Part shown: positions 1 through 64,000 of the stretch, piece by piece | Position numbering within the stretch: position 1 is the first letter of the stretch | Layout of the letters: each line of letters opens with the position of its first letter | NCBI RefSeq assembly: GCF_014697025.1 | Contig: NZ_JACJRC010000005.1 | Location: forward strand, 1-64,000 | Length of the DNA stretch: 64,000 nt | Reading direction: 5' to 3' | Origin: Alkalinema sp. FACHB-956 | GTDB lineage: Bacteria > Cyanobacteriota > Cyanobacteriia > Leptolyngbyales > Leptolyngbyaceae | The notes under the pieces: generated by a model | Database searches by the model: none | What the model was told of the DNA's origin: nothing | The model's input: the letters and a program-made list of their open reading frames with translations, nothing else | Made by a program: the position numbers and the translations under genes

Positions 1-105
1 GGGATGGTCTGGCTATCCCTCGCAGCGTCCCCCTGGTGTTGTGACGATCGTCAAGGGTCTACAACGGTTTGAAGGCATTTTCTTAGGTTGGAAAATGACT
101 TTCCC

Positions 106-672
106 CTGACTTGTGTGTACACGGTAGCAGCGAGTGGGGAGAGACTGCTTCCCTATCAGCTCAAGTCGTTCCACGATCGGTTTCCATTCAATTGGGTTCC
201 CCAGCGAGTGGGGAGCTAACGCGGTCAATCCCGTTTTCTGTACATCCAGCAACGTTTCCATTCAATTGGGTTCCCCAGCGAGTGGGGAGCAGATACCCAA
301 CTGTTGATTTTTTTACCCTTTGTACGTTGGTGTTTCCATTCAATTGGGTTCCCCAGCGAGTGGGGAGTTAAATCCTTTTGATTTTTCTCACATAGTCTTT
401 ACCTTGTTTCCATTCAATTGGGTTCCCCAGCGAGTGGGGAGTGGTTTGGCGGTTGGTTGTCAAGGGTGTCCGGTACGCTTGGGTTTCCATTCAATTGGGT
501 TCCCCAGCGAGTGGGGAGGATGCCAACAACAACGTATTACTCGGGGCGTCATTTGCCCTGGTTTCCATTCAATTGGGTTCCCCAGCGAGTGGGGAGCTGA
601 GCAAATCCCTGATCACCTGATCACAACATTGATTGGGTTTCCATTCAATTGGGTTCCCCAGCGAGTGGGGAG
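106..672 (-). CRISPR. CRISPR array, 7 full 36-nt repeats plus a degenerate end repeat
   Basis: Seven identical 36-nt repeats lie at 180-215, 254-289, 332-367, 406-441, 483-518, 561-596 and 637-672. On the + strand they begin GTTTCCATTC and end in a CCCC/GGGG hairpin followed by AG. Spacers between them are 38, 42, 38, 41, 42 and 40 nt and share no sequence. An eighth, degenerate copy at 106-141 keeps only its last 14 nt (CAGCGAGTGGGGAG) and is followed by a 38-nt spacer. On the minus strand the repeat ends in GGAAAC, like many cyanobacterial crRNA handles, and the decayed copy would be the last repeat with a lost 3' half. Both facts suggest transcription on the minus strand with the leader right of 672. 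This orientation is inferred. No cas gene is visible, so the subtype is not assigned. Confidence 0.97.
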
Positions 673-951
673 GGTACCCCTATTAAACCCAATCTCCATC
701 GGACTTTCAACCCCCATTTGCGAACCTCAGCCAAAATCCCCTCCCAAACCCCGATCGACCCTCCAAAAAAATCCCCGAAACCCTTACCCCACAACCCATC
801 GAAGCTCCCAACACAAAATCAACCTTTCAGCCCCCTTCCCCCCAGCGTCGCAACCCCAACCCCAGACAACGTAAAAAGTTGCATAGCTTCCGCAGCAACT
901 CGAAATACCTTTGCCAAAATCAGCATACCGAACCGCATCACCCAAGCTGCC
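673..951. other. spacer between CRISPR array and first gene; possible leader
   Basis: A C-rich stretch with no recognisable gene. The frame of the downstream gene stays open through this region and into the last CRISPR repeat, but the peptide it would encode is proline- and serine-rich low-complexity sequence, and its first residues come from the CRISPR repeat itself, so it is unlikely to be translated. If the array is transcribed leftwards, its leader and promoter should lie here, although the usual A/T-rich leader composition is not seen. Confidence 0.4.
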
Positions 952-3900
952 ATGGCAAACCGATCGCAAGGCTTCCTCAAACTCGAATTCTACATCCGCA
1001 ACGAACACCCCCAACTCCTCCAGGGCCTCGACCTCTGGCTCCAACTCGGCCTCCTCACCGAAGCTCAAATCCATAAATTCGCCCGCAACCAACTCACCTG
1101 CGATCGGCCTATCCCCGAACCCCAACCCACCCCCGATCGCAGCCCCATCCCCGCCGCCGATCTACGCGGCGAATTCATCCTCACCCCCTCACCCACCCAC
1201 CCCCTTACCCCACCCACCCCCAAACCCCCCAGACCCCAAACCGGCCTCAGCCAACTCCTCACCCGCCTCATGGCCGAGATCGCCGTCGTCTGGCTCCTCT
1301 TCCTCGGCGTCTTCCTCGTCGTCATCTCCTCCGCCGTCCTCGCCGCCGCCCAATGGCAAAACGTCACCCCGATCGGCCAATACGCCATCCTCTGGGCCTA
1401 CACGATCGCCTTCGGAGCCGTCGGCTGGTACACCGCCCAAAACCCCAGCCTGCGCCTCACCAGCCGCATGCTCCAAATCACCACCCTCCTAATCATCCCC
1501 GTCAACTTCTGGATGATGGACGGCTTCCGACTCTGGAATAGCCCCCCCGGCTGGGCCATGGTGATTTTCTCAGCCATCACCCTCTCGTTATTGCAATTTC
1601 AACTCCTCCGCACCAGTCCCCGTCTCACCTGGCTCAACAGCAGCCTCCTCAGTTGGCTCAACTGGGGCTGGGCCATCCCCGGCATCCCCCTCACCGCCAC
1701 CTACACAGGCATCCTCGGCACCACCGCCCTCCAACTACGCACCCTCCCACCCTCATCACCCCCCTCACCCTCATCACCCTCTACCCCATCCACCCCCGAC
1801 CTCGGCAAACTCACGATCGCCTTCGCCACCCTCCTCCTGATCGGACGCGCCACCCTCGCCGCCCAGATCCCCCTCAGCCACTTCGGCCTTGGCCTAGGAC
1901 TCTGCGGCTGGCTGCTGATCCAACAAAACCGCAGCCTCCCCCGACCCCTCTGGGCCCAGGCAGGTGCAGGACTGCTCAGCTTCGGTTGGCTCGTCGCCGT
2001 CACCGATGGCCAACTCTGGCAAGCCCTCGGCTGTAGCCTCCTAGGACTCCTCCTGCTCTGGCAACGCCTTGTGCGATCGTGGCGCAACCAAGAAACCGTC
2101 GCCCTCATCATCGTCGGCCTGCAAACCTATAGCCTCCTGCGCGTCCTCTTTCCCCCCAGCCTGCGCAGTTCCATCCTCGCCACGATCGCCCGCTGGGCCA
2201 ACCTCGAACTGGGAGCCTGGGAACTCACCGGCCTCGGCTTCTTCGCCAGCCTCCTCGGCCTGATCGCCTTCGCCCAATACCTCCAACGCCAAAACCAACC
2301 CCACCTCGCCCTCCTCACCCAAAAAATCACCCTCGCCTGGGGCATCACCCTCGCCCTCCCCGGCCTCTTCAACCCCCTCATCCGGGCCATCTACTTCACC
2401 CTCTCCGCCCTCTGCCTCGGCATTGCACTCTACCTACGATCGCGCCAAACCAGCCCCATCCCCCCCTGGAGAATCCACACCACCCACAGCATCAGCATTC
2501 TCGCGGGCCTCTCCTGGATCATCTGGGCCACCCCCAATCTAGACAGCACCGTCTGGGCCACAATCTTCCTCGCAGGCATGGTCGTCGAGTGGGCACTCTG
2601 CCTCCGCACCCAAGGCCCCTGGCAAACCAGCACCTGGTACATGGGCCTCGGCTTCGCTACGATCGGGTACGTCTTGCTGAACATTGCCCTTTGGACCGAC
2701 GCCAGCAACCCCTACTGGAGCCTCAGTTGGCTAGCAGCTCCCATCATGCTCTGGCTCCTGGCCCGATCGCGCCGCTTCCCCCAACCCAGACAAGCCAGCG
2801 CCCTCAGCGTCCTCGCCCTCGTCCTAGCACCGGGACTCACCCGCTTCGCCCTCGATCCGTTCCTCCTCTGTACCGCGATCGTCACCCCCTTAATGGCCCT
2901 CAACGCCAAAATCCTCCGCAACCTCCTTCCCGTCGCCCTCACCCTCGGCGCAGCCATGACCAGCCTCAGTGCAGGCTTCTTTAAACTGAATATCGTCTGG
3001 TTTAACGACTGGCTCTTCGTGTGGTGCACAGCATTGTCGATCGGGCTGTGGCTCCTGCGGCAACTCTGTCTGCGATCGACCAGACGCGATCCCTCCACTA
3101 GCACTTCTACTAGCACTTCTACTAGTACTTCCGCCGATAATCCCACTAGCAATCCTAAAAGCACTTCTCCAAACACCATTCTCACCGTTTTCCAAACACC
3201 CCCAGGCCAACCCTTACCCGTTCTCTACGCCAGAGCCGCCAACGGTTGGGCGATCGGCATCACCGCCTTTGTCATCCTGATTTTGACCCTACTTGCAGCC
3301 TATGCCTTTACTGTGACCTACCCGCAAAGCATTCCCAACCAATTCCTCATTGCAACCGGATTAGTCCTCATCGGCATCGGACTGCGCCTGACCCAAGGCA
3401 TCACCACCCTGGCTCTCCTGGGGTTGGGCTGGACGATCGAACTCGCGATCGCCTTCCTCGCCGAACTGACCCATGCGCCCCTCGAAATGCGGATTATTGG
3501 TAACCTCGCGATCGCCTGGGTCACGCAAATTGCCGGGGATGGAACCCTAGCCCTCCGCCGCGATCGCATTGCCCAACTAGCTTGGCGATCAGCCTTCCAT
3601 TGGTTCCCCCTCAGCTTTGCCAGCTTTGCCCTGCTCCTTATCCACCTGCAATTCACCGAATTCACCGGACTGTGGACGATCGTGGCCACCATCCCATTCC
3701 TCAGCGTGGGTCGTCGCCAATCTTCCCTCAAAGCGCTGAGCTATCTCGGCATCATTGGCTTTTCCGTTGGAGCCTACGAATTACTGCTCTATCAAATCTC
3801 CCAAGCCCCTCCCGGCGGCCAAGTCGGAGACGCCGTCATTCTCCTCGCCGGACTCGCCACCACCCTGACGATCGGCTATCGACTCCTACTACGGCCCCTG

Positions 3901-4893
3901 GTCAACTACAGCCACCTCAGCAGCTCCGAAATCACCGCCCTGATGCATCTCCATTGGGGCCTCGGCACACTGTTGGCCATCCTGGCATTGCCCTTACCCC
4001 ACAGCGTCACCGCAGGCTACGGCTGGGCTGGACTCATGGCCGCGCTGGCCGTCCAAGCCATCAGCCAAGGGCGACAGGTGCGAGACTGGACCTATCCCGG
4101 TGTCCTCCAAGCTTGGGCCGCGATCGGGTATCTTCTCTACCAGTGGTTGCCCGATGCCATCCTGTGGAATTGGGGTGGCGCGATCGCGACCCTCGTCGCG
4201 GCTGTGACCTATGCCATTCCCTGGCGGCGCTGGGGCTGGGACGATCGGCCATGGCAACACTGCGCCTTGAGTTTACCCACCGCAGTTCCATTGCTCACTG
4301 CGTTAACGATTAACGTGCCCAGCTTGTTAATCACCGGCGGTTTCTATGCCGGATTCGCCGCTGTCACCCAGCAAATTCGCGTGAGTTATCTCGGCTTACT
4401 CTTTGCCGTTTGGGGACTGTTTCGACTCTTCATGCAATGGCAATTCCAAGATCCGCTGTGGTACGTGTCCGTTGTGAGTTTGAGCCTGTTGTATATCGTG
4501 CAGGTAGACCCCAGCCTCCGATCGCAGGCGGACAAAGAAAAACGCCATTGGATTCGCTGTTTAGCCGTCGGCTTATTCTGTGCAACTGCCTTTTTACAAT
4601 CGGAACAAAGTTGGCTAGAAGGCTTACTGACGATCGGCCTAGGGCTAGGACTGATCTTCGCCGGACTGGGCTTGCGGGTCAGAGCCTACCTCTACGTGGG
4701 AACGGTAATGTTTATGCTAAAAGTCCTGCGGCAACTTTGGCTGTTCATTAGCGACTATTCCCTCCTCCTCTGGGGCTTGGGCATTCTGGTCGGGTTGCTA
4801 CTAATCTGGATTGCCGCCACCTTCGAAGCCCGTCGCAGCCAAGCGATCGCCTTTGTGCAATACTGGGTCAACGAACTCGATGCCTGGGAGTAG
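952..4893 (+). CDS. very large multi-spanning membrane protein, DUF2157-like
   Basis: About 1313 residues. A short soluble N-terminus (residues 1-45) has the pattern of DUF2157-type proteins (LQGLDLWLQLGLLTEAQI). A proline-rich linker follows, and from about residue 105 to the end hydrophobic helices run almost without a break, several dozen in all. A Ser/Thr-rich low-complexity linker (TSTSTSTSTS) interrupts them at about residue 720. I chose ATG 952 because the open frame upstream is low complexity and derives from CRISPR DNA; no clear ribosome-binding site precedes it. The DUF58 gene starts 3 bases after its stop, so the two are almost certainly co-transcribed. Codon use is strikingly C-rich in the first half. 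Function is unknown; an integral inner-membrane role is inferred. Confidence 0.8.
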   Translation: MANRSQGFLKLEFYIRNEHPQLLQGLDLWLQLGLLTEAQIHKFARNQLTCDRPIPEPQPTPDRSPIPAADLRGEFILTPSPTHPLTPPTPKPPRPQTGLSQLLTRLMAEIAVVWLLFLGVFLVVISSAVLAAAQWQNVTPIGQYAILWAYTIAFGAVGWYTAQNPSLRLTSRMLQITTLLIIPVNFWMMDGFRLWNSPPGWAMVIFSAITLSLLQFQLLRTSPRLTWLNSSLLSWLNWGWAIPGIPLTATYTGILGTTALQLRTLPPSSPPSPSSPSTPSTPDLGKLTIAFATLLLIGRATLAAQIPLSHFGLGLGLCGWLLIQQNRSLPRPLWAQAGAGLLSFGWLVAVTDGQLWQALGCSLLGLLLLWQRLVRSWRNQETVALIIVGLQTYSLLRVLFPPSLRSSILATIARWANLELGAWELTGLGFFASLLGLIAFAQYLQRQNQPHLALLTQKITLAWGITLALPGLFNPLIRAIYFTLSALCLGIALYLRSRQTSPIPPWRIHTTHSISILAGLSWIIWATPNLDSTVWATIFLAGMVVEWALCLRTQGPWQTSTWYMGLGFATIGYVLLNIALWTDASNPYWSLSWLAAPIMLWLLARSRRFPQPRQASALSVLALVLAPGLTRFALDPFLLCTAIVTPLMALNAKILRNLLPVALTLGAAMTSLSAGFFKLNIVWFNDWLFVWCTALSIGLWLLRQLCLRSTRRDPSTSTSTSTSTSTSADNPTSNPKSTSPNTILTVFQTPPGQPLPVLYARAANGWAIGITAFVILILTLLAAYAFTVTYPQSIPNQFLIATGLVLIGIGLRLTQGITTLALLGLGWTIELAIAFLAELTHAPLEMRIIGNLAIAWVTQIAGDGTLALRRDRIAQLAWRSAFHWFPLSFASFALLLIHLQFTEFTGLWTIVATIPFLSVGRRQSSLKALSYLGIIGFSVGAYELLLYQISQAPPGGQVGDAVILLAGLATTLTIGYRLLLRPLVNYSHLSSSEITALMHLHWGLGTLLAILALPLPHSVTAGYGWAGLMAALAVQAISQGRQVRDWTYPGVLQAWAAIGYLLYQWLPDAILWNWGGAIATLVAAVTYAIPWRRWGWDDRPWQHCALSLPTAVPLLTALTINVPSLLITGGFYAGFAAVTQQIRVSYLGLLFAVWGLFRLFMQWQFQDPLWYVSVVSLSLLYIVQVDPSLRSQADKEKRHWIRCLAVGLFCATAFLQSEQSWLEGLLTIGLGLGLIFAGLGLRVRAYLYVGTVMFMLKVLRQLWLFISDYSLLLWGLGILVGLLLIWIAATFEARRSQAIAFVQYWVNELDAWE

Positions 4894-4896
4894 TCC

Positions 4897-6219
4897 ATGA
4901 TCCCCACCTTGCGTCTCTACGGTTTACTCATTTTTGGGGCAGCTATCACCACCCTATTCGCGCTACTTTGGCCGGGAAAAGGGGGCTTGGGATTGGCGTT
5001 ACTGTTGCTGCTGCTATACGATGTAGCAATCCTAGCAGCCATGGTGATGGATGGTATTCGCAGTCGATCGCAGCGGGTTGAGGTAATCCGTCAGCCGATC
5101 TCCCGGCTCTCGATCGGACGGGATAATCCCATCACCCTAACGGTTTGTGCTAAAAATAGTGGCGCGATCGTGCAAATTCGCGATACCTATCCCCGTCAGC
5201 ATTTCAGCGTTTCCCAGGCAACCCTAGAAGCCAGCCTCGCTCCCCAGGAAACCCTGGATCTCACCTACCAGGCCAAACCCACCTATCGCGGGTCTTACAC
5301 CTGGGGCAAAATTGCTGTGCGACAACTGAGCGGCTGGAAATTGCTGTGGATGGATTGGACGGTGGCGGAATCGACCCCGGTGGAGGTCTTCCCAGATCTG
5401 ATTGGGCTCCGATCTCTCTCAATTCGGCTGGCACTCCAGGCAACGGGCAACCTCCGGCAAAATCGCCGCATCGGCATGGGCACGGAATTTGCAGAACTGC
5501 GGGACTATGCCACGGGGGACGATCCCCGGCTCATCGACTGGAAAGCCACCGCACGGCGCGATCGCCCCTTGGTGCGCGTCCTAGAACCGGAGCAGGAACA
5601 AACGCTGATTATCCTGCTCGATCGGGGGCGGTTGATGACAGCCCAGGTGAATGGGTTACAACGCTTCGACTGGGGCTTAAATGCCACCCTATCCCTGGCG
5701 TTAACGGCCTTGAAACGGGGCGATCGGGTGGGCGTAGGCGTCTTCGATCGGGCCTTGCACACCTGGATTCCGCCGCAACGGGGCGATCGGCAACTCACGC
5801 AATTACTCGAACGACTCACCCCCATCCAACCGGATTTCATCGAACCCGATTATCTCGGCACTATCAACACCGTCACCCAACAACAACATCGCCGTGCCCT
5901 CGTGGTGATGATTACAGATATTGTCGATGAGATTGCATCAATGGAATTGCTCAATGCCATGGGACGGTTAGCCCCCCGATACTTACCCTTCTGCGTTGCG
6001 CTGCGGGATAGCCAAATCGATCGCCAAGCCCACGAATTTAGCAGCGAAGTCGCAGAAAACTATGCCCGTGCCGTCGCATTAGATCTGATCAACCAGCGGC
6101 AAGTGGCCTTTGCGAAGTTGAAGCAAAAAGGCGTATTAGTCTTAGACGCCCCAGCGGATCAAATAACCGATCAACTCATCGACCGCTACCTACAACTCAA
6201 GCTCCGTAATCAGCTTTAG
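4897..6219 (+). CDS. DUF58 domain-containing protein
   Basis: 440 residues. Two hydrophobic helices lie near the N-terminus (about residues 5-50), followed by a beta-rich region and then the DUF58 signature around residues 195-240 (FAELRDYATGDDPRLIDWKA, then RRDRPLVRVLEPE). The C-terminal half resembles a von Willebrand A-like fold (IILLDRGR, VVMITDIVDE). DUF58 proteins usually accompany MoxR-type AAA ATPases and act at the cell envelope. No MoxR gene is visible here; the partner instead appears to be the giant membrane protein whose stop lies 3 bases upstream. The family call is secure but the specific role is unknown. Confidence 0.92.
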   Translation: MIPTLRLYGLLIFGAAITTLFALLWPGKGGLGLALLLLLLYDVAILAAMVMDGIRSRSQRVEVIRQPISRLSIGRDNPITLTVCAKNSGAIVQIRDTYPRQHFSVSQATLEASLAPQETLDLTYQAKPTYRGSYTWGKIAVRQLSGWKLLWMDWTVAESTPVEVFPDLIGLRSLSIRLALQATGNLRQNRRIGMGTEFAELRDYATGDDPRLIDWKATARRDRPLVRVLEPEQEQTLIILLDRGRLMTAQVNGLQRFDWGLNATLSLALTALKRGDRVGVGVFDRALHTWIPPQRGDRQLTQLLERLTPIQPDFIEPDYLGTINTVTQQQHRRALVVMITDIVDEIASMELLNAMGRLAPRYLPFCVALRDSQIDRQAHEFSSEVAENYARAVALDLINQRQVAFAKLKQKGVLVLDAPADQITDQLIDRYLQLKLRNQL

Positions 6220-6397
6220 TGCGATCGTGCTCGGTTGTCCCCGTGGCAAGAACGACACCCAATGACGACAACGTCCATCGCACAATCAAAATTAATCCTT
6301 ACAATTCCTGCCGGATGGCTTGAAGATCAGAGTCAGTTCTGATATGCATGGATTACCAATTTAAGTGATTGCAGTGATTGCAGGAGTGTAGATCTCC

Positions 6398-7021
6398 ATG
6401 AGTACCTTACGTGTCGGAGTTGCAGGCCCCGTCGGTTCCGGAAAAACCGCCCTCGTCGAAGTCCTGTGCAAACGATTGCGCGATCGCTATCAACTCGCCG
6501 TCGTCACCAACGATATCTACACCCAAGAAGACGCCCAATTCCTCGTCCGCAGCCAAGCCCTCAACGCCGATCGTATCCTCGGGGTCGAAACCGGGGGTTG
6601 TCCCCACACCGCCATCCGCGAAGACGCCTCCATGAACCTCGCCGCGATCGAAGACTTGGAACAACGCTTTCAAACCCTCGACATTATCTTTGTCGAGAGC
6701 GGTGGTGACAATTTGGCAGCAACCTTCAGCCCCGAACTGGTTGACCTGACCATTTATGTGATTGATGTCGCGGGTGGTGACAAAATTCCCCGTAAAGGTG
6801 GCCCCGGCATTACCAAATCCGATCACCTCGTTATTAATAAAATCGATCTTGCCCCCTACGTCGGCGCTAGCTTGGATGTGATGGATCGCGATGCCCGCCG
6901 GATGCGCGGTGACAAACCCTTCAGCTTTACCAACCTCAAAACCCAGGAAGGACTTGATCCCATCATTCAATTTATTACCTCCCACCTCCACCCCCAAGCC
7001 CTCTCCCCCACGATCGCGTGA
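6398..7021 (+). CDS. ureG: urease accessory GTPase UreG
   Basis: 207 residues, the usual UreG length. It has a P-loop near the N-terminus ([10 protein letters not shown], about residues 10-19), the metal-binding Cys-Pro-His motif ([13 protein letters not shown], about 65-77), a Walker B-like region ([19 protein letters not shown]) and a guanine-specificity motif ([10 protein letters not shown]). UreG is the SIMIBI-class GTPase that delivers nickel to the urease active site together with UreD, UreF and UreE in the cytoplasm. The urease structural genes are not in the window, but the urea transporter operon starts 320 bases downstream, so the context is urea use. Confidence 0.97.
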
Positions 7022-7089
7022 CCCGATCGCGGAACCCAAGCACAGAACCCGATCGCGGAACCCGATCGCCCATTGTTGCGGTCTTTCCA

Positions 7090-7117
7090 GAAATATTGCA
7101 GTAAGTCGCAATATTTC
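7090..7117 (+). terminator. hairpin downstream of ureG
   Basis: A perfect 10-bp inverted repeat (GAAATATTGC and GCAATATTTC) surrounds an 8-nt loop, about 70 bases after the ureG stop. It lacks a run of T on either side, so it may be a weak terminator or a transcript-stabilising hairpin. It separates ureG from the promoter of urtA. Confidence 0.5.
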
Positions 7118-7225
7118 AATAAATGCAAAGTAAGGCTAGACAATTAACCGTACTTGCACAGGGGATACAGATCACAAACTCTCCGTGATTTAGGTTGCAT
7201 TTCATACCAGAAACCTAGGGGTTTG

Positions 7226-7267
7226 GTGTACCTAGATACATTTTTGCAGGATATGCGGTTCTAGCAT
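7226..7267 (+). promoter_or_regulatory. NtcA-activated promoter of urtABCDE (predicted)
   Basis: GTG-N8-TAC lies at 7226-7239, followed after exactly 22 bases by TAGCAT at 7262-7267. This fits the layout of NtcA class II promoters (GTA-N8-TAC, about 22 bases, TA-N3-T), with one substitution in the first triplet. The urtA start codon is 74 bases downstream of the -10. NtcA control of urt genes is known in other cyanobacteria, so the location makes biological sense. The site was found by eye and is not experimentally shown. Confidence 0.7.
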
Positions 7268-7341
7268 GTTGGAGATGCGACCTCGGTCAGTCATGTTCTG
7301 CATCTTGATTTCAATCCCCTTGTGAGGAGCAAGTTCAAACA

Positions 7342-8652
7342 ATGACAAAGCAATTTGGGCGGCGTGAGTTTATCCTGTTTAGCTCCGCCACAGCAGGTAG
7401 TTTGCTGCTGAAAGCTTGTTCAGCCCCCACCACCACCACAAGCTCTACCACCTCTCCAGGAGCTTCCCCCGCAGCCAGTGGCAGTGGCAACACCATTAAA
7501 GTTGGCATCCTTCACTCCCTCAGCGGCACAATGGCCATCTCTGAAAAGAGCGTTGTAGATGCTGAACTGCTCGCGATCGAAGAAATCAACAAAGCCGGTG
7601 GTGTGCTCGGTAAGCAAATTGAACCGATCACGGAAGACGGTCAATCCACTTGGCCGACCTTTGCTGAAAAAGCCAAGAAGTTGATCGACCAAGACAAAGT
7701 GGCTACGGTCTTTGGCTGCTGGACCTCTGCCAGCCGTAAAGCCGTTCTGCCCGTATTCGAGTCCAAGAAGCACCTGTTGTGGTACCCGGTGCAATACGAA
7801 GGACAGGAATGCTCCAATAACGTGTTCTACACCGGAGCTGCCCCCAACCAACAGATCGAACCCTCCGTGGATTGGCTGCTGGAAAACAAGGGTAAAGACT
7901 TCTTCCTCGTTGGGTCTGACTACGTCTTCCCCCAAACCGCCAACACGATTATTAAGGCGCAACTGGCGGCTAAGGGTGGCAAGACCGTGGGTGAAGACTA
8001 CATTCCCCTCGGCAACACCGAAGTCAAGCCTGTAATCGCCAAAATCAAAGCGGCCCTTCCCAATGGGGGCGTGATTTACAACACCCTGAACGGAGACACC
8101 AACGTTGCTTTCTTTAAGGAAATGCAAGCCGCAGGCATGGGGCCGGATAAATATCCCACCATGTCCGTCAGTATTGCGGAAGAAGAAGTACAGGCGATCG
8201 GGGTGTCCTACCTGAAGGGCCATTACGCTGCCTGGAACTACTTCCAAACCGTAGATACCCCCGCCAGCAAGAAGTTTGTGGAAGCGTTCAAAGCCAAGTA
8301 CGGTGCAAACCGTGTGGTGAACGATCCCATGGAAGCGGCCTACATCATGGTCTACCTCTGGAAGCAGGCGGTGGAAAAAGCAGGCACCTTTGAAGATCTT
8401 GACAAGGTGAAGAAGGCGGCCTACGGTCAAACCTTTGATGCACCGGAAGGGAAGGTAACCCTGGAATCCAACCACCACCTATCGAAGTTTGTGCGGATTG
8501 GGGAAGTGGCGGAAGATGGTCTGTTCAAGATCGTCTTCGAAACCAAGGAAGCCGTCAAACCCGTGCCCTGGAACCAGTTCGTTGCGGAAACGAAGGGCTT
8601 CTCCTGCGACTGGTCTGATCCAGCGAAGGGTGGCAAATTCAAGGCTGCCTAA
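7342..8652 (+). CDS. urtA: urea ABC transporter substrate-binding lipoprotein UrtA
   Basis: 436 residues. The N-terminus has a twin arginine (R7, R8), a hydrophobic stretch and a lipobox (LLKAC, Cys26), followed by a Thr/Ser/Ala/Pro-rich linker to about residue 50. This suggests a lipid-anchored protein exported possibly by the Tat route. The mature part matches the branched-chain amino acid/urea-type periplasmic binding protein fold (VGILHSLSGTMAISEKSV near the start; TVFGCWTSASRKAVLPVFE). It captures urea and hands it to UrtBC. GTGAGGAGC upstream of ATG 7342 is a good ribosome-binding site. It is the first gene of urtABCDE, under a predicted NtcA promoter. Confidence 0.97.
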   Translation: MTKQFGRREFILFSSATAGSLLLKACSAPTTTTSSTTSPGASPAASGSGNTIKVGILHSLSGTMAISEKSVVDAELLAIEEINKAGGVLGKQIEPITEDGQSTWPTFAEKAKKLIDQDKVATVFGCWTSASRKAVLPVFESKKHLLWYPVQYEGQECSNNVFYTGAAPNQQIEPSVDWLLENKGKDFFLVGSDYVFPQTANTIIKAQLAAKGGKTVGEDYIPLGNTEVKPVIAKIKAALPNGGVIYNTLNGDTNVAFFKEMQAAGMGPDKYPTMSVSIAEEEVQAIGVSYLKGHYAAWNYFQTVDTPASKKFVEAFKAKYGANRVVNDPMEAAYIMVYLWKQAVEKAGTFEDLDKVKKAAYGQTFDAPEGKVTLESNHHLSKFVRIGEVAEDGLFKIVFETKEAVKPVPWNQFVAETKGFSCDWSDPAKGGKFKAA

Positions 8653-8657
8653 TCGTC

Positions 8658-8705
8658 TGATGGGTTAGTCATGTGATGGATTAGTCATATGACAGGTTGA
8701 GCGAT
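8658..8705. repeat. 16-bp tandem repeat just after the urtA stop
   Basis: Units at 8658-8673 (TGATGGGTTAGTCATG) and 8674-8689 (TGATGGATTAGTCATA), with a degenerate third copy after them. The tract begins six bases after the urtA stop codon. It is one of many private tandem tracts next to stop codons in this window. The rest of the urtA-urtB spacer, up to the ribosome-binding site near 8874, shows no gene. Confidence 0.8.
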
Positions 8706-8888
8706 CGTAGTATTCGCTAAGCAAATGTATTGCAGGCATCTCTGCGATCGCTCAGATCCGTAAACAATAACGACTGATGCCTCTCTCCACTCAATTCCAA
8801 GCTAATTCGGAGTTGATATGGGAGGGGCATTCCAGTCTGCATCCAGTTCTTCCGTATCGAGTTCTTCCGTTTTGAGGAGGATAGGCTT

Positions 8889-10238
8889 TTGTTCTCTGGT
8901 TTGCTTGATGCAATTTTTGGTGGACTCAGCAATGGGTCAGTGTTGCTCCTAGCGGCACTGGGCTTAGCGATCGTCTTTGGCTTGATGGGTGTGATTAACA
9001 TGGCCCACGGCGAATTGATGATGCTGGGAGCCTACACAACTGTGGTGGTTCAAAATGCATTGAAAGGAACCCCCCTATTCGATTTCTACATCTTTCCAGC
9101 CATCCTTGCTGCATTCATTGTTACCGCTTTGTTTGGATTGGTCTTGGAACGGGGTGTCGTGCGCTTTCTCTACGGACGACCGTTGGAGACCTTGCTCGCC
9201 ACCTGGGGGGTCAGCTTGATTTTGCAGCAGTTTGTCCGCAGTGTCAGTTGGCAGTTTGTCATTGGCATTGGTGTCTTCTGCGCCGTTTTCTTTGGCATCC
9301 AACTGCTGTTTAGCAAAACTCCCCTCAGCGATCGGATGCTGCAAAATCGCCTGCTGTCGATCGGGGCCTTGGGGCTGGATGCCTTGCTATCTGCCGCCGC
9401 TGCGTTTGTGGTGACCCAACTGACGGGCGTCCTTGGGCTTCAGATCCTGCTCGCGATCGGCGTCTTGGTTTTGTTGGGCTATCGCAGCTGGAAAAGTTTG
9501 CCGCAACGGAACGAAGATTGGATCGGTGAACGCTTAAGTCGCATTGCCTTCATTGCCGCAGCGGCCTTGGCGTGGAATATTAGTGATTACTGGGGCAAAG
9601 TCCAGACCACCTGGGTTCGTCCTTGGTTTGGCAACCAGGGGCAAAACGTGACGGCTCCCACTTGGTTGCGGGGGCGTTGGGATATCCAAATCGGCGATAT
9701 CCAATCGGGCTTACCCTACCGCGATGCCTTCATCATTGTCCTGTCCCTGGCAGCCTTAACAGCGGTTTATTTATTTCTCAATAAAACCGATTGGGGTTTA
9801 CGCATTCGATCGGTGACGCAAAATCGGGGCATGAGTGCTTGCTTGGGGATTCCAACCGAGCGGGTGGATGCACTGACCTTTGCCTTGGGATCGGGCTTGG
9901 CGGGGATCGCCGGGTGTGCCGTCAGTTTGCTGGGTTCCGTCAGCGCGAACACTGGACAAACCTACATTGTGGATACCTTCATGGTGGTTGTGGTTGGTGG
10001 TGTTGGTAAGTTGGTTGGCAGTATTGTGGCGGCACTGGTGCTCGGGGTGTCTAACTACATCATTGGTTCCGGGAGTCTGGTCACGTTGTTTAAACCGATC
10101 GCGCCCGTTTCAGGATTCTTTGAGTTTTTCTCAACCATCAGTATGGCGAAAGTATTGGTCTTTGCCTTAATTATTGTCTTTCTGCAAATTCGTCCGGCGG
10201 GGCTCTTTCCCCAGAAAGGCCGAACGGTTGATGCTTAG
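8889..10238 (+). CDS. urtB: urea ABC transporter permease UrtB
   Basis: 449 residues, a LivH-type permease with many membrane helices (VLLLAALGLAIVFGLMGVINMAHGELMMLGAY at the start; GLRIRSVTQNRGMSACLGI as the cytoplasmic ATPase-coupling loop at about 310-330). The start is TTG at 8889, set by a strong ribosome-binding site, GAGGAGG at about 8874-8880. UrtB and UrtC form the inner-membrane channel. The central part (about residues 120-240) holds extra hydrophobic segments beyond a plain LivH permease. The gene ends in a 12-bp tandem repeat that starts with the stop codon. Confidence 0.95.
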   Translation: MFSGLLDAIFGGLSNGSVLLLAALGLAIVFGLMGVINMAHGELMMLGAYTTVVVQNALKGTPLFDFYIFPAILAAFIVTALFGLVLERGVVRFLYGRPLETLLATWGVSLILQQFVRSVSWQFVIGIGVFCAVFFGIQLLFSKTPLSDRMLQNRLLSIGALGLDALLSAAAAFVVTQLTGVLGLQILLAIGVLVLLGYRSWKSLPQRNEDWIGERLSRIAFIAAAALAWNISDYWGKVQTTWVRPWFGNQGQNVTAPTWLRGRWDIQIGDIQSGLPYRDAFIIVLSLAALTAVYLFLNKTDWGLRIRSVTQNRGMSACLGIPTERVDALTFALGSGLAGIAGCAVSLLGSVSANTGQTYIVDTFMVVVVGGVGKLVGSIVAALVLGVSNYIIGSGSLVTLFKPIAPVSGFFEFFSTISMAKVLVFALIIVFLQIRPAGLFPQKGRTVDA

Positions 10239-10290
10239 ACTGGATACCCAGACTGGATGCCAGACTGGATGCCAGACTGGATGCTTAGAC
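10236..10290. repeat. 12-bp tandem repeat starting at the urtB stop codon
   Basis: Four units of CAGACTGGATGC or a close variant run from 10236 to 10284, the first one carrying the TAG stop of urtB. The sequence GATGCTTAGAC, which holds the last codons and the stop, is found at 10230-10240 and again at 10280-10290. It looks like a local duplication of the gene end. Confidence 0.9.
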
Positions 10291-10306
10291 TTCTATTGAT
10301 GACTTC

Positions 10307-11515
10307 TTGGATGTAGCCGTGCAAACCATCGTTGAAAAATCACCGAAAACACCTCCTCCTGGCAAGTCTCGATCGCGGCTTTGGGTGGAAGCAGCCATTG
10401 TGGCAGGACTTGCGATCGCTGTTTTGGTTTTGATTCCAGGCATTTTAAACATTACGGGTCAGTCCTTCCGGGTGGGATTGCTGGGGCGCTTCATGGCCTT
10501 GGCGATCGCGGCACTGGGCATTGACCTGATCTGGGGCTATACCGGCATTCTCAGCTTGGGCCATGGGTTATTTTTTGCCCTAGGGGGCTATGCCCTGGCG
10601 ATGTATTTGCAGTTGCAAATTCCAGCAGGCCAGTTGCCGGAGTTCATCACGCTCTACGGGGGGACGGAATTACCCCTGTTATGGAAACCGTTTTATTCGT
10701 TGCCGTTTACCCTGTTTGCGGTGATGGTGATTCCCGCCTTGTTAGCCGCTGTGTTGGGCTACTTGGTCTTCCGTAACCGGATTCGGGGGGTCTATTTCTC
10801 CATCCTGACCCAGGCGGCACTGATTGTTTTCTTCAATTTCTTTAACGGTCAGCAGAAACTGATCAACGGGACTAACGGATTAAAAACGGATACCGCCACG
10901 CTTTTTGGCCAAGTGGTCAGTTCCGCTCCGGTGCAAGGGACGTTCTATTTTCTAACCGTCGTCTTTTTAGTCGCTGCCTATGCCCTCTGCCGCTGGCTCA
11001 CCAGTGGTCGCTTTGGCAAATTGCTCGTGGCGATTCGGGATGATGAGCCTCGGGTGCGCTTTTCGGGCTATAACCCCACGGCCTTTAAGGTCTTGGTCTT
11101 TGCGGTATCGGCAGCGTTGGCCGGAATTTCCGGGGCGTTGTATACCGTGCAGTCGGGGATCATTACGCCCAATGCCATGGACATTGGTTTTTCGATCGAA
11201 ATGGTGATTTGGGTCGCCGTGGGCGGTCGGGCAACCTTAGCGGGCGCAATCCTGGGGACGTTGGTCGTCAACTTTGCCAAGAGCTTGCTCAGTGAACAAT
11301 TTTCGGCAGTGTGGCAGTTTTTCCAAGGGGCGTTGTTCCTCTTAGTCGTGACGGCTCTGCCCGATGGCATTGTGGGCTGGCTGGTGACCCAAGGGCGCGA
11401 CGGGTTGCGATCGCTGTTGGGCCGCACGGAAATCATGACCTATCCCAGTTTAGAAACCGATCCGGAAGTGCAATATGAGCGGGAAACTCTTGGAAATCGA
11501 AAATCTGACGGTTAG
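10307..11515 (+). CDS. urtC: urea ABC transporter permease UrtC
   Basis: About 402 residues, a LivM-type permease. After a polar N-terminus (residues 1-30) come multiple membrane helices, with the family patterns LIWGYTGILSLGHGLFFALGGYA (about 75-97) and the coupling loop GKLLVAIRDDEPRVRFSGYNP (about 240-260). It pairs with UrtB in the membrane. The start is uncertain: TTG 10307 gives the longest form, GTG 10319 is nearly as long, and neither has a clear ribosome-binding site. Its 3' end overlaps the start of urtD by 41 bases, which indicates translational coupling. Confidence 0.94.
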   Translation: MDVAVQTIVEKSPKTPPPGKSRSRLWVEAAIVAGLAIAVLVLIPGILNITGQSFRVGLLGRFMALAIAALGIDLIWGYTGILSLGHGLFFALGGYALAMYLQLQIPAGQLPEFITLYGGTELPLLWKPFYSLPFTLFAVMVIPALLAAVLGYLVFRNRIRGVYFSILTQAALIVFFNFFNGQQKLINGTNGLKTDTATLFGQVVSSAPVQGTFYFLTVVFLVAAYALCRWLTSGRFGKLLVAIRDDEPRVRFSGYNPTAFKVLVFAVSAALAGISGALYTVQSGIITPNAMDIGFSIEMVIWVAVGGRATLAGAILGTLVVNFAKSLLSEQFSAVWQFFQGALFLLVVTALPDGIVGWLVTQGRDGLRSLLGRTEIMTYPSLETDPEVQYERETLGNRKSDG

Positions 11516-12230
11516 TTTTGATGGCTTCAAAGCCTTGAAAAACCTCAACTTCAGCATGGATGCTGGGGAATTGCGCGTGGTGATCGGGCCGAATGGGGCG
11601 GGTAAAACGACCTTTTTGGATGTGATCACGGGCAAGGTGCAACCGACCACGGGCAATGTCCGGTTTAAAGGTCGCGATCTGCGCAAAATGCCGGAATTCG
11701 CGATCGCCCAGTTTGGCGTGGGCCGCAAGTTCCAAACCCCACGGGTTTATCTCAACCTGTCCGTGCGGGACAACATGGAACTGGCCTACAACAAGCAAAA
11801 AAGCCTCTGGAAAACGCTGTTGGGTAAACCGAAGGTGGGCGATAAGGATGCGATCGCGCAACTGTTGGTAACCGTGGGGTTGCTGGCCAAGGCGAAGAGC
11901 CCAGCGGCATTGTTATCCCACGGAGAAAAGCAACGGTTGGAAATTGGCATGTTGGTGGCGCAGTCCCCTGACTTGTTGCTGGTGGATGAGCCGGTTGCAG
12001 GGCTGACCGATGAGGAAACGGAAAAGGTCGGTGATCTGCTTTTGGCTCTCTCCGCCCACCATTCCATTTTGGTCATTGAACATGACATGGAATTTGTCCG
12101 CCAGATTGCCCGCAAAATCACGGTGCTCCATGAGGGGACGGTGCTTTGTGAGGGGACGATGGATGAGGTGCAGTCCGATCCTCGGGTGATTGAGGTCTAC
12201 CTGGGGAACCAAGAGGAAGACGAGGACTAG
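11475..12230 (+). CDS. urtD: urea ABC transporter ATP-binding protein UrtD
   Basis: 251 residues, a LivG-type ATPase. Walker A is GPNGAGKTT (about residues 38-46), the signature is LSHGEKQRLEIGM (about 141-153), Walker B is LLLVDEPVAGLT (about 160-171) and the H-loop is VIEHDMEFVR. It powers urea uptake together with UrtE. ATG 11475 lies inside the end of urtC, so expression is coupled. The C-terminus is acidic (NQEEDED). Confidence 0.97.
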   Translation: MSGKLLEIENLTVSFDGFKALKNLNFSMDAGELRVVIGPNGAGKTTFLDVITGKVQPTTGNVRFKGRDLRKMPEFAIAQFGVGRKFQTPRVYLNLSVRDNMELAYNKQKSLWKTLLGKPKVGDKDAIAQLLVTVGLLAKAKSPAALLSHGEKQRLEIGMLVAQSPDLLLVDEPVAGLTDEETEKVGDLLLALSAHHSILVIEHDMEFVRQIARKITVLHEGTVLCEGTMDEVQSDPRVIEVYLGNQEEDED

Positions 12231-12256
12231 AAAGCCCCAGGACGGGTCAGGTCAAG

Positions 12257-12280
12257 CGCATTCGATCGCAAAGGAATGCG
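12257..12280 (+). other. intercistronic hairpin between urtD and urtE
   Basis: CGCATTC (12257-12263) pairs with GAATGCG (12274-12280) across a 10-nt loop in the 87-base spacer of an otherwise tightly packed operon. With no T-run, it is more likely an RNA-stability or processing hairpin than a terminator. Low-level inference. Confidence 0.4.
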
Positions 12281-12317
12281 ATCGCACAAGGTTCGATTGC
12301 AAGAGGAAACAATCACC

Positions 12318-13073
12318 ATGCAAGCAGAGAGTCAGGTTTTAAGGAATGTGGGTCAGGCGGGGATCCCGCCCACGCTCCAGGTGTCCAATCTGAATGTTTA
12401 CTATGGCGAAAGTCACATTCTGCGCAATGTGGATATGCGGGTGCAACCGGGCCAAATGGTCTGTCTGATTGGCCGCAATGGGGTGGGCAAAACGACGCTG
12501 TTAAAAACGGTGATGGGGGTGCTGAAGGCCCGCAGTGGTTCCGTTCAGTTTAATGGACAGGCCATTGGGCAAGCCTCGCCCGATCGCCGTGCCAGGATGG
12601 GCATTGGCTATGTGCCCCAGGGTCGGGAAATTATTCCGAAGTTGACGGTGAAGGAAAATTTGCTGATTGGCTTGGAGGCGTTGGGCGGTCGCTATCCCCG
12701 ATCGAAGGACATTCCCGATGACATTTTTGAGCTATTTCCTGTGCTGAAGAAGATGTTGGGGCGCATGGGCGGGGACTTGAGTGGGGGCCAACAGCAGCAG
12801 TTGGCGATCGCGCGGGCGCTGATGGGTAGGCCGCAACTCCTGGTGCTGGATGAACCGACGGAGGGGATCCAACCCTCGATTATTCTGGATATTGAGGATG
12901 CGGTGCGTCGGGTTGTGGAAACGCGGGGGATTTCGGTGCTGTTAGTGGAGCAGCATTTGCACTTTGTCCGTAAGGCGGATTGGTACTACGCCATGCAGAA
13001 GGGGGGCATTGTGGCGTCTGGGCCGACCAGTGAACTGAGCAAGGCTGTGATTCAGCAGTTCCTAGCCGTCTAA
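12318..13073 (+). CDS. urtE: urea ABC transporter ATP-binding protein UrtE
   Basis: 251 residues from ATG 12318, chosen because AAGAGGAAAC precedes it at good spacing. An in-frame ATG at 12276 would add 14 residues without a ribosome-binding site. It is a LivF-type ATPase: Walker A GRNGVGKTT, signature LSGGQQQQLAIARAL, Walker B LLVLDEPTEGIQP, H-loop VEQHLHFVR. It is the last gene of urtABCDE and the second nucleotide-binding subunit of the urea transporter. Confidence 0.96.
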   Translation: MQAESQVLRNVGQAGIPPTLQVSNLNVYYGESHILRNVDMRVQPGQMVCLIGRNGVGKTTLLKTVMGVLKARSGSVQFNGQAIGQASPDRRARMGIGYVPQGREIIPKLTVKENLLIGLEALGGRYPRSKDIPDDIFELFPVLKKMLGRMGGDLSGGQQQQLAIARALMGRPQLLVLDEPTEGIQPSIILDIEDAVRRVVETRGISVLLVEQHLHFVRKADWYYAMQKGGIVASGPTSELSKAVIQQFLAV

Positions 13074-13274
13074 TGGGCCAGGACAGGACTGCTTCGCCCC
13101 AGGGGCTACCCTTTTGTATGGGGGGATGGGTTCTTGGGGTGAGCTGTGCTTGGGGTGGCCTGTGCTTGGGGGAAAATATGCTAGCTATCATAAAAAGCAA
13201 TGGAAGATTTTCCGTACTGCATAACTCACTGGTTGTAGGTAGTAGATGTAGATCGAAGTTTAGATTCAACCTTT

Positions 13275-13841
13275 ATGAAACGTCTCCCTACCCAGTTGTT
13301 GGCGCTGCTGTCCTTTGCAGTCATGGCGATTACCGTCAGTGAAGCGGCTTTTGCCCAGTCTAATCGGCCCACTCGCAAGCCGCCCACTCGCCCACCCGTT
13401 TCCGTCGATCGCCCGTTTTGTTACATTGAAATTCCGGGGCAGGGGATTCGGAGCCTCGATCGGGAGTGCAAGGTGGAGACTGGGTCGTTAAAGCTGATTG
13501 ATCTGTCGATCGATCGAAATCAGGATGGCGTTTCGGATGAGCTATTGGCGGAGATGCGCAAGTTTGATCAAGATATGCGGAATGTGAAGTCTCCTGAAGA
13601 TTTTGAGAGAACGATGCAACGGTTCGAAAGTCGCTTGCCCTATTCCAGCCAAGTGCGGCAGTTACAAGCCCAGCAACGCCAGCTTCAGCAGTATCTTGGA
13701 ACGGTTCGTAGCGAAACACAAATGCAGTTGGTGTATCGTCAGTTGGAATCGATTCAACAACGCATTTATCAAGATCCGAGTTATACCCGAGTGCAACAGG
13801 CAATGAATAAGGTTTATTCTGTAATCCATAAAAGACGTTAA
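13275..13841 (+). CDS. small exported protein, unknown function
   Basis: 188 residues. A signal peptide is clear (KR, then LLALLSFAVMAITVSEAAFAQ, with cleavage likely after AFA at about 26). A Pro/Arg-rich linker follows (RPTRKPPTRPP), then a domain with two cysteines (FCYIEIPGQGIRSLDRECKVE), which could form a disulfide. The C-terminal half (about 100-188) is glutamine-rich and likely helical. It probably acts in the periplasm or outside the cell. I do not recognise the family. It follows urtE by 200 bases and is probably a separate unit. Confidence 0.75.
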   Translation: MKRLPTQLLALLSFAVMAITVSEAAFAQSNRPTRKPPTRPPVSVDRPFCYIEIPGQGIRSLDRECKVETGSLKLIDLSIDRNQDGVSDELLAEMRKFDQDMRNVKSPEDFERTMQRFESRLPYSSQVRQLQAQQRQLQQYLGTVRSETQMQLVYRQLESIQQRIYQDPSYTRVQQAMNKVYSVIHKRR

Positions 13842-13995
13842 TGGATTCAGCAATGGGAATTTATTCGAAGCGCATACACGGGTTTTAGCGATCGGGTTTT
13901 AGCGATCGGGTTTTAGGGACAGATAAACTTGGGAGACTGGAAGGCGATCGGGTACGGGTATCATTTGACACCCGATCGATTTTTGTAAATACGGA
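13842..13995. other. spacer with a short direct repeat
   Basis: The sequence AGCGATCGGGTTTT occurs twice in a row at about 13888-13915. Otherwise no gene is seen before the promoter at 13996. Confidence 0.5.
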
Positions 13996-14024
13996 TTGAC
14001 AGGGGTCTGCTTTCTTCGTAATCT
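13996..14024 (+). promoter_or_regulatory. strong consensus-type promoter for candidate RNA
   Basis: TTGACA at 13996-14001 and TAATCT at 14019-14024 are separated by exactly 17 bases, close to the ideal housekeeping sigma consensus. The expected transcription start is around 14031-14033. The first downstream coding start is more than 360 bases away, beyond a strong terminator. Confidence 0.7.
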
Positions 14025-14031
14025 AGCTTTT

Positions 14032-14264
14032 CATAGCGGTTCCGTGGACATCCTTCTTTCAGTTTGGCTTACGATTGACGGTACGGTATGAAGCACGGGG
14101 CCGCTGGGATCCTGAAAATTTAGGGCACTACCCTTTGTTGTGGGAGCAACTCCGGGTAGCTATTCCCCCTCGCTGCGTGAACAGCAAGGAGGCTTGTTGA
14201 GAATTTTAACATTCGATCGAGCCACTCTTGTTTGTGATGTCAAACGGGGTGGCTCTAAATTTTT
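14032..14264 (+). ncRNA. candidate structured noncoding RNA, about 230 nt
   Basis: The segment lies between a near-consensus promoter (13996-14024) and a strong intrinsic terminator (14219-14264). It contains no credible open frame and folds well by eye. AGCGGTTCCGTG (from about 14035) pairs with CACGGGGCCGCT (to about 14108) using two G-U pairs. A second hairpin has CTACCC and GGGTAG arms with an inner GTTG/CAAC stem (about 14128-14160). The terminator hairpin closes the transcript. I could not match it to tmRNA, RNase P RNA, SRP RNA, Yfr1 or the cyanobacterial glutamine riboswitch. It could be a free small RNA or a long attenuated leader of the small gene at 14394. Confidence 0.55.
14219..14264 (+). 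terminator. intrinsic terminator of the candidate RNA
   Basis: GAGCCACTCT pairs with GGGGTGGCTC; after one bulged T the stem continues GTTTG/CAAAC around the loop TGATGT, giving about 15 base pairs. It is followed by TAAATTTTT. This is one of the strongest terminators in the window, and no recognised gene ends within 370 bases upstream of it. Confidence 0.8.
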
Positions 14265-14278
14265 GGGCTTCTTTAGAT

Positions 14279-14364
14279 GCCCTCATCCCCGGTTATTCTC
14301 CCGCAGGAGCAGGGAGAATGTGATCGGCTTCCCTCTACCTCTGGGAGGGGGTTAGGGTGAGGGC
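14279..14364. repeat. dispersed-type inverted repeat element
   Basis: The element starts GCCCTCATCCCC and ends GGGGTTAGGGTGAGGGC, with an internal TTCTCCCGCAGGAGCAGGGAGAA hairpin-like core. The layout and the sequence CCTCACCCTAACCC (reverse strand) resemble a widespread bacterial intergenic repeat seen in many genomes, likely a small nonautonomous element. Only one copy is present in this window, so its dispersal cannot be shown here. Confidence 0.6.
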
Positions 14365-14393
14365 AAAGACTCACTACAAGGAGAAGCTCAGTT

Positions 14394-14612
14394 ATGGCAA
14401 AAGGTTCTAGCGATCGGAGCGATCGTGAAGTTCAACCTGAGAAACAACGCTTGCAGATCCACTTAATTGGTCACAAGGAGTTCGTGCAGGATACGATTAA
14501 TCAATTCCATGCCCATCGGATCGCCGATCGGATTCATTGGAGTCAACCGATGAAGATTGTGCATTCCGACGGGCAATACATCAGCATATTGAGTCGCGAA
14601 CGGCTGCGATAA
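14394..14612 (+). CDS. small conserved-looking protein, unknown function
   Basis: 72 residues. AAGGAG precedes ATG 14394 at 10 bases, a good ribosome-binding site. The protein is charged and soluble, with many histidines in the middle (HLIGHKEF, FHAHRIADRIHWSQPMKIVH). There is no signal or membrane segment. I do not recognise the family. It sits between a repeat element and a long spacer and is probably a single-gene unit. Confidence 0.6.
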   Translation: MAKGSSDRSDREVQPEKQRLQIHLIGHKEFVQDTINQFHAHRIADRIHWSQPMKIVHSDGQYISILSRERLR

Positions 14613-15208
14613 CGGTTGCAGCATCAGTGTCCCGCAGGCTCATTAATGATCTAATGGACTGCGGACACCTCGGTCATCTCTCCGTCATTGATCTAAGGTA
14701 CTTGAGTCAGAAGGTTTCCTAGATGCGATCAAACAGCCTGGGAAAATCAGGCATACATGACGCTAATCAGGAATGAAGTTGACTGGGTAGCACTACCTCT
14801 GAATCATAAGGGTGCCCAAAAGTTAGCTGTTAGAAACAGTAAACAGCCGGACAATATACCCGAACCGGAGTTATCTGTCTCGATCTAGGATAATAACATT
14901 ACCCAGATTGGGGCGAATTAAATTGGATAACAGCTTATTTAGGTAGTTATCCGCTTAGAGCCATATATACTCATACTAGAAGTCCTTGGTAGGGACACAG
15001 CCAAAAGCTTGTCCGTCAATGTTTAAATTGAGTAAGCGTGTGATTAGTGAAGATGAATCTTTAAGGTTAGCAATGAAGTGATTGAGCGAGTCCTACTGAA
15101 ATTATCTGGCACTGCAAAAAAGATACTGACAACGTTAGTGCTACATGGATGTTGGGAATCATAATTGCAGAAAACTTCTGCTATCTAGCAATTATCTGCA
15201 AGGCAACT
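14613..15208. other. long spacer without a gene
   Basis: About 600 bases, more A/T-rich than the neighbouring genes. Open frames here are short and unconvincing. An in-frame ATG at 15149 would extend the next protein by 20 residues, but there is no ribosome-binding site. No tRNA, terminator or clear promoter is seen. Confidence 0.5.
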
Positions 15209-16072
15209 ATGGCTAAAAAGACTTATCAAGACAAAGATCGTGATTTGGAAGCTTTATTGAGAGACATTGAAGTCTGGTTCACTGGACAAGGCTATCAGAC
15301 ACAGACAAACAAAACAGACGGAACGTGGTTATTACAAGCTGCAAAAAATGAGACGTGGCGTAAAGCAGTTGGCGCATCCAGAGCATTCAACGTTCTGATT
15401 CAAGGGCAACCAAAAGATTTCTCAGTGGAACTCAGCACTGGTGAATGGGCATCGAATCTAACTGCTGGTGGTGTTGCGGCTGTACTGACGGGCGGAGCTA
15501 CCTTGCTTGTTAGCGGGATTGCGGCAGGCTGGTCCAAGAAGATCGAAATCGATTTGTGGAATTTCATTGACCAGAAGGTCATGTTTGGCGAGAAATCTAA
15601 GTCTGTCCAGGAGCTAGCTGTTCTGAAAGCTCAAAGTTCTGCAGAAGAGAAACTCAAGCAGCTTAGTGATGCGTACAGCCAAGGTTTCATCGATGAAATT
15701 GCGTATAACGCAAAGAAATTAGAGCTCGAAGGTCAAATGCGGTCTACTCAGCAGGACGCTAAGACTGAGGAAAAATTGATGAAACTCAAAAGCTTGCTTG
15801 ATGCAGGGATTCTGAGTCAAGGAGAATTTGAGATGAAGAAGTCTGAATTGATGCGAGAGTCTTCTAGTTCAGAATTGAACGCTCAAGTTTCCAAGCTCAA
15901 TGCTGCCTTTGCTGCAGGAATTCTTACACAGGAGGAATATGAGAGCAAGAAGTCAGCAATTGAGAAAGAAGCCGAACTTACTAGCAGGATCAAACAGCTT
16001 GAGAATGCTAGAGATGCTGGTATTATTACCCGTGAGGAGTTTGATAAGAAGAAGCTAGCATTGTTAGTCTAG
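15209..16072 (+). CDS. membrane-associated protein with four SHOCT-like repeats
   Basis: 287 residues. Residues 1-80 form a soluble alpha/beta-like domain (DLEALLRDIEVWFTGQGYQ). Residues 84-106 form one hydrophobic helix (AGGVAAVLTGGATLLVSGIAAGW). Then come four SHOCT-like repeats at about 146-173, 189-214, 227-252 and 260-285, each of the type L..L...GI(L/I)..EEF..KK. SHOCT motifs are short helical pairs, usually present once at a C-terminus, and are thought to mediate oligomerisation or binding. Four in series is unusual. The start ATG 15209 is supported by AAGG upstream. The gene is visibly more A/T-rich than its neighbours and lies in an accessory stretch, which hints at transfer. Confidence 0.8.
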   Translation: MAKKTYQDKDRDLEALLRDIEVWFTGQGYQTQTNKTDGTWLLQAAKNETWRKAVGASRAFNVLIQGQPKDFSVELSTGEWASNLTAGGVAAVLTGGATLLVSGIAAGWSKKIEIDLWNFIDQKVMFGEKSKSVQELAVLKAQSSAEEKLKQLSDAYSQGFIDEIAYNAKKLELEGQMRSTQQDAKTEEKLMKLKSLLDAGILSQGEFEMKKSELMRESSSSELNAQVSKLNAAFAAGILTQEEYESKKSAIEKEAELTSRIKQLENARDAGIITREEFDKKKLALLV

Positions 16073-16096
16073 ATGCCAAGGCTAAAATAAGTGTAT

Positions 16097-16130
16097 TTGC
16101 GCTTACTCGTTTACTAACAAGTAAGCGCAA
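16097..16130 (+). terminator. hairpin after the SHOCT gene
   Basis: A perfect 11-bp stem, TTGCGCTTACT with AGTAAGCGCAA, surrounds a 12-nt loop, 25 bases after the stop. There is no long T-run, but position and strength suggest transcription ends here. Confidence 0.6.
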
Positions 16131-16587
16131 TTGGATTAAATCCCTTAAAAGAGAATAACTCTGGGTTGTAGAACGCCCACATCTTAGAGGATGTGTTAGA
16201 CAGAGTAAAACTAAAGAGGAAGCCCTTTCAAACATTAAGGAGGCTATCACAAGTATATTGCCACCTTAAAAGATTGTGCAGTCTCACGACCCTTCTACCG
16301 TAAAGGAAGCAATCAGTTGCCCATTCCGATAACCCGCAATTCTATTGATTCGTCCCTTGCGTCGCCCTGATTTGAGCCACTAAACCCGTTACCCAATTAG
16401 CCCATAGCCAGCAATACCATACTAGTTTCGCTTATCCATGGATAAGCGTACCATGGTCAAGCAGAGAGCATCTACTAACGTCTTTCCCAATCTACGTCCT
16501 AATTTTGCTAGCTTCAGCTTGAATTAATCAAACACTTCACAGACTTGATTTGATAGACTTGAGGCATCAATTAGGCTAAGTTGACCT
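16131..16587. other. accessory spacer with nested inverted repeats
   Basis: No gene is seen. ACTCTG...CAGAGT (about 16159-16206) encloses a CACATC/GATGTG hairpin. A perfect 20-nt palindrome, CGCTTATCCATGGATAAGCG, lies at 16429-16448. Such structures fit a decayed mobile element or protein-binding sites, but neither can be shown. Confidence 0.5.
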
Positions 16588-16827
16588 ATGACTATTGCAA
16601 TTGATCCAGCAATTCAACAGAAGCCACTTAGCTTTGAAGAGTTTCTTGCTCGCTATGGCAGTGATAACCACTACGAGCTGATCGATGGCGAGGTATTTGA
16701 TTTGGAACCCACAGGACTGCACAAAGAAGTTGCAGCCTTCATCACAACGAAGATCTGAGTCCAAATCGACAATGCAGGTCTACCTGGGTTCGTCCTTCAG
16801 CGGGGACTCTTGCGCCCCCATAAATAG
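16588..16827 (+). pseudogene. broken Uma2-family (DUF820) nuclease-like gene
   Basis: ATG 16588 opens a frame encoding a typical Uma2 N-terminus (LSFEEFLARYGSDNHYELIDGEVFDLEPTG, then HKEVAAFITTKI). It hits TGA at 16756-16758 after 56 codons. The same frame continues past the stop with family-like sequence (VQIDNAGLPGFVLQRGLLRP) until TAG at 16825. Intact Uma2 proteins have about 190 residues, so both a nonsense change and loss of the 3' two thirds have occurred. Uma2 proteins are PD-(D/E)XK nuclease-fold proteins that are very abundant in cyanobacteria. Confidence 0.85.
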
Positions 16828-16878
16828 GTAGCGCCGCTGACACAGCCCCTCACAATAACCCATCCCCTTCCGGCATCA

Positions 16879-17394
16879 TCATTGCCCACTGGATTTTACA
16901 GAATCCTCTTTACTCGCTGGACTAGGACGCCGAAAACTCGCAATCAACAAACAAACAATCCCAATATTGATCATCATATCCGCCACATTAAACACCGGAA
17001 AATGAATCAACCGAAAATCTAAAAAATCCACCACATGACCATCAAACGCAAAGCGATCGATGCCATTCCCGATCGCACCACTAAACACCAAACTATAACC
17101 CGCCTGCTCCCAACGACTTAACCTCGGGCCAAAAAACGCCAACCCCATCAACCCTAAACTCACCGCCAGCGACAAAAACGGCAACCACCACGCCCCCCTA
17201 AAACTACTCCAAGCCGCCCCATCATTCCACACATGGGTCAAGTGAAACACCCCCGGAACGATCTCAATACTATGGCAAAACTCCAACGGCCAACCCTTTG
17301 GACATAACGGTAAATGATCCAATATCCACAACTTCGTCAGCCGATCGAGAATCAGACTGGAAATCGCTAGTAGCCAAAAGAACGGATTGCGCAT
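16879..17394 (-). CDS. lspA: lipoprotein signal peptidase (signal peptidase II)
   Basis: 171 residues with four membrane helices. Family motifs are present: DRLTKLWI in the first helix (about 17-24), VWNDGAAWS (about 54-62), and the two catalytic aspartates in NGIDRFAFDGHVVDF and VFNVADMMIN (about 110-142). It cleaves the signal peptide from lipid-modified prolipoproteins such as UrtA in this window. It reads leftwards after bioY, about 75 bases downstream, so the two may share a transcript. Confidence 0.96.
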   Translation of the reverse strand: MRNPFFWLLAISSLILDRLTKLWILDHLPLCPKGWPLEFCHSIEIVPGVFHLTHVWNDGAAWSSFRGAWWLPFLSLAVSLGLMGLAFFGPRLSRWEQAGYSLVFSGAIGNGIDRFAFDGHVVDFLDFRLIHFPVFNVADMMINIGIVCLLIASFRRPSPASKEDSVKSSGQ

Positions 17395-17405
17395 AGGGAC
17401 AGCCC

Positions 17406-17476
17406 ATCAAAGGTTAGTAAAACACAGAACGGATTAGTAAAAGCACAGGTTAATAAAAGCACAGAGATTAGTAAAA
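17406..17476. repeat. tandem repeat overlapping the 3' end of bioY
   Basis: Four degenerate 17-19 bp units share GATTAGTAAAA(G)CACAG. The last unit, near 17466-17480, contains the final codons and TAA stop of bioY (Met-Phe-Tyr-stop on the minus strand). The tract therefore looks like repeated copies of the gene end laid out downstream, between bioY and lspA. Confidence 0.85.
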
Positions 17477-18052
17477 CATGGCACGACGAACCGCATAAGC
17501 CGCCAGAGCGATCGCGCAAACCACCGCCAACTGCCCCGGCAACAAATTCACCGAATAGGTCACGATTGCCTGCACGAACGGAACCTTACTCGCATCAGCC
17601 AACTTCAGACCATACACCGCACTGAGGTATAGCATCCCAGTTGCATGAATCGTTGCCAACCCACTCAAGCAACACACCGCCAACCATTCCAAACGTGGTG
17701 CCGCCCGAAACGCGAGATAGCCACAGAGCCAAGCCCCCGGCAGAAACCCCAACAGATATCCAAAGGTGGGTTCTCGCAGGTAACCAATGCCACCCCCATT
17801 CATAAAAAAGGGAAATCCCGCCAAGCCCAACCCCAGATAGGCAATTTGAGAAATCACCGCCGCATTCTTACCCCCCAAACAGCCCACCAGCAAAACAGCG
17901 CCAATCTGGTAATTCACACCCAAGAAATGCGCCGGAATGCCCTGCAAGCTCCAAGTCCAAGGCAAGCCCACGATCGAAGCCTTCAAAAAGTTACCCCCGA
18001 TCGTCAGGAGCAACCCAATCAATGCCCATAGTAGTTCAGTCAACGTCACCAC
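17468..18052 (-). CDS. bioY: biotin transporter BioY
   Basis: 194 residues with about six membrane helices. The BioY signature GGGIGYLREPTFGYLLGF is at about residues 84-101. BioY is the substrate-binding S-component of ECF-type biotin transporters and can also act alone. bioB is divergently placed 318 bases away, which supports a biotin role. No bioM or bioN gene is seen. Confidence 0.94.
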   Translation of the reverse strand: MVTLTELLWALIGLLLTIGGNFLKASIVGLPWTWSLQGIPAHFLGVNYQIGAVLLVGCLGGKNAAVISQIAYLGLGLAGFPFFMNGGGIGYLREPTFGYLLGFLPGAWLCGYLAFRAAPRLEWLAVCCLSGLATIHATGMLYLSAVYGLKLADASKVPFVQAIVTYSVNLLPGQLAVVCAIALAAYAVRRAMFY

Positions 18053-18369
18053 GAACCGTCACCACGCTTGTTCGTCCTAGGCTTACCCAAGCCCTCGGCA
18101 GGCCGGTAAAGCATTCTGTGCCCGTCCAAGCATTCTTCGCCTGTCAAAGCATTCTGTGAATTGTATCAGGCTAAGGCGGGCATCCGGTGCCCCAGGGGAC
18201 AGAGTCCCCCCGCTCCCATAGCGGCTATTCCGTGGGCAAACTAGATCGCAAAATAGCCCTCGGAAATTCCTCTCGAGGTGACCCTGTCGCAGGCAATGTC
18301 GGGGACGCAGATCTGTATCATTAATTAGATTCATTTGGTACATCCTTTAGCGTCTTTACCTTGAAACCT
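18053..18369. other. divergent bioY/bioB control region
   Basis: This 317-base spacer must carry promoters for both genes. A three-copy degenerate repeat (AAAGCATTCTGTG type) lies at about 18108-18163. A GGGGA/TCCCC hairpin lies near 18195-18210. I see no recognisable BirA- or BioR-type operator. Confidence 0.4.
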
Positions 18370-19323
18370 ATGGTTGCTGCTGCATCGTCCAAAACCCTCG
18401 ATCGGATCCGTCAAATCTATTCCCAACCCTTGCCCGATTTGATGTTCGAGGCCCAGCAGGTCCATCGATCGCACCACGATCCACGGGCGATGCAACTCTG
18501 CACCTTAGGCAATATCAAAAGCGGAGCTTGCCCAGAAGATTGCGGCTACTGCTCCCAAAGCGTGCACAACAACTCCGGCCTCAAACCCGAACCACTGATG
18601 CACACGGACACCGTCTTGGCAGAGGCCCAGGCCGCTAAAGCCGCCGGAGCCACCCGGTTCTGCATGGGGGCAGCATGGCGGGAAGTGCGAGATGGAGCCC
18701 AGTTCGATCGCGTCCTCGACATGGTGCGACAGGTGGCAGCCCTGGATATGGAAGTCTGCTGCACCTTGGGCATGCTGCAACCCCACCAAGCCCAGCAACT
18801 CAAGGAAGCGGGCTTAACCGCCTATAACCACAACCTGGACACCTCCCCCAACTACTACGAAAAAATCATTACCACCCGCACCTACCAGGATCGACTCAAT
18901 ACGATTAAAGCGGTCAGTGATGCCGGAATTTCCGTCTGTTGCGGAGGCATTGTCGGCATGGGTGAGTCGGAAACCGATCGCTTGGAATTCCTGGAAGCCT
19001 TAACCACCTTGGATCCCACACCGGAGTCCATTCCCATCAACAGCCTGATTCCGATCGCAGGCACCCCCCTGGAAAACGCGCCCCCCGTCGATCCCATTGA
19101 CCTGGTACGGATGATCGCCACCACGCGCATCCTCTTCCCCAAGGCGATCGTGCGCTTGACCGCAGGCCGTTCCCAGATGAGCGATGAACTACAAGCCCTC
19201 TGTTTCCTCGCCGGAGCCAATTCGATCTTCACCGGCCCCGTGTTGCTAACGGCCCCCAATCCTTCCCGCAACCACGACGCTGACCTGCTCGATCGCCTCG
19301 GCATGGTGCCTAGAACCCTTTAG
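18370..19323 (+). CDS. bioB: biotin synthase
   Basis: About 317 residues. The radical-SAM cluster motif is CPEDCGYC (about residues 51-58), followed by BioB patterns YNHNLDTSPNYYEKI, CCGGIVGMGE and GGRS-like TAGRSQMS near the end (cluster II ligand region). It inserts sulfur into dethiobiotin, the last step of biotin synthesis. ATG 18370 is preferred; an in-frame TTG at 18361 would add three residues. Neither has a good ribosome-binding site. Confidence 0.97.
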   Translation: MVAAASSKTLDRIRQIYSQPLPDLMFEAQQVHRSHHDPRAMQLCTLGNIKSGACPEDCGYCSQSVHNNSGLKPEPLMHTDTVLAEAQAAKAAGATRFCMGAAWREVRDGAQFDRVLDMVRQVAALDMEVCCTLGMLQPHQAQQLKEAGLTAYNHNLDTSPNYYEKIITTRTYQDRLNTIKAVSDAGISVCCGGIVGMGESETDRLEFLEALTTLDPTPESIPINSLIPIAGTPLENAPPVDPIDLVRMIATTRILFPKAIVRLTAGRSQMSDELQALCFLAGANSIFTGPVLLTAPNPSRNHDADLLDRLGMVPRTL

Positions 19324-19354
19324 ATCGCTGTAAATTTAACTGGTCTGCCGATCG

Positions 19355-19684
19355 TTACGCTCCCGTCACCTGTTCAGCAATCCACTGGAGATAGGGTAGG
19401 GAGCCTGCCACGATCGGCAGCGCAATCACTTCCGGCACCTCATAGGGGTGGAGCGATCGCACCATCGCGTCAATCTCACCAAACCGCGCCAGTTCCGTTT
19501 TAATCAGCAGTTGCAACTCGCCCTCCTGCTGCACTTCGCCCTGCCAGGTGTAAATCGACGTGACGGGAAACAGACTGACACAGGCCGCCAGTTTCGCTTC
19601 TAGCAAGGCATGGGCGATCGTCTCGGCGATCGTTCCATTGGGTACCGTCACCAGAACGGTGCAGTATTGACTCGTCTCAGCCAT
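19355..19684 (-). CDS. cutA: divalent cation tolerance protein CutA
   Basis: 109 residues, the usual CutA1 length. Family patterns are CTVLVTVPNGTIAETIAHALLEAKLAACVSLFPVTSIYTWQGEVQQEGELQLLIKT and HPYEVPEVIALPI. CutA forms a very stable trimer linked to metal tolerance; its exact role is unsettled. The start at 19684 was chosen over one eight codons upstream because AGAAAGAGA precedes it. Confidence 0.95.
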   Translation of the reverse strand: MAETSQYCTVLVTVPNGTIAETIAHALLEAKLAACVSLFPVTSIYTWQGEVQQEGELQLLIKTELARFGEIDAMVRSLHPYEVPEVIALPIVAGSLPYLQWIAEQVTGA

Positions 19685-19826
19685 CGTTCTCTTTCTATAC
19701 TGAAGCAACTAGTGAATCAACGCTGGTCATCCAAGCTAGTCATCCACGCTGGTCATCCCAAAAATGATTAGCCGATCGAACAGCTTCATATTGCTACCCT
19801 TAAACCGAGACTCCTGGCAAGTTCCT

Positions 19827-20495
19827 ATGCTACTTCGATCGATTTTTTTAGCAGTCCTGTGGATCGGTTTCGTTGGGTATGCCTTCCTGCTGGCTCCCCC
19901 CGATCGACCGGACACCCTCGACCTCATTCTTCGCCTTTCCACCGGAAAATTTGACGGCATTAATCCGTTGATCGTCAACTTGTTCAACATCATGGGCGTG
20001 TTGCCCTTAGCCTACGGCTGCCTGCTCTACAGCGATGGACGCGGCCAAAAACTCCCCGCCTGGGCCTTTTCCGCAGGATCCTTTGCAGTGGGAGCCTTTG
20101 CCCTGCTGCCCTACCTGATTTGGCGCAAGGATAACCCGCAATTTGTAGGGCCGAAAAACTGGGTGATTAAACTGTGGGATTCCCGCTGGCTGGCGATCGT
20201 CATTGCTCTCGCAGCGGTCACCATGATTTATCTAGGCTTCAGCAAAGGCGATTGGGCGGATTTTGTCCAGCAGTGGCGCACCAGCCGGTTTATCCATGTC
20301 ATGAGCTTAGATTTCTGTCTCCTCTCGCTGCTCTTTCCCACACTGCTGGGGGACGACCTGGCACGGCGCGGCATCAGCGATCGCCGGATTTTCTGGATCG
20401 TCTCCTGCCTTCCCCTCTTCGGCACCTTGGGCTATCTGCTGTGGCGACCCCCCCTGCCGGACAATTCAGCTCCCCCCGCTAGCACTCCAGCCTAG
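19827..20495 (+). CDS. conserved membrane protein, unknown function
   Basis: 222 residues with about five hydrophobic segments (LLRSIFLAVLWIGFVGYAFLL at the start; LAIVIALAAVTMIYLGF; FWIVSCLPLFGTLGYLLW). Polar loops include LLAPPDRPDTLDLILRLSTGKFDGINP. The short Pro/Ser/Ala-rich tail is disordered. ATG 19827 is preferred because an upstream ATG at 19764 adds only a polar tail before the first helix. I do not recognise the family name. The next gene starts 36 bases downstream after a tandem repeat. Confidence 0.75.
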   Translation: MLLRSIFLAVLWIGFVGYAFLLAPPDRPDTLDLILRLSTGKFDGINPLIVNLFNIMGVLPLAYGCLLYSDGRGQKLPAWAFSAGSFAVGAFALLPYLIWRKDNPQFVGPKNWVIKLWDSRWLAIVIALAAVTMIYLGFSKGDWADFVQQWRTSRFIHVMSLDFCLLSLLFPTLLGDDLARRGISDRRIFWIVSCLPLFGTLGYLLWRPPLPDNSAPPASTPA

Positions 20496-20502
20496 GCGGC
20501 AG

Positions 20503-20538
20503 CGACGATAGCAACGACGATAGCAACGACCATGGCAA
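20503..20538. repeat. 12-bp tandem repeat whose last copy contains a start codon
   Basis: CGACGATAGCAA occurs twice exactly (20503-20514 and 20515-20526), then as CGACCATGGCAA (20527-20538). The ATG of the next gene lies inside the third copy, so the start region itself seems to derive from a repeat unit. No ribosome-binding site is evident in the tract. Confidence 0.9.
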
Positions 20539-21239
20539 CCGTACATCTTTGGCAAGCAGGACTCGACTGCGATCGCCGCCAACTGGCCCACTATGCCCAA
20601 CGCCTGTCACCGGATGAGCAGCAAAGGGCCGATCGCTTCGTCAAACCCCGACACCGCGATCGCTTCATCACAGGGCGGGGCATCCTGCGGGGGCTGCTGG
20701 GGCAATGTCTGGGAATTGCGCCAGAGCGCTTGCAATTTTCCTACGGGGCCCACGGCAAGCCTGACCTAGCCTATCCCGCCAATTCTGGCTGGCAGTTCAA
20801 TCTGGCCCATTCCGAGGATCAATCCCTGATTGCCCTCACCCAGGGGGCCGCGATCGGCGTTGACCTGGAAAAAATCCGTCCCATGCCGCAGTTAGAGCAA
20901 CTCACGGCCCGCTTCTACGCCCCCGATGAACATGCCCAGATCCTGGCAGCCCCGATCGCCGATCGGGAAATGCTGTTTTTCCGCTATTGGACGTGCAAAG
21001 AAGCCTTTCTCAAGGCAACTGGGGAAGGCTTGGGCAAACTCCAGCACCTACAACTCGCCCTCGGTCGATCGGCCCAGGAGGAACCTGTCCGCATCATCAC
21101 CCTCCCGGAAAGTCCTCCCACTGCATGGCAATTGCGGGAACTGCCGCTGACCAACGGGTTTGTCGGCGCGATCGCCGTGGCCCATGCTGAAGTGGCGATC
21201 TCCTTCACCTCTTTCCAAACCGGGGAGTTCCTATGCTAG
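20532..21239 (+). CDS. 4'-phosphopantetheinyl transferase (Sfp/HetI type)
   Basis: 235 residues, the Sfp-type length. The motifs are [13 protein letters not shown] (about 45-57), [23 protein letters not shown] (about 116-124, Mg-binding) and [15 protein letters not shown] (about 157-171, Mg-binding Glu and catalytic Lys). It transfers the phosphopantetheine arm of CoA to carrier proteins. In many cyanobacteria a single Sfp-type enzyme serves fatty-acid, polyketide and peptide carriers, so a broad role is likely. It could be named hetI or sfp, but the sequence alone does not decide. Confidence 0.93.
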
Positions 21240-21288
21240 TATTGTTAACTGCTGTCTAAAACTTAAAGCAAGGAAACGCAATAATCCC

Positions 21289-21558
21289 ATGGCTTTGCTG
21301 CAAACTCGTAAGCAAGAAATCATTTCTGATTACCAAACCCACGAAACCGATACCGGATCCGCTGAGGTGCAAGTTGCCATCTTGACGGAGCGCATTAACA
21401 AACTGAGTGCGCACCTCAAGACCAACAAAAAAGATCATGCTTCCCGCATGGGGCTGTTGCGCATGATCGGCACCCGTAAGCGTTTGCTGGCCTATATCCA
21501 AGGCAAGAGCAATACCCACTACCGTGAACTGATTACTCGTCTGGGTATTCGCGGTTAA
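21289..21558 (+). CDS. rpsO: 30S ribosomal protein S15
   Basis: 89 residues, exact S15 length. It has the family helices ([65 protein letters not shown]). It binds 16S rRNA in the platform of the small subunit. ATG 21289 follows AAGGAAACG. The PAM68 gene starts 26 bases after it. Confidence 0.98.
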
Positions 21559-21583
21559 GAACCCTATTGGCAGAGTGCTCCCT

Positions 21584-22099
21584 ATGTCGGCTGAACCGCA
21601 AAAGTCTAAGCAAGAATCCGCTTCTGAACGCCTTCCCTTTGAACCAGGTGCCTCGAAAAAAAAGGTAGCAAAGCCATCGGAGGCTCGGGCAAGTTCTGAG
21701 AACCAGAGTCAACCTGAAAAAGCCGAGCGATCGGCGAGCGCTAAGCCGGGTGGCATGGGGGTTCCTGAAGTTGTCAGTCAACGCATGGCTCGTCGGATGG
21801 CTTTCTTCAGCGGAGTTCCTACCTTTTTAGGCATGGCAACCTTTGTGGGCAGTTACCTACTGGTAATTCAACTCCACTACAAAATTCCGAATACAGCAGT
21901 TCTGCTCGTAAGTTTAGGGTTCTTTGGCCTCGGAGTTTTGGGCTTATCCTACGGTCTATTCTCTGCATCTTGGGATGAGGCTCGGGTGGGTTCTCTTCTC
22001 GGCATTGATGAATTTGGCACCAACACGGGTCGCCTGATTCAAGCCTGGAAGGAAGCCCGCGCCCAACAGTCAAAATCCCCGTCTTCTAAAGACCGATAA
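21584..22099 (+). CDS. PAM68-family photosystem II assembly protein
   Basis: About 171 residues. The N-terminal third is charged and disordered. The DUF3464/PAM68 core begins at about VPEVVSQRMARRMAFFSGVPTFLGM and contains two membrane helices, followed by SASWDEARVGSLLGIDEF. PAM68 aids CP47 synthesis and photosystem II assembly and associates with ribosomes in cyanobacteria, which fits its place right after rpsO. ATG 21584 is preferred over an in-frame GTG at 21575. Confidence 0.93.
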   Translation: MSAEPQKSKQESASERLPFEPGASKKKVAKPSEARASSENQSQPEKAERSASAKPGGMGVPEVVSQRMARRMAFFSGVPTFLGMATFVGSYLLVIQLHYKIPNTAVLLVSLGFFGLGVLGLSYGLFSASWDEARVGSLLGIDEFGTNTGRLIQAWKEARAQQSKSPSSKDR

Positions 22100-22159
22100 T
22101 TTTTTGCACTCAGCATTCCACCCACTTGATACCGACTTGTGGGCTGGGCACAATCCAAA

Positions 22160-22208
22160 AGAGGTGTAGATCCTAGGATAATGACTAGGTCTGCGCCTCT
22201 AATTTTTT
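22160..22208 (+). terminator. intrinsic terminator directly abutting the next start codon
   Basis: AGAGGTGTAGATCCTAG (22160-22176) pairs with CTAGGTCTGCGCCTCT (22185-22200), with G-U pairs and one bulge, giving about 16 base pairs. It is followed by AA and six T at 22203-22208. The ATG of the acetyltransferase gene is at 22209, the very next base. It terminates rpsO-pam68 and may at the same time attenuate or occlude translation of the downstream gene. Confidence 0.85.
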
Positions 22209-23477
22209 ATGCAGAATTTCCCATTCTCGTTACGGCTAGCAGAAGACGCGGATTTACCCACGATCGCCCGTCTAAGCCGCTTTGCCTTTGTGCCCACCCA
22301 GTCCGACCAGCAGGTGCAAGAGGGTTGGTTCAGTCAAGGGGTGCAGTTGCCCGATCGACGGCGCTGGGTCGTCACGGAGGCCCAAACCGATCGCGTCGTC
22401 GCCACCTATGCGGAACTGGAATTGCAAATTGCCTGTTTAGGCAGCGTGATTCCTGCGATCGGACTAGGCGGAGTAGCCGTTGCGCCGGAATGCCGAGGCC
22501 AGTCGATCGCCCACTGGATGCTGACCCAGGCCATCCACCAAGCCCAGGCGCAACAAGTCCCCTTACTCATGCTCTATCCCTTCCAGCATGGCTTCTATCG
22601 CAGTTTGGGCTGGGGCTGGGTTGGGCAGGTTTATCAATATCCGATCGCGCCGCAGCACTTACCTAAATACCCACGATCGGGAACTGTCCAGCCCATTACC
22701 CCTAGGGAACGCCCTGCCGTCCAAGCCCTCTATCAACAGGTCGCACTGCAAAATAACGGTTGGCTGCTGCGATCCGATCTGCAGTGGGAGGCATGGTTTC
22801 AACCGCTTCCAGGCCAGGATTTCTGGGGCTATTGGGAGGGTGAGACACTCTTGGGGTATGTCCTGCTGGGGGTGGAACAACAGGCCATCTATGGCACAAA
22901 AGCGATCGCCGTCGTGCGGGAGTGGGTAGCAGTTAACCCAGCAGGGTATCGGGGTATTTTGGCCTTTCTGAGAAGTTTGCGCGATCAGTTTTCCCTCCTG
23001 ATTTGGCATACCCACAGTGCGGATCCCTTTCCCCATTTACTGCAACAGCAGGATCGCGTCCTCCCCCAAGGGCACGATCGCACCTTGCTCCGGTTCAGCC
23101 ATCGCCTAGGAGAAATCGGCAGTAGCTTCATGTGGCGTTTAGTAGACTGCCAAGCTGCGCTAACGTCCCGTCCAGTGCAACCCACCGCCCCGTTTAGTTT
23201 GGCCTTGCAAGTTCAGGACGCGATTTTAGGGAATTCTCAGTGGTGGGTTGACTGTGCCGATGGCCGCATGACTTGTACCCCGTTACGATCGCGGGCCGCC
23301 GCCCCGGCCATCCTCACCCTATCGATCGAACATCTCAGCGTTCTGTTTGCTGGAACCCGTACCGTTGAGGATCTGCTGTGGACCGAGGAAGTTCAATGGC
23401 AGGGCGATCGCACAATCCTCACTCACCTGACCCAAGCGTGGCAAGGTCCACCCCCCTTTTGTTGGGATTTTTTCTAG
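22209..23477 (+). CDS. GNAT N-acetyltransferase, Eis-like
   Basis: 422 residues, the Eis-family length. The N-terminal GNAT domain has the acetyl-CoA motif IGLGGVAVAPECRGQSIAHWMLTQAI (about 86-110). A second GNAT-like domain follows (about 160-290), then a C-terminal sterol-carrier-like domain (about 310-422) ending in WDFF, and Eis proteins also end in an aromatic residue. Eis enzymes acetylate amines, including aminoglycosides, or proteins; the substrate here is unknown. The start ATG follows a terminator T-run directly with no ribosome-binding site, but no later Met would preserve the GNAT domain. Confidence 0.9.
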   Translation: MQNFPFSLRLAEDADLPTIARLSRFAFVPTQSDQQVQEGWFSQGVQLPDRRRWVVTEAQTDRVVATYAELELQIACLGSVIPAIGLGGVAVAPECRGQSIAHWMLTQAIHQAQAQQVPLLMLYPFQHGFYRSLGWGWVGQVYQYPIAPQHLPKYPRSGTVQPITPRERPAVQALYQQVALQNNGWLLRSDLQWEAWFQPLPGQDFWGYWEGETLLGYVLLGVEQQAIYGTKAIAVVREWVAVNPAGYRGILAFLRSLRDQFSLLIWHTHSADPFPHLLQQQDRVLPQGHDRTLLRFSHRLGEIGSSFMWRLVDCQAALTSRPVQPTAPFSLALQVQDAILGNSQWWVDCADGRMTCTPLRSRAAAPAILTLSIEHLSVLFAGTRTVEDLLWTEEVQWQGDRTILTHLTQAWQGPPPFCWDFF

Positions 23478-23513
23478 AAATCACCTGGGTTGGGACTGGT
23501 CTAGAAATCGACG

Positions 23514-25109
23514 CTAGGACAGATCCCGCTCTTCCTGTTGCCGCTTCAATTCCTTGAGACGGGTTAACTGATCTTCCACGGATTGGATTAACCGATCTAA
23601 ATCCAGGCCATTGGTTTTGCCATCGGTGGAAGCGAGGTTAATCCGAGCACGATTGTGTAGCTCAGTAATTTTGTGTTGCAGTTCCTTGGCAATTGTCAAC
23701 GTATCCCGGCTGAGATTCGTTAACTGTTGCTGCTGGTAGAACTTTAAGGCTGCACCGCGCAACACTTGCAGAGTTGCCTCTTCTCCCGTCGGTTTGGGAA
23801 TGATGCGCAACCGTAGCAAAATGCGATTACGTTCATACAACCGTTCAATCTCGACCTGTAGAGGTTGATCGATCGGTTTCAACGGCAGACGCATCAAACG
23901 CTTGAGTTGAAACAATAGGCCATCAAATAATTCTTTGCTCAGGTTGTCTAGCATGGATTGGACAACGCCATTTTCACTCCAGAGAACGCGGCCTCCCGGA
24001 GTTTGACGCTCAAAATATAGCCGTCCAATGCCATTGTCTACAATGCGGCCCAACAGTTCCTGGATCAGTTGCTGGGGCGGCAGATGGCTGAGAATTTCTG
24101 GGGAACTGTCGAGGTATTGGGGAGAAATCTTGAGGGACGGTAGTGCGTTCTCTGGCCAAGGAAACGGCGGGACAGCCATGGCTTCCGAGACCCGATCGGG
24201 AAGTCTTAAATCCTGCCGAGGTTGGTCTCGATCGCCCTCTGGTTGGGCTAGCAATGCCTCATTAGAGAGTAATGACTCTTGGGATAGCTGAACCGCAGAA
24301 ACGTCGCCGTTTTCTGGCCGGGGGAATGCCGTTGAATCCAATGCATCCAAGGCCGCTGGGTCGATCGTGCTGAACGGATTCACAGGAGACCCATTCGTGC
24401 GGGCCGCATTTGAGTCCAGCGGAGGGAAGGCAGGGTTGGAAAGCGGTTGAATTTCGGTGTGGGTGGCCCCCGATGCAGCGGACAAGTCCTCTTGAAGGCA
24501 GGTTTTGCCCTCTTGGGTGGTGGTATTCCGATGGAGCGATGGAATATTCCAGTCCGTTAATAGATCCGGACTTTCCAACACCAAAGTTTCCTTCAGCGAT
24601 GCTGGATTAGCGGAGGCAGGCCGAGGGGCAGGGGCTTGGGAGCCCGCGTCTAAGCGGTTGAGGCTTGCTGGATCTAAATGTGCTGGCTTTTTGGCCCGGT
24701 TTTCCACCAAGTTTAAATAGGCAGACAGAACCTTATGGTGGGTTTCTGAGGTAATGGTTTGGGGGATCAGCGAATAATTGAGAAAAGCCAAAATGCGACG
24801 AACATAGTCCAACGCAGCAGCATCCTGTAGATTGACCATGCCCAGCCGCAACTTGCTCCCCTGAATCGAAAGGGGGAGGATTTGGTGGTACAAGCACGCT
24901 TCGAAGGGAAGAACTTTCCCAATCAACGTGAAAATGCTATCTAAATCAGTCTCTTGGTTCACCACGGCGGATGCATTGGGAGGGTTAGGGTGGTGGGGCG
25001 CTACTGCCGACGCAGAGCTTAATAACGGGTCAGCCTTAGGATCGATCGATCCATTAGACTGCAAAGAAGACTCAGAAGATGAAAAACTGAGTGGAGATGC
25101 TATAAACAT
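23514..25109 (-). CDS. GspE/PilB-like protein lacking the ATPase core
   Basis: 531 residues. Residues about 55-135 resemble the N-terminal domain of GspE/PilB ATPases (LPFEACLYHQILPLSIQGSKLRLGMVNLQDAAALDYVRRILAF). A 200-residue low-complexity Ser/Pro/Ala-rich linker follows. From about 340 a PilB N1D-like domain appears (NGIGRLYFERQTPGGRVLWSENGVVQSML, then LKRLMRLPL, then GEEATLQVLRGAA), but the protein ends with a helical coiled tail (about 480-531) where Walker A should begin. No Walker A, Asp box or Walker B is present. It may be a regulator or adaptor of type IV pilus or secretion motors. No pil gene is nearby. Confidence 0.75.
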   Translation of the reverse strand: MFIASPLSFSSSESSLQSNGSIDPKADPLLSSASAVAPHHPNPPNASAVVNQETDLDSIFTLIGKVLPFEACLYHQILPLSIQGSKLRLGMVNLQDAAALDYVRRILAFLNYSLIPQTITSETHHKVLSAYLNLVENRAKKPAHLDPASLNRLDAGSQAPAPRPASANPASLKETLVLESPDLLTDWNIPSLHRNTTTQEGKTCLQEDLSAASGATHTEIQPLSNPAFPPLDSNAARTNGSPVNPFSTIDPAALDALDSTAFPRPENGDVSAVQLSQESLLSNEALLAQPEGDRDQPRQDLRLPDRVSEAMAVPPFPWPENALPSLKISPQYLDSSPEILSHLPPQQLIQELLGRIVDNGIGRLYFERQTPGGRVLWSENGVVQSMLDNLSKELFDGLLFQLKRLMRLPLKPIDQPLQVEIERLYERNRILLRLRIIPKPTGEEATLQVLRGAALKFYQQQQLTNLSRDTLTIAKELQHKITELHNRARINLASTDGKTNGLDLDRLIQSVEDQLTRLKELKRQQEERDLS

Positions 25110-25514
25110 AGTTCAACCAGAAACCCACTAGGTAGACCTAGTACCCTAGACGAAGGGATTGGTTGAGACTCCGGAAAAAAAAGATCTTTGTCCCCTATTC
25201 TATGCGGTTTGAGAAGGGGGATTCGAAAGATAAGCATTGCGGCTTAGTCGAACGCTGCATCTAACACTGAGCCAAACTAAGTTCTGTCAAACCCAGTTCC
25301 AGGGTCTTTCTATAGTAGAAGCACACAAGTAGAAGCACACAGGAGCACACCCTCTCTCAGGGAAGAACCTTTTGCAAATCGCCGTCACGATCGCCCAGAC
25401 TTAGGGGCTAGCGAGTCAAATTCCAACGGTTCTACGACGAGTTGTCTAAATTAGCAATTTTGCCGAAGCGCCTTTTCTCTTGAGTTGACTAGACTGGAGA
25501 ATAAGCTCTAAATA
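25110..25514. other. spacer without a gene
   Basis: About 400 bases holding the promoter region of the leftward PilB-like gene. A partly duplicated GTAGAAGCACACA is seen at about 25315-25345. No coding region or RNA gene is recognised. Confidence 0.5.
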
Positions 25515-25550
25515 ATAAAAAACCGACAGTCCTCTTAAGAAACCTGTCGG
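25515..25550 (-). terminator. intrinsic terminator, minus strand
   Basis: CCGACAG (25523-25529) pairs with CTGTCGG (25544-25550) across a 14-nt loop. On the minus strand the hairpin is followed by six T and an A/T-rich stretch, a classical intrinsic terminator. Confidence 0.85.
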
Positions 25551-25721
25551 CCAGTCGTGTGTTCCCTGTTGATGACTCGGCTAAAGTTGAGTCCTCTTTA
25601 TTATGTCTACATCAACCTATTACGCAAGAGATCGAGATCAGTGAAGTGCTGTGATCATGATCACATATAGTGGGTCGCCTTTCAGACTAGAAATGCGGCC
25701 AATCAATATTGAATAGTTACA
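25515..25721 (-). ncRNA. candidate noncoding RNA, about 205 nt
   Basis: On the minus strand a perfect TATAAT (25728-25733) is followed about 205 bases later by a strong terminator (25515-25550). The segment has no credible frame. It holds several structures: GTTGATG/CATCAAC (25568-25574 with 25610-25616) enclosing GACTC/GAGTC, and the 14-nt palindrome GTGATCATGATCAC at about 25650-25663. It lies downstream of the M20 gene, so the terminator could instead end that transcript; the internal promoter favours a separate RNA. It is not recognisable as 6S, SRP or Yfr1 RNA. Confidence 0.5.
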
Positions 25722-25727
25722 ACCGAA

Positions 25728-25733
25728 ATTATA
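25728..25733 (-). promoter_or_regulatory. perfect -10 box for the candidate RNA
   Basis: TATAAT on the minus strand, with no good -35 box 17 bases upstream. An extended or activator-dependent promoter is possible. The call rests on the -10 match and the terminator 180 bases downstream. Confidence 0.4.
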
Positions 25734-25849
25734 CGGGTTCTTCCTACATTTTAGCCCGACATACTCAGTAATTCTACTGTGTTTTTTGAAAATGTAAATC
25801 TTTGAATCAGAAGAAATGATCTGAAATTGCGGCGAAGCTGCAAAACGAT

Positions 25850-25881
25850 AAAGTCAAACCCCGTGAAAGTCAAACCCCGTG
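25850..25881. repeat. 16-bp tandem repeat at the stop of the M20 gene
   Basis: AAAGTCAAACCCCGTG occurs twice exactly at 25850-25865 and 25866-25881. The stop codon of the M20 gene (minus strand) starts at the next base, 25882-25884. Confidence 0.95.
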
Positions 25882-27105
25882 CTAGTTAGAGGGGGGAACT
25901 GAACAAAACGCTTCTACGCAACGAACAAATAATTCTACGCCCAGGGCAAGTGCCGTTTCGTCAAAGTCGAAGCGGGGATGGTGATGGGGATAGTTGAGCC
26001 CTTGGGCTGAATTGGCTGAACCCAGAAAGAAGTAGCACCCTGGAACTTCATTTAAAAAGTAAGACATATCTTCTCCCCCCATGGTTTGACAGTTGGGAAC
26101 AACCCCTAAGGGGGATTCCACAACGGTTTCTGCGATCGAACTCACAAGGGCGGCCATGGTGGCATCGTTGATCACCGGTGGATAGAGCTTGTGGTAATTC
26201 AACTCATAGGTTGCGCCATGGCTTTGGCAAATCCCAGCAATCACCTGTTCCACCCGTTGCTCAAAGAAGGAGGCATAGTCTGGATTGAAGTAACGCACTG
26301 TCCCACTGAGCCGAGCGGTATCAGCAATGACGTTACAAGCCGTGCCCGCATGGAACTCGCCCACGGTCACGACCGCGGACTCGATCGGATCTACGTTGCG
26401 GGCGACGATCGTTTGTAACCCATTGACAATTTGGGCCGCCACAACAATGGAATCGATCGTCTGCTGGGGAATGGCCCCATGGCCCCCTTTGCCAAAAATG
26501 GTGCAGCGGAAGGTTTCAACGGCAGCCATCAGTGCACCACTGCGCACCCCCACTGTGCCAATGGGAAGCTGATTCCACAGGTGTAAGCCAATCACCGCAT
26601 CCACCGTAGGATTTTGTAAAACACCGGCGGCGACCATGGGTGCAGCTCCGCCTGGGCCTTCTTCAGCAGGTTGAAAAATGATTTTGACCGTACCGGAAAA
26701 ATCTGGATTGCGAGAGAGATAGTAAGCGGTACCGAGGGCGATCGCCACATGGCCATCATGGCCGCAGGCGTGCATTTTACCCTCATGCTGCGATCGATAC
26801 TCAACTTCGTTTTCTTCTTGGATCGGCAAGGCATCCATATCGGCTCGGATGGCTAAAACCTTACCCGGTTGCTGGCCTACGATCGTGGCAACGATACCCG
26901 TTTCGGCAATGCCCGTTTGATGGGGAATGCCCCACTCTTGCAACTGAGTGGCGATGAAAGTGGCCGTTAATTGTTCTTGGAATCCCAGTTCTGGCCGTTG
27001 GTGCAGTTGTCGTCGCCAGTGAATGATCTGGGGATGGAGCGATCGAATGCCGAGGCGCACCTGTGAGAGTTGAGGAGAGGAAGAAACCAGTGGGGATGCA
27101 ACCAT
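25882..27105 (-). CDS. M20 family amidohydrolase (M20D, hippurate/IAA-amino acid hydrolase-like)
   Basis: 407 residues. Metal-site motifs are present: ADMDALPIQEENEVEYRS (about 92-109), MHACGHDGHVAIALG (about 113-127), QPAEEGPGGA (Glu pair, about 144-153), LHLWNQLPIG and HHHPRFDFDE near the end. These enzymes cleave amide bonds of N-acyl amino acids in the cytoplasm. The exact substrate (hippurate, auxin conjugates or N-acetyl amino acids) cannot be told. Confidence 0.93.
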   Translation of the reverse strand: MVASPLVSSSPQLSQVRLGIRSLHPQIIHWRRQLHQRPELGFQEQLTATFIATQLQEWGIPHQTGIAETGIVATIVGQQPGKVLAIRADMDALPIQEENEVEYRSQHEGKMHACGHDGHVAIALGTAYYLSRNPDFSGTVKIIFQPAEEGPGGAAPMVAAGVLQNPTVDAVIGLHLWNQLPIGTVGVRSGALMAAVETFRCTIFGKGGHGAIPQQTIDSIVVAAQIVNGLQTIVARNVDPIESAVVTVGEFHAGTACNVIADTARLSGTVRYFNPDYASFFEQRVEQVIAGICQSHGATYELNYHKLYPPVINDATMAALVSSIAETVVESPLGVVPNCQTMGGEDMSYFLNEVPGCYFFLGSANSAQGLNYPHHHPRFDFDETALALGVELFVRCVEAFCSVPPSN

Positions 27106-27512
27106 ACAGCAGTAATGACTTATCTATAGGGAATAACCAAAGGAATAACTAAACAGGGATAACCAAGCAGGAATAACCCATTAGCCCGAGCATTCTTTGA
27201 TTTTGGCATCCCCAGAAAACTTTCGCTGAGTTCCGGCAGAACATCTCTCCCAAGACAGACTTCGATCAGACGGAATTGAGATAGGACGGACTGGAATTCC
27301 TTCAATCTGCATGAGGTGGAATGGGTGCGAAGCTATGGAATCCCTGGCGATTCTAGGCTGAACCGATCGTCAGAATTCCTGCAAGTTATGTACTTTCCTT
27401 GACGATCGATTTGGCGCTTTTCTAGGGTGGATACATCTTTTCGCCCGCTGATTGCTTCCTTTCATTGCTTCCCTTGGTTGGATATTTTTAGACCCACTTT
27501 ACTAGACACACC
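27106..27512. other. divergent promoter region
   Basis: This spacer of about 400 bases separates the leftward M20 gene from the rightward DUF4344 gene. It starts with a degenerate repeat of GGAATAACCAA (about 27128-27180, 3-4 copies). No gene is recognised. Confidence 0.5.
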
Positions 27513-28340
27513 ATGAGCGTTCGATCGTGCCTTCGGGAATGGCCTATCTGGTTAGCAACCTTGACGGCTGGTTTCTTGATTTTGCTGAACTCTTGGCAGG
27601 GAAATGCGGTTGCCACCTTGCCTCCCAATTCTCCCATCGCCCAGGTTGGTGGACAGTTCCAAGTTGCCTACAGTCCTGTTAAGAACGCAGAATTCGCTCC
27701 CTTTCGGCAAGTGATTCAAGAAAGTCGGTTGTACGAAACGATCGCCGAAGAACTGAATAAAGGGTTGGTTTTGCCCACCGATGTCACGATCGCTTTAGCA
27801 GAGTGTGGTACCGAAAATGCGTTTTACAGCGCCGAGCACAAAAGCATTGTGATGTGCGATGAACTGCTGGCGTATTTTGGCAAGTTGTTTGCCCCCACTG
27901 CCACTTCGGACACAGACTTGGGAGAGTCTATGCTCTACACCAACTTATTTGTCTTTTTCCATGAACTGGGGCACGGATTAATCGATCTGTACGATTTACC
28001 CACGACCGGGCGAGAAGAAGATGCCGTTGATGAGTTTTCTACCATATTGCTCCTGGAAGCAGGCCCAGATGGGGAAAAAGCCGTGCTCAATGCAGCCCAT
28101 TGGTTTGTCTTACAGAGTCAGCAACAGTCGGAGAATTTAGCCTTTTGGGATGAGCATTCCCTAGATTTACAGCGCTTTTATGGCATTGCTTGTCTGGTTT
28201 ACGGCAAAGATCCCAACAAGTTTGCCGATCTGGTTAAAGATGGACTCCTCCCGGAAGCCCGTGCCCAGCGCTGTGGTCGTGAGTATACGAAAAAGTCACA
28301 AAGTTGGGAGAAGCTCTTGGCTCCCCATGGAAGATCGTAA
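27513..28340 (+). CDS. DUF4344 putative metallopeptidase, exported
   Basis: 275 residues. An N-terminal hydrophobic helix (IWLATLTAGFLILLNSW, about 12-28) acts as signal peptide or anchor. The zinc motif HELGHGLIDLYDLPTTGREEDAVDEF (about 150-175) has HExxH plus a downstream Glu/Asp cluster, the DUF4344 pattern. It probably acts in the periplasm as a peptidase, but no substrate is known for the family. Its stop codon borders a tandem repeat. Confidence 0.9.
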   Translation: MSVRSCLREWPIWLATLTAGFLILLNSWQGNAVATLPPNSPIAQVGGQFQVAYSPVKNAEFAPFRQVIQESRLYETIAEELNKGLVLPTDVTIALAECGTENAFYSAEHKSIVMCDELLAYFGKLFAPTATSDTDLGESMLYTNLFVFFHELGHGLIDLYDLPTTGREEDAVDEFSTILLLEAGPDGEKAVLNAAHWFVLQSQQQSENLAFWDEHSLDLQRFYGIACLVYGKDPNKFADLVKDGLLPEARAQRCGREYTKKSQSWEKLLAPHGRS

Positions 28341-28343
28341 TGG

Positions 28344-28405
28344 GCGATCGTAACTTGCGATCGTGACATAGCCTGCGATCGTAACTTGCGATCGTGATAT
28401 GGCCT
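28344..28405. repeat. 31-bp tandem repeat next to the DUF4344 stop
   Basis: Two copies, 28344-28374 and 28375-28405, start GCGATCGTAACTTGCGATCG and differ at two positions. The octamer GATCGTAA at the gene end, containing the stop, recurs inside both units. The tract is rich in HIP1-like CGATCG cores. Confidence 0.9.
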
Positions 28406-28417
28406 GCGATTCAGGCT

Positions 28418-28453
28418 CCATCCCATCTGTTGTTGAGTCGGCGGATGGGATGG
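28418..28453. terminator. hairpin between convergent genes
   Basis: A perfect 10-bp inverted repeat CCATCCCATC / GATGGGATGG with a 16-nt loop lies between the DUF4344 gene and pyrE, which converge. It probably acts as a terminator for both. Confidence 0.65.
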
Positions 28454-28500
28454 ATAAAGCAGCTAGATCAGGTTAGGTGATCGAAGGTGATCGAGTCAGT

Positions 28501-29118
28501 TTAGGCGGAATGCAACGTCTTCCAGTGTTGTTGCAGATCCGCGATCGTAAACACGGCATCAAAGTTCAAGCCTTGCTCCGCATAAAACTCCGCACCGCCC
28601 TGTTGCCGATCGACCAAGGAAATCACACGATCGACTTGATAGCCCGCATCCCGTAAGCGATGTACTGCCTTCATTGCCGATTGCCCCGTGGTGACCACAT
28701 CTTCCAACACCACAACGGGACTCCCCGCTGGTAACGTCGGCCCTTCAATGTAGGCTTGGGTGCCATGGCCTTTGGCTTCTTTGCGCACAATCAAGGCCGT
28801 CAGCGATCGACCTTCATAGGCAGCAACGACGCTTGTGGCCGTGACGATCGGGTCTGCCCCTAACGTTAGACCCGCAACCCCAACCGTATCTGCGGGAATG
28901 TAGGGTAACAAGATGCGCCCAACGCCCAACGCCCCCTGGGGATGCAGCGTGACTTGCTTGCCATTGATGTAGTAAGTGCTGCGCTGTCCAGACGAGAGTA
29001 GAAAATCTCCCTCCTTATAGGCGACTTCGCAAAACAAATCCAAAAGGGCTTGCCGGAGATCGGACAGGTCAGCACTTGCCCAAGCAAAGTTGGATTGAGT
29101 CATATTTTCTAGGGTCAT
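28501..29118 (-). CDS. pyrE: orotate phosphoribosyltransferase
   Basis: 205 residues. It has the OPRTase active-site loop RKEAKGHGTQAYIEG (about 109-123), the PRPP motif VVVLEDVVTTGQSAMKAV (about 135-152) and the N-terminal substrate loop LLSSGQRSTYYINGKQVTLHP. It joins orotate to PRPP in pyrimidine synthesis. An internal start five codons later is also possible. It stands alone, without other pyr genes. Confidence 0.96.
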   Translation of the reverse strand: MTLENMTQSNFAWASADLSDLRQALLDLFCEVAYKEGDFLLSSGQRSTYYINGKQVTLHPQGALGVGRILLPYIPADTVGVAGLTLGADPIVTATSVVAAYEGRSLTALIVRKEAKGHGTQAYIEGPTLPAGSPVVVLEDVVTTGQSAMKAVHRLRDAGYQVDRVISLVDRQQGGAEFYAEQGLNFDAVFTIADLQQHWKTLHSA

Positions 29119-29456
29119 CAGGGCAAACTAAAAACATTAATTGTGGGCACGATCGCCACCGAGATCAGTCGGCGTTCGATCAACTGGCAAACGATCAACA
29201 GACAAAACAGACCTCTAAACTTGATTCAAATTCACCAAATTCGAAGCTCACACTCAGGCGCTCACTTGAGTCAAACCAGTGCGTGAAACCAGTGCGTGAA
29301 ACCAGAGTTTAGAACACCCGCTAACACTCGCGATCGCTGCGTGTTGAATCCTCCGAGCATTCCAGCATGGGATCTTGCCAAATTTGATCTTAGTCGGAAA
29401 TGATCGGCTACCATGAATCGAAAACTTCGAATCACAAACTTCAAGGTCAATTTTTT
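29119..29456. other. divergent spacer
   Basis: About 340 bases upstream of pyrE and the exported protein gene. GTGCGTGAAACCA occurs as a tandem pair near 29279-29304. No gene is seen. Confidence 0.5.
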
Positions 29457-29981
29457 ATGGGCGCAAAGCTAACACATTGGGGTAGCTTGCTGCTAATGGC
29501 CACCGTTGGGTTATTCCCTATGGTTGCCGTACAAGCGCAAGAACCCACTGCTACAACAATTTATCGGCCCGATGAAACTATTCCTGATGCCATGGATCGG
29601 GAGTTTTTTGATCATGGCAAATCCTATGTGAATAGCCGTGACTTTCCGGCTACACAAAGTTTTCACACCCTTTTTGGCCCCGAATTTCCTGAGAATGCGA
29701 TTATCAAAGACGCTAAAAGTGTCTATCGCCTCTATCGCTACCTGCAAGAACTGCAAAACGATCAGGATCCTTATCTCCGAACGGCGGATTTGGCCAATCC
29801 ATTTAATACTTCAGTGCAGTTTTTGCCCAGCCAAACTGGACGGATGGCAGGCAATGAGCTGATTTTTGAGAATAGTGCTCCGGCTCCGGCCCCTGACCCC
29901 ATGCTGGCTCCGCCGCCCGTGGCAGCGCCCGAACCCGTTGCTGCACCACCTATCCGGCAACCCGTGGAAGCCAAGTTTTAA
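29457..29981 (+). CDS. exported protein with Pro/Ala-rich tail, unknown function
   Basis: 174 residues from ATG 29457, chosen because the signal peptide starts right there (GAKLTHWGSLLLMATVGLFPMVAVQAQ, cleavage after VQA). The middle contains EFFDHGKSYVNSRDF and KSVYRLYRYLQELQNDQDPYLRTADLANPF. The last 35 residues are Pro/Ala/Val-rich (APAPAPDPMLAPPPVAAPEP), a disordered tail. It is likely periplasmic. The family is not recognised, though the layout is common for small cyanobacterial exported proteins. Confidence 0.75.
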   Translation: MGAKLTHWGSLLLMATVGLFPMVAVQAQEPTATTIYRPDETIPDAMDREFFDHGKSYVNSRDFPATQSFHTLFGPEFPENAIIKDAKSVYRLYRYLQELQNDQDPYLRTADLANPFNTSVQFLPSQTGRMAGNELIFENSAPAPAPDPMLAPPPVAAPEPVAAPPIRQPVEAKF

Positions 29982-30022
29982 CGATCGCAACCTCCATGGT
30001 TGCAGACCGATCGCGTTTGAAC

Positions 30023-30055
30023 AACGATCGCAGAGTTAAAAATTCTGCGATCGTT
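30023..30055 (+). terminator. hairpin after the exported protein gene
   Basis: A perfect 12-bp stem AACGATCGCAGA / TCTGCGATCGTT with a 9-nt loop lies 40 bases after the stop. There is no strong T-run. Confidence 0.65.
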
Positions 30056-30150
30056 ATTGTGTATGGCTAGCTTTGTGACGAGTGCTTTGTGAATGGATGC
30101 TCTGCGGGAGGAAACTTGCGAAAGAGAAGCAGCAAGACCGATCCTCACGG

Positions 30151-30198
30151 TTCCAAAGCTTTACAGTTCCAAAGCTTTACAGTTCCAAAGCTTTAATG
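30151..30198. repeat. 16-bp tandem repeat spanning the 3' end of the TPR gene
   Basis: Three units of TTCCAAAGCTTTACAG lie at 30151-30166, 30167-30182 and 30183-30198; the third ends AATG. The TAA stop of the leftward TPR gene is at 30177-30179, inside the middle unit, so the last codons (Ala-Leu-Glu-Leu) belong to the repeat and two further copies follow downstream. Confidence 0.95.
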
Positions 30199-31283
30199 GC
30201 AGCTTGCACCCGTTGCACATTGTCCTCTTGTCCTTGCTGCTGGTAGAGCTGATAGGCCCGTTGGAAAGCTTGCAGCGCAGCTTCCCGCTGATTGCGGGCT
30301 TGCAGTGCCTGACCTAAACCATAGAAGGCATTGGCGTCCTCCGGATCAAGCTGGGTTGCCTCTTGATAGGACGCGATCGCACTGGCATAGTCCCCCTGCT
30401 GAAAGTAACTGTCTGCAATGCCCCGATGGGCTTCGGGCAAGCGACTGTTCAACAAAATGGCTCGCTGGTAAGCCGCGATCGCCGACTCTGTTTCGCCCGC
30501 CGCTAACAGGACGCGCCCAATTTGCGCTTGTAGTTTAGCATTGCGAGGATCCAGTTGAGCGGCCCGTTCAAAGGCTTGGAGAGCCGAGGTGCGATCGTTG
30601 CGCATCAGGTGGGCAATTCCCAGCCCGAGGGGAATGCGGCTGGACTGGCTGTCAAACTTAGCGGCCCGTTGGAGAACATTGATCGCATCTTCGGGGCGTT
30701 CCTGCTCCAGTAGGATGAATCCAATCCCTGTCCGGGCATCGGTATTTTGGCCGTCGATTTTCAGGGCTTGTTGGTAAGCTTGGAGTCCTGCTTCGTACTG
30801 GTTTTGGCGGGTTAGCAAAACGCCCAATCCCAAATAGGCATTGAGGTGGCGATTATTCAAGTTGACCGCCGTCCGATAGGCAGTGATCGCCTCATTTTCC
30901 CGACCTAAACTCGCCAGATTAAAGCCCAGTGCATAGACAAAGTCAGCATTCTTAGGATCGATCGCGATCGCCTGTTGATAGGCTTGCACCGCTTCCTCGT
31001 ACCGCCCTTGGGTCGCTTGAAGATAGCCAATGCTAGAGAAGATTCGAGCATTTTTGGGGTCTAGCTGGGCCGCACGCTCAAACAAGGACAAAGCTCTAGC
31101 GAAGTTTTTCGCCTCAACTTGATCTCCAGCATCCTTGAGCACCGTTTCAAGTTCTTGCTGTTCCGCCGTAGGCTTACTTTGGGCGTACAGTTCAACGGAT
31201 TGTGCCATCGATGGCACCCCCGTTAAGGCAATAAGGGTGGTGACGATCGCCCCCAGGATTGACTTACCAAAAGAGTGGGTCAT
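30177..31283 (-). CDS. exported tetratricopeptide repeat protein
   Basis: 368 residues. The signal peptide is ILGAIVTTLIALTGVPSMAQ (cleavage after SMA). About nine TPR units follow from residue 40 on, with typical patterns such as ALSLFERAAQLDPKNARIFSSIGYLQATQGRYEEAVQAYQQAIAIDPKNADF. TPR proteins are protein-binding scaffolds, here probably periplasmic. ATG 31283 is chosen because it leads straight into the signal peptide; 23 more in-frame residues upstream look non-coding. The 3' end lies in a tandem repeat. Confidence 0.88.
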   Translation of the reverse strand: MTHSFGKSILGAIVTTLIALTGVPSMAQSVELYAQSKPTAEQQELETVLKDAGDQVEAKNFARALSLFERAAQLDPKNARIFSSIGYLQATQGRYEEAVQAYQQAIAIDPKNADFVYALGFNLASLGRENEAITAYRTAVNLNNRHLNAYLGLGVLLTRQNQYEAGLQAYQQALKIDGQNTDARTGIGFILLEQERPEDAINVLQRAAKFDSQSSRIPLGLGIAHLMRNDRTSALQAFERAAQLDPRNAKLQAQIGRVLLAAGETESAIAAYQRAILLNSRLPEAHRGIADSYFQQGDYASAIASYQEATQLDPEDANAFYGLGQALQARNQREAALQAFQRAYQLYQQQGQEDNVQRVQAAIKALEL

Positions 31284-31350
31284 AGTGAGAGTTGTGTGAG
31301 GAACGGGCAGAAATGCTACCATCTCTGGGTTCATTTTGCGAGGATAGCCC

Positions 31351-31677
31351 ATGATTTTATCAACAACCGATATTCTTCAAGGAGTAGAAATTGACTCCTA
31401 TCTTGGATTAGTCACGGCTGAAGTGGTCTATGGCAGTAATGCTTTACGCGATTTTTTTGCCGGAATCCGGGACATTATTGGGGGCCGTACCGCCAGCTAT
31501 GAACGGGTTTTCCAACAGGGCCAGCAGGCAGCCTTTGCAGAATTGGAGGCCCGCGCGAAGGCCCTGGGAGCCAATGCAGTGATTGGAATTGAAATTGACA
31601 CCGGAACCATCAATCTCGACCAGTCTGGCGTCATGCTGTTGATTACGGCAGTGGGAACCGCGGTCCGCACTCGCTAA
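31351..31677 (+). CDS. YbjQ/UPF0145 family protein
   Basis: 108 residues. Family patterns are GVEIDSYLGLVTAEVVYGSNALRDFFAGIRDIIGGRTASYERVFQQGQQAAFAELEARAKALGANAVIGIEID. These proteins form pentamers with a domain sometimes called heavy-metal-binding, but their function is unsettled. It is divergent to the TPR gene and ends before a bidirectional terminator. Confidence 0.93.
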   Translation: MILSTTDILQGVEIDSYLGLVTAEVVYGSNALRDFFAGIRDIIGGRTASYERVFQQGQQAAFAELEARAKALGANAVIGIEIDTGTINLDQSGVMLLITAVGTAVRTR

Positions 31678-31792
31678 CCCGATCCCGCGAAATTCCTGGC
31701 ATTCTCAAGCCCCTGGCTCTCATATTCCAGGAAAACTTAGGCTCCTTGCCCCAGAAGCTTCTGGATACCTCAAAGCGTGAAAAATAATTAAT

Positions 31793-31825
31793 AAAAAAGA
31801 GGTTATCCTAGGATAACCTCTTTTT
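31793..31825. terminator. bidirectional intrinsic terminator
   Basis: A perfect 22-nt palindrome at 31799-31820 (arms GAGGTTATCC and GGATAACCTC) is flanked by six A on the left and five T on the right. It ends the YbjQ gene from the left and the tRNA-Arg transcript from the right. Confidence 0.95.
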
Positions 31826-31829
31826 CGTA

Positions 31830-31903
31830 CGGGCTAGGAGGGATTCGAACCCCCGACACCGTGGTCCGTAGCCACGTGCTCTAGTCCACTGAGCTACAAG
31901 CCC
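31830..31903 (-). tRNA. tRNA-Arg (anticodon ACG)
   Basis: The minus-strand cloverleaf has an acceptor stem starting GGGCTTG, a D-arm TAGCTCAGTGGACTAGAGCA, an anticodon stem GTGG/CCAC with loop CTACGGA (anticodon ACG) and a T-arm GGGGG-TTCGAAT-CCCTC. The acceptor 3' side is CTAGCCC, which leaves a T-T mismatch at pair 6-67. CCA is not encoded. It reads CGN arginine codons after A34-to-inosine editing. Confidence 0.96.
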
Positions 31904-31940
31904 TCGCACAAGATTTATATTAACACACCCTTCTCGAAAA

Positions 31941-32444
31941 ATGCAAAACATTTCTGAAGACTCTCTCAATGCCTCATCCCTCAGTCATTTAGACGATCGC
32001 GGTCAGGCGCAAATGGTGGATGTGTCCGCAAAACCAATAACCGTGCGGCAGGCGATCGCAGAGGGATTTGTCCGGATGCAGCGATCGACCCTCGATGCCA
32101 TTTTGGCTGGCAATTTGCCGAAGGGGGATGTTTTGGGAACGGCTCGCCTTGCGGGCATTATGGCTGCGAAGCAAACCGCAAATTTGATTCCCCTATGCCA
32201 TCCCCTGCCGTTGCAAAAGGTGGAGGTGCAGATCCTTCCCGTGGAAACGTTACCCGGTGTGCGCATCGAAGCCACCGTGAAAACCAAAGCGGAAACGGGG
32301 GTGGAAATGGAAGCCCTGACTGCAGTTTCGATCGCAGCCTTGACCCTCTATGACATGGCCAAAGCAGTGGAAAAATCGATTCAGATCGAGGGCATTCAAC
32401 TCGTCCAAAAAACGGGTGGCAAATCCGGCGATTATCAACGATAA
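31941..32444 (+). CDS. moaC: cyclic pyranopterin monophosphate synthase
   Basis: 167 residues. The MoaC motifs are [18 protein letters not shown] (about 25-42), [21 protein letters not shown] (about 71-91, active-site Lys and His), [30 protein letters not shown] (about 113-142) and KTGGKSGDY. It rearranges the MoaA product to cPMP in molybdenum cofactor synthesis. No other moa gene lies nearby. Confidence 0.97.
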
Positions 32445-32544
32445 CTCCCACCAGCAAGCGAGTCCGTCGCGCTGGCTAGTGGAAATCGGGGAGTGGATTA
32501 GGTTTGGGCCAAGCAGACTAGATGCTGGGGCGGAATTCTGGACG

Positions 32545-33162
32545 CTACACCGGTTCAAACCACGCCACGATCGCAAAAATCAGAAAAAGGACGCCCCCTA
32601 AAGCAGTCACCACCCGTTCCGATAACCGCCCTGCAATTAACCGACCACCGATGACGGCAATCAATGCACAAATCGCGTGTCCCAGAATTGCGCCGATCGT
32701 GACTGCGATGGGGTTATTGGCGGCAGCCAGGGCAATGGTGGCAAATTGCGTACGATCGCCCCACTCCGCGAGAAATACCAGCATACAGGCTTCTGCCATG
32801 ATGGCAAAGGGCGCAGCTTTTTTGAGCTTTGTTTCCGCTTCTGCGATGGCTTCAACCGCTTCCTTTTCCGCCTCTGCGCTAGGGGCCAGGGAGGTCATTT
32901 GGCTGGCATCGTACAGCAACTTCACCCCAAAGAGGATGAACAGCCCGATCGCCGCATAGTGGGTTACTTGTTTAGGCAGCAGTGCCACAAGCTGACCGAG
33001 TGCTACAGACAAAATCGTCATTGCGGCTAAGGCAACGATCGAACCCACAAAGACCCAACGACGTGGGTAACGCATCGCAAGACAAAGGGAGATAAAAAAG
33101 GTTTTATCTCCCAGCTCAGAAATGGTAATCAGTAAGAGAGATGCCGTAAAACCAGTCAGCAT
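32545..33162 (-). CDS. TMEM165/GDT1-family cation transporter (Mnx-type)
   Basis: 205 residues with six membrane helices in two halves. The two family motifs are ELGDKTFF (about 16-23) and EWGDRTQFAT (about 131-140). The halves are joined by an acidic helix (SAEAEKEAVEAIAEAETKLKKAA). In cyanobacteria the two-motif single-chain members export Mn2+ (Mnx) across the thylakoid or plasma membrane, so manganese homeostasis is the best guess. I looked for a yybP-ykoY riboswitch upstream and found none. Confidence 0.93.
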   Translation of the reverse strand: MLTGFTASLLLITISELGDKTFFISLCLAMRYPRRWVFVGSIVALAAMTILSVALGQLVALLPKQVTHYAAIGLFILFGVKLLYDASQMTSLAPSAEAEKEAVEAIAEAETKLKKAAPFAIMAEACMLVFLAEWGDRTQFATIALAAANNPIAVTIGAILGHAICALIAVIGGRLIAGRLSERVVTALGGVLFLIFAIVAWFEPV

Positions 33163-33227
33163 TACCGGACGGAAGTTTGGGTACAGCGTCCAGCGTACCC
33201 GAGCGGCTCACACAAACTGTGAAGATG

Positions 33228-33289
33228 AAAAAACTATGAGAGCATCTGTTCCCCTGTCTACGGTTTCAGCCGCTGGGTGTGATGCTCTC
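33228..33289 (-). terminator. terminator between yqeG and the Mnx-type gene
   Basis: On the minus strand, GAGAGCATC (33281-33289) pairs with GATGCTCTC (33238-33246), with nested CCC/GGG and CGG/CCG pairs inside. ATAG and six T (33228-33233) follow. It ends the DUF3727-mltG-yqeG transcript before the next gene. Confidence 0.8.
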
Positions 33290-33342
33290 AATCGCTGTTG
33301 GAATTTGTGGAAGTCGTTTTGTAGGACTCGTTTTGGGCCAAT

Positions 33343-33873
33343 CTAAGGCTTATGGGAAACGAGTGTCGCTCCCAGTGCTCTGGAGAGGAAAAACTCGATC
33401 GAGTGAATCAAGTACCGCCGATCTTCCTGAGGATCCACCATTGGTTGAACCAAAATCGTATGCATTCCCAAGCGGTTCCCTGCTAGGACATCGGTAAATA
33501 ATCGATCGCCCACCATGCCGACCTGCTCTGGGGGCAGACCGATCGCTTCCACTGCGCGACGCAATTTACGCCGCGAAGGCTTGGCCGCCCCGGAAATATA
33601 GGGAACCTTGAGCGTTTCGGCAATTCGCTTAATCCGAGTTTCACTGATGTTGTTGCTTACTAGCCAAATTTGCGGCGCGACAGTTTTCACCGCTTCCACC
33701 CAAGGCAACAACTCCGATGACACCTGCGCCATCGTAATCGGAACGAGGGTTTCATCAACATCCAAGACAAGCCCTCGCAATCCGCGGGCTTGCAGCAGGT
33801 CAGGACTCAGGCTCAAAATCGTATCCGATAACAATAGGTCAGGTTGCAGAAGTTTTCCCCAAGACATAGGCAA
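33343..33873 (-). CDS. YqeG family HAD-type phosphatase
   Basis: 176 residues. The HAD motifs are GLVLDVDETLVP (about 33-44, nucleophile Asp), SNN (about 73-75), KPSRRKL (about 97-103, Lys) and MVGDRLFTDVLAGNRLG (about 119-135). YqeG-like enzymes are HAD IIIA phosphatases; the relatives in yeast and plants are phosphatidylglycerophosphate phosphatases, and this role is possible here. It is downstream of mltG in the same direction. Confidence 0.92.
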   Translation of the reverse strand: MPMSWGKLLQPDLLLSDTILSLSPDLLQARGLRGLVLDVDETLVPITMAQVSSELLPWVEAVKTVAPQIWLVSNNISETRIKRIAETLKVPYISGAAKPSRRKLRRAVEAIGLPPEQVGMVGDRLFTDVLAGNRLGMHTILVQPMVDPQEDRRYLIHSIEFFLSRALGATLVSHKP

Positions 33874-34192
33874 AAATTTGGGCTAGGAGTTACAAACTAG
33901 AAACTTGAAGACTGAGTTTAAAACGATAACGAGAGGTTCTAAGTTAAAGACCTCGGAGTTACAGACATTGTACGGGTAGCATCGATGCAAGAAAGGACAA
34001 ATTTCGAGAATGCTGTGGGCAAGAGACTGCCAGCGATGTGGGCTCCCCCTGGTTGACTCCCGGCTTTCTGGTTGGCTGGCTTCTTCTAGGGGGCAACTCG
34101 ATCGATTAAACCCAGAAACCAGACACCTCCTTCACCAGGAACACCCTTCACCAGAGATAAAGATTCCTGCAACACCTGACTGAGACTGGAAA
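33874..34192. other. spacer between mltG and yqeG
   Basis: About 320 bases. CTTCACCAG recurs near 34130-34155. No gene or strong terminator is seen, so read-through from mltG into yqeG is possible. Confidence 0.4.
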
Positions 34193-35320
34193 TTACGGCT
34201 TTTTGCGCTCAGGAGTAGACTGAGGCGATGACGTTGGCGCGGGTGTGGTTTCTGCTTCCACCCGATCGCGGATCTGAGTCTGGGCAGACTCATGCTCTGC
34301 TAAGGTGCGGCTAAACACATGCGTCCCATCATAACGTGCAACGAAATAGAGATAGCTCGTCTGCTCTGGTTCCAACGTTGCCTTTAAGCTTGCCAGACCT
34401 GGACTCGCGATCGGGGTCGGTGGCAGCCCTGGCGTGATGTACGTGTTGTACGGAGAGGGTGTGCGCACCTGCGCCAGCGTCAGAGGTTGTTCCTTAGTTT
34501 GACGAATTCCTAAGCCATATTCCACCGTAGGATCCGAACCCAAGGTCATTCCTTGCTTTAAGCGATTCGTGAATACCCCAGCAATGAGGCGGCGCTCACT
34601 GGGAACAACAGCTTCTTTTTCAACAATACTGGCGAGGGTGACCCATTGCAGCAGCGACAATTGCAATGGATTGGTGGACTGTTGGGATTGAGTGTGGGAT
34701 TGATAGAGGGGAAGAGCCGTTTGCTCAAAGCGATCGAGCATCTGACGAAGCGCTTGCTCAGGGGTTAAGGTTGTTCCTGAAATTTCGTAGGTATCGGGAA
34801 AGAGAAATCCTTCTAAAAAAGGAAGATTAGGCGGTAACCAGGGATATTGCTGAGGGGAAATTTTCTGGGCTGCCTGCAGAAAGGCTTCCGCTTTAAAAAA
34901 TCCTCGCTGCTCAAAATATTCAGCCATTTGGCGGAGTGACCAGCCCTCTGGGATTGTGAACTGATTGCGAACTATGTCCCCAGTCCAAATCTTTAGGGCG
35001 ATCGCATCCATGGATTCCGTGGGCGAAATTTCGTAGGTTCCGGCCTGAAATCCCCCCGATCGACCTTTGAGTTGTTGGAATCGCGTCCAGATTTGCCACG
35101 CTTGCTGAGATTGAATTAAGCCCGCAGCTTGGAGGCTCTGACCAATTTCTTGGGCGGAACTACCTGGAGGCACTTCAAACAGGGTGCCCTGACTGGTCGT
35201 TGTTTTCGCGGTCACAGGCGCGATCGATGCTTGCCACCAAGCATACGATCGCACACCTCCCAACCCAAGCAGTATCAGTAGGCTCAATCCAATCCATGGG
35301 GCATTACGGACGATTTTCAT
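34193..35320 (-). CDS. mltG: endolytic murein transglycosylase MltG
   Basis: 375 residues. There is an N-terminal membrane anchor (WIGLSLLILLGLGGVRSYAWW), a LysM-like region (FEVPPGSSAQEIGQSLQAAGLI) and the YceG/MltG catalytic domain with FLEGFLFPDTYEI (about 168-180), LASIVEKEAVVPSERRLIAGVFTNRL (about 228-253, catalytic Glu), LGSDPTVEYG and SPYNTYITPGLPPTPIASPG. It cuts nascent glycan strands in peptidoglycan growth. The C-terminal tail is Pro/Thr-rich. Confidence 0.96.
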   Translation of the reverse strand: MKIVRNAPWIGLSLLILLGLGGVRSYAWWQASIAPVTAKTTTSQGTLFEVPPGSSAQEIGQSLQAAGLIQSQQAWQIWTRFQQLKGRSGGFQAGTYEISPTESMDAIALKIWTGDIVRNQFTIPEGWSLRQMAEYFEQRGFFKAEAFLQAAQKISPQQYPWLPPNLPFLEGFLFPDTYEISGTTLTPEQALRQMLDRFEQTALPLYQSHTQSQQSTNPLQLSLLQWVTLASIVEKEAVVPSERRLIAGVFTNRLKQGMTLGSDPTVEYGLGIRQTKEQPLTLAQVRTPSPYNTYITPGLPPTPIASPGLASLKATLEPEQTSYLYFVARYDGTHVFSRTLAEHESAQTQIRDRVEAETTPAPTSSPQSTPERKKP

Positions 35321-35361
35321 GCGTTTGTGGAGTCAGGCTTGCTGAGTGAACAACTGACTCG

Positions 35362-35913
35362 TTACTCTAGCGCATCAAAAAGCTGATCCTCAATCATCGG
35401 TAAAAGAGGCTCAATTTTCTCTAATTCGTCTGGAGACAGCAAATTAGGACGACCTTGTTCATCCATCCGCGCCAGAATGAAGTAGGGATCCAAATGAGCA
35501 TAGGCCGAATACTCTTGATCTTGGTGATAAAAACTCGCTAGGAGTTGCAGTTCCTCCTGCTCATCCTCATCAAACTCACCATCCTCATAGTTTTCGTCTT
35601 CTAAGTCCGGTAGATCGCCCTCAACCGTCAAAACTACCGCTGTGCGTTTCAGAATCAAATTTTGCTCACCCAGCACAGCCTTGGCAGTTGGGAAAATACG
35701 CTGAATCTCCGCTTCGTCTTCCACTAAGACGGCTTCTTCTTCGTCACTACCATCGCTTTCCCACGTCACAATTTCGATCGTGGAGTCTACAGGCAACAAT
35801 AGGACGTATTCTTGACCCTCAACACTGAGCGAATGTTCAATGTAGCAGTCTAGCGTCAACCCAGATTCATCGGTTAGGGTGACAGTAGGCGCATCAAAAA
35901 TTTCTTCATTCAT
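35362..35913 (-). CDS. DUF3727 domain-containing protein
   Basis: 183 residues from ATG 35913, which has AAGGAAAA upstream; a longer frame reaches 35970 but adds no conserved sequence. The N-terminal half resembles DUF1292 (TVTLTDESGLTLDCYIEHSLSVEGQEYVLLLPVD). The rest is very acidic and carries the DUF3727 part (YAHLDPYFILARMDEQGRPNLLSPDELEKIEPLLP). It is soluble and of unknown function. mltG follows 41 bases downstream, and yqeG beyond it, a cluster I have the impression is conserved in cyanobacteria. Confidence 0.88.
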   Translation of the reverse strand: MNEEIFDAPTVTLTDESGLTLDCYIEHSLSVEGQEYVLLLPVDSTIEIVTWESDGSDEEEAVLVEDEAEIQRIFPTAKAVLGEQNLILKRTAVVLTVEGDLPDLEDENYEDGEFDEDEQEELQLLASFYHQDQEYSAYAHLDPYFILARMDEQGRPNLLSPDELEKIEPLLPMIEDQLFDALE

Positions 35914-36372
35914 CGGATTTTCCTTATCCCAGCTTGACGGGGCACTTTTCGCGATGCTACCGAGTAGCAATCTAGCTATGCCAGCATAATGTGCAGTGGC
36001 AATGCCTTACCCTCAGACAAGTATCGCCTAGAATGCACCCTCTGTACGGGGTTCCTCGGAGAGTTTTTAGGATTCCAATCAGGATCCGATAATGCATCAA
36101 ACCAGCCATTCCCCAAGCCCCCTGCTGGAGGAATCACCATCGTTACGGCGATCGAGAACTGACTTTCCAGGCTGAGTTGTACAGCCTGTCTTACCAAGAG
36201 GCCGTTCGACGGGAATGACCTTTCTGTGGATAATCGCCTTCTCCAGGTTTGCCCTGGAGGTTCCCACTTCCTCGGACTAGCCCCTCCCAAAAGTGACCCG
36301 TGGGCATTACAATGCATCCATCATTCGGTCATCTGGCAGTTGTTGCGCTTTTAAGTTTGTAGGTAATCAATC
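35914..36372. other. divergent spacer before argC
   Basis: About 460 bases. The open frames here are short and have no family features. The promoters of argC and of the DUF3727 operon must lie here. The pair TCCAGG / CCTGGA near 36240-36260 could form a small hairpin. Confidence 0.4.
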
Positions 36373-37431
36373 ATGGGCGAGTTGGAACGCGTACCAGTCG
36401 GCATCGTGGGTGCATCTGGCTATGGCGGTGTGCAGTTGGTGCGGTTGCTTCAAGATCACCCCCATCTGGAATTAACCTATGTGGCGGGAAATAGCACCGT
36501 CGGACAGGAATTTTCGGAACTGTATCCCTACCTGTCCAATATTGTTCACCAGAAGATTGAAGCCTACGATGTCGATGTCATTGCCGATCGCTGTCGCATT
36601 GTCTTTTTAGCCTTGCCCAACGGACTGGCCTACAAGATGGCTCCAGAACTGCTGGCGCGGGGTTGTAAGGTGTTGGACTTGTCCGCTGACTATCGCTTTA
36701 CCGATCTCGCTACGTATAAAACTTGGTATGGGATGGAGCGGACTGATGGCGAGATCAATGAACAAGCGGTCTATGGACTCCCGGAACTGTATCGGGATCA
36801 GATTGCGGAATCTAATTTAATTGGTTGCCCCGGCTGCTATCCCACCGCGAGTTTGTTGGCCCTAGCTCCGTTGTTGAAGCAAGGATTAGTGGTACCGGAA
36901 ACCGCCATTATCGATGCTAAATCCGGCACTTCCGGTGGGGGTCGCCATGCCAAGGTCAATATGTTGCTGGCCGAAGCTGATAACGCGATCGCGCCCTACG
37001 GCGTAGCCCGCCACCGTCACACTCCGGAAATTGAGCAAGTTTGTAGCGATTTAGCAGGCCGGGAAGTGCTGGTGCAGTTTACGCCGCATTTGGTCCCGAT
37101 GGTGCGGGGCATTCTGGCCACGGTTTACGCGACTCTGCGGGATCCGGGACTGGTGCGGGAAGATTTATTGACCATTTACGGCGCGTTCTACCGCAATCGC
37201 CCTTGGGTCAAGCTGCTACCGGCGGGAACCTACCCCCAAACCAAGTGGGCCTGTGGAACAAACCTCTGCTACATCAGCATTGAAGTGGATCCGAGAACCG
37301 ATCGAGTGATTGTCATGTCGGTGATTGATAACTTGCTGAAAGGTCAAGCAGGCCAAGCGATCCAATGCGTTAACATCATGATGGGTTGGGAAGAAACCCT
37401 AGGCTTACCCAAGCTGGCCTTCTATCCGTAA
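36373..37431 (+). CDS. argC: N-acetyl-gamma-glutamyl-phosphate reductase
   Basis: 352 residues. The NADP motif is [18 protein letters not shown] (about 9-26), the catalytic Cys is in [16 protein letters not shown] (about 148-163), and [14 protein letters not shown] and HTPEIEQ (active-site His region) follow. It reduces N-acetylglutamyl phosphate in arginine synthesis. It stands alone rather than in an arg operon, as is usual in cyanobacteria. Confidence 0.97.
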
Positions 37432-37439
37432 AATCCTAA

Positions 37440-37595
37440 AGGGATGGGGGGAAACCTTGTATTCGCGGATTACGTGTCACCGTAGACACGATCGTTGGCC
37501 TGACGGCCTTCGGGAGATCGCCTGAGGAAATCTTGGCGGCCTATCCTGATCTAGAGCTAGCTGACATATACGAAGCACTTGCCTATGCCGCCTAG
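37440..37595 (+). pseudogene. DUF433 antitoxin-like remnant, 5' truncated
   Basis: Directly after argC, one frame reads DGGKPCIRGLRVTVDTIVGL, then SPEEILAAYPDLELADIYEALAYAA and a stop at 37593-37595. This matches the core and C-terminal end of DUF433 proteins (GKPCIRGTR...YPDL...AL.YA). In-frame TAA at 37437-37439 and the lack of any start codon show that the 5' end is gone. DUF433 genes often pair with a DUF5615 PIN-like toxin, but none follows here. Confidence 0.85.
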
Positions 37596-37750
37596 CGAGG
37601 GGAGGAATCAACCGCTTACCCTGCACTTGGTGTCGATCCTAAGCGGGCCTTTTAGCCTTTGCTCGATCGGTGGAATTGTGGAATGGAACGATGTAGTTAA
37701 AGAAGCGTCAAATGTTTCAAGGTTCACTATTCTAAGAGGAGACTCTTGCT

Positions 37751-38011
37751 ATGACACCTGAAGATGGCAGTTCTAAGCACCGCAGCTTATCCGATGTGAT
37801 GAAGCAATTTCTACTCGGCATCGCATTTGGGCTGGTGCTGATGCTGATCCCGCTCTCCTACATTTCGCTATCCGCGATCGAATGGCAGTTACTGCACGGA
37901 GTTGCCTTAGCCGCTTTGGTTATTTCCTGCGGAATCCTGGCAGCGATCGGAGGCAACAAAGCTTTAAGCCCATTGATGAAGTTCCTGGAATCAATTCCTC
38001 CGATTAGTTGA
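37751..38011 (+). CDS. small two-helix membrane protein
   Basis: 86 residues with AAGAGGAGA upstream of ATG 37751, a good ribosome-binding site. There are two hydrophobic helices (FLLGIAFGLVLMLIPLSYISL and LLHGVALAALVISCGILAAIGG). The N-terminus is polar and the C-terminus short. It looks like a conserved small cyanobacterial membrane protein, but I cannot name the family. Confidence 0.75.
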   Translation: MTPEDGSSKHRSLSDVMKQFLLGIAFGLVLMLIPLSYISLSAIEWQLLHGVALAALVISCGILAAIGGNKALSPLMKFLESIPPIS

Positions 38012-38024
38012 GCGATTCGTCTTC

Positions 38025-38095
38025 CCCTGGTTTCTAAACCTGGTTCGCTTAGAAGCCAGGGAAAATGAAGCCAGGGGAAAATAAAGCCAGGGAAA
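38025..38095 (+). terminator. hairpin and repeated arm after the small membrane gene
   Basis: CCCTGGTTTCTAA (38025-38037) pairs with TTAGAAGCCAGGG (38049-38061), with one mismatch. The right arm core AAGCCAGGG(G)AAAAT is repeated twice more up to 38095. This is a terminator-like hairpin that shares its arm with a tandem repeat. Confidence 0.65.
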
Positions 38096-38149
38096 AATCT
38101 TTGACGACGCCCCACCTGTTCGAAATATCCTCTTGCTATACGTTTTTTG

Positions 38150-39382
38150 TTAAGGCAGGAGGCCATCTCGATCGATCGCGGAGAAGGATTCCGGAGAAAC
38201 TAAACCCAACCAGGGATCGGCATCGGGGGTGAGGAACAATTCCCGGTACACCCGTGCGTTGAGCGAATCCACCGATTGAGTAGTACCAAAGGTGTTGCTC
38301 AGGAACCAAGCGTGAAGCTGGCTGTGGAGTAAATACTCGTTGCGGACAGTATCGAGGGCGATCGATTTTTCAAAGGATCGCAGGGCAGGTTGCAATTCCG
38401 CAGCAGTTTTGACGCCCTTCTTACGTTGCATGAGTTTGCGGCTATTCGTATCCAGCACCGCATCCGGGGCCGATCGCTGAGCCAGTTTTTCCCAAGCAGC
38501 TTGATCGGTCACTTCGGCGAGAGCAGTGCGGTTGCGGCCTGCGGCGGAGAGAACAGACAGCACCAACGGACTTTCCACCACCATTTTGGTCATAGCAATG
38601 CGGCCTGCGGCGATCGCGTCGGGGTTTTGTCCTGCTCGGCGATCGGGCTCCAGGCTGTCCAACTGGGGCGGCTTGAGGCCCAGGGCTTTGAGATCCGCAG
38701 TCCACTGGTTTTGCAAAGCGGTAAGGCGATCGCGGTGATACTGTTGCAAAAACGTATCTCGCTGATCCACTGGAGTTGCTTCATAGGCGGCCACGGCTTT
38801 TTCCGCCTGTTGCAACTGCTTGAGAAAAGCACCGGGGCCATAGAGACCGGGCAGGGCTTCGATCGGGCGGCCCTCGGGACTCAGGATGTAGTGAATGCTG
38901 TTCCCCGTCAGGGTGCGCTCCAACTTTCGGCCATCACCAAAATCGACGGTTACCTTGGGGGCGGGACGAACCGACTGCCAATGGAGCACAAAGCGATCGC
39001 GCAATACCGGGGCAATCTGGGCATTGGGATACAGCGCCACCCGGAAAAATCGACTGTTGGCGCAACTGAGATCCTGATCCAAATGCCCCAGTAGCCGCAG
39101 GGACAAAATTGGCTTACCACTGGCTTGGGCTGCAGCTTTGGCCTCTTCTAAATCGGTATACCAAAACAGTTGGGACGCATCACAATCCCGTTGCCGACAG
39201 AGCGCATCCAGTTCTGCCCGCCGTTCGGGGGACTTGGCTAACTCCGGCCCATTTTTTTTGACAAATTCTGCGATCGCCGCTGTTCGATCGCCTTTCGCCA
39301 TTGTTAGTGGGGCAGCAGCAGCTGAACTGATCCCCAGGGTCAGGAACGGAACAACCAAACCCAGCAGCAGTGGAATACGCAT
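38150..39382 (-). CDS. exported thioredoxin-fold-like protein
   Basis: 410 residues. The signal peptide is LLLGLVVPFLTLGISSAAAA. A thioredoxin-like region spans about 70-190 (YTDLEEAKAAAQASGKPILSLRLLGHLDQDLSCANSRFFRVALY, then YILSPEGRPIEALPGLYGP), which resembles the thiol-reactive-enzyme folds where a Lys-Pro follows an extended helix. The classical CxxC is missing; only single cysteines are present. The C-terminal part (about 200-410) is helical. It is a periplasmic protein of unknown function. Confidence 0.7.
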   Translation of the reverse strand: MRIPLLLGLVVPFLTLGISSAAAAPLTMAKGDRTAAIAEFVKKNGPELAKSPERRAELDALCRQRDCDASQLFWYTDLEEAKAAAQASGKPILSLRLLGHLDQDLSCANSRFFRVALYPNAQIAPVLRDRFVLHWQSVRPAPKVTVDFGDGRKLERTLTGNSIHYILSPEGRPIEALPGLYGPGAFLKQLQQAEKAVAAYEATPVDQRDTFLQQYHRDRLTALQNQWTADLKALGLKPPQLDSLEPDRRAGQNPDAIAAGRIAMTKMVVESPLVLSVLSAAGRNRTALAEVTDQAAWEKLAQRSAPDAVLDTNSRKLMQRKKGVKTAAELQPALRSFEKSIALDTVRNEYLLHSQLHAWFLSNTFGTTQSVDSLNARVYRELFLTPDADPWLGLVSPESFSAIDRDGLLP

Positions 39383-39489
39383 GGCAAATTGGAGGGGTGA
39401 GGTGAAATCAAGATTAGATGTACCCCGAACCTAGGCAACTTATGCATTACTCTACGCATTTGCTTGGTGCATTAACCGACGCATTCGAC

Positions 39490-40392
39490 TTATGCATTTG
39501 ACTGTGACTCGCGGCGGAAGAGATGCCCATGCTCTGCATTATAGAGCCGCGATCGCGGACTGCCCTCCGCCAAGGGTCGATTGTTATAGCCATACTCCGC
39601 CGGAATGGTGGCACTGGTCAGGGCGGGACTAATCAGATACATCGTGGTGCGAATGAGTTGCTCCCGTTGGGTCACTTCTGCCATCTGATACAAGGGAACG
39701 AGCAAAATCTTTTCATCGGGCCAACCAAGGCGAAAACAAATCGCGATCGGCATTTCCGGGGGATAGTGTTGCAGCAATTTGGCCTGGGCTGCTTCCACAT
39801 GGCGAGCACTGAGATACAGGCAAAGACTGGCCTGGTGGGCCGCCAAGGTCGATAACTCTTCTGCGTCCGGCACTTGAGTCCGGCCACTGATGCGGCTCAG
39901 GATAATCGTCTGCACCACATTCGGCACCGTCAGTTCCACCCGAAGTCTGGCTGCTGCCAATTGGTACGCGCTCACCCCCGGCACAATTTCAAAGGGAATC
40001 TCGGCTTCCAATAGGGCGGACATTTGCTCTTGCACTGCGCCATAAAAGCAGGGATCACCATCGTGGAGCCGCACAACGGATTGTCCCGATCGCACCCGAT
40101 CGATCAAAATCGGCACAATTTCTTCTAGGGTCTTGTTCGCTGTGGGGATAATTTCGGCCTCCGATCGGGCCAGTTGCAGAATCTGCTGGGGAACTAGGGA
40201 ATCGGCATAGAGGATCACATCCGCCTGCTGGATCAAGCGCTGGGCTTTAACGGTCATCAGGTCTGGATCGCCAGGGCCAGCGCCCACGATATAGACCATG
40301 GGGGCCAACGGGTTAGCCGGAGGGATTGGAGGGGGGCCAGATTCAGGGGCAGATTGGGGAGAGAAAGCAGATTGGGGAGAGGAAAAGGTCAT
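39490..40392 (-). CDS. cobM: precorrin-4 C11-methyltransferase
   Basis: About 300 residues. After a Pro/Ser-rich N-terminus, the SAM-dependent tetrapyrrole methylase domain starts at MVYIVGAGPGDPDLMTVKAQRLIQQADVILYADSLV. Other motifs are RLHDGDPCFYGAVQEQ and IVPGVSAYQLAAARL, the CobM pattern. It methylates C-11 of the corrin ring in cobalamin synthesis. ATG 40392 is preferred over GTG 40416. A degenerate repeat of GCATTTGACTTAT type flanks the stop. Confidence 0.94.
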   Translation of the reverse strand: MTFSSPQSAFSPQSAPESGPPPIPPANPLAPMVYIVGAGPGDPDLMTVKAQRLIQQADVILYADSLVPQQILQLARSEAEIIPTANKTLEEIVPILIDRVRSGQSVVRLHDGDPCFYGAVQEQMSALLEAEIPFEIVPGVSAYQLAAARLRVELTVPNVVQTIILSRISGRTQVPDAEELSTLAAHQASLCLYLSARHVEAAQAKLLQHYPPEMPIAICFRLGWPDEKILLVPLYQMAEVTQREQLIRTTMYLISPALTSATIPAEYGYNNRPLAEGSPRSRLYNAEHGHLFRRESQSNA

Positions 40393-40439
40393 CGCAAGCT
40401 TCAGGAAGGTGATCACCCAGCAAGTTGTGTACCAGTTTT

Positions 40440-40511
40440 GCCGTCAAACGTTTTGCAGCCGTCAAACGCTTTGCAGCCGTCAAACGTTGTGCAGCCGTTA
40501 AATAGTTTGCA
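40440..40511. repeat. 18-bp tandem repeat upstream of cobM
   Basis: Four units of GCCGTCAAACGTTTTGCA or near variants lie at 40440-40457, 40458-40475, 40476-40493 and 40494-40511. The last unit is the most diverged. A further pair, GGAACTTCTCATTATT, follows near 40528-40560. Confidence 0.95.
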
Positions 40512-40730
40512 TCTCAACCATTGCTTCGGGAACTTCTCATTATTGGAACTTCTCATTATTGAAATTGAAACTTCCCATTTTGGAGCTTCCATCCATTTTG
40601 TCCGGATGGGAGTGATGGCCCTGGAAGAGTGGAATGGTAGATGCACCCTGACTTATCTCCCCGGAAGCTCTTGTGGCTTCTGGGGTTTTTCCATTTTGGG
40701 GCCAGGTGTTGAAAGGACAGGTGTTCTGGA

Positions 40731-41597
40731 TTACTGCAAAGCCCGAGGAGTTGCATCGGGAGCCACCACATCGGGCAGCGATCGCTTCAGGCCATAAAGC
40801 CAAGCCAAGCCTGCAATCCCTAGCAGCACGCCTGCCAAACTGACCATTTGCGCCATTTTCAGCGGCCCTAACATCAAACTATCCATCCGTAGTCCTTCAA
40901 TCCAGACTCGACCCAGGCTGTAGAGAATGGCATAGATGAGAAATAGGCTGCCCGATTTCAGCGTCAGTTTGCCTTGCCGATCGCGAATGACGAGAAGCAT
41001 CAGGATGCCAAACACCATCACATTCCACAGAGACTCGTAGAGAAAGGTGGGATGGTAATAAGCCACCGTTTCTAGTCCCGGCGGGCGCTGACTCAGGGGA
41101 ATCAAAAGCTTCCACGGAACATCCGTCGGGGCTCCATAGGCTTCGGAGTTAAAGAAATTGCCCCAACGCCCGATCGCTTGACCTAAAATCAGCGCCGGAG
41201 CCACAATATCCGCCAACCGCCAAAAGGAAATATTGCGCACCTTCGCAAAAATCACAGCCGCTAACATGCCCCCTAAAATTGCGCCATGAATGGCAATTCC
41301 CCCCTCCCAAATGGCGATCGCCTTACTGGGATTGGCGGCGTAGTCCTTCCATTGGAACAGGACGTAATACAGCCTTGCACAGGGTAAGGCCCCAATCACT
41401 AACCAGATGGCTAAATCATTCATCAGTTCAGGATCAATGTTTTGCCGATTGGCGAGCTTTTGGGACAAACTCACTCCCAACAACACCGCCGACGCAATTA
41501 ATAGCCCATACCAACGCACCACCACTGGCCCTAGGTGAAAGGCGATCGGGCCTGGAGAGGTAAACTCAGCAGCCAAAAGAACAGCGGAACTGACCAT
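40731..41597 (-). CDS. lgt: prolipoprotein diacylglyceryl transferase
   Basis: 288 residues with about seven membrane helices. Family motifs: [16 protein letters not shown] (about 28-43), HGAILGGML (about 104-112), [13 protein letters not shown] (about 142-154, with the signature Arg and Asn) and [12 protein letters not shown] near the end. It transfers diacylglycerol to the lipobox Cys, the step before LspA, which is also in this window. Confidence 0.97.
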
Positions 41598-41694
41598 GGA
41601 AATCCCATTAACAAAACCCTGTCCAATGTAGCGCGATCGCAGAATCCTGTAACGTCTACCCGCCAGAGTCTACTATTCAGGCAGGGCAGCCGCA

Positions 41695-42891
41695 TCAAGA
41701 CGAAAAATAGGGATTTGAGTGGGACATTTCAGAATGTTGCGGCGATTGGAAGGGGAGAAAAATGGTGAATTGGCTCCCTTTCCCCACTTCCGACTTAAAT
41801 TCCACACTGCCACAATGCAGTTCAGCCAAGCGACGCGTTAACGCCAAGCCCAGCCCAGTACCCGCCCGTCGCCGATCGATAAAATCATCGACCTGTTGGA
41901 ACGGATTAAACAACAAGTGCTGTTTTTCTTGGGGAATGCCAATGCCATTATCCCAAACCGTTAAGCCCAGAACTTGGTGATCATGGGTGACCTGAATCCC
42001 GATCGTGCCGCCTTCATGGGAAAACTTAATTGCATTGGAAAGAAGGTTCAACAGCATTTGGCGAATCCGGACTTCATCCGCCATCAAAGGGGGCAGATCG
42101 TCTGGAATCGCCGTTTGTAGGTTCAGGTTACGCACCTTGGCCTGCTCACTGATGAGCGCAACGGCTTCCTGGCAAATTTGGCTAATAGACAGGGGCATCA
42201 TTTCCAAGGAAAGTTGTCCCGCTTCAATCTTAGAGAGATCCAAAATATCGTTAATTAACGCCAAGAGATGCTGGCCACTGCGGTGGATTTGCTGAATGTA
42301 GAGTTCTTGCTTGGCGGTTAATTCTCCAAAGATTTTTTGCTTCAGAATGGAGGAGAAGCCCAAAATCGAGGTGAGTGGCGTCCGTAGCTCGTGGGACATG
42401 TTAGCGAGAAACTCGGACTTTAACTGACTCGATCGGGCTAGGGCCTGATTTTCAACAATCAGTTCTAATTCAGTTCGCTTGTAATTAGTTATATCCCTGA
42501 TTGTCCATACTAGAATTAACTGATCGGGAATTGACCCTACAGACGCTTCTGCTAGAAACTCATGTCCATCTTTGCGGCAGCAGCGCAGTTCCCCTCGCCA
42601 TCCGTGGGTGGTCGCTTGTTGCAGCAATTGAGGACTTAAGCCGGATGATCTGCCTTCGTGGCTGAGAGATTGCCCAACCCATCGATCGATCGAATTTTGA
42701 CAACACAGTTCTTTGAGGGAAGCCCCAAACAGCTGACTCGTCGCTGGATTCGCATACAAAATTTTCCCAGCCCGATCGGTGAGAATGACCCCATCTAGCA
42801 TTGCTTCGAGGGCTTGCACCAAGAGACCGGGAGGCAGTTTAAGCGATGCAGAAAAGCTATCGCCAGACTCAAAAAAACCAAGGTTCGACAT
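41695..42891 (-). CDS. PAS domain sensor histidine kinase
   Basis: 398 residues from ATG 42891. A PAS domain lies at about 25-140 (ALEAMLDGVILTDRAGKILYANPATSQLFG). Then come the HisKA domain with NMSHELRTPLTSILGFS (about 164-180) and the HATPase domain with LLSNAIKFSHEGG, DNGIGIPQEKQ and GTGLGLALTRRLAELHCG. There are no membrane helices, so it is a soluble kinase. No response regulator is adjacent; the OmpR-type one in this window is 8 kb away. The signal is unknown. Confidence 0.95.
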   Translation of the reverse strand: MSNLGFFESGDSFSASLKLPPGLLVQALEAMLDGVILTDRAGKILYANPATSQLFGASLKELCCQNSIDRWVGQSLSHEGRSSGLSPQLLQQATTHGWRGELRCCRKDGHEFLAEASVGSIPDQLILVWTIRDITNYKRTELELIVENQALARSSQLKSEFLANMSHELRTPLTSILGFSSILKQKIFGELTAKQELYIQQIHRSGQHLLALINDILDLSKIEAGQLSLEMMPLSISQICQEAVALISEQAKVRNLNLQTAIPDDLPPLMADEVRIRQMLLNLLSNAIKFSHEGGTIGIQVTHDHQVLGLTVWDNGIGIPQEKQHLLFNPFQQVDDFIDRRRAGTGLGLALTRRLAELHCGSVEFKSEVGKGSQFTIFLPFQSPQHSEMSHSNPYFSS

Positions 42892-43769
42892 GCTGACTAT
42901 CAACTTCTAGGCTCGCCAACAAGGAGCAAATAGACTACAACTCTGTCGAGTGACGATCAGGGGTCTTTAGAATTCACCGATATAGAACCGATCAGGCTGC
43001 GGACGTCGGGAACCAGGCTTGAGGCACTCAGCTTGAGGCACTCAGTAAGCTTGAGGCACTCAGTAAGCTTGAGACACTCAGCTTAGGGCACTCAGATGAA
43101 AACACTAGGCTTGAAATACTAGCAAGCACTAAGCACCATGCATCGCAGGAACCTTAGTGTCACAGGAGTCAGTCAGCTTAGGCTATTAAAGTCCACAAAT
43201 AAAGTCCACAAAACTGATGAAGTCCGGAAAACGGATGAGCTTGAATTCCCCAACGGTGTGGGATACCCAAACCTTTCAGGGAAAATACTTAGACCCATTG
43301 TCCAGCGGATCTATCCAGAGACAAGGGAAATTCTACGCATGAACCCTAGGGTTCATGGGGAATACATCTCAATAATTTAAGTAATTATACGGTTTTACTA
43401 CCTAGAAATTAAAATATTTGCAAGCTTTTTAGTCGATTTCCCTGAAAGCGTCAGTCTTCCTGCAAGCTAAGCTTCAAATGAAAATCTAATGCACCCATCT
43501 ACGTCTATCTAACAAGGAACATCCTTAGCTATCCCATAGTTACCATGGGTTGTCAAGGCGCAACATCCCCCCAGGGGGTGACCCTATGAGACAAGGTCCA
43601 GGGGATGAGACGAGGTTCAGGGAATAGGAAATTAGCCTTGGGGAAGTCAGGGAGGTTCAGAAATTGGGAAGTGGTGGTTGGAATTTCCAGTAGAGCGGGT
43701 TAGAGTATCTGTCTTAGAATCGATCCAGATGCGTAGATTTTTCATAGGCCAGCTCAGCTGCACGATTCC
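42892..43769. other. long spacer with tandem repeats and a palindrome
   Basis: About 880 bases. A degenerate repeat of GCTTGAGGCACTCAGTAA type, about five copies, lies at 43016-43100. A repeated AAAGTCCACAAA follows near 43190-43215. ATGAACCCTAGGGTTCAT is a perfect 18-nt palindrome at 43339-43356. Near 43580-43625 the phrase ATGAGACAAGGTCCAGGGG is repeated with changes. An 80-codon open frame at 43138-43380 has no family features and spans the repeats, so I do not call it. Confidence 0.6.
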
Positions 43770-45002
43770 ATGACCCTCCCCTCTCCTGCTTCAGCGATCG
43801 CTTCAGAACCGTCAGAGCCCAGTCCATCCGTTGTCAACCCGATCGTTGTAGATCAGAATGCCCCGTCTCAGGATGCCCCGTTCATGCTAGATTCCCCTGC
43901 CTTGTCCCCCAGTCCGACCCAACCTTTGCTAGGGGCGTCTGCCCAGGACTTAACCGCTTGGGTGCAGGAGCAGCAACAGCCTGCTTACCGAGGGCGGCAG
44001 CTCCACCAATGGATTTATCAAAAGGGCATCCGATCGCTGAGTGAGGTTACTGTTTTTCCAAAATCCTGGCGGGAAGCGATGGCGGAATTTCCGATCGGAC
44101 GATCGCAGATTGTCCATCGGGCCGAGTCGCTGGATGGGACGGTGAAATTTCTGCTGCAATTGCAGGATGGGCAAATTATTGAAGCGGTGGGCATTCCAAC
44201 ATTCAAAGGCGTTCAACCTGGGGCTGCCCTTAAGCCCGGTTCGCAACCAATGCTCGATCGCCTGACGGTCTGCGTCTCTTCCCAAGTGGGCTGTCCCATG
44301 GCCTGTGACTTTTGTGCGACGGGGAAGGGCGGCTTCAAGCGCAATCTAGAACGCCACGAAATTGTGGATCAAATTCTGACGGTGCAGGAAGCGGTGGGCC
44401 ATCGCGTCAGTAATGTGGTGTTCATGGGCATGGGCGAGCCGCTGCTGAATGTTGAGAATGTCGTAGGAGCTGTGCGATCGATCAATCAAGACATCGGTAT
44501 TGGTCAACGGTTCATCACCATTTCTACGGTGGGCATTCCGGGGCATATTCGCCGCTTGGCCGAGCGTCAACTTCAGGCCACTCTGGCTGTGAGTCTCCAT
44601 GCCTCCAATCAAGCAGTACGGGAACAACTGATTCCCAGTGCCCGCCAGTACCCGTTGGAAGCGTTGCTTGAAGAATGCCGGGATTATGTCAATTTGACGG
44701 GGCGGCGCGTGACGTTTGAATATATCGTGCTAGCGGGTGTCAACGACCAGACCGAGCACGCGATCGAATTGGCCCACCATCTGCGGGGCTTCCAAACCCA
44801 TGTCAATTTGATTCCCTACAATCCCATTTCAGAAGTCGATTATCAGCGGCCTTCGGAAAAACAACTGCGCCAATTTAGCCAAGCTCTGCGCGATCGCCAT
44901 ATTGCTGTTAGTATTCGACGATCGCGCGGCTTAGAAGCGGATGCAGCCTGTGGACAACTCCGCGCCAACCAACTGCAACGTTGGGCTAAGAGTGCATCCT
45001 AG
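43770..45002 (+). CDS. rlmN: 23S rRNA (A2503-C2)/tRNA (A37) methyltransferase RlmN
   Basis: 410 residues. The first 50 residues form a Ser/Pro-rich extension. Core motifs are [35 protein letters not shown] (radical-SAM cysteines, about 170-190), [26 protein letters not shown] and [13 protein letters not shown] (catalytic Cys). It makes 2-methyladenosine in rRNA and tRNA. The start could be internal, because the N-terminal extension is low complexity. Confidence 0.95.
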
Positions 45003-45025
45003 GTGTCCCTAGGACTCACCCCTCA

Positions 45026-45256
45026 TTACCGAGCGGGAACGGTTCGATCGGGCAAAGGGGCTAAAACCTGGGGAGATAGAGCTTGCATGGAGATGCCAGG
45101 CGCATAGGCTTCGATCACCTTACCCGTTGTGCGACAGGTAATTAACAAGTAATCACAGGCAGAACATTGGGTACGAATGAGTTTGCCATCGGCAGTGAGC
45201 AGGCGTTCCGCTGAATGTCCACAATTTGGGCAAGGCATGGAATAGGTAAGTGGCAT
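45026..45256 (-). CDS. small zinc-ribbon protein
   Basis: 76 residues. Two pairs of cysteines, CPNC (about 9-12) and CSAC (about 32-35), form a zinc ribbon, with RLLTADGKLIRTQ between them; two further cysteine/tyrosine contacts follow (YLLITCRTTGKVIEAY). Similar small cyanobacterial proteins are often mislabelled as PriA helicase fragments; there is no helicase sequence here. The function is unknown. Confidence 0.8.
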   Translation of the reverse strand: MPLTYSMPCPNCGHSAERLLTADGKLIRTQCSACDYLLITCRTTGKVIEAYAPGISMQALSPQVLAPLPDRTVPAR

Positions 45257-46182
45257 GGGGTTCTCTCAAAAAAATTTTGGTGTCAACGGATGTGCTAAAC
45301 GAGCATAGGAAACGAGTGGGCAAGGCCGATCAGCGATCGCTCTCACCCATCATTCCCATAAATCGGATCAATCAGAATTCATTGTGGGCATCCAGTCAAT
45401 TGACCGAAGGGAACCCTAGGGCCTTCCTATCGAGATAAGACGGCCCCTCGCCTGATTGATCACTCATCAAAAACATGTCTGTAATGGATTCATGTCAGCA
45501 GCCAGCGAGTGGAACAATAGATAAATCCCGAACAGAAAATAAATCTCTAAAGGACGAAGGCTGAGATTCCTAAAAAAGGACCTGTGGGAACCATCATCCG
45601 TGAATCCAGTGGACTTCTATACATTCGCAACTCTAGACCTAACCATGAAATAGACTTAACCCATTGAATGAAGCAATTCCATGATCAGTTTGTATGGCAT
45701 TTGGCCGGGATGGGAGTTGGGTAGACCCACGATCGCAACAGGTACAAAAACCAGCCTAACAGTCTATAGGAAACCTAATAGTCTACAGGAATCTGTCAGA
45801 GTCTGCTGAACCCAAGCGCCCCGAAGGCAACCTCATGGATGAATCAATCAGAAAATCTCAGAAAATCAATGTGTGCTTCAGCAATATGCGTACTCTAACA
45901 AGATATGTGCTCTAACAAGATGTGTGCTTTAGCAATATGTAGGCTTCAACGATACTGAGCGCTTCAACAGCACTGAGTGAAACTTCATATTCTGAAAAGA
46001 GTATTGCAGAATACATAAGGTAACCCTAGTCAAATCACTGATCCCCGTTAGCACTTCTCTATTATTAGAGGACTCCGAATCGATCGCTCCGAAAGTTTAT
46101 GGATTCTTTGGTTTTACGTTAACCACTGGGATCACTGCCTGGACTAATGATCCCCATTGCTTTCTCTCTATTGGTGATGCGG
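45257..46182. other. long spacer without a gene
   Basis: About 925 bases. At about 45870-45980 a loose repeat of the TGTGCTCTAACAAGATA type occurs 4-5 times. One frame near 45570-45670 stays open for about 35 codons but has no start codon. No tRNA, terminator or mobile element is recognised. Confidence 0.5.
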
Positions 46183-47049
46183 TTAGGGTTTGACAGGAAC
46201 CTTGGGAAGCGCTGAAGGGGCTGGCGCTGAATTCTGGGAAACTGGGCTACTGCTGGGACTTGGGGTTGGGGCACCAGTGGGGGAACCCATCGGTGCCGAG
46301 GGGCTGGGGGGCGCAGCAGTAGGAGCAGGGCTGGGGGTGATGGCCAGTTTGCAGGTGGCCAGATCGGGGGGCTGGGTGACCACATTCACCGTCTTATAGG
46401 CTGGAACTTTCACCAATTGGCTGACTACTAATTTGGCGCGCTCGTTGGCCTGCTTCAAAATGCCTTGCTCACAGGCCGCTGTCGTAATTTTCTCTAGGGC
46501 TCGCTGTTGGGCCAAGGTTTGCAGTTGGGGGGCAACATCGGGCCCCAGTCCCAGGGAACCCCGGTTGTAGTCATACACGCTCGATCGGCTGACATCAATC
46601 TTGCTATCCAACCGTTGGGCTGGGGGGAGTCGCAGGGTTAACGTCTCGCCATCCGCTTGAATATCCCCAGCTTTGAGCTTGCTCAGGTCTACCCCCGCCC
46701 GCACTTCTCCAGCGGCAATGTAGAGCAGCTTGGTGGTTCCAATCACAACTCCCCCGACCGTGGCATCCTGCTGGGTGGGCACCACCGCTTCCATGGAAAA
46801 AATTGCAGTCGTTAACTCGCTAGCATCTTGAACTTGCTTAATGACGATCGATCGGACATCGACCTGAGGGGCAGGCTGAGGATCCGTGGCCCAACTCGTG
46901 AGCTTACGCCAAAAACTATCCCCCGATTTCCAGAGACTGAAGAGGATAAACACCCCTAGTAAGAAAGACCCACTGGAGAGCAACAGCGCGATGCTTTTCA
47001 ACAACGAAGCTGGATTTGCAGGTTTTCTAGGAGATTTAGATAGGCGCAT
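46183..47049 (-). CDS. DUF4230 domain-containing membrane-anchored protein
   Basis: 288 residues. One N-terminal helix (IALLLSSGSFLLGVFILFSLW, about 19-39) anchors it. The DUF4230 core spans about 65-235 (IVIKQVQDASELTTAIFSMEAVVPTQQDA, then LLYIAAGEVRAGVDLSKL, then TLRLPPAQ). The last 55 residues are a Pro/Ser/Ala-rich disordered tail. The function of DUF4230 is unknown. The large domain is probably periplasmic. Confidence 0.9.
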   Translation of the reverse strand: MRLSKSPRKPANPASLLKSIALLLSSGSFLLGVFILFSLWKSGDSFWRKLTSWATDPQPAPQVDVRSIVIKQVQDASELTTAIFSMEAVVPTQQDATVGGVVIGTTKLLYIAAGEVRAGVDLSKLKAGDIQADGETLTLRLPPAQRLDSKIDVSRSSVYDYNRGSLGLGPDVAPQLQTLAQQRALEKITTAACEQGILKQANERAKLVVSQLVKVPAYKTVNVVTQPPDLATCKLAITPSPAPTAAPPSPSAPMGSPTGAPTPSPSSSPVSQNSAPAPSALPKVPVKP

Positions 47050-47163
47050 GGTTTTGCTGGAACGGCGGTTCTACGGCATTGTACTGGGTTAACCGTCTTT
47101 TGGCTGGACGATTTTATTGAGTTCATTGATCGAAGATCGAAATTCGATCGAGCAAGTAGACAA

Positions 47164-48126
47164 CTAACCCTTAGAAATCCTTGACAGACTCCAACTGGGA
47201 TAAGTTTCCTGAATCTGCTGCCAATGGGTTAAACGATCGTGCTCCTTGCCATCGGGCGTCATGATCACGACCTGGGGAATCCCCCAGCGTCCATCGGGGC
47301 GGCGAATGCGTTGAGTTATAGCAAGTAATCGCCCATCCGCAGACCAAGCAGGGGCTGCACAATCACTCCCTGGATCGGTAAGACGCAGCAGCTGACGCGT
47401 GTCTTGATTAAGTAGATAAATACTATTTACCCCGTTAGCATTATCCCGATCGGACGTGAATGCCAACCAACGCCCATCCGGTGACCAAGCCGGCGAAGTA
47501 TCCACTGCGGGATGGTTGGTCAACCGAATGGGTTGAGCCACCCCCAAGGGAAGACTCCCTTGGATCGGGAGGTTATAGATTTCATAGTTGCCATCCCGAT
47601 CGCTCACAAAGGTAATAAAACGCCCATCCGGTGACCAACTCGGCGCAACTTCCAAGCCCTCGGTACGGGTGAGATAGTAGGACTGACGAGTGGTGATATC
47701 GACGACATACAGGTCATGGCTGCCCGCTTGGTTGGACATATAGGCGATCGATCGACTATCCGGCGACCAAGTGGGAAAGAGCTTTAAGCCACCACCATGG
47801 GTCAGTTGGGTCAAATTTGCGCCATTGGCATCCATCAGATACAGATTCACTTGGTTATCGTGTTCGGCAATGAATGCAATCCAACGGCCATCGGGTGACC
47901 AAGCAGGATCCATATTTGCTGTCAAGCCTTGAGCAGGGAGCGCACGAGTCAGCCACCGTTCTTCTAGGCGATCTAAACTCATCGTGACGATTTGGCTATT
48001 TTGTTGCGATTGCGCGGCGGTAAACACCAAGCGATCGCGCCGCAGCGATCGTCCACTTGCAGTCAGTCCTAGCATTAGCCCGCAAAAGAGATAGCACAAC
48101 AATCGAGCTAGGGAAGCAAGACCCAT
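47164..48126 (-). CDS. TolB-like WD40/PD40 beta-propeller protein
   Basis: 320 residues. The signal peptide is at about 1-25 (LLCYLFCGLMLGLTASG). Six PD40-type repeats of the pattern PAWSPDGRWIAFxSDRDGNxxIYxxD follow at about 40-residue spacing from residue 70 on. It resembles the C-terminal propeller of TolB and is probably periplasmic and protein-binding. No tol-pal genes are adjacent, so a true TolB role is not shown. Confidence 0.88.
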   Translation of the reverse strand: MGLASLARLLCYLFCGLMLGLTASGRSLRRDRLVFTAAQSQQNSQIVTMSLDRLEERWLTRALPAQGLTANMDPAWSPDGRWIAFIAEHDNQVNLYLMDANGANLTQLTHGGGLKLFPTWSPDSRSIAYMSNQAGSHDLYVVDITTRQSYYLTRTEGLEVAPSWSPDGRFITFVSDRDGNYEIYNLPIQGSLPLGVAQPIRLTNHPAVDTSPAWSPDGRWLAFTSDRDNANGVNSIYLLNQDTRQLLRLTDPGSDCAAPAWSADGRLLAITQRIRRPDGRWGIPQVVIMTPDGKEHDRLTHWQQIQETYPSWSLSRISKG

Positions 48127-48298
48127 AGGAAAATTCTCACTGTCAAGGGGTTTGGGCGACTTTCAATTTAGGGCAGAATAGAGCAAGAATATAAAAGAAA
48201 GTAGGGGTTTGATCGAGAGTTGTACGATCTTAAGTATGGCTCGTTTGAGAGACACCTCAATTTGTTGTAATGACGATAACCTTTTCTTGAAGTCAGCT

Positions 48299-48637
48299 AT
48301 GACAGAACAGCGAAACAGTTGGCAATTGCAGCAAATATCAGCGACTGCGGGAGGCTCCGTTGCGACGCCGGAAGCATCTAGCCAAACGGTGCGCAAGCCT
48401 TATCCCAACTACAAAGTGATCGTTCTTAATGACGACTTCAATACTTTTGAACATGTAGTCAATTGCCTAGTGCGATACATTCCTGGAATGGTGAGCGATC
48501 GGGCTTGGAATTTGGCTGACCAGATTCACCATGAAGGTCTAGCCACCGTTTGGACTGGCCCATTAGAACAAGCTGAGTTATATCACATGCAACTCACCCT
48601 AGAGGGCCTCACCATGGCTCCTTTAGAAACTGCCTAA
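48299..48637 (+). CDS. clpS: ATP-dependent Clp protease adaptor ClpS
   Basis: 112 residues from ATG 48299; an upstream in-frame ATG adds 30 residues with no family likeness. The core is YKVIVLNDDFNTFEHVVNCLVRYIPGM (about 46-72), with the substrate-binding Asn-Asp-Asp motif, and HHEGLATVWTGPLEQAELYHMQLT. It delivers N-degron substrates to ClpC/ClpA. The DUF2103 gene follows 47 bases downstream. Confidence 0.95.
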   Translation: MTEQRNSWQLQQISATAGGSVATPEASSQTVRKPYPNYKVIVLNDDFNTFEHVVNCLVRYIPGMVSDRAWNLADQIHHEGLATVWTGPLEQAELYHMQLTLEGLTMAPLETA

Positions 48638-48684
48638 AATTCCTTTGATTTAAAAACTTGCCTTCAGATAAGGAGCTTTGCCCC

Positions 48685-48975
48685 ATGACCCAAGCCAATG
48701 CTCGGCTAGTCCTGAACCATTCCACACACATTCCGGGGCTGATTCCTATTCTCGAAAAACTCTCCCAAGAAACCGGGATTCAAAGCATTACACCGGGGGC
48801 GATTTGTCCTGTACGGGCCCACATGCCCCAGCTACGCCTACGGGTCTCTGTACCGATTCGGGGCGGGTATAAGCTGATTGCCCGTGCGGGGAAAATTGCC
48901 CAGGAAGTCTTTGTCTTGACCACCCTGGGGCAAAACGATTTAGAGGCCGCGATCGCTAAATTGTTGCAACGTTAG
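48685..48975 (+). CDS. DUF2103 family protein
   Basis: 96 residues from ATG 48685, supported by AAGGAGC upstream. Conserved-looking pieces are LVLNHSTHIPGLIPILEKLS, GAICPVRAH and LRLRVSVPIRGGYKLIARAGKIAQEVFVLTTL. DUF2103 is described as a predicted metal-binding family, and the His and Cys here would fit. Together with clpS it forms a two-gene operon I have the impression recurs in cyanobacteria, which suggests a shared protein-turnover context. Confidence 0.9.
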   Translation: MTQANARLVLNHSTHIPGLIPILEKLSQETGIQSITPGAICPVRAHMPQLRLRVSVPIRGGYKLIARAGKIAQEVFVLTTLGQNDLEAAIAKLLQR

Positions 48976-49384
48976 GGGCTACGCTAGGTCACATGATTCG
49001 TCAGTGAGCCTTCTGATTGGAGCCTCGATCGGGACATCAAGTTGTCATCAAGCATTATTGTCATCCCATATTGGGTATAGGTGGTTCCTCAGGCAAGCCT
49101 GTGCCCAATTTTCTGTCAATTTTCTGTGCTGTATGGTTTCGTGCTTCCAATTTAGTGATGCAATCCAGCCAAGCCATTCAATGGAGCAAAAAAAAGAGAA
49201 TGTCTGAGCATTCTCCTAAATAGTCCTTGAGATTTAAGTTCTGTAGATGCAAAGCTAACGCAATCCAGCACAACGTCAGATCAATTACAAGGGACTGCAA
49301 CCATCAGACGCCAGGAACAAGCAAAGCATTATTGAGGATCATCGTTGAACGGCGCTAACAGATTGGGCTACCAAGATTCAGACA
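48976..49384. other. spacer between convergent genes
   Basis: About 410 bases without a gene. It holds one strong terminator on the minus strand at 49188-49215. CAATTTTCTGT occurs as a tandem pair near 49107-49130. Confidence 0.5.
49188..49215 (-). terminator. intrinsic terminator, minus strand
   Basis: GAGAATG (49196-49202) pairs with CATTCTC (49209-49215) over a 6-nt loop. On the minus strand eight T follow directly (49188-49195). It ends the transcript of the small membrane gene at 49385. Confidence 0.85.
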
Positions 49385-49702
49385 CTATTCCACCTGCTCC
49401 TTGATCGCCATTTGATTTAAGGGCAAACTTAAGGCACAGGAGAAGGTCAGCATTCCCGAAACCACTGCGGTAAACTTTAAACTGAGTAAAACGATCGACC
49501 AGTCTGGATTTATCCAGTTTTGCAACGCTGCTGCCAGACAATGCACAATCCAATAGGCAAAGCTCATGGCAAAGAGCATCCATTGGGTTTCATCTAAATC
49601 TTCTTGACGAATCGTTGGATGGTTATACAGACAAAATAAACCTAAAACGCTAGCAAAAAAAGAAATTAACAGAATAGATTGATACCAAACGGGATGGGCC
49701 AT
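49385..49702 (-). CDS. small membrane protein, unknown function
   Basis: 105 residues with three hydrophobic segments (SILLISFFASVLGLFCLY, WMLFAMSFAYWIVHCLAAAL, LLSLKFTAVVSGMLTFSCALSL). Loops are short, with HPTIRQEDLDETQ between helices 1 and 2. No family is recognised. The gene has its own downstream terminator. Confidence 0.65.
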   Translation of the reverse strand: MAHPVWYQSILLISFFASVLGLFCLYNHPTIRQEDLDETQWMLFAMSFAYWIVHCLAAALQNWINPDWSIVLLSLKFTAVVSGMLTFSCALSLPLNQMAIKEQVE

Positions 49703-49921
49703 AGCGACTGTCTATTTGGTCTATTACAAGAAGAGTTGTGAAAGTCGTCGATCGAAAATACGGGGCAACTGTTTGGGGCAATTAAAACTGTTTGAGGCAA
49801 TTAAATTTGTAAAAAGTAGTCTAGGGGATGGTTCGCAGAAATCGCGCAAAACCTTACAAAGAGATATATTTCAGGGCTTTTTGTAACAAATCTCAAAACT
49901 ATTTTTAGACTGCTTGCTTCT

Positions 49922-50839
49922 ATGGATCTACCGCTGATTTACCACCCTGACTACGTTGTGCCGTTACCCGCAGGGCATCGTTTCCCAATGGCTAAATTTA
50001 AAAATCTTTACGACTGCCTATTGCGGGATGGGGTGGCCACGATCGAGCAATTCCATAGACCCGATCGCCCTCCCAATGCCTGGATTGAAGCGATCCATAC
50101 TCCCAGCTATGTTAACGCCTACTGCACAGGAACCCTGGATGCCAAAGCCCAACGGCGCATTGGACTGCCCTGGAGTCCGGCTCTGGTGAATCGCACCTGC
50201 ACGGCGGTCGGCGGCACCCTCTTAACGGCCCAACTTGCCCTGAAAACGGGTTTGGCCTGTAATACGGCGGGCGGCACCCACCACGCATTTCCCGATTACG
50301 GCTCCGGCTTTTGCATTTTTAATGACTTGGCGATCGCGGCTCGCCATCTCCAGCGGAGCGGCGACGTTCACAAAGTCCTGATTGTGGATTTAGATGTGCA
50401 CCAAGGGGATGGCACTGCCTTTATTTTCCAAGATGACGACAGCGTCTTTACCTTTTCCATGCACTGTGAAACCAACTTTCCGGGCACCAAGCAGCAAAGT
50501 GATTTGGACGTACCGCTCCGGGAAGGCATGGAAGATGAGGAATACTTACAAACCCTCGATCGCTACCTACCCGACCTCCTTACCCAGATCAAACCTGACC
50601 TAGTTTTATATGACGCTGGCACCGATCCCCACCTAGACGATCGGCTGGGAAAGCTATGTTTGACCGACACTGGCCTTTATCGCCGGGAAATGCAAGTCCT
50701 GAGCACCTGTTTATCCCTAGGCTATCCCGTCGCCTGCGTCATCGGCGGCGGCTACAGCGAGAACATGGATGCTCTGGTATACCGCCATTCGTTGCTGCAT
50801 CGCGCCGCAAGCAACGTCTATCGTCAGTACCGCCTATAG
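49922..50839 (+). CDS. histone deacetylase family protein (class II-like/acetylpolyamine amidohydrolase fold)
   Basis: 305 residues. The catalytic motifs are complete: GGTHHAFPDYGSGFCIFNDLAIAA (about 116-139, His-His dyad), VDLDVHQGDGTAFIF (about 158-172, zinc Asp and His), YDAGTDPHLDDRLGKL (about 223-238, zinc Asp) and GGGYSENMDALVYRH (catalytic Tyr). It removes acetyl groups from lysine or polyamines; the substrate is unknown. A 19-bp tandem repeat begins right after the stop. Confidence 0.95.
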   Translation: MDLPLIYHPDYVVPLPAGHRFPMAKFKNLYDCLLRDGVATIEQFHRPDRPPNAWIEAIHTPSYVNAYCTGTLDAKAQRRIGLPWSPALVNRTCTAVGGTLLTAQLALKTGLACNTAGGTHHAFPDYGSGFCIFNDLAIAARHLQRSGDVHKVLIVDLDVHQGDGTAFIFQDDDSVFTFSMHCETNFPGTKQQSDLDVPLREGMEDEEYLQTLDRYLPDLLTQIKPDLVLYDAGTDPHLDDRLGKLCLTDTGLYRREMQVLSTCLSLGYPVACVIGGGYSENMDALVYRHSLLHRAASNVYRQYRL

Positions 50840-50840
50840 T

Positions 50841-50897
50841 GAATTGGATAGAAATTGGCGATTTAGATAGAAATTCGTGATCTGGATAGAAATTGAT
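50841..50897. repeat. 19-bp tandem repeat after the HDAC-family stop
   Basis: Three units with the core GGATAGAAATT lie at 50841-50859, 50860-50878 and 50879-50897. The tract begins one base after the stop codon. Confidence 0.9.
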
Positions 50898-51000
50898 AAT
50901 AAAAATTAACCCTAGCTTGCCTGCCCCCTGCCCCTGCCTCTGGATACTGCCCTGGAGTCACGAATGCTATTGAGCTAACGCTCGTTGAACCTTGTTGAAC

Positions 51001-51723
51001 TTAGTTAATGCTCGTTTCCACGGCAGGACTAGTCGTCGGCGATTCAAACTTATAGCCCACCCCTCGTACCGTTTGAATCAAGGCCGGTTGACTGGTATCG
51101 AGCTCGATTTTTTTGCGGATCTGGCCAATGTGAACATCCACGACCCGTTGATCCCCGACATATTCGTAATCCCAGACCTGTTGAATCAGATCCGATCGCC
51201 GCCAGACTTTACCGGGATGACTGGCCAAGAAATGCAGTAGATCAAATTCCAGCGCGGTTAAAGCAATGAGATCGTCATTAATTTTGACTTCTCGGCGCAC
51301 TGGATCGATCACCAAGCTATTGAAGATCAAACACTGCTGTTCCGCCGTTGTGACGATGCGTTGTCGCTTGAGAATAGCACCAACCCTAGCCCCCAGTTCA
51401 CCCAGGCTGAAGGGCTTAGTAATGTAGTCATCTGCCCCTTGGCTAAAGGCCCGAATCTTATCAGCTTCATCCGTGCGACTAGTCAACATCAGCACAAACA
51501 CGCCCGTCCGACTTTGCATCTCCTGGCAAAGACTGTATCCATTGGCATCGGGCAAATTGACATCCAGAATGACTAAATCTGGATTAAAACTTTCAAACAT
51601 TGCTAGAGCACTCTTGCCGTCCTCAGCGGACTCCACCTGAAAGTCTTGTTTGCTAAGAAAACGGTGAATAAGATTGCGAACAGCCGATTCGTCATCAACT
51701 ACCAGAATTTTGGCTTGAGCCAT
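51001..51723 (-). CDS. OmpR-family response regulator
   Basis: 240 residues from ATG 51723, which has AAGG 8 bases upstream; ATG 51729 is also possible. The receiver domain is at about 1-115 (VVDDES; phospho-acceptor Asp in LVILDVNLPDANG; TSRTDEADKIRAFSQGADDYITKPFSLGELGARV). The winged-helix DNA-binding domain is at about 135-235 (LTALEFDLLHFLASHPGKVWRRSDLIQQVWDYEYVGDQRVVDVHIGQIRKKIE). No kinase gene is adjacent. The cyanobacterial orthologue group (for example NblR, ManR or RpaB) was not decided. Confidence 0.94.
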   Translation of the reverse strand: MAQAKILVVDDESAVRNLIHRFLSKQDFQVESAEDGKSALAMFESFNPDLVILDVNLPDANGYSLCQEMQSRTGVFVLMLTSRTDEADKIRAFSQGADDYITKPFSLGELGARVGAILKRQRIVTTAEQQCLIFNSLVIDPVRREVKINDDLIALTALEFDLLHFLASHPGKVWRRSDLIQQVWDYEYVGDQRVVDVHIGQIRKKIELDTSQPALIQTVRGVGYKFESPTTSPAVETSIN

Positions 51724-52233
51724 GGCCATAACCTTGCATTTCAAGGACACAACGTGCAATAGAAGCACTCCCTACCTAGGGTAGATTGGGGCTTTCCCAT
51801 AACCTCCCTCAAATCCTTAGTCCAGTGAGTGACTGAGATCACAGGACGCGATCGCGATTAGCACAAAGAATTCTTCATAAATATCCGCATTATATAAATT
51901 TATTATCAGAACTAGTATGCCCTACCTTGTCAATAAGATATCAATGTGCAGAAAGAGAGACACTAATTTAGCGAGTCAGGGGTGCAGCGAGTTGCTAATG
52001 CATCACAATAGCCTATAGTCATCGTCAATCCCCATAATCAACGCATAATTAGCTCATAGTCATCATCCTAGTCATAATCCTACACAGTCACCATTTTTAA
52101 AGTTTGCCTTGAGAGAGATACTAGAAGTTGCTCATACATCACATTATTTTATACTCTCTGAAGTTTTGTCTGAGGAGTTGTGGAGGAAGGTGACCCTGAG
52201 CTACCCTGTAACTTAACTGTGGAGTAGCGGCTA
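51724..52233. other. divergent spacer
   Basis: About 510 bases between the regulator gene and the CPP1-like gene, A/T-rich in the middle. Loose repeats of the type CATAATC / CATAGTCATC occur at about 52010-52090. No gene is recognised. Confidence 0.5.
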
Positions 52234-52851
52234 ATGAGTGAGCAAAGTCCTTACGAAAAGTTGGGTGTGTCTGAAGGAGCGACTTTTGAAGAAATTCAGG
52301 CAACGCGAACTCGTTTGTTAGAGGAATATGCAGACGAACCCCAAAAGGTCGCTCAAGTCGAAGCAGCCTACGATGCTGTCTTGATGCAGCGTCTGAAGTT
52401 GCGCCAGGAAGGCAAAATTGCCGTCCCGGATGGTATTCGCTTTGCGGAGCAAGCATCCCCCTCGGTTCAGCAAAAAACAGCTTCGGTGGTCAAGGAATCG
52501 GGCCAATGGTTTCAATCCCTCCTAGGCCAAACCGATCGGTGGAGTTGGGCCTTGCCTGCGATCGTTTACTTGGCCCTCGGCACTTGGGTCGGCTTGATGC
52601 CCCAACCTCAAGGGGTACAACTGGCGATGATGGTGGCCACAGGAAGCGCTTTATATTTTTTGTATCGCAAGGAAAAACGCATCGGGAGATCGGCCCTGTG
52701 GGGGTTTGGCGGGCTGATTGGTGGATTTGTGTTGGGGACAGTAGCCTACACCCTGCTCAAGGCCGTGATTCCCGGTCTCCCTAGCGATACGATCGTGATT
52801 AGCTGGACGACTTTCCTCGTGCTCTGGGGCATTGCGAGTTTCTTGAAGTAG
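52234..52851 (+). CDS. CPP1-like (DnaJ-like) membrane protein
   Basis: 205 residues. The N-terminus resembles a J-domain without the HPD motif (SPYEKLGVSEGATFEEIQATRTRLLEEYADEPQKVAQVEAAYDAVLMQRL). The C-terminal half has three or four membrane helices (WALPAIVYLALGTWVGLM, GGLIGGFVLGTVAYTLL, TTFLVLWGIASFL). CPP1 in plant plastids is a chaperone-like protein that stabilises protochlorophyllide oxidoreductase; cyanobacterial members are likely thylakoid or inner-membrane chaperones. Confidence 0.92.
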   Translation: MSEQSPYEKLGVSEGATFEEIQATRTRLLEEYADEPQKVAQVEAAYDAVLMQRLKLRQEGKIAVPDGIRFAEQASPSVQQKTASVVKESGQWFQSLLGQTDRWSWALPAIVYLALGTWVGLMPQPQGVQLAMMVATGSALYFLYRKEKRIGRSALWGFGGLIGGFVLGTVAYTLLKAVIPGLPSDTIVISWTTFLVLWGIASFLK

Positions 52852-52921
52852 CCAGGGTTAGTTCTTGATTTTTTCCCTGCACGGTTTAACCCTTTGAGCT
52901 AGCTGAACTTTCTGAGCTAGC

Positions 52922-53338
52922 CTACCCCTCGATCGCGAGAGAAACACGATCGCCACCAACTTGTCGGAGTTGGCCCAAGATTTGCACCACTTTTTCGTAG
53001 GGCAAAGCACGATCGGCTTTTAGTAGCACGACTCCCTGCGGATCCTGTTGTAAATAGGACACCACTTGAGGCCCCAGTTCGGGTAGAGTTGCGGGTACTT
53101 TACCCAAGTACAGTCGTCCTTGGGCGTCCAGGGTGACGATCATCGGTTGGGGCGTTTTTTCTTGAGCGGTTCCTGCCTGGGTACTGGGTAGATTTACCTT
53201 AACGGCGGCCCCTTTGCCTCGGGTTAAGGTCATGGAGACGATGATAAAAAACGTCAAAATCGTCATCACCACATCCATCATCGGAACCAGGTTGACCTCA
53301 GGCATTTGAGATTTTTGGGACTGGCTTTTAAATTTCAT
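52922..53338 (-). CDS. exbD: biopolymer transport protein ExbD
   Basis: 138 residues from ATG 53338; a longer frame reaches 53392 without family sequence. The N-terminal helix has the key Asp (VNLVPMMDVVMTILTFFIIVSM, about 15-36), and the periplasmic domain (about 45-138) contains VVLLKADRALPYEKVVQILGQLRQVG. ExbD and ExbB use the proton gradient to energise TonB or related partners. exbB lies upstream in the same direction. No tonB gene is visible in the window. Confidence 0.93.
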   Translation of the reverse strand: MKFKSQSQKSQMPEVNLVPMMDVVMTILTFFIIVSMTLTRGKGAAVKVNLPSTQAGTAQEKTPQPMIVTLDAQGRLYLGKVPATLPELGPQVVSYLQQDPQGVVLLKADRALPYEKVVQILGQLRQVGGDRVSLAIEG

Positions 53339-53339
53339 A

Positions 53340-53584
53340 GCGTTTTGCAGGACATCGCATTTTGCAGGAGATCGTGAAAAGGCACAGGACATTCAGGCAC
53401 AGGACATTGCAGAAAGGGCAGGGATGAACGAGGGGAGCCCAGGCACTGAGCAACCCCAATGGCTAGCCGCAGTCAAGGGCTCAATGAAGACTCAGTCAAG
53501 GGCTCAGTCAAGAGCTCAGTCAAGGGCTCAATCACTTGCCTAGTCATCAACGTGAGCTGAGATTCCCCCTGTTCGCCCACCACA
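53340..53584. repeat. exbB-exbD spacer with tandem repeats
   Basis: Two private tandem tracts lie here: GGCACAGGACATT-type units near 53375-53415, and four units of about 15-17 bp with the core CAGTCAAGGGCT at about 53470-53535. They separate two genes that are usually only a few bases apart. Confidence 0.8.
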
Positions 53585-54343
53585 CTAAAAGAGCGAAGGG
53601 CCTGAACTAAAAGGTTTAGGAGGATTGGGTGGCTCCGGGGCTTGAAATTGGGGACCTAACAGATGGCTGTCAGGTTCAGTGGACGGAAAATGGTCGCGAT
53701 GGAACGGCTCGTACCAGACTTGGCGATAGATTAATTCTAAATCGCTTCCCACCTTAGCAAAGTAGTCCACTTGCTTCGCTTGTAGGGTGATGGACACGCG
53801 GAAAATCATCAGAGCCACGATCGCCACAATCATCCCGCCCGCCGTCGTAATCAGAGCTTCCCCAATCCCCGCAGCGGCTTTGCTGAGGTCTACATCGGCT
53901 CCGCCGCCTTCCCCGATTTTGAGGTTGAGGAAGGTGGTAATCAAGCCTGTTACGGTTCCTAACAGCCCCAGCAAAGGAGCGACGGCTACGATCGTTTCCA
54001 GCAGCTTGTCACCCTTGCGCATTTGGGCAAACTCTTGCTCTCCGGTGGATTCTAGGGCAAGACGAAAGGTTTCGGGGCTGGGCTGTTTGAGCTGGAGGGG
54101 GGCTAGGAGAAAGCGACCGATCGGGGTATGGCTAGCGCGTTCAGCCAGTTCCTTGGCTTCGTCCAAACTGTGTTTAGCTGCATCCAGCACTTGATAGACG
54201 ATCCGTTGTTCCCCTTGAAACACCCGCAGCCAAAACCAAGCACGCTCGAAGGCACAGGCGAAAGCTAGGACGGAAAGCACCACGATCGGCACCATGATGG
54301 GGCCGCCCTTGGCCACGAGTTCGTAAACCGATGACGATGACAT
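53585..54343 (-). CDS. exbB: biopolymer transport protein ExbB (MotA/TolQ/ExbB family)
   Basis: 252 residues with three membrane helices: IMVPIVVLSVLAFACAFERAWFWL (about 15-38), LLETIVAVAPLLGLLGTVTGLITTFLNL (about 108-135) and GIGEALITTAGGMIVAIVALMIFRVS (about 153-178). The Pro-Leu-Leu-Gly-Leu-Leu-Gly-Thr-Val segment is the family signature. The tail is Pro/Ser-rich. It forms the proton-driven motor with ExbD. Confidence 0.95.
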   Translation of the reverse strand: MSSSSVYELVAKGGPIMVPIVVLSVLAFACAFERAWFWLRVFQGEQRIVYQVLDAAKHSLDEAKELAERASHTPIGRFLLAPLQLKQPSPETFRLALESTGEQEFAQMRKGDKLLETIVAVAPLLGLLGTVTGLITTFLNLKIGEGGGADVDLSKAAAGIGEALITTAGGMIVAIVALMIFRVSITLQAKQVDYFAKVGSDLELIYRQVWYEPFHRDHFPSTEPDSHLLGPQFQAPEPPNPPKPFSSGPSLF

Positions 54344-54971
54344 AAAGACTCTGAATTAACAAAACGAGGTAGAAATCTTTCATCTACCCTACAAGGTCTG
54401 AGAACATCTGGCATGTGTTGGGGAACTCAGACTCTCTAAAAATTTAGTCCGGGGAGAATTGAAATCCTGCAACCTTGGTTGGCAAAGGCCCCGCTTCAGA
54501 AATGCCCTGCCGCAATGCCCTGTTGAACATGTCCTGCCGCATGCCCTGCTGAATATGCATAAGCGATCGCGACTGGAATCTATCCCTGCCAAGACCAGCA
54601 CAACATGACCTATAGATACAGCCTACAGACTGATACAGCCTGGAAAACGGCAGAAGGATTCCACCCATACTACAAGATGAAGTCGATGACTTGCGATGCC
54701 ATCACGTTCAATGACACTTAACCCATAACACTTAACCCATAACACTTAACCCATGACGACTTAGCGAACGCCCCTTAACCAACCACCACTCATCAACGCT
54801 AGTCAGCCGATATTTCGGTGCAATTGTGATCATTTACTTGACATTCGTGTAGTACACATACTACAAATAAATCAGTTCAACCTTTTGTCAGCTCTCTTGT
54901 CAAGTTCTTTTATCAGGTTCTCGTCAGGCTCTTTTATCAGTTTTTGTTCGTCCCTGAGAGGCTCCCGGATT
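54344..54971. other. divergent spacer with tandem repeats
   Basis: About 630 bases without a gene. ATAACACTTAACCC is repeated three times at about 54713-54760. A second, looser tract with the core CTCTTTTATCAG lies at about 54890-54945, just before rtcB. CCTGCCGCAATGCCCTG-type repeats lie near 54505-54550. Confidence 0.6.
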
Positions 54972-56153
54972 ATGCCCTACGAAAAGCTCAATTTATCGAC
55001 TCGATCGCCCATTCTGTCCTGGGCTAACCATGATTTAGGTTACGAAGAAATTCAAATGGCGAAGAACGTCGCTTCCTTGCCGTTTATTTTCAAACATGTT
55101 TCGTTGATGCCCGATGTGCACCTCGGAAAAGGTGCTTTGGTCGGCTCAGTGATTGCCACCAAAGATGCCATTATTCCCGCCGCGATCGGGGTGGATATTG
55201 GCTGTGGCATGTGCGCCATTAAAACGCCCTACACAGCGGATCAGTTAGAGGGCAAACTCAAGAAAATTCGCCAGGACATCGAAGCTCTGATTCCGGTGGG
55301 TTTTGATGAAAATAAAGATGTCAATAAAATGGTACTGAACTGGCAGGGCTGGAAATCCTTTAAGGATTTGCATCTAGGCGTGCAGCATTTAGATGGCAAA
55401 GCCCTCAAACAAATGGGCTCCCTAGGCGGGGGCAATCATTTTATTGAAGTCTGTGTGGATACTGAAGATTCAGTGTGGTTAATGCTGCACTCCGGTTCCC
55501 GCAACATTGGTAACATGTTGGCGAAAAACCATATCCAAACCGGACGGGAATTGGCCAAAATGGCTGGTGAAAAGCTCCCTGACCCGGAATTAGCCTACTT
55601 TGTGGAAGGTACCCCAGAATTTGCAGCCTACTGGCGGGATTTGCAATGGGCACAACAGTACGCCCAATTTAATCGCGACGTGATGATGGCGCGGTTTAAG
55701 CAAATTATGGAACGCCATTTGGCGGGGGGCAAACCGTTTAAGCCTACCCTCTCGGTGAACTGCCACCATAACTACGCAGAACGGGAAACCCACTACGGCG
55801 AAAGGGTCTATGTCACCCGCAAAGGGGCTGTACGGGCTCAGGAAGGGGACTTAGGGATTATTCCCGGTTCCATGGGTGCGAAATCCTATATCGTGCGCGG
55901 TAAAGGTTGTGCAGAAAGCTATTGTTCCTGTTCCCACGGGGCGGGACGGTTGCTCTCCCGATCGAAGGCCAAACGCACCTATACCCTAGATGACTTGGTT
56001 CAGCAAACCCAAGGGATTGAATGCCGTAAGGATGAAGGCATCATTGATGAAATCCCAGCGGCTTACAAACCGATCGAACAGGTGATGGAAAACCAAAACG
56101 ATTTGGTGGAAGTGGTTGCAACGCTGAAGCAAGTGGTTTGTGTCAAAGGATAG
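54972..56153 (+). CDS. rtcB: RNA-splicing ligase RtcB
   Basis: 393 residues from ATG 54972; the open frame upstream is a Ser/Phe-rich repeat-derived stretch. The metal and active-site motifs are HVSLMPDVHLGKGALVGSV, GVDIGCGMCAIKT (Asp and Cys), LGGGNHFIEV, HSGSRNIGN, NCHHNYAERETH, GSMGAKSYIVRGKG and SCSHGAGR (guanylated His). It ligates 3'-phosphate or 2',3'-cyclic phosphate RNA ends to 5'-OH ends, in RNA repair or tRNA splicing. No archease gene is adjacent. Confidence 0.96.
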   Translation: MPYEKLNLSTRSPILSWANHDLGYEEIQMAKNVASLPFIFKHVSLMPDVHLGKGALVGSVIATKDAIIPAAIGVDIGCGMCAIKTPYTADQLEGKLKKIRQDIEALIPVGFDENKDVNKMVLNWQGWKSFKDLHLGVQHLDGKALKQMGSLGGGNHFIEVCVDTEDSVWLMLHSGSRNIGNMLAKNHIQTGRELAKMAGEKLPDPELAYFVEGTPEFAAYWRDLQWAQQYAQFNRDVMMARFKQIMERHLAGGKPFKPTLSVNCHHNYAERETHYGERVYVTRKGAVRAQEGDLGIIPGSMGAKSYIVRGKGCAESYCSCSHGAGRLLSRSKAKRTYTLDDLVQQTQGIECRKDEGIIDEIPAAYKPIEQVMENQNDLVEVVATLKQVVCVKG

Positions 56154-56217
56154 GAATCATCCAATTTTTCAGCCAGTGAAGGGTCATCCTTCAGCGAGAA
56201 ACTTCAGAAAGATAATC

Positions 56218-56246
56218 CAAAAGGGAGGTTATAACCTCCCTTTTTT
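56218..56246. terminator. bidirectional intrinsic terminator after rtcB
   Basis: GGGAGGTTATAACCTCCC is a perfect 18-nt palindrome (56223-56240), with four A on the left and six T on the right (56241-56246). It can end transcripts from both sides (rtcB and the subtilase gene). Confidence 0.95.
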
Positions 56247-56352
56247 CTGGAATCCAGTGTTGAGCCTCTCAACAGATCGGAGATCATTCCCTGAGATCAC
56301 TCCTGGAGATCACTCCTGCTGAATCTGGCTTAACTTACGTGCAGTCTGAGTT

Positions 56353-58593
56353 CTAACGAATCACGATCGTGATAGTTTTGCTCTGGCGATCGATCGTGAG
56401 CGTATCACCCAGCCCGTCACTATTACTGACCTCAGTTTGATTGTTAATTACTGATCCGTGATTGTGGTTAACAGGATTTGCTGTTCCAGCTCCTGCTTGA
56501 CCACCCCGAATCACCTGACCATTTATCTTGCTACCATTTGCCTCATTCATTGGCGTTTGATTAGGCTGAACATTCATGGCTGTCCGCGCAGAACCCGGTC
56601 GCCAGAATGTGTATGACCAGTTAATTGACCAGCGATAACTCCAGCCTTGGCTGGCTGAACCATTAGCCTTGAGTAACAGCGTGTTGAATTTGACATCTTG
56701 ATTGGTCATCGGATCGAGCATATTGCCGGGATTGGGGCGATACTCGAAGCGATCGATTTCCGTTGACCAATCATCCGTGTGGGATGTCAGCGTTACCGCA
56801 TCCAATCGCACCGTATTTAAACTGGGATTGAATATCCTGAAACTAACTCGCATAAAGCACTCCTGCCCCGAGCCAATAAATTCTGGCTGGGCATTGAGTT
56901 CAAACCAGATGGGACGCATCATTTCCAAGGCTTTCAGACAGTTAATGCGGCCATAGCCATATTCTGGATCACGGCCTGCGGTGCCCAGTTCGTTGGCACT
57001 AAGGTGAATAATATCTTCCACTTCCCACGATCGCAGATTGGGATCAGCGGAGAGCATGAGGCCCATCAACCCAGCAACGTGGGGTGTGGCGGAGGAAGTG
57101 CCGTTGAAGTTGGGAATGTAGTTGGTTCCCGTATACCCTGCGGCTCCGGTGATATCGGTGGTGTAGATGTGCACCCCCGGTGCAACGACATCCACTTCCG
57201 GGCCATAGTTAGATCCCCACCAGTTTTCCCCATCCAAGCTGGTTTTACTCTTGCGTTGATCCCACTCGTTGCTGGCTCCCACCGCGAGCAAACCCGGAAT
57301 CGTTGGGGACAAATTGGCGGGATAGGCCACCTGATTCAGGTCGGAATTAGCCGTGGCGATCGCGATCGCACAGCCCTTGCCGCCCCGCCCATTGGTTTGC
57401 GAATATTGGAACGCGCTAGTAATGGCCGTACTGGGTGCCCCCCCACCCCAGGAGTTGGACAGAACATCCGCACCTCGGTTCACCGCTGTGCGAACACCGT
57501 CAGCAATCATGGCGTCACTGGTGACCCAACCGCGCCCGTTGCCATAGGCAATGCGAATCGGCAAAATCTTACAGTTCGGTGCAACCCCCGCTCCGCCGAG
57601 ACCGTTGTTTGCCTTGGCCGCTACAATCCCTGCGCAGGAGGTTCCATGGCCGTCACGGGGCCGGGGGGAGGGGTTATCACTGCGGGTCACAGCATCATAG
57701 CCCGGAAGCTTGTATTCAATATCTTCATGCTGCAAATCGCAGCCTTCATCGATCACCGCGATCGTAATATTGGGGCTCCCCATGGTGATGTTCCAAGCAT
57801 CCGGGGCTTTAATTTTTTGCAATCCCCATTGGGAACCAAATCCCGGATCGTTAACGGTGGCTTGTACAGTGGGAGTATCGGCACTGGGTGCAGGGGTCGA
57901 TCGTTTGCCAGGTGCTTTGGGTTGGTTTTTATGGTTACCGGCTTTGGCGGGGGGAGGGGCCATTAAAGAGGCTCCATTCGTCAACCCACGGCTGCTGGGT
58001 CGCTGGGTCAGACGCACAAAGTTAGGTTGAGAATATTCGGTGAGTTGACTTTCGTGCAGCGTATTGGCGATCGTAATCGTATCTTCTGGATTTTGCACCC
58101 CGACTAAATAGGAATCCGGTTCAGGATAATCGGTTTGTAAAACGGTGATGTGATTATCGCGGAAGAGGCGATCGCGATCGGCGGGGGCAATTCCAGGTTT
58201 GAATTTCACCAGAATTTCGCCCACAAGAACTAACCCTTCTTCGGTACCCGCATTCGCAACTTCATAGACCGATGGCCCGAGGGTCATTTCCGGTTGAGCC
58301 GTGACGAAGGAGGCAATGTTATGGGCACTGGCAAAGGCGGGGGAGGCGCTCCGTCCTTCATTCACCCGAATAATCGCCAAGTTATATTGGGGTAATTCAA
58401 AAACTTCGCTTGTAGGATCGTTTTCAACTAAATTGCTAGCTAGCTGATGCACATCCGCCGATGCATTCATGGAGCTCGCCCGATCGGGCCGCACAGCAAT
58501 AAAGGTTTGGGAAGGGGCGATCGGAATGCGTTGTCCATCGGCATAGTAAAACGTTTGGGGTGCATCGGGAGCTACCTGAGTGGTCATAGCCAT
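56353..58593 (-). CDS. S8 family (subtilisin-like) serine peptidase
   Basis: 746 residues. Residues 1-200 form an N-terminal region resembling a prodomain (GEILVKFKPGIAPADRDRLFRDNHITVLQ), followed by a Pro/Lys-rich linker (about 205-245). The catalytic domain (about 250-560) has Asp282 (AVIDEGCD), His316 (DGHGTSCAG), oxyanion Asn416 and Ser500 (FNGTSSATPHVAGLM). The C-terminal 180 residues form an unassigned beta-rich domain. There is no N-terminal signal peptide, although subtilases are usually exported, so the export route or an internal role is open. Confidence 0.94.
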   Translation of the reverse strand: MAMTTQVAPDAPQTFYYADGQRIPIAPSQTFIAVRPDRASSMNASADVHQLASNLVENDPTSEVFELPQYNLAIIRVNEGRSASPAFASAHNIASFVTAQPEMTLGPSVYEVANAGTEEGLVLVGEILVKFKPGIAPADRDRLFRDNHITVLQTDYPEPDSYLVGVQNPEDTITIANTLHESQLTEYSQPNFVRLTQRPSSRGLTNGASLMAPPPAKAGNHKNQPKAPGKRSTPAPSADTPTVQATVNDPGFGSQWGLQKIKAPDAWNITMGSPNITIAVIDEGCDLQHEDIEYKLPGYDAVTRSDNPSPRPRDGHGTSCAGIVAAKANNGLGGAGVAPNCKILPIRIAYGNGRGWVTSDAMIADGVRTAVNRGADVLSNSWGGGAPSTAITSAFQYSQTNGRGGKGCAIAIATANSDLNQVAYPANLSPTIPGLLAVGASNEWDQRKSKTSLDGENWWGSNYGPEVDVVAPGVHIYTTDITGAAGYTGTNYIPNFNGTSSATPHVAGLMGLMLSADPNLRSWEVEDIIHLSANELGTAGRDPEYGYGRINCLKALEMMRPIWFELNAQPEFIGSGQECFMRVSFRIFNPSLNTVRLDAVTLTSHTDDWSTEIDRFEYRPNPGNMLDPMTNQDVKFNTLLLKANGSASQGWSYRWSINWSYTFWRPGSARTAMNVQPNQTPMNEANGSKINGQVIRGGQAGAGTANPVNHNHGSVINNQTEVSNSDGLGDTLTIDRQSKTITIVIR

Positions 58594-59370
58594 AAACTCC
58601 TAGATATTAATTACAAAAATACTGGTGACTCATGAGTTGAATTGCTGGGAGCAATTTCTACCTATGATTAATCTAACGTTCAGGATTAATCGAGAACCAA
58701 TGAAATACGGAATATCGATCGGGGTTAAATTCAACAACTAATAGAACGGCTTGATCAGTAACAGCCATTCTGAATGTCGATCGAATCAATACAGTGTCTC
58801 AATCCGATCGCCTCAATCACAAGAGTCCTGAAAAATCGATAGTCCTGAAAAATCGATCCCGAAATATGCAGCAATCTGCATACTTTTTATTTGAGCTATC
58901 AATCAGCGAACAATCAAGTCAGACAAAGGTTTCAGACAAAGGTTCCAGACAAAGGTTTCAGACAAAGGCATCAGACAAAGGTTTCAGACAAAAGTGAACG
59001 TCACGCCCACATATCCATCGAACGAGAATGATTTAAACCGGAGTGAAGCGTTACGAACACTACCATTCTGATCGATCTTGAGAAAAATGGAACTTACCCG
59101 TTTGGGTAATTTAATATTTGCAAGGTTTGAATATTCTTTGAATATTCAATGTCTCAAGCTTCCCATCCAGCAGGCTTTGGGACTATCAACAAACGCCACT
59201 ACCACAAATGGGTGATCCATTAGCCCCAATGCTGTAGGCTGCACACGAATTCCTTGGCACCAGATCTGATCGCGCCAAGACGGTGATCAAGCAACGGCTC
59301 TGACTCAGTAAAGACTGTAGCTCTCACTCAGCAACGACGTTTACCCAAAAGATTTTTACTCAAACAACGT
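58594..59370. other. long spacer with a six-copy tandem repeat
   Basis: About 780 bases without a gene. Six 12-13 bp units of CAGACAAAGGTT type lie at 58919-58993. A tandem pair with the core CCTGAAAAATCGAT lies near 58826-58858. The first part must hold the promoter of the subtilase gene. Confidence 0.7.
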
Positions 59371-59754
59371 TTACCCGTAGGACTTCGCCAAGCCCGCCAT
59401 CAACGTCTGCATGCGATCGATCAAGGTTTGTACGTTCGTCGCAACCTGTGGAGACAACCGGCCATTGGCAGGACTGGAGTAGTCTTTCTTAATATGCTCC
59501 AGCATGACGTAAATATCGAGGATTTCTGCCTTCATCCGATCGAGACTCAAAATAACCTCGCGCGGCGTGGACTGGGGTTGAATTTGAGCCACTGCCGATT
59601 GCAGCGCAGTCATAGACTGTGTTAGCAAGACTTCCACATCCCCCAGGCAGGATGACCTCTCACCACTGGGATAGGCGGGACTGGGCACCAGTTCTAGCGA
59701 AATGTGACCCTGTAGTGACTGCTCAAAGGGCTGATGATTAAAATGCGAGAACAT
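59371..59754 (-). CDS. hypothetical soluble protein
   Basis: 127 residues. The N-terminal 40 residues are variable-looking; from about 38 on the protein is helical (DVEVLLTQSMTALQSAVAQIQPQ, then SLDRMKAEILDIYVMLEHIKKDYSS, then VATNVQTLIDRMQTLMAGLAKSYG), suggesting a small coiled-coil or helical bundle. No signal, membrane segment or known family is seen. Confidence 0.6.
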   Translation of the reverse strand: MFSHFNHQPFEQSLQGHISLELVPSPAYPSGERSSCLGDVEVLLTQSMTALQSAVAQIQPQSTPREVILSLDRMKAEILDIYVMLEHIKKDYSSPANGRLSPQVATNVQTLIDRMQTLMAGLAKSYG

Positions 59755-60541
59755 AGCTGAATTCCTCTCACGGGGGCTAAGGGGACTGTAAGATGCTCAG
59801 GCTAATATCTACGGTTCTGATCAACTCGACTCGGATTTACCTAACGGATTTGCATCACTCCATATTTGATCAATCGATCGAGCCTCTGGGATTTGTCAAA
59901 ATATCCATCGGTCACAACATCCATTGGTCAAAATATCCGCTGGTCGAAACATCCACTGGTCAAGCCATCAAAGCAGGCAGTGATTTCACCACTTTCGTCA
60001 CTCCTCACCTGAATCATGGACAACTTTATTCACGATCAAACGAGTTATCCCACCAAACCACACAGGGAACCAAGCTCAGGACATTCAAGCTCAGGACATT
60101 TCGTAGAAACTCACTTCAGAACTCTATTGTTATGCCCTGTCATCTGTCATGACCTAATCAATTGCCATGACCTATCACCAACTTTTCTACTCAGTCATCT
60201 TGAGTTAAGTTATTTTTCGTTAAGCCATGATTTTAGAATACTGAAAGATATTGTTGGGTGAATTTATAAAATATTACAAATATTTTGGTTCCTCAATGAA
60301 ATAAACGTACTCTAACTATTATACATGACTAAATTTTGAGGGAATCCTCAGGTTAAGACAATTGAAAGTTTTTAAGGACAATTTCAGGTCAGCCGGGGAG
60401 CATATTCTGTCGGATCATTGGCTGGCACGCAACCGCTACAACTCGCCTGGAGACTGTGGAATTGGTTACGTTCCGCCCACAATGGCCTATGCTATGCTGC
60501 CTTTGGCTGCAAACCTGTGAAACGGGAATCTGTGAACGACT
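59755..60541. other. long spacer before malQ with tandem repeats
   Basis: About 790 bases. At about 59900-59960, four 18-19 bp units share the pattern CATCC-N-TGGTC-N-AA. GCTCAGGACATT is repeated at about 60072-60100. No gene is recognised; the malQ promoter is expected near 60470-60500, where TATGCT occurs. Confidence 0.6.
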
Positions 60542-62143
60542 ATGCTCTCCTACCGCGCCAGTGGCATTTTGCTTCATCCAACCTCCTTTCCCAGTCGCTT
60601 CGGGATTGGTGACTTAGGCGCTTCGGCTCGACAATTTATTGATTTTTTGGCGGGAGCTGGGCAGCAGTTCTGGCAAGTTCTGCCCCTAGGCCCCACGAGC
60701 TTTGGCAATTCTCCCTACATGTGCTACTCAGCGTTAGCTGGGAATCCGCTGTTGATTAGTCTAGAGATCTTGCAGCAACAGGGTTTGCTGGATGAGCATG
60801 ATCTGGCCAACTATCCGGAGTTTCCGCTAGATACGGTGGATTTCGATCGCGTCATCGAAGCCAAGTATCCCCTTTACCGCAAAGCTTGGCAGCAATTTCA
60901 AACGATCGCGGTGCAGGGGCCGAAACCGGAACCGGTTGTACTCCCGGACGTGGATGTAAATGCTGAAACCGGGAGCGATGAAACGCCAGAACCCGAAGAA
61001 CCGCCGATCGTCCATTATTGGGTCGATTTTGAAGAGTTTTGCCACGCTAAAGCCTCTTGGTTAGATGACTACGCGCTGTTTATGGCCCTGAAGCTGGCCC
61101 ACGAGGGTCAGAGTTGGTACGAGTGGCCGAAGGAGATTGCGTGGCGCAAACCGGATGCGGTGATGCAATGGTCGCAAACCCTGCAAGCCGAAATTGCATT
61201 CCAGAAATATTTGCAGTTTGAGTTTTTCCGGCAATGGCAAGCCATTAAATCCTATGCCACCGATCGCCGCGTTCAAATCATTGGCGATATTCCAATCTAC
61301 GTGGCCCATGACAGTGCCGATGTCTGGGCACAACCAAAAAACTTTTCCTTGGATGAAGATACAGGCGTTGTGTCGCAGATGGCAGGCGTCCCACCGGACT
61401 ATTTCAGTGAAACAGGGCAATTATGGGGAAATCCCGTCTACAACTGGGAATATCTCCAGCAAACGAACTTTGCTTGGTGGATTCAGCGTTTTGAAGGGAT
61501 GTTGGATCTAGTAGATTGGATCCGAATTGACCATTTTCGTGGGTTTGAAGCCTTTTGGTCGGTGCCAGAAGGGGAAGAGACAGCGATGAATGGGGGCTGG
61601 GTAAAGGCTCCTGGGGATGAGTTCTTTACAGTGCTGCGGGAAAAACTGGGTAAGCTACCGATTTTGGCGGAGGATTTGGGGGTGATTACGCCGGAAGTGG
61701 AAGCGCTGCGGGATAAGTTCGACTTTCCGGGGATGAAGGTGTTGCATTTTGCCTTTGGTTCGGATCCGGCGAATCCGTTCTTGCCGTTTAACTATCCCCG
61801 CAATTGCTTGGTGTACACCGGAACCCACGATAACGACACCACCGTAGGCTGGTTTGAGAAGTTGAACGATTGGGAGCGAGACAATTTGCTGGTGCACATT
61901 GGGGCGGTCAGTCCCGAGGGCATTCATTGGGATTTAATCCGGCTTGCCCTCAGTTCTGTGGCAAATTTAGCAATTATTCCGTTCCAGGATTTGTTCGGGC
62001 TGGGATCGGATGCACGGATGAACTACCCAGGGAAACCGGAAGGCAATTGGGGATGGTGCTATCGAGAAGAGGCGATTCAAACGGACTGGATTCGCGATCG
62101 CCTGCGGCGGATGACTGAGCGGTTTGGCCGGTTGCCCTATTAG
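60542..62143 (+). CDS. malQ: 4-alpha-glucanotransferase
   Basis: 533 residues, family GH77. Start motif: SGILLHPTSFPSRFGIGDLG. Catalytic residues lie in DWIRIDHFRGFEAFW (nucleophile Asp, about 330), LAEDLGVIT (acid/base Glu, about 377) and TGTHDNDTTVGWF (Asp, about 431). An acidic, Pro/Glu-rich insertion (about 125-157, KPEPVVLPDVDVNAETGSDETPEPEEPP) is unusual and lengthens the protein beyond the usual 500. It disproportionates malto-oligosaccharides in glycogen turnover. Its last codons are duplicated downstream. Confidence 0.96.
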   Translation: MLSYRASGILLHPTSFPSRFGIGDLGASARQFIDFLAGAGQQFWQVLPLGPTSFGNSPYMCYSALAGNPLLISLEILQQQGLLDEHDLANYPEFPLDTVDFDRVIEAKYPLYRKAWQQFQTIAVQGPKPEPVVLPDVDVNAETGSDETPEPEEPPIVHYWVDFEEFCHAKASWLDDYALFMALKLAHEGQSWYEWPKEIAWRKPDAVMQWSQTLQAEIAFQKYLQFEFFRQWQAIKSYATDRRVQIIGDIPIYVAHDSADVWAQPKNFSLDEDTGVVSQMAGVPPDYFSETGQLWGNPVYNWEYLQQTNFAWWIQRFEGMLDLVDWIRIDHFRGFEAFWSVPEGEETAMNGGWVKAPGDEFFTVLREKLGKLPILAEDLGVITPEVEALRDKFDFPGMKVLHFAFGSDPANPFLPFNYPRNCLVYTGTHDNDTTVGWFEKLNDWERDNLLVHIGAVSPEGIHWDLIRLALSSVANLAIIPFQDLFGLGSDARMNYPGKPEGNWGWCYREEAIQTDWIRDRLRRMTERFGRLPY

Positions 62144-62165
62144 CGGTTTGACTGGTTGCCCTATA
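62118..62165. repeat. 24-bp duplication of the malQ 3' end
   Basis: Units 62118-62141 and 62142-62165 match at 21 of 24 bases. The first encodes the C-terminal Arg-Phe-Gly-Arg-Leu-Pro-Tyr. The TAG stop straddles the junction, and the second copy would read Arg-Phe-Asp-Trp-Leu-Pro-Tyr in the same frame. It is a clean duplication of a coding end beyond its stop. Confidence 0.95.
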
Positions 62166-62310
62166 ATTTAGCGGGTTAGCCCACTTGCGAGGCGAGGCAA
62201 GACCCATCCAGGCGACTTGGGGAATCTCTTGGGGGATCTCATCCGATCGCCTTTCAGGAAAGGGCTTAGGTTAGGATGTAGTCGAAGCAATTGTGACGCT
62301 CTTGCATCCT

Positions 62311-62655
62311 ATGGCCCGCTTTCTCAGTCAATTGGTTGGTTTTGCACTCATCATTGCTGGCGTTTATTTTCTAAGCCAGAATATTATTTTTACGACCCAG
62401 ACAGCCGGTTACTGGTGGAAGGCGATTCCCGCAACGGGATCGATTCTGACGGTGCTTTCTGGGATTTTTTTCTTGGTGTCGGCCCGATCGAGTAACCGGG
62501 AAATTGGCTGGATTCTAGTGGGGCTGGGCATTGTGCTTGCGTTTCTCAGTGGTGGCATTATTGTTAAGCCCACGTCGCTTTGGACGTTTTTTGTGTCTGC
62601 GTTAGCGTTTGTGACGGGCTATAAGTTCGTGACAACTGGGCGCTGGCGTTGGTAG
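62311..62655 (+). CDS. small membrane protein, unknown function
   Basis: 114 residues from ATG 62311 (an in-frame GTG at 62293 is possible). There are four hydrophobic segments (LVGFALIIAGVYFLSQNIIF, IPATGSILTVLSGIFFLVSA, GWILVGLGIVLAFLSGGIIV, LWTFFVSALAFVTGYKFV) with very short loops. No family is recognised. It may be in the malQ transcript (about 170 bases downstream). Confidence 0.7.
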   Translation: MARFLSQLVGFALIIAGVYFLSQNIIFTTQTAGYWWKAIPATGSILTVLSGIFFLVSARSSNREIGWILVGLGIVLAFLSGGIIVKPTSLWTFFVSALAFVTGYKFVTTGRWRW

Positions 62656-62689
62656 CACTTTCGGCATTCCTTCAACCCGTATGTACAAA

Positions 62690-63154
62690 TTACATTGCAA
62701 GCCAGGGAATAGGGATCTTTGCTGAAAAATACAATGTAATAGTGTAGAGAAGTATCATGAGCAGGGCAACAATAGAAATCATGTAGTTGCCTTGCTTAAG
62801 TTGATATAAATGATCAATAAAAACATTGCCTACAATAACGAAAAGTACAGCAGCAATGAAAATACTGAGACAGGATACGGATGGATGGACGATCGGAGCG
62901 ATCTGAAATATCAAGTCGAAGAGCTTCCCCATAGCGATCAGCCAGACTAGTAGCCCGATCGGGGTTCCGTAGATAAAACCTGTGGTAATACCAAAGGAAC
63001 GCAGAAAACCCGGTGAATCTGGATTACTGCCACCCATAATCGCGATGTAAAAGGTGAGGCATAAGGTGAGCGGAGAGAGTAGCAGGTTCAGAATGATCAA
63101 GCCTTTCAATAGTTCTGAGACGGCAATCATAGACATTAAAATCTCTTGGATCAT
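62690..63154 (-). CDS. membrane protein, unknown function
   Basis: 154 residues with four hydrophobic segments (LLKGLIILNLLLSPLTLCLTFYIAIM, GTPIGLLVWLIAMGKLFDLIF, LSIFIAAVLFVIVGNVFI, MISIVALLMILLYTITLYFSA). The loop GGSNPDSPGFLRSFGITTGFIYG lies between helices 1 and 2. No family is recognised. It reads in the same direction as the upstream GGDEF gene, 47 bases after it. Confidence 0.65.
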   Translation of the reverse strand: MIQEILMSMIAVSELLKGLIILNLLLSPLTLCLTFYIAIMGGSNPDSPGFLRSFGITTGFIYGTPIGLLVWLIAMGKLFDLIFQIAPIVHPSVSCLSIFIAAVLFVIVGNVFIDHLYQLKQGNYMISIVALLMILLYTITLYFSAKIPIPWLAM

Positions 63155-63201
63155 GTTGAGTTGGGATCATGGGAGCGGTTCTGGATCGTCTCTACGATAT
63201 T

Positions 63202-64000
63202 TCATGCATTTGATTTTCGCCCACCCTCCAGATAAGCGAAGCGATCGCGTCCATCATGCTTAGCGAGGTAGAGAGCTTCGTCGGCAGATTGAAGCAATTG
63301 ATCAGGCAACATGTGCGGGCTGGGAATGACCCAAGCCACACCCACACTAATCGTCACCCGACCATGAATCGATCCTTCGTGAGGAATGTCTAAAGACCGC
63401 ACTGCTTGACAGATTATCTCAGCGATCGTGATTGCACCTTCTTTTCCTGTATTGGGTAAAATGATTCCAAATTCCTCGCCTCCATAACGCGCCACAAGAT
63501 CACCATCTCTTTTTAGACTTTTTTCAATAACGCCTGCTACTTGCTTCAGGCATTGATCTCCTGCTAGATGTCCATAGGTATCATTAAAGCGTTTGAAAAA
63601 ATCCACGTCGCAAAGTAACACACCTAAAAAGGTATTGGAGCGTCCAAGCTGCTGCCAAAGCCGATCTAAGTGGAGGTCAAATAGTCGTCGATTGGCAATT
63701 TGAGTGAGTCCGTCTAGATTCACCAACAAATTCAATCTAGTATTGGTATCCCTTAATATTTCAGCCTGTTGCTCAATAGTACGCCGATTGACAAAATTTG
63801 ATACTATTGAATCAAACAGAGAAGTTGCAATAATTAAAGCAAAACCTGTGGATAAAGCTCCAGAAAGATAGGCTACTACACAGTTGGCAACAGAGAAATC
63901 AACACTAAAAATAGAAATGTAGTATACATAGAACAAGAAATTGAGAAGATAAATGACAAGATTAATCTTAATAGGTCTATAAAAAAGTGAAGCATAAATA
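63202..64000 (-). CDS. membrane-bound diguanylate cyclase (GGDEF), 5' end outside the window
   Basis: The frame is open from 63202 to the window edge, so the start lies beyond 64000; an internal TTG at 63936 is not a likely start because in-frame, membrane-like sequence continues upstream (YRPIKINLVIYLLNFLFYVYYISIF). Hydrophobic helices lie at the visible N-terminal end. The GGDEF domain has LDGLTQIANRRLFD, DVDFFKRFNDTYGHLAGDQCL and RYGGEEFGIILP. The active-site GGEEF and an intact RxxD product-inhibition site (RDGD, five residues before it) are present. It should make cyclic di-GMP under feedback control. Confidence 0.93.
   Translation of the reverse strand, partial: IYASLFYRPIKINLVIYLLNFLFYVYYISIFSVDFSVANCVVAYLSGALSTGFALIIATSLFDSIVSNFVNRRTIEQQAEILRDTNTRLNLLVNLDGLTQIANRRLFDLHLDRLWQQLGRSNTFLGVLLCDVDFFKRFNDTYGHLAGDQCLKQVAGVIEKSLKRDGDLVARYGGEEFGIILPNTGKEGAITIAEIICQAVRSLDIPHEGSIHGRVTISVGVAWVIPSPHMLPDQLLQSADEALYLAKHDGRDRFAYLEGGRKSNA

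What the first reader, a model, noticed from the sequence alone, without database searches (positions are those of the whole stretch)
13996..14264. Candidate new structured small RNA with near-perfect promoter and terminator
A TTGACA-17-TAATCT promoter and a terminator with about 15 base pairs frame 230 nt without a reading frame but with two further stable hairpins. None of the well-known cyanobacterial RNAs fits what I can see. It lies close to nitrogen genes, so a regulatory role is possible but unproven.
Basis: partly seen in the sequence, partly recalled or inferred. Interest (0 to 1): 0.6.

Follow-up and report, generated by a model that had tools for sequence, protein, structure and literature searches.

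The report
Multicopy leader RNA with small-protein gene
The stretch encodes a folded RNA that is one of about 75 copies in this cyanobacterium, each copy looking like the front part of a tiny gene for an uncharacterised small protein; the same RNA-and-protein pair recurs in many other cyanobacteria and matches no family in the libraries searched, so it looks like a new, widespread unit whose job is unknown.

Summary
Promoter, terminator and folded RNA are real, but this is not a lone sRNA. The RNA core (14107-14267) is one of 75 copies in this genome, and the 72-aa ORF at 14394-14612 belongs to the unit: 70 of the 75 are followed by a related ORF, one has a broken ORF, four run into contig ends. 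A covariance model finds the RNA in 82 of 388 genomes of the same class. Of 52 loci from 48 other genomes, 49 have the same small-protein family downstream, same strand. Covariation is strong: 27 of 40 pairs change on both sides. No Rfam, Pfam, NCBIfam or PADLOC match. Two hairpin tips change much faster than synonymous sites of the ORF. Best explanation: a 5' leader whose intrinsic terminator must be read through to make the small protein (the 'actuaton'/attenuator layout), leaving a stable closed RNA when termination occurs. Transcription, switching and any ligand, protein or RNA partner are inferred, not shown. RNA and protein families appear undescribed; the layout is of a known kind.

The parts
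13956..13973 (.). imperfect palindrome GGGTATCATTTGACACCC upstream of the promoter, present in similar form in part of the class A copies; possible operator
   Evidence: seen in the copy alignments; not tested further
13996..14024 (+). promoter TTGACA-17-TAATCT
   Evidence: layout conserved in 63 of 63 copies
14031..14106 (+). 5' hairpin domain P1 of the transcript (start near 14031 inferred from the -10)
   Evidence: single-sequence fold; differs between classes, covariation not tested
14107..14267 (+). conserved RNA core
   Evidence: models R1 and R2; covariation
14111..14126 (+). 5' strand of closing helix P2 (pairs with 14252-14267, which contains the U-tract)
14128..14159 (+). hairpin P3; variable tip TGGGAG at 14141-14146
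14168..14189 (+). hairpin P4; variable tip CGTGAA at 14176-14181
14191..14223 (+). alternative helix P4b, GGCTTG (14191-14196) with CGAGCC (14218-14223); competes with the foot of P5
   Evidence: complementary in 50-55 of 56 sequences at the four columns tested but with little covariation there; one pair with changes on both sides in own copies
14219..14255 (+). P5, intrinsic terminator hairpin, 15 bp, -22.5 kcal/mol
14252..14267 (+). 3' strand of P2 with the terminator U-tract and the conserved GGG
14378..14385 (+). ribosome site AAGGAGAA
   Evidence: same site before the copies of the ORF
14394..14612 (+). 72-aa ORF of an unnamed small-protein family
   Evidence: 70 related places in the own genome at E below 1e-5; constraint on codon positions 1+2

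Best explanation
The RNA is the structured 5' leader of a small-protein gene. Transcription starts near 14031. At hairpin P5 the polymerase either stops, releasing a folded RNA of about 230 nt, or reads on to the ORF. Two folds exclude each other at the decisive place: the closed fold, in which P2 pairs the terminator's U-tract with an A-rich strand about 130 nt upstream and P4b holds the foot of P5; and the free terminator, with full P5 and an unpaired U-tract. Something that favours one of them, most likely the encoded protein itself or a small molecule, would set how much small protein is made. The unit has multiplied to about 75 copies here and to several or dozens in other cyanobacteria. 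Shown: the unit, its copies, the conserved structure, order and spacing of RNA and ORF, selection on the protein. Inferred: transcription, termination, read-through, switching, and what controls it.
For: ORF downstream of 70 of 75 own copies and of 49 of 52 loci in other genomes; in ten genomes 60 of 75 RNA hits have the protein within 500 nt downstream and none has it in a wrong place, and 9 of the 15 others precede a further subfamily of small protein. Fixed close spacing, mostly with no room for a second promoter. Terminator between RNA and ORF with covariation. At least 6 of the last 12 nt pair with the first 22 in the lowest-energy fold of 63 of 63 own and 50 of 52 other cores; P2 shows changes on both sides at 7 of 10 pairs. 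For the window copy the two states differ by 6.7 kcal/mol (-62.3 and -55.6). Protein under selection.
Against: No transcript data. Three of 52 other-genome RNAs have no ORF of the family, and 5 of 75 in the ten-genome set precede decayed or unrelated sequence. 72 of 132 protein places in ten genomes have no detectable RNA upstream, nor have nine plasmid loci and five chromosomal ones checked, so the protein does not need it. P4b has little covariation. The fold gap averages 10.5 and 13.2 kcal/mol in favour of the closed fold, so the free terminator needs folding kinetics or help. A plain leader does not explain why hairpin tips change faster than synonymous sites.
Confidence: 0.5

Rival explanations
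1. The RNA is the working product: a scaffold bound by the small protein, whose fast-changing P3 and P4 tips each recognise a different partner (RNA, DNA or protein). The genome would then hold a repertoire of about 75 addressed RNA-protein particles; read-through merely keeps RNA and protein in step.
For: RNA partnered almost only with one protein family; core varies less than neutral sites (pi 0.07-0.12 against 0.33-0.55 at 4-fold sites); tips already 0.29-0.67 (P3) and 0.54-0.58 (P4) different by group in 13 pairs with 4-fold divergence below 0.1; class C P3 tips of 7 nt follow C-U-N-N-N-A-A (C 18, U 14, A 18, A 18 of 19), a U-turn-like form that suits base pairing (recalled).
Against: Tips show no excess pairing with each other (285 of 500 permutations as high) and no excess match to 4 kb on either side (P3 reverse complement 54 of 1000, the rest 389-877 of 1000); genome-wide, phage or plasmid targets were not searched. 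The two closest pairs of units have tips that differ by 0 and 23% only. Many protein genes lack the RNA.
Confidence: 0.25
2. A selfish or mobile cassette: the unit spreads as a small element, and RNA and protein serve its own copying, control or toxin-antitoxin-like upkeep (layout like type III toxin-antitoxin: RNA, terminator, ORF).
For: About 75 dispersed copies with unrelated flanks; patchy distribution, 82 of 388 genomes; protein relatives on plasmids.
Against: No recombinase, toxin or defence match; no tandem repeat in the RNA; edges gradual; no empty site could be compared; none in phage records with one query. Copies are old by synonymous divergence, most pairs above 0.2.
Confidence: 0.15
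3. A free-standing regulatory sRNA, that by chance lies near a small gene.
For: Own promoter, strong terminator, compact fold.
Against: Near-constant downstream ORF of one family across many genera.
Confidence: 0.05

Closest known systems
Actuaton (Synechocystis; PMC5386190, passages read)
   Same: sRNA with terminator ahead of a sense gene that lacks its own start site; mRNA by read-through
   Different: Those described there are at least ten individual cases fused to various genes; here one structured family with one protein family, up to about 75 copies per genome. Abundant discrete sRNA and lack of a start site not shown here
Riboswitch or protein-autoregulated attenuator leader (general knowledge)
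   Same: Structured leader with competing terminator and closed fold
   Different: No ligand known; one gene family only; dozens of copies; fast-changing tips
Type III toxin-antitoxin, ToxIN-like (recalled)
   Same: Order promoter, RNA, terminator, ORF
   Different: No tandem repeats in the RNA; 72-aa protein without match to defence or toxin models
Multicopy sRNA candidates of Nostoc PCC 7120 (PMC4734099; section 13 parts 1 and 2 of 3 and search passages read)
   Same: Cyanobacterial start-site-plus-terminator segments, some in several near-identical transcribed copies
   Different: Table S3 was not available, so whether any of them is this family is unknown

Membership tests
Actuaton | sRNA accumulates as an abundant discrete transcript | not testable with these tools
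   no RNA data held
Actuaton | followed in sense by a protein gene | tested here: met
   70 of 75 own copies; 49 of 52 other loci
Actuaton | that gene lacks its own start site | tested here: inconclusive
   start codon within 60 nt of the core in 44 of 61 own copies leaves little room; start sites not mapped
Riboswitch / attenuator leader | conserved structure with a terminator and an alternative pairing | tested here: met
   covariation of P2-P5; alternative P4b complementary but hardly covarying
Riboswitch / attenuator leader | binds a ligand or protein and changes expression | not testable with these tools
   bench work
Any Rfam 15 family, among them 6S, Yfr2/cyVA-1, HEARO, NsiR1 | match at the curated score | tested here: not met
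   none in the region (best sub-threshold whalefall-1 15.2 of 37 bits) nor in 14 loci. That these families are in Rfam is recalled, except NsiR1
Type III toxin-antitoxin | RNA of tandem repeats | tested here: not met
   no array inside 13996-14267
Type III toxin-antitoxin | endoribonuclease toxin of the ToxN kind | tested here: not met
   0 of 50 family members match PADLOC or Pfam
IS110 bridge RNA / IS200-605 omega RNA | partner ORF is a recombinase or nuclease | tested here: not met
   small protein, no Pfam match in 50 members
MITE or other simple mobile repeat | terminal inverted repeats and target duplications | tested here: inconclusive
   flanks unrelated and edges gradual; no empty site to compare, ends not searched for repeats

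The most novel reading that the evidence does not exclude
A cyanobacterial repertoire system: one genome carries about 75 RNA-protein units in which RNA scaffold and protein are held constant while two hairpin tips of about 5-9 nt are diversified faster than synonymous sites, so that each unit addresses a different partner (host, plasmid or phage nucleic acid, or a sister unit).
Probability: 0.2. Interest if true: 0.92.

Novelty: new variant of a known kind. Interest (0 to 1): 0.7.

Why it matters
It adds a structured RNA family and an unnamed small-protein family, spread over a large part of the cyanobacteria searched (41 of 160 genera), at copy numbers (75 here, 24 in another genome) that would be unusual for a leader RNA. 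A constant scaffold with fast-changing tips in dozens of paralogues of one genome is a ready natural experiment: swap the tips and see what changes. Existing cyanobacterial RNA-seq could test transcription and read-through at once.

Tried and rejected
Rejected: a known Rfam RNA and a lone sRNA. Tips as plain neutral sites: my first view, because over all copies they vary about as much as the promoter spacer; the pairwise tests speak against it, since tips are near their plateau at low synonymous divergence. Limits of that test: few 4-fold sites per pair (only the first 30 codons in the G191 set), pairs not independent, unknown gene conversion, one misread tip (C1_279752), and the two closest pairs have equal or similar tips. 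Diversifying selection is therefore suggested, not proved.

Led nowhere: tip-tip and tip-flank pairing; Foldseek against PDB (best E 0.69; scattered NusE/S10 hits at E above 1 are no evidence); PDB sequences (best E 0.63); phage records with one query protein (none); protein scan of named genomes (none; own genome may be left out there).

Rows dropped: 8 of 71 candidate ends failed the pattern; 3 were true class A copies and were put back (C3:84836) is a true, partly decayed copy counted, the other 4 were chance, an antisense mirror or a decayed remnant. From the 81 rows, 6 antisense rows (one a fragment) were left out before the count of 75; one of the 75 (L235) is a false hit. A4 holds the window and 55 of the 94 matches; antisense rows, several near-duplicates and some own copies were left out. 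One search used 60 of 61 copies with class A, B or C ORFs. The profile was iterated on the loci themselves; before iteration, with own-genome proteins only, 51 of 60 loci scored below E 0.05.

Full report
1. Observation. The -10 is weak by consensus and the simple scan sees no excess, but the same layout stands upstream of 63 of 63 copies. The fold is far better than shuffles (z -4.68).

2. A repeat with an ORF. A DNA search of the own genome gave 43 matches at E <= 10. Aligned copies share sequence past the terminator into a small ORF with an AGGAGAA-type ribosome site. The ORF has 70 related places at E below 1e-5 in this genome: classes A (25), B (12) and C (33). Class D was found later by its RNA: 7 copies, 6 with the ORF in view. 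Codon positions 1+2 vary much less than 4-fold sites (A 0.063 against 0.335, B 0.126 against 0.552, C 0.162 against 0.477; 9-17 such sites per class), so the proteins are under selection.

3. Count in the own genome. Model R1, from 66 copies, gives 68 strong (109 bits or more) and 7 weaker (57-64 bits) sense hits, 75 in all; the 92 rows also hold antisense mirror hits, since the core is partly self-complementary, and weak or decayed ones. Of the 75, 61 were matched to an ORF, 3 more, 6 of class D: 70. Of the other five, one has an ORF with a stop (C3:84836) and four end 54-169 nt before a contig end; one of these four still shows the ribosome site and start of the class D ORF. Two of the four run into GTGTACACACAAGTC, and two ORFs without RNA at other contig ends carry the reverse of it: insertions between RNA and ORF, inferred.

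4. Spread. R1 finds the RNA in 82 of 388 genomes of the class, own included, and 41 of 160 genera; only 7 candidates per genome were scored, so copy numbers there are lower bounds. R2, from 56 diverse cores, gives 24, 14, 10, 8, 7, 7, 4, 1, 0 and 0 sense hits in ten chosen genomes; one of the 14 is false. DNA search alone had missed this: of 57 other genomes only one had a match below E 0.001. Named carriers by a DNA pattern: FACHB-471, Cyanothece sp. SIO2G6, Leptolyngbya sp. SIO4C5, Leptolyngbyaceae SM1_4_3 and an Oscillatoriophycideae MAG (7 stretches), all 7 also hit by R1 at E below 1e-8.

5. RNA and protein go together, but not symmetrically. Of 60 model hits examined (8 own, 52 from 48 other genomes), 55 have the protein downstream on the same strand; without it are 2 own copies at contig ends and 3 from other genomes. 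In ten genomes 60 of 75 RNA hits have it within 500 nt, none in a wrong place, while only 60 of 132 protein places have a detectable RNA. Of the 15 RNAs without, 9, all in one genome, precede another small protein (66-75 aa in eight; the ninth has an internal stop) that looks by eye like the same family; 1 is false; 5 precede decayed, IS-like or other sequence. Nine plasmid loci with the protein and five chromosomal ones show no R2 hit at E <= 1. The family has no match in Pfam, NCBIfam or PADLOC and no relative below E 0.6 among PDB sequences. AlphaFold2 gives a beta-alpha-beta-beta core, mean pLDDT 77, pTM 0.58, without a significant fold match.

6. Structure. On a MAFFT alignment of 56 cores, made without structure, P2, P3, P4 and P5 keep 87.6% of cells paired; 27 of 40 pairs change on both sides; covariation score 0.327 against 0.173 in shuffles (0 of 500 as high) and 0.060-0.115 when slid. 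The structure was derived from this alignment, which favours it over the slid versions, and related sequences can exceed shuffles without structure; the size of the difference and the both-side changes spread over all five helices still make it convincing. P2 pairs the U-tract with a strand about 130 nt upstream: at least 6 of the last 12 nt pair with the first 22 in 63 of 63 own and 50 of 52 other cores. The closed fold beats the best fold with a free tail by 10.5 (own) and 13.2 (other) kcal/mol on average, 4.2 when the first 20 nt are shuffled. The foot of P5 can pair instead with GGCU upstream (P4b). Kinetics were not modelled.

7. The tips. Over all copies the P3 and P4 tips vary about as much as the promoter spacer. 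Pairwise, in 13 pairs with 4-fold divergence below 0.1, mean differences by group are 0.29-0.67 (P3) and 0.54-0.58 (P4); in 46 pairs at 0.1-0.2, 0.33-0.60 and 0.45-0.60. In 21 pairs with 4-6% divergence outside the tips, tips differ by 42% on average (shuffled tips 60%); the two still closer pairs differ by 0 and 23%. Tips neither pair with each other nor match flanks beyond chance.

8. Literature. Six searches listed no description of this family; most subscription journals and all supplements were out of reach. PMC4734099 (passages, then parts 1 and 2 of section 13) reports multicopy transcribed sRNA candidates in Nostoc PCC 7120, which might include it. PMC5386190 (passages) names the layout 'actuaton'. 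The start of the abstract of PMC13289151 (listing) says that cyanobacteria lack Rho.

9. Verdict. The finding is real and larger than reported. The layout is a variant of a known kind; the RNA and protein families match nothing in the libraries searched. Function is inferred.

Noticed in passing
window 40635-40693 (+): Rfam match to NsiR1 (48.5 bits, gathering score 39) between two ORFs that look like cobM (39490-40416, -) and lgt (40731-41597, -) by eye.
   Followed up: partly
L226-L234 (genome G191): Nine near-identical units of a further subfamily with a different closing helix (GCTTAAGG with CCTTAAGC) and a small protein of similar pattern, again with varying P3 and P4 tips.
   Followed up: partly
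L246, L249, L251, L254 (plasmids): Plasmid-borne relatives of the small protein lack the RNA, but another GC-rich inverted repeat lies just upstream of the ORF.
   Followed up: no
L237 (G006:C1:3629105-3629264): A copy of the RNA stands 45 nt before an ORF that looks like a DNA methyltransferase instead of the small protein.
   Followed up: no
window 14275-14375: Between terminator and ORF the window copy carries a repeat-like insert (CCCTCATCCCCGG...) shared by part of the class A and B copies and absent from others.
   Followed up: no
window 14693-14967: A second stretch just downstream of the unit is 80.5% identical to part of L075 (4550-4824), another place in the own genome.
   Followed up: no
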